Shown here one piece after another: positions 1 through 30,365 of a stretch of 30,365 nt of DNA. How positions within the stretch are numbered: the first letter of the stretch is position 1; each line of letters opens with the position of its first letter. The DNA lies in the IMG/VR virus record IMGVR_UViG_3300027741_000191, positions 1 through 30,365 of that record. One strand, written 5' to 3'. Below the pieces are notes generated by a model. The model did no database searches and was not told the origin of the DNA. It saw only the letters and a program-made list of their open reading frames with translations. This DNA comes from a virus. Both the position numbers and the translations under genes were made by a program.

Positions 1-68
1 CCGTCAGCGTCACGCGCGAAACGAGCGGCGAGCCTCCGCGTCGTGGACGACCGAGAAAAGCAGCATGA
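1..68 (+). CDS. 3' end of an upstream phage structural/neck gene (partial)
   Basis: An open frame enters from the left edge (first whole codon at 3) and stops with TGA at 66-68. The 21 visible residues are polar and basic and end in [11 protein letters not shown]. The stop overlaps the ATG of the next gene (ATGA at 65-68), which supports this being a real translated end. The basic tail resembles the C-termini of many head or neck proteins, but too little is visible to name a function. Confidence 0.5.
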   Translation, partial: VSVTRETSGEPPRRGRPRKAA

Positions 69-535
69 ACAATGCGCCCACCCTAGAAGGCTTTCAGGAC
101 TTCATCACAAATGTGATGGGCATCAACCCATTGTATTTGCCGTCCAACAGCCCTTCAATCGGGTGGGCGTTTTCCGTCGCGCTGATGATCGTGAACCCCG
201 CGCTGGCGGTGGTGGCAACGCCCAGTATGGCGCCGGTTCAAACCAGCATCTACGAGCAGGCGGTTTACAATCTGGCCGGTGATAACCTCATCAACTACGC
301 CCAAGACCAGCCGGGCCGCACCTATTTTGCCGACCTGCGCAAGGCTTATGGCCTCAACGCATTCGCCGCAGGCGTCGTGACCTCCGCATCCGATAGCGGC
401 ACCAGCGACAGCCTCGCGGTGCCGGAAGCCTTGCAGGCGCTGACGCTCTCGCAATTGCAGAACGTCAAAACCCCCTGGGGGCGTCAATATCTGGCGTATG
501 CGCAGACCTATGGCACGATGTGGGGTGTGGCATGA
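65..535 (+). CDS. Conserved neck/head-tail connector region protein, function unknown
   Basis: This encodes 156 residues from an ATG that overlaps the upstream stop. There is no transmembrane segment or catalytic motif; a moderately hydrophobic stretch lies at residues 30-55. The C-terminal half (YFADLR, GVVTSASDSGTS, LKTP-like VKTPWGR, AQTYG) reads like a small conserved protein that I associate with the head-tail joining region of some myoviruses. Its place just before a virion-morphogenesis-sized gene and a tail-terminator-sized gene fits a connector or completion role. It overlaps the next gene by ATGA at 532. The role is inferred from position only. Confidence 0.7.
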   Translation: MNNAPTLEGFQDFITNVMGINPLYLPSNSPSIGWAFSVALMIVNPALAVVATPSMAPVQTSIYEQAVYNLAGDNLINYAQDQPGRTYFADLRKAYGLNAFAAGVVTSASDSGTSDSLAVPEALQALTLSQLQNVKTPWGRQYLAYAQTYGTMWGVA

Positions 536-981
536 CGACCCTGCACCTTGGCGTTATCGACCAGCCTTATGACGACGGCGCGACCACCGGAATGGTGGCC
601 GAAATCCTCGAAGACAAATATCATGTCATGGAGGTATTTTTTGAAAGCCGCGTTGATGAAGTGATTGGCGCGCTTGAGCGGTCCATTCAGGGTGCCATTG
701 ACGCATTGGACATGGGCGCACCGGTTGAAAACATCGACCCCTTCGGTGGTGCTACGGGCGAAATTGAAGCGGCGTTTCGGCATTTCCTTGACAGCAAGGA
801 AATGGAAAGCCTGGGAATTCCCGGCGTTCCAACGCAAGCGGCGCTTGATGGCGTGAGCCATCGGTTCAAAAACCCGCGCTACAAAAAAACCAAGGGCGGC
901 AAAAAGGTGAAGCGCTCTCCGCGCCCATCCTTCATCGACACGGGGCTTTATGAAGCCAGCATGAAGGCTTGGATCACCTGA
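532..981 (+). CDS. Probable tail completion / head-tail joining protein
   Basis: The product is 149 residues. I chose the ATG at 532 because it overlaps the previous stop as ATGA; a GTG at 520 would add only four residues. Features are an N-terminal alpha/beta section, a helical stretch with VDEVIGALERSIQGAIDAL (residues about 40-58), then a basic linker (RYKKTKGGKKVKRS) and the ending RPSFIDTGLYEASMKAWI. A basic linker followed by a P-x-F-x-DTG-x-Y motif is typical of small virion-morphogenesis proteins that finish the neck or tail end. The assignment rests on size, ending and position, so it is moderate. Confidence 0.6.
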   Translation: MTTLHLGVIDQPYDDGATTGMVAEILEDKYHVMEVFFESRVDEVIGALERSIQGAIDALDMGAPVENIDPFGGATGEIEAAFRHFLDSKEMESLGIPGVPTQAALDGVSHRFKNPRYKKTKGGKKVKRSPRPSFIDTGLYEASMKAWIT

Positions 982-1934
982 TGGCGACCGTCGATGAAAC
1001 CCTGGCCAACCTGCCACTCCGCGACGCTCTGCAAGCGGGCATTCAGTCGCTCTCGGCTGGCGAGACGATCCGCTTTACCAAATATGTGAAGCGCATCCTG
1101 CCGATTGACGGCTACGTTTTTTGGCTGGCGGGCGAAAGCATCGAAATCGCAGGTTCGTTTCACTATTCGGTGGGACGCACGCAGCGCGAAGATGAGACGG
1201 TTTCGATCAACAAGGTGGTGTTCACCACCACCGACGAAATCTCCGAATTCAACGTGGTCGATCCGCAGACGCTTTGGATTGCCACCTTCGATGGCATTCG
1301 CTTCGCTTTCGCGCGACGCGGCAATCGCTACACGCAAGCGGGCGTCAATCATTATGAAGGCGATGCGGTCTATTCCGCTCTGGCCTCGCAGCTTGTTGAG
1401 AATCTCTACACGCTGCTGGCGTCGGAGCCTATCGTTTCCAACAGCCTGCCCGCGTGGCTGACGATCCAGACTTATTCGCCAATTTGGCTTGCGCCATACA
1501 ATCCGAATATTTTGCTTTACCCGTCATATCTTGTGCCCGCGAACATCAGCCCGCCTTACGGCGTGGTGCATATCGAACCGGGCCGCACAAACGCCATCCA
1601 GGCCGCGCCGCGTTTGAACAACCGGACTTCGCATTATCAGCTTGCCACGGATCACGTCCGCGTGACTCTATACGGCTACAACAATGCGCAGGCTCAAGAT
1701 TGGGTTGATACCGTCAATCAATTCAGTGTCGATACCGACGCGCTGGGCATTATGAGCATGCCTATCATGCGCGACGAAAAACGTGGCCAGATGGAACTTC
1801 AGGCCATCGCAATGAAGAAGACAATCGAATTTGATGTGAGCTATTATCAGACCCGCATCAACGATATTGCGCGCCAGCTTATCGAAAGCTGTATCGTGCA
1901 GTATGAAGTTTCACCGTATCCAACCGCTGCATAA
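981..1934 (+). CDS. Putative tail terminator / neck structural protein
   Basis: The product is 317 residues. The start ATG at 981 shares its A with the preceding TGA (TGATG); an upstream in-frame start at 969 would add four residues. The protein is soluble, with no signal peptide or membrane segment, and is rich in aromatic and Asn residues, as beta-rich virion proteins are. The centre holds an NNRTSHYQLATDHVRVTLYGY segment (written here only by its start and end; residues about 215-235) and then a helix near the C-terminus. It sits directly before the sheath and tube genes, where tail-terminator or neck proteins are usually encoded. I do not recognise a named family with certainty. Confidence 0.6.
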   Translation: MATVDETLANLPLRDALQAGIQSLSAGETIRFTKYVKRILPIDGYVFWLAGESIEIAGSFHYSVGRTQREDETVSINKVVFTTTDEISEFNVVDPQTLWIATFDGIRFAFARRGNRYTQAGVNHYEGDAVYSALASQLVENLYTLLASEPIVSNSLPAWLTIQTYSPIWLAPYNPNILLYPSYLVPANISPPYGVVHIEPGRTNAIQAAPRLNNRTSHYQLATDHVRVTLYGYNNAQAQDWVDTVNQFSVDTDALGIMSMPIMRDEKRGQMELQAIAMKKTIEFDVSYYQTRINDIARQLIESCIVQYEVSPYPTAA

Positions 1935-1946
1935 CAGGAGTTTCCC

Positions 1947-2336
1947 ATGCCCCAAAGCCCGAACCAAGTTTTCCCCGGCGTCGCCAGCGGCGTTGCCAAG
2001 CCGCAGTATATGGACGCCCAAGGCGTGCAGGTGGTGGCCAATGCCGCTTCGGCTGCTCTTAATATCACCGCTGCCGCCGCTATCAAGGCGACCCCGGGCC
2101 GTCTTGCGCGCATCGTGATCCTGGCCCCTGGCACCACCTCGGGCGCTTTCACGTTCAACAACTGCGCCACCACCGGTGCCGCGACGACCGCCAATCAGGT
2201 GTTCACCCTGCCCTACAACGGCACGAACAACATTGCCGGTGCGGTGTTCGACATCAGCGTTCCATGCTCGGTGGGCATCGTTTGCTCGGCGGTCCCGGGC
2301 GCCGGTTCGCCGCGTGTGCTTGTGACCTACACCTAA
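1947..2336 (+). CDS. Small virion structural protein, beta-rich (possible decoration or tail protein)
   Basis: This gene encodes 129 residues and is preceded by a clear ribosome-binding site (AACAGGAG, about 7 bases before the ATG). The sequence is almost entirely Ala, Gly, Thr and Val with beta-strand periodicity (RLARIVILAPGTTSGAF; CSVGIVCSAVPGAG) and has no charged catalytic cluster. Such low-charge beta sandwiches are common as phage decoration or minor tail proteins. Being just before the sheath gene with its own strong ribosome-binding site fits a high-copy structural product. The exact location in the virion is unknown. Confidence 0.65.
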   Translation: MPQSPNQVFPGVASGVAKPQYMDAQGVQVVANAASAALNITAAAAIKATPGRLARIVILAPGTTSGAFTFNNCATTGAATTANQVFTLPYNGTNNIAGAVFDISVPCSVGIVCSAVPGAGSPRVLVTYT

Positions 2337-2370
2337 GCCGTCGCAGCATCGTCCTACCTAGGAGAATTCA

Positions 2371-3981
2371 ATGCCAACCATTGTTCAAGTAAATGTGACG
2401 CAGACGGTTGGCGCAGCGCCCGCCACTCTGCAAAAGACGGGCGCGCTGATCTCCCAAGGCGGGACGACCACCAGCCCGGGCACCGCGACGCTCATCACGC
2501 AGGAAGCCGATCTGACGGCGATCCTGACGGCTCCCGCCCCGCTAACTCAGGTGGTGGTGGCCGGAGCGCTTGTGACAGCCACGACGGTTTCGCCGCATGG
2601 CTATACCGTCGGAAGCCAGATCGTTTTGACGATGGCTGGCATCACCGACGGTGGGTTGGGGCCGTCGGCTTATAACGGCACCTACCTCTGCACCATCACC
2701 AGCACGACGCAATACACCTACAACCTGGGCCAGGAATTGATCTTGGCTTCGGGCACGGGCGGCACATACGTTCCGCAAAGCGCGATCCAGCTTACCGCGA
2801 TGGGCAACACGTTCTTTGCCCAGGGTTCTGGCTTGTCCTGCTATGTGCTGGAGCTTGGGCCGGGCAACACGGAAGATGGCGTGGCCGCGCTGGCCGCATA
2901 CATCCAGGCCAACCCCAACAGCGACTACACGCCCGGCGCGGAAGGCTATTTCTACGCTTACGTTGTGCCGAAACAGTGGGACGGCAACGCGGATTTCCTG
3001 GCCCTGCTAGCGGAATTCGAATCCACCACGGCACGCACCTATTTCTTCATCACAACCACGCTGGCTACCTACAACAGCTACACCAACCTGATGAAGTGCG
3101 CGTTTACGCTGATTGAATCGCCGCAATTCGGCACCTACGGCGCAAACGAACTGATCGGCGCGGTTTGGACATCGGGCGCCATCACGTTCACGACCCTTAA
3201 CACCAGCGGCATTTCTAAAGGCGACTGGTTCACCATCGTGGGCTGCACACCCGCAGAATACAACGGCACTTATCAAGCCGTTGTGGCCAATGGCGTGGAC
3301 ATCACCGCCTATAAGGCGGTTGACCCTGGCGCGCTTACCGTTACCGGCAGCCTCAAGGCCAGCCTGTATGGCAACGCGGGCGCTCCGGTTACGGAATTCA
3401 CGGTGGTGTCCGCCTTCTGGAACTTCCTGGCTTACGAACCCAGCGCAGCGAACCTCGTTGCACCGTTCGCCTTCAAGTATCTTTACGGCGTGACGCCGTT
3501 CCCGACGCGCGGCAACAACGCTCTGCTGACCACGCTCAAGGCCGAAAGTGTCAACGTCGTGGGCACGGGCGCGGAAGGCGGCATCAGCAACACCATCCTG
3601 CTCTGGGGCACCACAATGGATGGCCACGATGCCACTTATTGGTATTCAGTGGACTGGGTGCAGATCAACGTTGACATCGCCATTTCCAACGCGGTGATCA
3701 ACGGTTCGAACAACAGCCAGAACCCGCTGTATTACGACCAGAACGGCATCAACCGGCTTCAGGCGGTAGCGCAAACGGTCATGCGCAACGCCATCTCTTT
3801 TGGCCTCGCGCTCGCGCCCATCACGGTCAATGCGGTGCCGTTTGTGACCTACGTTTCGCAGAATCCGGCGGATTACCCGGCGGGCATTTATCGCGGCCTC
3901 TCGGTCACCTACACGCCGCAGCGCGGCTTCATCCAGATCGTGTTTTACGTCAACGTCTCGTCGTTCCCGGCTGGCGGCTGA
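2371..3981 (+). CDS. Tail sheath protein (DUF3383-type) with two inserted beta domains
   Basis: The product is 536 residues, with ribosome-binding site AGGAGA 7 bases before the ATG. The N-terminus (MPTIVQVNVTQT) and the C-terminus (YTPQRGFIQIVFYVNVSSFPAGG region) match the layout of contractile-sheath proteins of the DUF3383 type; the next gene is tube-like, the usual sheath-tube pair. Two extra beta domains interrupt it. Residues about 59-133 carry HGYTVGS and YNGTYLCTI, and residues about 262-334 carry ISKGDWFTIVG and YNGTYQAVV. Both resemble the small FCCH-like domain seen elsewhere in this window and would probably project from the outer sheath surface. Sheath identity is fairly sure; exposure of the inserts is inference. 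Confidence 0.85.
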   Translation: MPTIVQVNVTQTVGAAPATLQKTGALISQGGTTTSPGTATLITQEADLTAILTAPAPLTQVVVAGALVTATTVSPHGYTVGSQIVLTMAGITDGGLGPSAYNGTYLCTITSTTQYTYNLGQELILASGTGGTYVPQSAIQLTAMGNTFFAQGSGLSCYVLELGPGNTEDGVAALAAYIQANPNSDYTPGAEGYFYAYVVPKQWDGNADFLALLAEFESTTARTYFFITTTLATYNSYTNLMKCAFTLIESPQFGTYGANELIGAVWTSGAITFTTLNTSGISKGDWFTIVGCTPAEYNGTYQAVVANGVDITAYKAVDPGALTVTGSLKASLYGNAGAPVTEFTVVSAFWNFLAYEPSAANLVAPFAFKYLYGVTPFPTRGNNALLTTLKAESVNVVGTGAEGGISNTILLWGTTMDGHDATYWYSVDWVQINVDIAISNAVINGSNNSQNPLYYDQNGINRLQAVAQTVMRNAISFGLALAPITVNAVPFVTYVSQNPADYPAGIYRGLSVTYTPQRGFIQIVFYVNVSSFPAGG

Positions 3982-3997
3982 GTAGGAGAAAACAACC

Positions 3998-4444
3998 ATG
4001 GCAGCTAATCCACAAGTCGCTCAGGGCACGCTCAACCGGTTACGGGGCAGCGTGGTCATTCCGGACTATCCGGCACTGCAAGTCACGGCGCCCTTCCTGG
4101 GGCGCCCTGGCATCGCCATCGCCTTTGAAGGCGAAACGACGACGATGATCCCGACGATGACGGGCACCATCACCTCGCCGTTTCCCTATCAGATGGTGAC
4201 GGTGACCATTTCGCTGCTCAAGACCCAGAACCTTGCGGCTCTCTGGGAGGCGCAGCGTCAGGCGTTGAGCACGATTGGCGACATCACGGTGACGCCCGAC
4301 ACCACGTCGCTTCCGGCTTACACCTTCAACAACTGCGCCATCCAGAATGTGCGTGAGTTGAATTTCGCAGGCGAGGACGCGAGCTATTCCGTCACCGTCA
4401 GCGGCTACTACCAGATCAACAACAACCTCTGGAATCTGGTTTGA
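3998..4444 (+). CDS. Tail tube protein
   Basis: The gene encodes 148 residues with ribosome-binding site GTAGGAGA before the ATG. The pattern is that of myovirus inner-tube subunits: an N-terminal arm (NRLRGSVVIPDYP), beta strands alternating with short turns, a central helix (LAALWEAQRQALSTIGD, residues about 77-93), and a conserved-looking ending NNCAIQNVRELNFAGEDASY ... VSGYYQINNNLW. Position right after the sheath gene, and the following tail-assembly chaperone and tape measure genes, complete the canonical order. The protein would stack as hexameric rings inside the sheath and form the DNA channel. Confidence 0.85.
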   Translation: MAANPQVAQGTLNRLRGSVVIPDYPALQVTAPFLGRPGIAIAFEGETTTMIPTMTGTITSPFPYQMVTVTISLLKTQNLAALWEAQRQALSTIGDITVTPDTTSLPAYTFNNCAIQNVRELNFAGEDASYSVTVSGYYQINNNLWNLV

Positions 4445-4477
4445 TCGAACGGGTGCAGCTAGGGCGACGGTCCGAAA

Positions 4478-4502
4478 AGCAGGCATAGTCCACCTGCCTG
4501 CT
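4478..4502 (+). other. RNA hairpin between tube and chaperone genes
   Basis: A perfect 8-bp inverted repeat, AGCAGGCA (4478-4485) and TGCCTGCT (4495-4502), flanks a 9-base loop. It lies in the 93-base gap 4445-4537, the longest clearly non-coding stretch in the window. There is no T-run after it, so it is not a canonical intrinsic terminator. It may set the mRNA 3' end or adjust expression of abundant sheath/tube versus scarce chaperone. The structure is seen; the role is inference. Confidence 0.5.
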
Positions 4503-4537
4503 GCATCCTATCCCCTGGACGCGAAGGATAACGCAAA

Positions 4538-5107
4538 GTGAAGATTAACAACAAGTTGAATTTGGTAGTTGAAGTCGAAACCAGCGAAGGCACTATCTTC
4601 GTGCATAGCACGCCGCTTTCGCGTGAGGTGTTTGAGCGATATTTCCTGATCATCGGCAAGACGTTCGCCAGCTTGATCAGCGAAGGCTTGAGCTTCGTTT
4701 CTGGTCCGCGCGTGGCGGCTATGATGCTCAGGAAGATTGCTCAGGACGCTGGTGTTTGGGAAGGGCGCGACGGAATTCACAACGGGCTGATGGCTGAAAT
4801 TCGTCGGCTTTCAAGCGTGGTGATTCCTAGCACGTCAGGGTGGGTGACGATGCCTTTCCAAGATGCCATTGACCGGAAAACGATGGACGAAGATGACATT
4901 GCGGAGGTAGAAGGGCTTATCACTTTTTTTATCTGCGCCTCTGCCATGTCCCGGAAAACCGAGATTGGCCCCGTTCTGGAGAGGATGCGTTTGTGGGGTG
5001 CGTTGACCACATTGTTGAACTCTACGGAATACGCCGCCTCATTGCCGACATCGACAACGGAAGACACTTTGGATGCGCCGATGATCACCTCGTCAGTGCC
5101 GCATTAG
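4538..5107 (+). CDS. Tail assembly chaperone, short (zero-frame) product
   Basis: The product is 189 residues from a GTG at 4538, with GAAGGA as the ribosome-binding site about 10 bases upstream. The gene lies between tube and tape measure, the invariable place for the G/GT-type chaperones that coat the tape measure during tail assembly. The C-terminal third (ALTTLLNSTEYAASLPTST ... SSVPH) looks like the usual end of such chaperones. A slippery heptamer at codons 130-131 and an open -1 frame downstream predict a second, longer product. The protein would be present during assembly but absent from the finished virion, as is known for the lambda G/GT system. Confidence 0.8.
   Translation: MKINNKLNLVVEVETSEGTIFVHSTPLSREVFERYFLIIGKTFASLISEGLSFVSGPRVAAMMLRKIAQDAGVWEGRDGIHNGLMAEIRRLSSVVIPSTSGWVTMPFQDAIDRKTMDEDDIAEVEGLITFFICASAMSRKTEIGPVLERMRLWGALTTLLNSTEYAASLPTSTTEDTLDAPMITSSVPH
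4924..4930 (+). promoter_or_regulatory. Programmed -1 frameshift slippery site T TTT TTT
   Basis: Seven T bases sit in the exact X XXY YYZ register of the chaperone frame (codons TTT 4925-4927 and TTT 4928-4930, preceded by T). Slipping back one base moves the ribosome into a frame that stays open from 4930 to the TGA at 5233-5235. This is the expected arrangement for tail-assembly chaperones. Efficiency and any downstream stimulatory structure cannot be judged by eye. Confidence 0.7.
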
Positions 5108-5235
5108 GGTGGGTGGCCGGAGAAGGATTTTACGATTTCTTCGGCAAGCATGTGGATGATTGGCGGTGGGATTCCGTCTCTGAGTTTCGCCAGCGTCACT
5201 TTTCCACGGCGCTGAAACGGATAGGAATGGGTTGA
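4930..5235 (+). CDS. -1 frameshift extension of the tail assembly chaperone (T-like domain)
   Basis: After the slip at 4924-4930 the -1 frame reads 101 codons to a TGA at 5233-5235, giving a fused product of about 232 residues (131 shared and 101 new). The extension past the zero-frame stop contains AALGWVAGEGFYDFF, a DDWRWDS motif and FRQRHFSTALKRIG, which looks like genuine protein. A separate GTG start at 4993 exists but has no convincing ribosome-binding site and lies inside the chaperone gene. The stop is immediately followed by the tape measure ATG at 5236. By analogy with lambda GT, this domain would recruit tube subunits to the tape measure. Confidence 0.7.
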   Translation, partial: YLRLCHVPENRDWPRSGEDAFVGCVDHIVELYGIRRLIADIDNGRHFGCADDHLVSAALGWVAGEGFYDFFGKHVDDWRWDSVSEFRQRHFSTALKRIGMG

Positions 5236-7161
5236 ATGGCGGTCAAGAGCATCATTGATGTCGATGTGAACGACGATGCCTTCAAGGCGTTCATGGAGAT
5301 GTTCGCCAAGTATCAGGCAGCCCTGAAAAAGCTGCCGGGTGCTTGGGATACCGCAAACAAATCCATCAACAAATCCGGTTCCGCCATTGAAGAAATGACG
5401 GACATTATGAGCCGTCAGGTTGATATCATTGACAAGCAAACCAGAGCGCAAGAAAAGATGCGGCGCGAGGTTGAAAAGACTGGCTATTCACTGACCGATG
5501 TTGCTCGCGCTACAACCCGCATAGCGGGCGGCATGAAAGATATAACCCTATCACTGCTTAAGTTTAGCACTCTGACCAGCGCCTTTGGGTTGTTGTCTGG
5601 TGGCACGGGGCTGTTTGGCTTTGAGGCGTTGGCGCGCTCGGCCAGCCAGCAACGCACGCAGTCCATGGGGCTTGGAATTACGCCCGGCCAGCTTCAGGCG
5701 GCAAACATCACTTATGAGCGCATTGGCGGCGCAGAGCCAACGCTTTCCAGCATTGCGGACATGCAGAACGATCTGCGCCAGAGACATCGGCTTCAAATGC
5801 TCGGTATCAGCAACGAAGATATTGACAACAAAAACCCGTTTGAACTTTTGCCGCAAACCTTAAGCGCCATTCGTTCGCGCTATTTGTCTATCCCGGAAAA
5901 CCTTCGCGGCACTTTGGCGCAATCATATGGATTGACTCAATTTGGTCTTTCTATGTCGCAGCTTCGCCAACTCGGGGGAATGTCGGAGCAAGAACTAGCG
6001 GGCCTTGGCACCTCGCTTTCAAGAAACGCAACAACAATTGGCGGCAGTAACGATATAAACCGACGTTATCAAGATTTTTTAGAACAGCTTGGTGTCGCAG
6101 GAGCGCGGCTGCAAACCACCCTGATTGATAAGTTGACACCGCTCGCTAAGCCTCTCGGCAATGTAGTCGATGCTTTCACTAACCTTGCCGCGTCTGCACT
6201 AGGTAGCGATACGTTCCGCAATGGATTAAAAACATTTGCAGATTGGATTAACGATTTTGCCAGCACGCTGAATACCGAAGAAACAAAATCCTCCATCGCT
6301 AATTTCATTGAACAAGTAGGAACTTTTGCAACTCGCATGGCGAACGCCGTCAGAGCAGTAATTTCATTTATTGAAGCTCTACAAGACGCATACGCATGGG
6401 TAAGGGGTTTATTGGGGGGCGATGCGCAAGAGCAAATGGGTCCTCCCAATCCGTATGGTGGTGACGATCCAAATCGTCGAACGCCGACGCCAGACAATCC
6501 TTTGGGCACTCGACGCGGCGTAATTCCACGATATCGCCTTTACGAGCCAATGTCTTACACCTCCGGTGACTATAATACTTTTATCGACCAAATGACGCGC
6601 GCCGAAAGCGGTAGCAGAGATGACGCTCGCAACCTGCGCTCATCAGCTAGTGGGCGGCATCAATTCATCGACGAAACGTGGCTCAGCGTAGCAAGACGGT
6701 TTGGTGGTTCGCGTATTGCCGGAATGTCTGACGAGCAAATTCTTGCGCTACGCTCTGACGCTGATTTTTCACGTCAAATGGCGTTGTCACATACGCAATT
6801 TGATATTGCACCGGAGTTATTGCGCTCTGGAGTGGACCCGACAAATCTTGCTCTTTATGCCGGTTGGCATTTTGGCGGACGGGGCGGCGCCGCAGTTATG
6901 CAAGCGGGCAACGATACTCCAATGAGTCAAATTCTCAGCGCAAAAGCAATTGCAGCCAATCCACACCTGCAAAATTTAACGGCGGGTCAATGGCGCAATA
7001 GGTATTTGGGTCAATTCCCCGGCGGAGGCGAAGGACAGCCCGGAAGGCAAGTGCTTTCCGTTCAGCCTGGACAGGCGGTTCATGTGGTCATTAACGACAA
7101 CACTGGTGGTAACATCGTCAACACGTCGGCTTCGCTCGGCGCTCCGGGGTATTACGGATGA
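5236..7161 (+). CDS. Tape measure protein with C-terminal lytic (lysozyme/transglycosylase-like) domain
   Basis: The product is 641 residues; the ATG follows the frameshift-product stop directly. The N-terminal part is helical (VDIIDKQTRAQEKMRREVEK, residues about 63-82) and then has a hydrophobic section (residues about 110-140), as tape measures do. Residues about 440-600 form a muralytic domain: TRAESG with the likely catalytic Glu457, followed by SASGRHQFIDETWL, the SSA-x-G-x-x-QF-x-x-TW pattern of phage transglycosylases and lysozymes, and YAGWHFGGRGGA. The protein sets tail length and probably opens peptidoglycan during DNA entry. It is short for a tape measure, so a short contractile tail is expected. 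The region is visibly more AT-rich than its neighbours. Confidence 0.85.
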   Translation: MAVKSIIDVDVNDDAFKAFMEMFAKYQAALKKLPGAWDTANKSINKSGSAIEEMTDIMSRQVDIIDKQTRAQEKMRREVEKTGYSLTDVARATTRIAGGMKDITLSLLKFSTLTSAFGLLSGGTGLFGFEALARSASQQRTQSMGLGITPGQLQAANITYERIGGAEPTLSSIADMQNDLRQRHRLQMLGISNEDIDNKNPFELLPQTLSAIRSRYLSIPENLRGTLAQSYGLTQFGLSMSQLRQLGGMSEQELAGLGTSLSRNATTIGGSNDINRRYQDFLEQLGVAGARLQTTLIDKLTPLAKPLGNVVDAFTNLAASALGSDTFRNGLKTFADWINDFASTLNTEETKSSIANFIEQVGTFATRMANAVRAVISFIEALQDAYAWVRGLLGGDAQEQMGPPNPYGGDDPNRRTPTPDNPLGTRRGVIPRYRLYEPMSYTSGDYNTFIDQMTRAESGSRDDARNLRSSASGRHQFIDETWLSVARRFGGSRIAGMSDEQILALRSDADFSRQMALSHTQFDIAPELLRSGVDPTNLALYAGWHFGGRGGAAVMQAGNDTPMSQILSAKAIAANPHLQNLTAGQWRNRYLGQFPGGGEGQPGRQVLSVQPGQAVHVVINDNTGGNIVNTSASLGAPGYYG

Positions 7162-7868
7162 GCATTCTCGACACCATTGGCCGGTCCATTTATCAAGTCG
7201 GTTTCCAGCTTACGCCGATCATTTTGGTGCAAGGCATTGCTAGAAGTTTTCCTGGCGGCATGATGCCTATTATCATTTTAACGGAAGGACCAAACCTCCT
7301 CGTGACCGTGTTGGCTGGCAAAAGCCCCTTTAACCCCGACCGGTTTTTTGCTCACTTTTCCCCCGTTCCCGGCGGGAAATTGGCCAATTTTGCTATTGGT
7401 CAATACCCCTTCGCTAACCAGTCGGTGGCAGCAAACGCGATCATCAGCGAGCCGCTTACTATTTCCATGAAAATGTCTATCCCTGTCAACAAGTCGGGCG
7501 GGCACACGGCGAAGCTGGCCACGATGGTGCTGCTTCAATCCAAGCTCAAAGACCACGCAAACCTGGGCGGAACCTATATCGTCGCAACTCCAGCCGGGTT
7601 TTATACCAATTGCATTTTGACTGGCCTCACAGATGTCAGCACGGGCGATAGCCCGATCCCGCAAAACACATGGCAGTGGGATTTTGTGCAACCCCTCATT
7701 ACGCTGCAAGAAGCAGAAGCCGCACAAAATACGTTCATGAGCAACGCGACCAGCCAATTGCCGTCCGACGGATCGTTGAACGCAACCCCCGGCGGCGTTC
7801 CATCAACATCCGTCCCGGCTTCTCAGGGCACCAATCTACCTGCTGGCGTCCAAGGACCGAACCAATGA
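7158..7868 (+). CDS. Baseplate hub-proximal protein (Dit-like position)
   Basis: The gene encodes 236 residues and starts with ATGA overlap on the tape measure stop. It is a soluble protein with an N-terminal IIILTEGPNLLVTVLAGKSPF segment (residues about 38-58, given by its ends), beta strands and FAHFSPVPGG. A Pro/Ser/Thr-rich tail ends in AGVQGPNQ. The place directly after the tape measure is where the tail-hub or distal-tail protein is encoded in contractile phages. The last eight residues recur at the end of the hub protein ending at 9429, hinting at a shared docking tag. The family name is not certain. Confidence 0.6.
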   Translation: MSILDTIGRSIYQVGFQLTPIILVQGIARSFPGGMMPIIILTEGPNLLVTVLAGKSPFNPDRFFAHFSPVPGGKLANFAIGQYPFANQSVAANAIISEPLTISMKMSIPVNKSGGHTAKLATMVLLQSKLKDHANLGGTYIVATPAGFYTNCILTGLTDVSTGDSPIPQNTWQWDFVQPLITLQEAEAAQNTFMSNATSQLPSDGSLNATPGGVPSTSVPASQGTNLPAGVQGPNQ

Positions 7869-8356
7869 CCACCTATACGGAATTCACGCCGTCCAACACG
7901 CAAGTCTTTACCTTCCAACCTACTTTGGATGGCACCACCTACATCATCACCATTCCGTGGTCTCTTTTTGGCCAGCGGTATTATGTGACGTGCAGAACGC
8001 TTGGCGGCAACCTTGTTTTCTCGCTTCCGCTTATTGGTTCGCCCGCTGGCATCAACGTGCAAGGTGCAACGTGGGAACCGAACAATGCGACCATCACTGT
8101 CGCAACACCTCATGAGCATAAAGTCGGCTCTATCATCAACCTCACTCTTTCAGGCATGGCGCCGGATGTTTACAACGGCACGTTTGCTTGCAAGATCATC
8201 AACGATACGCAATTCACGTTCCCTCTGAATTCTTTTCCCGGGGAAGTCTCCACGCTCGGATCGGTGCAATACAACATTAATCTTGCGGCGGGTTATTTCA
8301 CGACATCCACACTCATTTATCGCCCGCAAAATAAAGTGTTTGAGGTGACGCCGTGA
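7865..8356 (+). CDS. Small baseplate protein with inserted FCCH-like domain
   Basis: The product is 163 residues. The ATG at 7865 overlaps the previous stop (ATGA); longer in-frame readings would lie inside the previous gene. N-terminal residues 1-65 (FQPTLDGTTYIITIPWSLFGQRYY) and C-terminal residues about 140-163 (TSTLIYRPQNKVFEVTP) look like one compact beta protein of the type found between the Dit-like and hub genes of some myoviruses. Residues about 67-138 look inserted: HEHKVGSIINLTLSG and DVYNGTFACKIINDTQFTF match the FCCH-like domain found in the sheath, J-like and fibre proteins here. The baseplate role is inferred from position. Confidence 0.65.
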   Translation: MTTYTEFTPSNTQVFTFQPTLDGTTYIITIPWSLFGQRYYVTCRTLGGNLVFSLPLIGSPAGINVQGATWEPNNATITVATPHEHKVGSIINLTLSGMAPDVYNGTFACKIINDTQFTFPLNSFPGEVSTLGSVQYNINLAAGYFTTSTLIYRPQNKVFEVTP

Positions 8357-9429
8357 GGTTCTATGAAATCACCATCACGGACCCCACAAACGCAGACAAA
8401 AAGCAAATATACACAAGCTGGTTCAACGGTAAAAATGACCCGGGTGCGCTCAATGTGGTTTTTGATGTGCCGGTTACCGCTCTTGCAATACCCCTTGGCG
8501 CGGCAATGATAGAAATATGGGGCATTCCCATTAAAAATATCAGCAATGCCAATAACCTGAACAACAAGCTCATTTCCGTTCAAGCTGGGTTCAAGCCCGG
8601 CTTGCCGTTGGCTACGCAAGCCTCAGAGAAACAGTCCGGACCCATCATCAACGGCTATATTTTGCAGTCTTACGGAAATTGGATTGGCACCAATATGACT
8701 ATGAATTTGGTCATATCGCCAGGAAGCCCGCCAACGCAAACGCGAACAGCCACAACGGCTGCGCAACAGCCAACAGCGGCCACCAATAATACAGCGCCCC
8801 CGCTTGGCTCCCCAACCGCTCCAATTGATTTTCATTTTAATATGCCTGTAGGCATGAGCATGAGAGTGGCTATAGAAAACACGCTGGCCGCAGCATTGCC
8901 CAACTTCACACGAGAAATTCGCATAAGCACCATTCTTTCTTCGGGGCCGCGCAATTTTGTATCGCGTTCTTTTTCCGAATTTGCTCAAACAATTAAAACG
9001 CTATCAAAGCAACTTGTGACGACTGAAAATTATCCTGGCGTAAATATGACCATTACGCCAAATAATGGCGTGCTTGTTTATGACGGAACAACAACCATCA
9101 AGCGGGTTGATATTTCGTATTTGGATTTGATTGGCCAGCCAACATGGATTCAGCCAAACACAATTCAATTTAAATGTCCAATGCGAGCCGATTTGCAAGT
9201 TGGATTTGAAATCACATTGCCAAAAGGCCGTTTTTACGGCATTCAACCGGGCGATCCGACGGTTCCAATTCCTTATCGCTTTCAATCCACGCAGCAAGGC
9301 ACATTTAACATTATTGAGCTTCGACACGTCGGAAACTTCCGGCAGCCCGATGCAAATTCGTGGGTTACGGTTGTGACCTGCTCGTTCATTCCAACCCCCG
9401 CTGGCGGCGTTCAAGGACCAAACCAATGA
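8353..9429 (+). CDS. Baseplate hub protein (gp27/D-like position)
   Basis: The product is 358 residues from a GTG at 8353 overlapping the previous stop (GTGA). The protein is beta-rich with several strand-turn motifs (MIEIWGIPI, GVLVYDGTTTIKRVDISYLDLIGQPTWI at residues about 235-262) and a long Thr/Ala linker (residues about 130-160). Immediately before the spike gene is the normal place for the hub that holds the spike trimer. The C-terminus PAGGVQGPNQ repeats that of the protein ending at 7868. Base composition is more AT-rich than that of the flanking genes. Hub function is likely; the precise family is not established from sequence alone. Confidence 0.65.
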   Translation: MRFYEITITDPTNADKKQIYTSWFNGKNDPGALNVVFDVPVTALAIPLGAAMIEIWGIPIKNISNANNLNNKLISVQAGFKPGLPLATQASEKQSGPIINGYILQSYGNWIGTNMTMNLVISPGSPPTQTRTATTAAQQPTAATNNTAPPLGSPTAPIDFHFNMPVGMSMRVAIENTLAAALPNFTREIRISTILSSGPRNFVSRSFSEFAQTIKTLSKQLVTTENYPGVNMTITPNNGVLVYDGTTTIKRVDISYLDLIGQPTWIQPNTIQFKCPMRADLQVGFEITLPKGRFYGIQPGDPTVPIPYRFQSTQQGTFNIIELRHVGNFRQPDANSWVTVVTCSFIPTPAGGVQGPNQ

Positions 9430-9444
9430 CTGCGAAGGCGGCTC

Positions 9445-10041
9445 ATGGCCAGTAACTCACAAACCACGCCGTTCGCTCGCGGCATCGTCAATTACACTCG
9501 CACGGAAATCGACGCGCAAATCCAGCAACTTGGACAGGCGCTCCCGGTCTCGGTGGTGGCGGTGAACAACGCCATGGTGACGGTTAACTTTGAACTCAAT
9601 GGCCCCATCACCTTCCCGCAGATTGAAGTGCCGCAGGCGATTTCGCGCTACGCTCGCCCGCCGACGCAGGTGGGCGACAAGGGCTTTGTAATATCCGCTG
9701 ACGCCTATCTCGACGGCATGACGGGACTTGGCACTGGTACGGCGACCTATAACCAGCTCCCGCCCAACCTTTCGGCCTTGGTATTCTTTCCACTCGCAAA
9801 TACGTCCTTCCCAACGGTGGACGCAAACGCCTATAATATCACAGGGCCAAACGGTTGCGTCATCAAGGACGACAGCGGTGCAAGCGTGATAACCCTAACA
9901 CCATCGTCCATCACTCTTTCCTGCGGGGGGCACTCAATCGTGATTGATAGCGGCGGGGTGAAGATTGATGGCAAGGTATTCTTGACCCATAAACATAGTG
10001 GCGTCGCAGTCGGCTCCGGCAACACGGGCAACGTCGTCTGA
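9445..10041 (+). CDS. Baseplate spike / assembly protein V-like (membrane-puncturing tip)
   Basis: The gene encodes 198 residues, with ribosome-binding site GAAGG 6 bases before the ATG. An N-terminal OB-like segment (VNNAMVTVNFELNGPITFPQIEVP, residues about 41-64, given by its ends) and VGDKGFVI are typical of gpV/Gp138-like spikes. After them come repeated short beta strands (SGASVITLTPSSITLSCGG, HSIVIDSGGVKIDG) of a triple-stranded spike. The ending FLTHKHSGVAVGSGNTG contains HxH (His182, His184), the motif that binds an iron ion at the tip of P2 and phi92 spikes. The protein would form the trimeric needle at the tail end. Confidence 0.88.
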   Translation: MASNSQTTPFARGIVNYTRTEIDAQIQQLGQALPVSVVAVNNAMVTVNFELNGPITFPQIEVPQAISRYARPPTQVGDKGFVISADAYLDGMTGLGTGTATYNQLPPNLSALVFFPLANTSFPTVDANAYNITGPNGCVIKDDSGASVITLTPSSITLSCGGHSIVIDSGGVKIDGKVFLTHKHSGVAVGSGNTGNVV

Positions 10042-10376
10042 TGCGGGTGTATGGGCGCGATCCGAAAACTAACCAATGGATGGAGGTGCAAACCTCCGCC
10101 GACGGCCAGAACGACTATGTGTATGTGACGGCGCTGGTGCAGTGTTTGAAATTGAGCATCAACGAAAGTCCGTTCTGGGGCAATTGGGGAATTCCAGCGC
10201 AGCAAAGCGTGTTGCAGCAGATATTCCCCGATTTTTATGTCGCGCTAATGCAGCAGCGGTTCTCGCCCTATTTCGCCGCGCTGCAAATCACCAAAGTGCA
10301 ATCCACCACGCCGACGTATAATGTCAGTGTGACGAACAACCAGGGTGTCAAAATGGCTATGAGTGTGCCGGTATGA
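10041..10376 (+). CDS. Baseplate wedge protein, gp25/W-like
   Basis: The product is 111 residues; the start shares its A with the preceding stop (TGATG at 10039-10043). The compact alpha/beta sequence holds SADGQNDYVYVTALVQCLKLSI and FWGNWGIPAQQSV ... IFPDFYVALMQQRFSPYFAAL (described in parts), like the W/gp25 family that joins spike, sheath and wedge. The gene lies between spike and J-like wedge genes, the standard order V-W-J. Its end overlaps the next gene by ATGA at 10373. Family membership is likely by order and size; I could not verify conserved residues. Confidence 0.7.
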   Translation: MRVYGRDPKTNQWMEVQTSADGQNDYVYVTALVQCLKLSINESPFWGNWGIPAQQSVLQQIFPDFYVALMQQRFSPYFAALQITKVQSTTPTYNVSVTNNQGVKMAMSVPV

Positions 10377-11794
10377 GCGGAACCATCCCTATCGTTCTTG
10401 GCCCGGCTGGGATGATTCCCGCCGTCCCGGCAGAGGTGCATGCTCAGCTTATCGCCAACGTCGTGGCGACCAACCCCGGCTACACCGCAAACCTTCCTGG
10501 CACGCTAATCGAAGACATCAGCAGCACGGACGTGGCGGCGATCCTGCTTTGCAATTCGGCCTTGGTCGAACTGGTTAACTCGGTCACGCCATACGGCGCC
10601 AACCAATTCATCCTGAACCAGCTTGGCCAGATTTATGGCGTGCAGCAGGGACAGGCTACCAACACATCCGTCTATGTGGTGTTCACCGGCACGCCCGGCT
10701 TCATCATTCCGATTGGCTTCGTGGTTTCCGACGGCACATATCAATACGCCGTGCAGGATGGCGGCATCATCGGTGCGGGCGGTGTCACTCCGTCGCTCTA
10801 CTGCCTTGCCACTACGGCGGGTTCTTGGGCGGTTCCGGCCAACACCGTCACGGCGCTGGCAAGCTCGGTTCCATCAACGATCACTTTGACGGTCACTAAC
10901 CCCCTGCCGGGCACGCCCAGCGCAGGTGCGCAGTCGGTAGAGAGTTACCGCGCCCAAGTGTTGCAAGCCGGTCTGGCGGCTTCTCAGGGCATGCCACGCT
11001 ATCTCAAGACGTTGCTAGCCAACGTTGCGGGCGTGCAGCCTCGGCTCATTTCTATCGTGCCTAGCGGTTCTTCCTGGGAAATCATCGTGGGCGGCGGCGA
11101 CCCGTATCAAGTGGCTTACGCCATCTACACGGCGCTTTTCGACATCAGCAACCTTGTTGGTTCCACGATGTCAATTTCGGCAATCTCGGCTACGTCTCCC
11201 GCCGTGATAACGACCGACCTCAACCACGGACTGACAACCGGCGATACCACTACAATTAGTGGGGTGACTGGCACGGGCGGAATAGCGGGCATTAACCAAA
11301 CGTTTAGTGTGACGCGGATCAGCAACACCACTTTCAGCGTGCCGTTTAACGCTACCGGGACCACATACACGGGCGGCGGCGTTCTGACCCCGAACGCGCG
11401 CAATCAGGTCATCACGATCAACGACTACCCGAACACCTACGCCATTCCATTCGTGGTGCCTCCCGCGCAATCGGTGGCGGTCTCGCTGACGTGGAACACG
11501 AATTCTCCGAACAGCGTTTCCGCTTCGTCCATGGCTGCGCTGGGCGCGACGGCGCTGGTGAATTACATCAACAGCATCGCGGTAGGCGCCCCAATGAATC
11601 TGTTCGAACTGCAAAACGCCTACCAGCTTGCGACCGCCAGCATTTTGCCGACCGCCTTCCTCACTCGCATGGTGTTCGCAGTCACCATCGACGGTGTGCT
11701 GACAAATCCGGATGCGGGCACGGGCATCATTGCGGGCGATCCCGAAAGCTATTTCCTGACCAACGTCACCGCCATCAGCATCGTGCAGGGGTGA
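10373..11794 (+). CDS. Baseplate wedge protein J-like, with inserted FCCH-like domain
   Basis: The product is 473 residues, coupled to the previous gene by ATGA. The N-terminal half has the J-family features: GANQFILNQLGQIYGV near residues 64-79, a beta domain (GTPGFIIPIGFVVSDG) and ESYRAQVLQAGLAASQGMPRYLK (residues about 186-208, given by its ends). The C-terminal part resumes with NARNQVITINDYPNTYAIPF and ends in IDGVLTNPDAGTGIIAGDPE. Between them, residues about 268-332 are an FCCH-like insert ([28 protein letters not shown]). It is nearly the same as a stretch in the large fibre at 14610-14804. The protein would form the baseplate periphery, to which sheath and fibres attach. Confidence 0.85.
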   Translation: MSGTIPIVLGPAGMIPAVPAEVHAQLIANVVATNPGYTANLPGTLIEDISSTDVAAILLCNSALVELVNSVTPYGANQFILNQLGQIYGVQQGQATNTSVYVVFTGTPGFIIPIGFVVSDGTYQYAVQDGGIIGAGGVTPSLYCLATTAGSWAVPANTVTALASSVPSTITLTVTNPLPGTPSAGAQSVESYRAQVLQAGLAASQGMPRYLKTLLANVAGVQPRLISIVPSGSSWEIIVGGGDPYQVAYAIYTALFDISNLVGSTMSISAISATSPAVITTDLNHGLTTGDTTTISGVTGTGGIAGINQTFSVTRISNTTFSVPFNATGTTYTGGGVLTPNARNQVITINDYPNTYAIPFVVPPAQSVAVSLTWNTNSPNSVSASSMAALGATALVNYINSIAVGAPMNLFELQNAYQLATASILPTAFLTRMVFAVTIDGVLTNPDAGTGIIAGDPESYFLTNVTAISIVQG

Positions 11795-11798
11795 CGCC

Positions 11799-12503
11799 AT
11801 GACCACATTGCAGAAAACCATCCCGTCATACCTCTACACGCAATACGCGGACGATGACGATCTGCAAGCCTTCGTGGCGTCCTACAACCAAATCACGCAA
11901 AGCTACGTCAACACTTTCAACCAGCTTAATCTGCCGGTCTACACCAAACTTTCCGGCGCGCTGCTCGACTGGGTGGGGCGCGGCGTTTACGGTTATCCTC
12001 GCCCAACAATTCCGGCGGTTGCAGCAAGCGTGATTGGCCCGGTCAACACCTACGGTCCCGATTTCTTCGTTCCGCTGAACACGCAGGAATCAACCGCAGC
12101 CTCAAACTACAACACCACCGACGACATTTATAAGCGGCTGCTGACGTGGCATTTTTATAAGGGCGACGGGAAAGTTTTCAATATACCCTGGCTTAAGCGC
12201 CGGATTGTTCGTTTCCTATATGGCGCGGACGGAATTTCTCCGGTCATAACCCAAACCTACGACATCGGCGTCACGTTTTCGGCTGGCAACAACGTGAACA
12301 TCACCATGCCCGCATCGCCGCAGGCGGACATTCTCATCGCCGCCATCGCAAGCGGAGCGGCGGAGACGCCATTTCAATACACGTCTAATTTTACGACATA
12401 CGATCCCGGGACGACGGTGGACTGGGAAAACACCAGCAACGCCATCGTTGACTGGGAAAACACAAGCACGGCTCTCGTGACTTGGAACAACGATCCAGTT
12501 TGA
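11799..12503 (+). CDS. Distal baseplate wedge protein (tail protein I / gp53-like position)
   Basis: The gene encodes 234 residues, with GGGGTG as ribosome-binding site. The N-terminus (TIPSYLYTQYADDDDLQAF) and LSGALLDWVGRGVYG (residues about 51-65), then DDIYKRLLTWHFYKGDG, suit the wedge protein that follows J and precedes the first fibre gene. Residues about 205-230 contain a three-fold short repeat (VDWENTSNAI, VDWENTSTAL, VTWNNDP) encoded by 30-base units at 12418-12495. The repeat may be the fibre-docking tail. Function is inferred from gene order. Confidence 0.7.
   Translation: MTTLQKTIPSYLYTQYADDDDLQAFVASYNQITQSYVNTFNQLNLPVYTKLSGALLDWVGRGVYGYPRPTIPAVAASVIGPVNTYGPDFFVPLNTQESTAASNYNTTDDIYKRLLTWHFYKGDGKVFNIPWLKRRIVRFLYGADGISPVITQTYDIGVTFSAGNNVNITMPASPQADILIAAIASGAAETPFQYTSNFTTYDPGTTVDWENTSNAIVDWENTSTALVTWNNDPV
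12418..12495 (+). repeat. 30-bp tandem repeat encoding DWENTS units
   Basis: Two nearly identical 30-base units starting GACTGGGAAAACAC are followed by a decayed partial third (ACTTGGAACAAC). They add ten residues each to the C-terminus of the wedge protein. The pattern is consistent with slippage or unequal recombination. Confidence 0.7.
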
Positions 12504-12512
12504 GGTGCATCA

Positions 12513-16649
<4,137 letters not shown>

Positions 16650-16663
16650 TCCAAGAGGACAAA

Positions 16664-16813
16664 ATGGACGACAAGCAAATCACGCTCACCTTCACCGTTG
16701 GGCAGGTCAACCAGCTTCTCGCGCTGCTGGGCGAACTGCCTTTCTACAAATCCGCTGACGCCATCGCTGCCATTAAGGAGCAGGGCAATCAGCAATTGGC
16801 CGCTTCTGAATGA
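16664..16813 (+). CDS. Small phage protein, 49 residues, function unknown
   Basis: A short frame starts at ATG 16664, with AAGAGGAC as ribosome-binding site 5-6 bases upstream, and ends with TGA at 16811-16813. The sequence begins MDDKQITLTFTVGQVNQLLALLG and continues with a helix rich in Ala, Ile and Gln, ending QQLAASE. The first part is a strand followed by an amphipathic helix. The stop overlaps the next gene's ATG (ATGA at 16810). Good start signals at both ends argue that it is translated. Small proteins of this type occur next to phage fibre genes, but I know of no function. Confidence 0.7.
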   Translation: MDDKQITLTFTVGQVNQLLALLGELPFYKSADAIAAIKEQGNQQLAASE

Positions 16814-17208
16814 TCGTTTCGGATAACAGGTTGATCAGCATCGTTCCGCCCTGGCAGCCAAGATATGTCTGGCCGGTTTCGGAGCCTGATGACAGCCTGG
16901 ATTATTCGCTGGACATCTCCGCCGTCCTGGCCGACGCAGAGGACACGGTGGATTATGCCACCGCCTCCGTCGCGCCATCAGGGGCAGGGGAACTGATGGC
17001 GGAGAGAATCACCTACGCCAATGGCGTAGTGGCGGTTTGGCTGGCGAACGGTGCGGTGGGACGGCTATATAGCGTCAACGTCAAGGTATATTGTGTATCG
17101 GGACGTGAATTCTCGTTCTTCATCGACCTGCCAATCAGCTATAACACCTTAGTGATTCCGCCCGGCCCGCCGCCATCGCCATATTATAGCACTCCCATTT
17201 CGACCTGA
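16810..17208 (+). CDS. Phage fibre-tail adaptor protein, single domain
   Basis: The product is 132 residues and starts by ATGA overlap. The core (SLDYSLDISAVLAD, VAPSGAGEL, VWLANGAVGRLYSVNVKV, GREFSFFIDLPIS) has the pattern of fibre-tail adaptor proteins: a strand, the PSGAGEL turn, a W/F-x-x-G-x-x-GR-x-Y-x-V motif and GR-x-FS. The same domain occurs twice in the 306-residue protein at 18855-19775. A Pro-rich tail (IPPGPPPSPYY) may be a flexible linker. It would connect a fibre to the tail or join fibres. The family call is from motif memory, not from a search. Confidence 0.7.
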   Translation: MIVSDNRLISIVPPWQPRYVWPVSEPDDSLDYSLDISAVLADAEDTVDYATASVAPSGAGELMAERITYANGVVAVWLANGAVGRLYSVNVKVYCVSGREFSFFIDLPISYNTLVIPPGPPPSPYYSTPIST

Positions 17209-17220
17209 GAGGTTCAACCG

Positions 17221-17613
17221 ATGTCGCAATCCTATCCCAATGACCAGAGCAACCCGGCGGGTGCAATTCCGGTGTGGATTGCGCCCGGCAATGACGGCGC
17301 TGGCTACACGCCCATCGTCGCGCCCGTCACTACCATCACTACGGGTGGCACGGCGGTCACGGTGCTGACCGGCCCGATTTCGGGCGGCACGATTTCCAAC
17401 CCCGCAAGCGTCGCGGCGCAGGACATCGACCCGGTTGAGAATCTTTACATCAGCTTCGTCGGCACGCCCGGATCAACCGACGCGGCAGCCAACGGCGGCA
17501 CGCTTACCTTGGTGCCTGGGGCGTCTTACTCGCTCCCGGCCCTAGCGACCGGCGTCACGCTCAAGGCGAATGCTGCGACATCTGGCCATCTTTTCACAGC
17601 ATTTTCGTGGTGA
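17221..17613 (+). CDS. Small beta-rich structural protein in fibre region
   Basis: The gene encodes 130 residues with GAGAGG as ribosome-binding site. The sequence is low in charge and rich in Gly, Thr, Ala and Val (GTAVTVLTGPISGGTI; NLYISFVGTPGSTD). It ends in SYSLPALATGVTLKANAATSG and HLFTAFSW, an ending I recognise from small accessory proteins near phage fibres. No membrane segment or enzyme motif is seen. It may be a decoration or collar protein of the fibre complex; the function is not known. Confidence 0.65.
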   Translation: MSQSYPNDQSNPAGAIPVWIAPGNDGAGYTPIVAPVTTITTGGTAVTVLTGPISGGTISNPASVAAQDIDPVENLYISFVGTPGSTDAAANGGTLTLVPGASYSLPALATGVTLKANAATSGHLFTAFSW

Positions 17614-17619
17614 GCCGCC

Positions 17620-17874
17620 ATGCCACTTGAAAAAGGCAAAAGCCAAGAGACCATTTCGCGCAACATCAAGCGCGAGATGGAAGCCGGTAAGCCGCAGAAG
17701 CAGGCGGTAGCCATCGCGCTGCGCGCTGCTGGCGCACCAAAGCCTGATGCCATCCATTCCTATATGGATTCCGTGCGGGCAGGAAAACCCTGTTGGGCGG
17801 GCTATGAAGCATTCGGCACTAAAAAAAAGGACGGCAAAACTGTTCCTAACTGCGTTCCGATGAGGGCAAAATGA
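17620..17874 (+). CDS. Small basic phage protein (DUF6496-like)
   Basis: The product is 84 residues, starting at ATG 17620 with only a weak ribosome-binding site, 7 bases after the previous stop. It is strongly basic, with [38 protein letters not shown] split over the N-terminal half. That is the K-G-x-S-x-x-x-I-x-x-N-I pattern with a KQAVAIAL helix common in small phage proteins. The second half has two Cys residues (KPCWAGY, VPNCVP). It ends by ATGA overlap with the next fibre gene. A DNA- or RNA-binding or head-associated role has been suggested for such proteins, but nothing here decides it. Confidence 0.7.
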
Positions 17875-18854
17875 GCCAACTTCTCTGGGCGAACAACGCC
17901 TCCTCCGTCACGGTAGGCGCCATCGCCTACAATGACAGCACGGTCACGCTTTCTGCCGGGACGGGCGCGGAATTCCCGGTGCCAAATTCCGCATATCAAT
18001 ATTTTTTGGCGACGCTTTCGCCCGCGACCCCAGGCGCGCAAGACCCTGAAATTGTCAGGGTGACGGCGGTTTCAGGCGACACGTTCACTATTGTGCGAGG
18101 CCAAGAAGGAACTGACCCACAAGCGTGGGCTTCCGGCTCCATTATCCAGAACCTGATCACAAAGGGGACGCTCAATGCATTATCTCAAATGGTTGTTTAC
18201 GCAGGCAATCCAAACGGGAATGTGGCTGGCGCTACTGGCGTTGCAGGCGTGCCTCCTTCTATGGTTTGGGATAGCACGAACAGTCTTATATGGGTTTGCA
18301 CAGGCTCAGGAAATGCTGCAACGGCTTCGTGGGCGGCTCAAGCGCCGCTGAACAGCCCGGCTTTCACCGGCAACCCAACTGCTACCACGCAAACGCTTTC
18401 CGACAACTCGACGCGGTTGTCCACTACGGCGTTCGTGCAGGGCATCGCCGCGACCAAGGCCAATTTGGCAGGCTCCGCCGGGCAGCTATTCAGCGTGGCT
18501 TCCGCCGTCTCCAACGCCAATGCGGTGAATCTCGGGCAATTCCCGGCCACGCTCATTTCCACTCCGGGCAGCGCCACGTTGCCAAGCGGTCTCATCATCA
18601 AATGGGGCGTGGTTAATATCGTGAACGGTCCCAACATTGTTACTTTTAACGCGCCATTTCCGAATGCGTGTTTTCAGGTGGTGGTTTGCGAAGGCGCCGC
18701 TAACAACGCAACTTGGGGAGCGGGACTGCCCACCATCCATGGCGTTTCCGCGCGGAATCTGGCTGACTATACGGGGTGGGCGTCCTACTGGAATGGCACG
18801 CTGTGGATTTCTAGCGGGTCTATCACCCAGAGCTACATCGCCGTCGGCTGGTAA
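17871..18854 (+). CDS. Tail fibre protein with gp53-like C-terminal receptor-binding domain
   Basis: The product is 327 residues, coupled by ATGA. The N-terminal domain (residues about 1-105) has [22 protein letters not shown], the typical attachment domain of phage fibres (residues given by segment). A linker repeat region follows ([23 protein letters not shown]). The C-terminal 90 residues start with [10 protein letters not shown] and [16 protein letters not shown] and finish [11 protein letters not shown], the gp53-like fibre tip pattern (SGLIIQWG ... FP ... Y-x-A-x-GW). It probably forms a trimeric fibre that contacts the host surface. The preceding and following genes are fibre-tail adaptors. 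Confidence 0.82.
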
Positions 18855-19775
18855 ATGACGGATTTCGCCCGCACCGTCGTCGTTGATGTGCTGGGAAAGA
18901 ACTTCTTGCAATGGCCGACTGCGCACCTCGGCCAGGAACTAGATTATTTTGTCAACGCCTCGGCGCCGCTGGCTTATGATCTGCTGGCGTCGGTGTCGGT
19001 GTCCGTCTCGCCGTCAGGCACGGGCGAATTGCAGGTTGTCGATGTGACGGTGACGGGTTCCACCATTCGGGTAAAATTTTCGGGCGGCGTGGCTGGGCGC
19101 GTGTATCGAGTGCGCGTTGATACCGTGACGGAGATTGGCCGGGAATTCTCGTGGGTTCCGGTTCTGCCGTTCTCTGAAGAGGGCGCGATCCCGCCTTTGC
19201 CCATTCCGCCCGTCGCGGATTTCGGCACGCCGTTTGTGTGGACCTACTCCGGCCCCGTGCGGCCACTTCCACCGCAGCCAGTGCGCGTCCCTGCAACATT
19301 CACGGGCGCTCCATTCGTGGCGCGCATGACCACGATCAACCCGAGTGGGCAGGTATTTTTGCAATGGCCAATAGGCGAGGCTAACCAACAACTTGATTAT
19401 TATCTCGACACCGTGGCAGCGATCTACCAAGACGGTGACGAAATCTCCAGCCTTCGCATCAGCGTCGCGCCTTCCGGCGCGGGCGAATTGACCATTTCCG
19501 ATGTGTCGATGGACCTAGGCATCATTCGGCTGGATTTCACGGGCGGCATTCCGGGGCGGCTCTATCGAGTTCGTATTGACGTGAACACGCTGCTGGGGCG
19601 CGACTATTCTTGGGTGGTCAACCTGCCGATCAGCCGGGAATACGCAGTGGGTCCGTTCCCCGTTGCTCCCAATCCTGACTTCGGGGAGATAGCCACATGG
19701 GCTATGATTGTGCTAGAAAACGGTAGGGGCTTCTGGCGATTGGAAAACGACCTGGGCAACTGGATATGGGGCTGA
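18855..19775 (+). CDS. Double fibre-tail adaptor protein (two tandem domains)
   Basis: The product is 306 residues; the ATG follows the previous TAA directly. Two homologous domains are plain: residues about 15-105 (FLQWPTAHLGQELDYFV, VSPSGTGEL, GGVAGRVYRVRVDTVTEIGREFSW) and about 167-260 (FLQWPIGEANQQLDYYL, VAPSGAGEL, GGIPGRLYRVRIDVNTLLGRDYSW). A Pro-rich hinge (residues about 112-150) separates them, and a Trp-rich tail (GFWRLENDLGNWIWG) ends the protein. Together with the single-domain protein at 16810-17208 this makes three adaptor copies. The duplication could let one adaptor hold two fibres, for example those encoded on either side. That is inference. Confidence 0.75.
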   Translation: MTDFARTVVVDVLGKNFLQWPTAHLGQELDYFVNASAPLAYDLLASVSVSVSPSGTGELQVVDVTVTGSTIRVKFSGGVAGRVYRVRVDTVTEIGREFSWVPVLPFSEEGAIPPLPIPPVADFGTPFVWTYSGPVRPLPPQPVRVPATFTGAPFVARMTTINPSGQVFLQWPIGEANQQLDYYLDTVAAIYQDGDEISSLRISVAPSGAGELTISDVSMDLGIIRLDFTGGIPGRLYRVRIDVNTLLGRDYSWVVNLPISREYAVGPFPVAPNPDFGEIATWAMIVLENGRGFWRLENDLGNWIWG

Positions 19776-19778
19776 TAG

Positions 19779-22957
<3,179 letters not shown>

Positions 22958-22958
<1 letters not shown>

Positions 22959-24988
22959 TGTTTAGCGCAAATACAACTCAGGTTGCGCCCGCAACACAGG
23001 CTAGGGCAATTGCTGTTGGAAGTTTAAGCAGCCCTAACGTTCAAGTATATCCCTGGACCACAGCAAGCGGATTTGGAACTAAATATGCTAATCCGGCGAC
23101 ATTGCCGGGTGGAACAGGACAAGGTGTTGCATTTAGCCCCGACGGCACAGCCATAGCTATTGCCAGCAGTTCATCACCTTATGTAGTGGCTTATCCGTGG
23201 TCTGGTAACGGATTTGGCGCTAAATATACCAATCCAGCAACCTTACCGAGTATAGCATATGGTATAGCATTTTCTCCAAACGGAAATACCGTAGCTTTAT
23301 CTGTTTTAAGCAGTCCCTATGTTTTTGCTTACCCATGGTCATCTAGCGGATTTGGAACAAAATATGCTGATCCATCAACTTTGCCAACAAATGTGTGCAA
23401 CGGCGTTGCTTTTAGCCCTAGTGCAACTGAAATTGCCGTGGTTTCCAGCACGGTAACGGGAATAGACGTATATCCTTGGTCTGCATCTGGTTTCGGATCG
23501 AGATATTCCAACCCAGCAACTTTGCCCGGTTCGTCTAATGGCGTTGCATTTAGTCCCGATGGAACAGCCATTGGTTTGGCAACAGGCAACACGCCATACA
23601 TAATCGCATATCGGTGGTCATCGTCTGGTTTTGGGGCAAAATATACAGACCCTGCAACGTTGCCTCCAGATGCTGGATTGGGCCTAGCGTTCAGTCCCGA
23701 TGGAAAATCTGTTGCTGTTGCTCACCCCACAACACCATTTGTGACAGCGTATCCTTGGTCCTTTTCTGGTTTTGGAACCAAATATGCAGACCCATCTACG
23801 CCTCCCGCTAGCACAGGTAAAGGCATTGCCTTCAGCGGTGATTCCACAGCAATAGCTGTTGCACATGGTAGCAGTCCAAATGTGTCAGCATATCCATGGT
23901 CTTCCAGCGGCTTCGGGACCAAATATGCCAACCCAGCAACTGCTGTGAGTGGTGACGGCTACTCCGTCGCCTTCACATCAGGCGGTGGTTATCCGGTTCA
24001 GCAGATTGCTGTTGCTCATAACATAACGCCACTTGTGTCGGCGTATCAGTGGTCTTCAAGTGGGTTTGGGACGAAGTATGCCAATCCGGCGACGTTGCCG
24101 ACAGGCACCGGCTTGGGCGTTGCATTTAGCCCAAACGGCTCTGCAATTGCTGTTGCTCATAGCGCAACGCCATTTGTGACGGCGTATCCATGGTCAGCAT
24201 CTGGTTTTGGTGTCAAATATGCAAATCCAAGCACATTGCCAACAGGCGGTGGAAACGGTGTGGCATTCAGCCCAGACGGGGCTTCGGTCGCTGTGGCGCA
24301 TTCTACATCGCCATATGTGACGGCATATTCGTGGTCTTCAGGCGGCTTTGGCATTAAATACTCTAACCCCGCCACTCTTCCTGTCGGCGCTGGATTTAGC
24401 GTGGCATTTAGCCCCAGTAGCGCGGCAATTGCTGTCGGTCACTCTAGCTCGCCATTTTTCTCAGCCTATCCGTGGTCAGGTTCTGGTTTTGGAACTAAGT
24501 ATTCTAACCCAGCTACTTTACCAACATCCCAGGCAAATGGCTTGGCGTTTAGTCCTGATGGGGCGACAATTGCCGCTGTTCACGGCAACGGGCCATATAT
24601 TTCGGCCTATCCTTGGTCAGGTTCTGGATTTGGAACTAAATATTCTGATCCTTCTACGCTGCCAACTTCTACGGGTTATGGCGTAGCATTTAATCCAAGC
24701 AGCTCTGTAATTGCAATTGCCCATTCAACTACACCATGTATTTCAGCCTATCCGTGGTCAGGCTCTGGCTTTGGAAGCAAGTATGCCGATCCAGCCAATA
24801 CACCCGGTTCAGACGGGCGCAGTGTTGCTTTTAGTTTTGATGGAGCGAGTATTGCTGTTGCCCAAACCTCAAGTCCATATGTATCAGCATATCCATGGTC
24901 GGGTTCTGGTTTCGGAACCAAGTACGCCAACCCTGCGACGTTACCGACAGGCACTGGCTATGGCGTCGCCTTCAACACAATCACTTAG
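22958..24988 (+). CDS. 14-repeat beta-propeller tail protein (WD40/YVTN-like)
   Basis: The product is 676 residues. The ATG at 22958 shares its A with the preceding TAA; a TTG at 22922 would read into the previous gene and is less likely. After about 15 residues the protein is entirely repeats of about 47 residues with consensus VxAYPWSxSGFGTKYANPATLP, then GVAFSPDGTAIAVAHSSSP (each under 20 here). I count 14 GFG-x-KY motifs, which suits two seven-bladed propellers. There is no signal peptide and no catalytic motif. Codon use is more AT-rich than in the neighbours. It is likely a receptor-binding or fibre-tip component, since it lies between fibre genes. Confidence 0.75.
23060..24960 (+). repeat. 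14 tandem propeller repeats, about 141 bp each
   Basis: The motif SGFG-x-KY-x-(N/D)P recurs 14 times from about 23069 to about 24908, a mean spacing near 141 bases (47 residues). DNA similarity is strongest among the last copies (for example TATCCGTGGTCAGGTTCTGG at 24467 and TATCCTTGGTCAGGTTCTGG at 24608), suggesting recent expansion at the 3' end. Confidence 0.85.
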
Positions 24989-24999
24989 GAGAGAGATAA

Positions 25000-25269
25000 A
25001 TGACCGAAACTACCAAAGAAGCCCCGAAGACCCGCGAGGAAATCCTCGCCGTCAACCTTGAAGCGCGCGAGCAAGAGGTGATGCACTACCAGATTAACAT
25101 CGACAACTACACGCTGGCGCTTGATAACATCGCCGCCATGAACAGCATTGACCGCGCTGAACTGTCTGGCTTTGTCGATCAGTTGACTGGCCTTCTCGCC
25201 TCAGAGCGGCTAGAGCAGAAGAAGGCCAAGGTGATGCTGGCGGTGCTGAAGCAGCAACTGGGAGACTGA
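25000..25269 (+). CDS. Small coiled-coil protein, unknown function
   Basis: The gene encodes 89 residues with a strong ribosome-binding site (AGGAGAGAGATAA) before the ATG. It is almost wholly helical and charged: TREEILAVNLEAREQEVMHYQ, NIDNYTLALDNIAAM and ASERLEQKKAKVMLAVLKQQL have heptad-like hydrophobics. No membrane segment is present. It sits between the propeller protein and a fibre-assembly chaperone and may act as a chaperone or trimerisation helper. The function is not recognised. Confidence 0.65.
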   Translation: MTETTKEAPKTREEILAVNLEAREQEVMHYQINIDNYTLALDNIAAMNSIDRAELSGFVDQLTGLLASERLEQKKAKVMLAVLKQQLGD

Positions 25270-25270
25270 G

Positions 25271-25741
25271 ATGCTCTACGTCAAAGCCATCGACAATCAG
25301 ATTGTTGCGTATCCTTACACGCAGACTGATCTGATGCGGGACACCCCCTCGACCAGTTTCCCGAATGGCATCCTGTCGCCTGCCAGTCTGGCCGAATGGA
25401 ACGTGTTCCCGGTCCATTACTCGGATCAGCCGGTGGTTGATGTTTTGACGCAGCGCATGGTTGAGATTGCCCCGTTGTATGATGGGCAATCTTGGATTCA
25501 GCAGTGGACTGTTGAAGCTATCCCGCAGGACGAGATCGATGCCCGCAATGTTCAGCAAGCATACTCAGTGCGCGCAGACCGGAATGCCCGTCTTGCCGCC
25601 ACTGACTGGCGTGTGATTAAGGCGCTTGAAGCTGGGCAACTCCAAGACTTCTCGGTGGCCGCTTATCGCCAAGCCTTGCGTGATATCCCTTCCCAACCCG
25701 GCTTTCCCTGGGATATTATTTGGCCGGAGGCACCGCAATGA
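25271..25741 (+). CDS. Tail fibre assembly chaperone-like protein (Phage_tail_APC type)
   Basis: The product is 156 residues with GGAGACTG as ribosome-binding site. The C-terminal half carries RADRNARLAATDWRVIKALEAG, YRQALRDIPSQPGFPWDIIWPEAPQ (both in parts), the R-x-x-L-L-x-x-(T/S)DW ... YRQALRD-(I/L) ... WP-x-x-P pattern of phage tail assembly chaperones. It ends by ATGA overlap with the next fibre gene at 25738. Such proteins help fold or attach the neighbouring fibre and are usually absent from the virion. The N-terminal 100 residues look like a fibre-specific recognition domain. Confidence 0.78.
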   Translation: MLYVKAIDNQIVAYPYTQTDLMRDTPSTSFPNGILSPASLAEWNVFPVHYSDQPVVDVLTQRMVEIAPLYDGQSWIQQWTVEAIPQDEIDARNVQQAYSVRADRNARLAATDWRVIKALEAGQLQDFSVAAYRQALRDIPSQPGFPWDIIWPEAPQ

Positions 25742-26361
25742 CCATCCCACGCAATCTATCCAACCTCGCCCCTGGCGCTAGCACTGGCGGCGTTTTGAGC
25801 GCGAGCTATGGCGGCACGGGCGCGGCAACGCTTACCGGCGTTTTGAAGGGCAATGGCACATCTGCTTTCACAGCCGCCACGGCAGGCACGGACTTTGTTG
25901 CGCCGGGTACAGCAACCACCTTCACAGCCACCCAAACTTTCAACGGCTCCTCCAGCGTCCTTGGCGCGGTCTTCACGGACATTGCCGAAACCACCACGAT
26001 CAGCGCGACGGCTGCCACTGGTACGATTGCGTATGATGTTACCACGCAAAGCGTTCTGTATTACACCAGCAACGCCTCGGCCAACTGGACAATGAATTTC
26101 AGGGCTGCGTCTGGAATATCTCTGAACTCAATTTTGGCTATCGGGCAAACTATCACGGTAGCATTCCTCGTCACCCAAGGGGCAACCGCGTATTACAACA
26201 ACGTGGTTCAAGTTGATGGCTCTGCCGTCACGCCCAAGTATCAGGGCGGCACCGCTTGGGCTTCCGGCAATGCTTCCAGTATTGATATTTACACATACAC
26301 CATTGTGAAGACGGGTTCCGCAGCATTCACTGTGTTTGCCAGCCAAACAAAGTTTGCGTGA
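25738..26361 (+). CDS. Short tail fibre / tip protein
   Basis: The gene encodes 207 residues, coupled by ATGA; its ribosome-binding site GGAGG lies inside the last codons of the upstream gene. The N-terminal part (GGVLSASYGGTGAATLTGVLKGNGTSAF) is the GGTG-type attachment segment of phage fibres. The C-terminal 120 residues (TIAYDVTTQSVLYYTSNASANW, IGQTITVAFLVTQGATAYY, VQVDGSAV, KYQGGTAW, given in parts) match a tip domain that I associate with marine and freshwater phages. It is probably a receptor-binding protein served by the chaperone gene next to it. Confidence 0.75.
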   Translation: MTIPRNLSNLAPGASTGGVLSASYGGTGAATLTGVLKGNGTSAFTAATAGTDFVAPGTATTFTATQTFNGSSSVLGAVFTDIAETTTISATAATGTIAYDVTTQSVLYYTSNASANWTMNFRAASGISLNSILAIGQTITVAFLVTQGATAYYNNVVQVDGSAVTPKYQGGTAWASGNASSIDIYTYTIVKTGSAAFTVFASQTKFA

Positions 26362-26370
26362 GGTAATAGG

Positions 26371-27375
26371 ATGCCAACAATCATCACCAGAGGCGCGGGT
26401 TCCGCTAGAGGTTTTGGGTTTGGTGGTATTGTTGCGGCTCCACCGGGCCAGCAAGCATTTACATTAGCAGCAACATACTCTTGGGTTGCTCCTGCTAACG
26501 TAACTTCTGTTTCTGTCGTTGTTGTTGGAGGAGGTGGCGGCGGTAATAATTATCTTGGTTCTGCTGGAGCAGGTGGTGGTCTAGCATATAAAAATAATAT
26601 TACGGTAGTTCCTGGCACATCATATACAGTTATAGTAGGTGCAAATGGTTTAGGTTTACCTTCAGGTACGGGACAGAATACAGCGCCTGGAAGTTTAGGT
26701 GCGCCTTATAATGGAGAAACTAGTTCATTCTCTAATGGCGTTATTACTACTAGCGCAACAGGTGGACAACATGGTGGTGGATATAGTACTTCAACACGAC
26801 CGGCGGGTGGAGTAGCTTCGGGAACTAATGATGGCGGCGGCGGTGGCGGTAGCGGCGGTGGCCCTGCCTCTGCTAATGTTCCTGGCGCCACCGGCACAAG
26901 AATGGCATCAGGCGGCGGTGGTGCTGGCGGTTACAGTGGTTCTGGCGGCAATGGCGCTGGCAGTTCCACTACTATTGGCGGCCCATATTCTGAACCTACA
27001 GCAGGATCGGGCGGCGGTGGTGGTGGCAGCGCTGGTATGGCAACCAACAACTTCGCTGGTTTTTACGGCGGTGGTGGCGGTGGCGGCGTAGGTATATTAG
27101 GGTCAGGCTCAAATGGAGCCGCAGGAACTACAGACCTTACGGCAGCCAGCCCTGATCCCACAATGGTGGGTCAAGGGGGTTCTGGTGGTGCTAATGGATT
27201 TGTTCCTGCAACCACCCAGGTAGGCGGATTTGGCGGTCCTTATGGCGGAGGTGGTGGAGGAGGAAGTGGTTCTAACGTTGCAGCAACAGGCGGAGCTGGC
27301 GGTGGTGGAGCAGTCCGCATAATCTGGCCCGGCACAACGCGGCAATTTCCCTCGACTGGAACAGGTGACTTATGA
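26371..27375 (+). CDS. Glycine-rich tail adhesin (polyglycine-helix type)
   Basis: The product is 334 residues with GAGGTAA upstream. After a short N-terminus comes SWVAPANVTSVSVVVVGGGGGG, then long poly-Gly stretches alternating with VVPGTSYTVIVG and GQHGGGYS. This is the glycine-rich domain of phage tail proteins, in which Gly strands pack as polyglycine-II helices, as known for the T-even S16 gp38 adhesin. Variable loops between Gly strands contact receptors. The end is GGGGAVRIIWPG, typical for this family. The next gene is a fibre-assembly protein. The first 400 bases are notably AT-rich, suggesting recent acquisition. Confidence 0.75.
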   Translation: MPTIITRGAGSARGFGFGGIVAAPPGQQAFTLAATYSWVAPANVTSVSVVVVGGGGGGNNYLGSAGAGGGLAYKNNITVVPGTSYTVIVGANGLGLPSGTGQNTAPGSLGAPYNGETSSFSNGVITTSATGGQHGGGYSTSTRPAGGVASGTNDGGGGGGSGGGPASANVPGATGTRMASGGGGAGGYSGSGGNGAGSSTTIGGPYSEPTAGSGGGGGGSAGMATNNFAGFYGGGGGGGVGILGSGSNGAAGTTDLTAASPDPTMVGQGGSGGANGFVPATTQVGGFGGPYGGGGGGGSGSNVAATGGAGGGGAVRIIWPGTTRQFPSTGTGDL

Positions 27376-27686
27376 AGTTGTTTATTCAAATTAAAAGCGG
27401 TCAACCCGTTAACCATCCAGCGTTTGAAGATAACCTTATCCAAGCGTTTGGCGCCGTTCCCGATCACTGGGAGCAGTTTATTCGGGTTGAACGCCCTATT
27501 CCCGGCGTATATGAAATCCTAGAATCCGATCAACCGATCTATCAAAAGGTTGATGGTGTTTGGACTGATGTGTGGTCATTGCGGCCAATGACTGAGTATG
27601 AAATTACAAAGCAACAAGAAGTGCGTGACGAGCTTGAGAAGTTAAATCTTCCCCTCAACGTAATTTGGCCGGAGGTGCCACAATGA
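27372..27686 (+). CDS. Tail fibre assembly-like protein
   Basis: The product is 104 residues, coupled to the adhesin gene by ATGA. The sequence includes MKLFIQIKSGQPVNHPAFEDNLIQAFG, then EYEITKQQEVRDELEKLNL and the ending NVIWPEVPQ (in parts). The WPE-x-PQ ending and the DNA around it nearly copy the end of the 156-residue chaperone gene at 25741. It likely assists folding or attachment of the glycine-rich adhesin next to it. The similarity in the rest of the protein is weak, so family membership is probable rather than sure. Confidence 0.65.
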   Translation: MKLFIQIKSGQPVNHPAFEDNLIQAFGAVPDHWEQFIRVERPIPGVYEILESDQPIYQKVDGVWTDVWSLRPMTEYEITKQQEVRDELEKLNLPLNVIWPEVPQ

Positions 27687-27913
27687 CTCAAGACATTTTC
27701 AACGCCATGATGTCCATCGGGGTGGCGGGCTTCGGCTGGCTGCTCAAGACAGTTTGGGACGCCATCGGCTCGCTGAAGGACAGCCTCAGTAAGCTGGAGC
27801 GTGAAATTCACACTTCGTATGTCAGCAAGGCGGATTACCGCCAGGACATTACGGAGATGAAGGACATGCTCAAGGCGATCTTTGAAAAACTGGATAAGAA
27901 AGCCGATAAGTGA
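27683..27913 (+). CDS. Small membrane-associated coiled-coil phage protein
   Basis: The gene encodes 76 residues from ATG 27683 (ATGA overlap). Residues about 8-28 (AMMSIGVAGFGWLLKTVWDAI) are hydrophobic or amphipathic and may insert in or lie on the membrane. The rest is charged helix (KDSLSKLEREIHTSY, DITEMKDMLKAIFEKLDKKADK). This architecture resembles small lysis-cassette or hemolysin-XhlA-like proteins and precedes glycosyltransferase, holin and endolysin genes. A role in lysis or in fibre export is possible. The next gene begins within its last codon (GTGA at 27910). Confidence 0.6.
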   Translation: MTQDIFNAMMSIGVAGFGWLLKTVWDAIGSLKDSLSKLEREIHTSYVSKADYRQDITEMKDMLKAIFEKLDKKADK

Positions 27914-29601
27914 TTCCGCTGGTAGTTTGCACCACCCGGCCTGAAGGCTCGGGGCCTTCGCCGCTAACCGTGATGCGCGAGAGCGTGTATGCCTATGGCG
28001 GGTTGCAAACCGAATTGCAGGTCTTCCGCACCGGCCATGGCAATTTTGGCGATGCATACAATTATGCAATGCGGGATGCGTTTGAGACGCACGACGAAAT
28101 CTTGATTGCCAACGACGACATCGTTTTGAACCCCTCGACTATCCGCGTGCTGATGGAGGATGTCGCCGCCCTGCGCGCTACGGTGCCGCGCCTCGGCCTT
28201 GTCGCCGCGCGATCCGATTCCGTGCGCTACTGCCAGAACGTCCACCATATGCGGAATCCGGACGCTGTGGAGGTTGAAGCCGTCTCGCCTATCCTGGCGT
28301 GGATCAGCCGTGAGGCGTTTGAGGCCGCACCGTTTCCGCCAATAAATTGGTATTCGGATGATGTGCAGTGCGCCGACCTTTCGGCGCTAGGCTATCAGCA
28401 TTTCGTTTCGCGTGCCTATGTGCATCACGTCGGATCGTCCACCATTGGGCACGACAACCAGCGCCACATCGACGAGGCGCGACCCTGGATCGTCGCAAAC
28501 CGCCCCCAATACGCCACGCGCTGGGGCTTGATAACGAGGCCACCTTTGAAAATCGCTGTTTACGCCATCGCCAAAAACGAAGCGCAATTTGTAGAACGCT
28601 TTTGCGAAGCCGCCCGCGACGCTGACGCCATCGTGATTGCCGACACCGGCAGCACGGATGGGACGGCGGAACTGGCCGTGAGGTGCGGCGCGCTGGTGCA
28701 TACCATCTCCGTGCGTCCCTGGCGGTTTGACGTGGCGCGCAACGCCGCCTTGGCCTTAGTGCCCGCCGACATCGACGTATGTGTCAGCGTCGATCTGGAT
28801 GAAGTGCTGGAACCCGGCTGGCGAGAGGAAATTGAACGTCTTTGGGTGTTGGGCGAGACGACGCGAATGCGTTACCCGTTCGACTGCGGCCAGGGGCTGA
28901 TTTTCCAAAACGAAAAAATCCACGCCCGGCACGGCTATCGGTGGGCGTATCTCTGCCACGAATACATCACGGCGGATAAGCGCATCACAGAGGCGTGGGT
29001 AGACACCGACAAGCTGTTGATGAAGCACCTGCCCGACCCGACTAAAAGCCGTGGTCAATATCTGGACATGCTGAAGGCGGCGCGGGACGAAGACCCCAAC
29101 TGCGAGCGTAGCGCATTTTACTACGCGCGCGAGCTTTACTATCACGCGCAGCATCAGGAATGCGTGGACGCCTTCGCGCATTACCTCGCCATGCCCAGCG
29201 CCAAATGGCCGAACAACCGATCTTTTGCCTACCGGACGCGGGGCCGGTGCTATTGGCAATTGGGCGAGCAGGCAAAGGCGGAGAAGGAATTCCAACTGGC
29301 TTCGCTGGAGGAACCCAACACCCGGGAGCCTTGGTGCGAGCTTTCGGTGTTATGCTATCGACAGGGCCGGTGGGCGGAATCCTTCGCCTACGCCATGCGG
29401 GCGCTGGCGATCACAATCAAAGTCATCACATTTTCATCTGATCCCGCAGTTTGGGGCGCGCAACCGCATGACCATGCTGCTATTGCAGCGTATCGCTTAG
29501 GCATGAAGTCAGTCGCCATTGAGCAAGGGCAACTGGCGATAGCTTTGGCGCCGGATGATGATCGGTTGAAAGCCAATCTCAAGTTTTACATGGAGGACTG
29601 A
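27910..29601 (+). CDS. Two-domain family-2 glycosyltransferase with C-terminal helical repeats
   Basis: The product is 563 residues from a GTG at 27910 overlapping the previous stop. The N-terminal GT-A-like domain (residues about 1-205) has FGDAYNYAMRDAF, ANDDIVLNP with Asp69-Asp70, and YVHHVGSSTIGHD. The second GT2 domain (about 215-400) has YAIAKNEAQFVERF, IADTGSTDGTAE, RNAAL and the nucleotide-sugar motif DLDE (Asp295, Asp297). Residues about 400-563 are TPR-like helices (AFYYARELYYHAQH, YWQLGEQAKAEKEFQLA). No transmembrane segment is seen, so it acts in the cytoplasm. It could glycosylate phage fibres or host glycans; position between fibre and lysis genes favours a virion-related role. 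Confidence 0.8.
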   Translation: MIPLVVCTTRPEGSGPSPLTVMRESVYAYGGLQTELQVFRTGHGNFGDAYNYAMRDAFETHDEILIANDDIVLNPSTIRVLMEDVAALRATVPRLGLVAARSDSVRYCQNVHHMRNPDAVEVEAVSPILAWISREAFEAAPFPPINWYSDDVQCADLSALGYQHFVSRAYVHHVGSSTIGHDNQRHIDEARPWIVANRPQYATRWGLITRPPLKIAVYAIAKNEAQFVERFCEAARDADAIVIADTGSTDGTAELAVRCGALVHTISVRPWRFDVARNAALALVPADIDVCVSVDLDEVLEPGWREEIERLWVLGETTRMRYPFDCGQGLIFQNEKIHARHGYRWAYLCHEYITADKRITEAWVDTDKLLMKHLPDPTKSRGQYLDMLKAARDEDPNCERSAFYYARELYYHAQHQECVDAFAHYLAMPSAKWPNNRSFAYRTRGRCYWQLGEQAKAEKEFQLASLEEPNTREPWCELSVLCYRQGRWAESFAYAMRALAITIKVITFSSDPAVWGAQPHDHAAIAAYRLGMKSVAIEQGQLAIALAPDDDRLKANLKFYMED

Positions 29602-29603
29602 CC

Positions 29604-30119
29604 ATGGACAAAATTCTGAACATCATCCGCACCGTGGCGCCGTCCATCGCCACGGCGCTAGGTGGTCCGCTGGCAGGCATGGCCGTCACCGCCGTGAGCA
29701 ACGCCGTCCTGGGGCGTCCCGATGGATCAGAGGAGCAGATAGCGGCGGCGATGCAAAGCGCCACGCCGGAACAGCTTCTCGCGCTCAAAAGGGCAGAGCA
29801 GGAATTCCTGATCCACATGCGGGAGTTGGACATCGACCTGGAGCGTCTTGCTGGCGAAGATCGAAACAGCGCGCGGAATCGTGAGGTGCAGACCCACGAT
29901 TGGGCGCCGCGCATCTTGGCCGGGCTTGTGACGACGGGCTATTTCGGCGTGTTGTTCTGGATGCTGAAATTCGGGCTGCCGTCCAATGGTGCGTCGGAAG
30001 CGTTGCTTGTTATGCTGGGGGCACTGGGTAGCGCATGGGGCGGTGTGATCACCTACTATTTCGGCTCTTCGGCTGGCAGCCGGGCCAAGGACAACGTCAT
30101 CCAGCGGCTACAAAAATGA
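29604..30119 (+). CDS. Holin, 3TM type (gene-transfer-release holin family)
   Basis: The product is 171 residues with GGAGGAC as ribosome-binding site. Hydrophobic helices lie at residues about 11-38 (VAPSIATALGGPLAGMAVTAV), 103-127 (ILAGLVTTGYFGVLFWMLKFG) and 132-155 (ASEALLVMLGALGSAWGGVIT), with a charged helical middle (EEQIAAAMQSATPEQLLALK) and the typical NSARNREVQTHDW link. This matches the 3TM holin family first linked to gene-transfer-agent release. It makes the lesion that lets the endolysin through. It overlaps the endolysin gene by ATGA at 30116. Confidence 0.88.
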   Translation: MDKILNIIRTVAPSIATALGGPLAGMAVTAVSNAVLGRPDGSEEQIAAAMQSATPEQLLALKRAEQEFLIHMRELDIDLERLAGEDRNSARNREVQTHDWAPRILAGLVTTGYFGVLFWMLKFGLPSNGASEALLVMLGALGSAWGGVITYYFGSSAGSRAKDNVIQRLQK

Positions 30120-30365
30120 TTACCACGGCGCTGATGAAGCAATTGGACTGGGTGTATCCGGATGCCTGGGCGGCATCCTTCGCCGCCGCCTGCCCGGCGT
30201 ATGGGATCGACACCAAAGACCGGATCGCCGCCTTTTTGGCGCAGGTTGGGCATGAGAGTGGCGGCGGAAAATTCACCCGGGAGATATGGGGGCCGACGGA
30301 GGCGCAGGCGAAGTATGAGGGGCGGCGCGACCTGGGCAATGTGGAAAAGGGCGACGGTCTGCGTT
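30116..30365 (+). CDS. Endolysin, glycoside hydrolase family 19-like (partial, 5' end)
   Basis: The frame starts at ATG 30116 (ATGA overlap with the holin) and runs off the right edge after 83 codons. The visible part has ALMKQLDWVYPDAWAASFAAAC, then RIAAFLAQVGHESGGG, with Glu47 in the HESGG position of the GH19 catalytic acid, and YEGRRDLGNVEKGDGLR, the Y-x-GR-x-DLGN-x-x-x-GDG-x-(R/K) signature of phage GH19 endolysins (in parts). It would cut peptidoglycan for lysis. No signal peptide is seen, so it depends on the holin. Confidence 0.88.
   Translation, partial: MITTALMKQLDWVYPDAWAASFAAACPAYGIDTKDRIAAFLAQVGHESGGGKFTREIWGPTEAQAKYEGRRDLGNVEKGDGLR

Follow-up and report, generated by a model that had tools for sequence, protein, structure and literature searches.

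The window, a 30,365-nt stretch of viral DNA, carries on its forward strand a tail sheath gene, a probable tail tube gene (assigned from its place behind the sheath), a gene that very likely encodes a tail assembly chaperone, and a tape-measure gene, in that order (Table 1). Downstream of the major tail genes and directly upstream of the tape-measure gene, two reading frames overlap. Comparison of the first 15 kb with named phages revealed no near DNA match. Likewise, family searches with the window proteins gave no match naming a chaperone for the zero-frame product, and comparison of its predicted fold with the PDB gave nothing significant. Among predicted viral structures, weak matches were detected to several annotated tail assembly chaperones (best E 6.9e-3) as well as to a "pre-tape measure frameshift protein G". 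The chaperone identity, which the initial annotation had proposed, is thus supported by gene order and weak fold matches rather than by a named family match.

Table 1. Features at and around the overlapping frames
Feature	Coordinates	Strand	Basis
Tail sheath gene	2371..3981	+	phrog_205 tail sheath, 4.5e-30
Probable tail tube gene	3998..4444	+	phrog_6566 (function unassigned there), 3.3e-51; position behind sheath
Very likely tail assembly chaperone, zero-frame short form, 189 aa, GTG start	4538..5107	+	ORF; phrog_11810 (E 1.7e-46, residues 1-186); AlphaFold2 pLDDT 84
Purine-rich Shine-Dalgarno-like tract GGAGGTAGAAGGG, upstream of slip; possible stimulator	4902..4916	+	anti-SD pairing to -10.9 kcal/mol
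Slippery heptamer T_TTT_TTT	4924..4930	+	sequence, zero-frame register (codons 129-131); conserved in relatives
Open -1 frame following the slip (101 codons and a stop codon); C-terminal domain of the predicted 232-aa long form	4930..5235	+	phrog_14324, E 5e-7
Dual-coded overlap, 58 zero-frame codons plus stop	4931..5107	+	wobble divergence about halved in both frames
Tape-measure / transglycosylase-like gene	5236..7161	+	phrog_9570 tape measure, 3.4e-7; phrog_4067 transglycosylase, 7.8e-12

Several other features of the window were noted. Just beyond the tape measure, the ORFs 7158-7868 and 7670-8356 have a listed overlap of 199 nt; the phrog_8737 match of the second ORF starts only at residue 66, suggesting that its true start is probably near 7862. 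Three genes (12513-16649, 17871-18854 and 19779-22958) match tail fibre or tail spike families, and the end of phrog_4137 is matched twice, by the genes at 16810-17208 and at 18855-19775; together these matches give the impression of a tail-fibre region that is repeated or mosaic. At the end of the tail-gene window, the second half of the gene at 27910-29601 matches a phage beta-1,4-glycosyltransferase family (phrog_13126, 9e-95).

The slippery heptamer and its conservation

The zero frame reads ACT TTT TTT ATC across the heptamer, which places it in the X_XXY_YYZ register exactly as claimed in the initial annotation. In the -1 frame, the stop codon at 4894 is followed by no other until 5233, and this frame is open up to the base before the tape-measure ATG. 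The products computed from the two frames, 189 aa for the zero frame (stop codon 5105-5107) and 232 aa for the fusion, agree with the 189 and about 232 residues predicted initially. Their C-termini differ over 58 residues in the short form and 101 in the long form, a replacement rather than an extension, as had also been proposed, and this arrangement proved to be conserved.

The T7 run is not in itself informative, given that five such runs were found on the two strands of the window and 5.4 were expected. We therefore rejected T7 rarity as evidence and built the case on register, context and conservation. When in-register XXXYYYZ sites in the forward genes of the window were scanned for a -1 frame of at least 25 codons extending beyond the zero-frame stop, such an opening was found only at T_TTT_TTT and at two CCCGGGC sites, both in the gene at 1947-2336. 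Elsewhere, an A8 run at 17821-17829 places A_AAA_AAG in the zero-frame register of the gene at 17620-17874; the -1 frame stops after six codons there, and a slip would merely exchange the end of that protein.

Protein searches of named phages, of viral contigs and of one genome collection yielded ~97 intact, non-identical loci with protein identities down to 23%. As one search pattern included Phe-Phe, further scans were restricted to the part upstream of the slip, and relatives found with these upstream-only queries carry the T_TTT_TTT arrangement too. Two loci with disrupted zero frames (L101 and L126) were left out of the counts. Compared with its close relative L100, L101 (Kluyvera chromosome CP022114.1, 3001-3482) has a broken zero frame, reflecting either a decayed prophage gene or a sequencing error.

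T_TTT_TTT was present in identical register in 88 of the ~97 relatives, which excludes chance and provides the conservation in related phages that the initial annotation had named as a check. A product of T7 probabilities over loci was not used, since the relatives are not independent. Seven further relatives show N_TTT_TTT, the first base being C in L033, A in L110 and G in L097, L098, L113, L118 and L122, and two (L037 and L047) have T_TTT only. The -1 frame is open in all ~97, including these nine without the full heptamer. The G_TTT_TTT clade, which includes Serratia genomes, is a natural variant of the slip site with the -1 frame still open. In the 72 relatives measured, the tape-measure start lies -34 to +10 nt from the -1 stop. 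Both frames have protein relatives, likewise overlapping, among the phages of Yersinia, Klebsiella, Pantoea and Shewanella; the Yersinia phages have contractile tails by electron microscopy (PMC9224151). Further matches of the zero frame were to Escherichia phage Rac-SA53 and to an Actinobacillus phage, and the -1 ORF is found there as well.

Homopolymer runs are prone to sequencing error and the window is a contig from a virus collection, so that one continuous gene might have been split by an error in the T-run during sequencing or assembly. We give this explanation practically no weight, as the arrangement is repeated in ~96 further loci, among them complete phage genomes and the chromosome of E. 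coli W, whose prophage has the identical heptamer, an intact T-run and an intact 101-aa -1 ORF; in addition, the zero-frame C-terminus is itself under selection (see below). Another explanation is transcriptional slippage, whereby RNA polymerase would add U on the T-run and a share of the mRNAs would encode the long form directly. A homopolymer of seven, extended to eight in 57 of the 72 relatives measured, is in keeping with this. However, no run among the 72 exceeds eight, the clade of the window itself has only seven T's, and seven relatives have six and two have four, with the -1 frame still open. Slippage by the polymerase also needs no register, yet the register for tandem tRNA slippage is kept throughout, although it is partly fixed by the Phe-Phe codons alone. 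Taken together, these observations make a transcriptional origin of the long form quite unlikely, and we favor slippage by the ribosome.

Selection on both frames

Selection on the overlap was examined using wobble divergence, computed for all pairs of relatives as well as for 29 disjoint pairs. For the zero frame, divergence in the overlap relative to the upstream zero-only part was 0.54 (95% 0.48-0.60) in the disjoint pairs; for the -1 frame, whose wobble position inside the overlap is zero-frame position 2, divergence in the overlap relative to the -1-only part was 0.53 (0.48-0.58). This approximate halving in each frame indicates that both frames are under selection. When codons were redrawn keeping one protein, the other frame was open in 19% (zero) and 5.5% (-1) of draws on average; the observed value was 48 of 48 loci. 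Alignment of the -1 frame from 48 relatives revealed the invariant residues Y1, Y32, G66 and R87.

The -1 frame could in principle be a separate gene with an internal start, at GTG 4993 in the window or, in some relatives, at an ATG just behind the heptamer. GTG 4993, codon 22 of the -1 frame, does have a good Shine-Dalgarno match, and many enterobacterial loci carry an ATG at -1 codon 2, the position where phrog_14324 begins. The window, however, has CTG at codon 2, and the NTG at codon 22 or 23 is created by a Trp codon of the zero frame (N|TGG, seen as NTG in the -1 frame), being missing where that Trp is replaced, for example in a clade with Tyr. Four relatives (L014-L016 and L096) have no start codon anywhere in the -1 frame and others have only late ones, with no start codon conserved in this frame among the relatives. 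Moreover, conservation of the -1 frame begins at the first codon behind the slip (the invariant Y1), upstream of GTG 4993. An independently initiated -1 gene is thus very improbable. The initial annotation would have been refuted by relatives lacking the heptamer or by a separate -1 gene with its own start, and we found neither case; the reading with which we proceed is a -1 frameshift.

Proposed mechanism and predicted products

We propose, with high confidence, that the product of 4538-5107 is the tail assembly chaperone of a phage with a contractile tail, made in a short form and a -1-frameshifted long form. The majority of ribosomes would read straight through to give the 189-aa protein, while a minority would move back by one base at U_UUU_UUU (the two Phe codons 130-131) and complete translation in the -1 frame; the resulting protein would have shared residues 1-131 and a different C-terminal domain that is probably helical. 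If lambda G/GT is taken as the model, the region common to both forms may bind the tape-measure protein, tube subunits may be recruited by the -1 domain, and the short form would be the more abundant one.

The most likely route is slippage of tandem Phe-tRNAs on U_UUU_UUU, perhaps aided by the Shine-Dalgarno-like tract upstream, a possible stimulator. Average pairing exceeded that at most other positions (3 of 270 equally good), and across loci the pairing was slightly above that after synonymous resampling (1 of 200 sets equally good); for the window alone, 27% of resamples matched it. Downstream of the slip, the RNA fold was weak (z -0.92) and the consensus consisted mostly of invariant pairs with little covariation, and we therefore do not claim a downstream stimulatory structure. 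E. coli work cited in a review (PMC5009743) found U_UUU_UUU to be less prone to shifting than A_AAA_AAG. At the N_TTT_TTT sites of seven relatives, full re-pairing could still be possible for the A-site tRNA, with a single mismatch for the P-site tRNA. Retention of the -1 frame in the nine relatives without the full heptamer suggests that the heptamer is not strictly required or that slippage there is different, and these loci offer natural variants for asking how much of the heptamer is needed.

AlphaFold2 predicted the zero-frame protein to be folded to about residue 172, with residues 173-189 disordered. The slip (F130-F131) falls inside a predicted helix (118-137), such that ~41 folded residues of the short form would be replaced, not extended, and the long form is predicted to be without them. 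The -1 domain was predicted, with low confidence (pLDDT 64), to be helical from its residue 18. The distance from the slip to the zero-frame stop is 53-77 codons across relatives. We lean towards the view that the two products are alternatives to each other, each having a C-terminal domain of its own under separate selection and both domains being drawn from this one stretch, and that the folded C-terminus of the short form does a job impossible for the long form.

Comparison with known frameshifted tail genes

The zero-frame protein corresponds to PHROG 11810 and the -1 domain to PHROG 14324, listed in PHROGs as two separate families of unknown function; on our reading, both would gain a probable function and be joined in a single gene model. 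The frameshift is unannotated in the eight named phage records inspected and in the E. coli W prophage, and a literature search conducted without the Xu et al. (2004) survey of tail-gene frameshifts found no description of it. Annotations of named phages and of E. coli prophages, including that of laboratory strain W, could be corrected on this basis. On this reading the locus is, in addition, a clear natural example of long dual coding maintained by a frameshift, and what the C-terminus of the chaperone itself does is testable in it.

Frameshifting by -1 in tail assembly chaperones is established (PMC5009743). The locus resembles lambda G/GT in the direction of the proposed shift, the X_XXY_YYZ heptamer and the location of the gene immediately before the tape measure, at whose start the -1 frame ends, the order matching lambda V-G-H. 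It resembles P2 E/E+E' in the contractile tail, the -1 shift, the T-rich heptamer (TTTTTTG in P2) and the order sheath, tube, chaperone and tape measure (P2 FI-FII-E-T), although no P2-type family was matched in family searches of the window proteins. The initial annotation had called the signal textbook, which holds for the heptamer but not for the overlap, about eight to nine times the length of that in lambda or P2. In lambda, the heptamer is GGGAAAG and the overlap 19 nt, and GT is consequently nearly G plus a domain; in P2, the overlap is 22 nt and E has 91 aa. Here, the heptamer is T_TTT_TTT, the short form has 189 aa and the overlap is 163-235 nt in relatives and 178 nt in the window, bearing out the suggestion that the slip comes earlier than in lambda G. 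In these two yardsticks the slip falls close to where the short gene ends and the long form extends the short one, which is a usual feature and not a strict definition; at this locus the slip lies 53-77 codons from the end, as against 19-22 nt, and, unlike in lambda, the long form would lack a conserved stretch that is predicted to be folded in the short form. Very probably, then, the mechanism is the known G/GT-type chaperone frameshift, and the long dual-coded overlap is what is unusual compared with lambda and P2.
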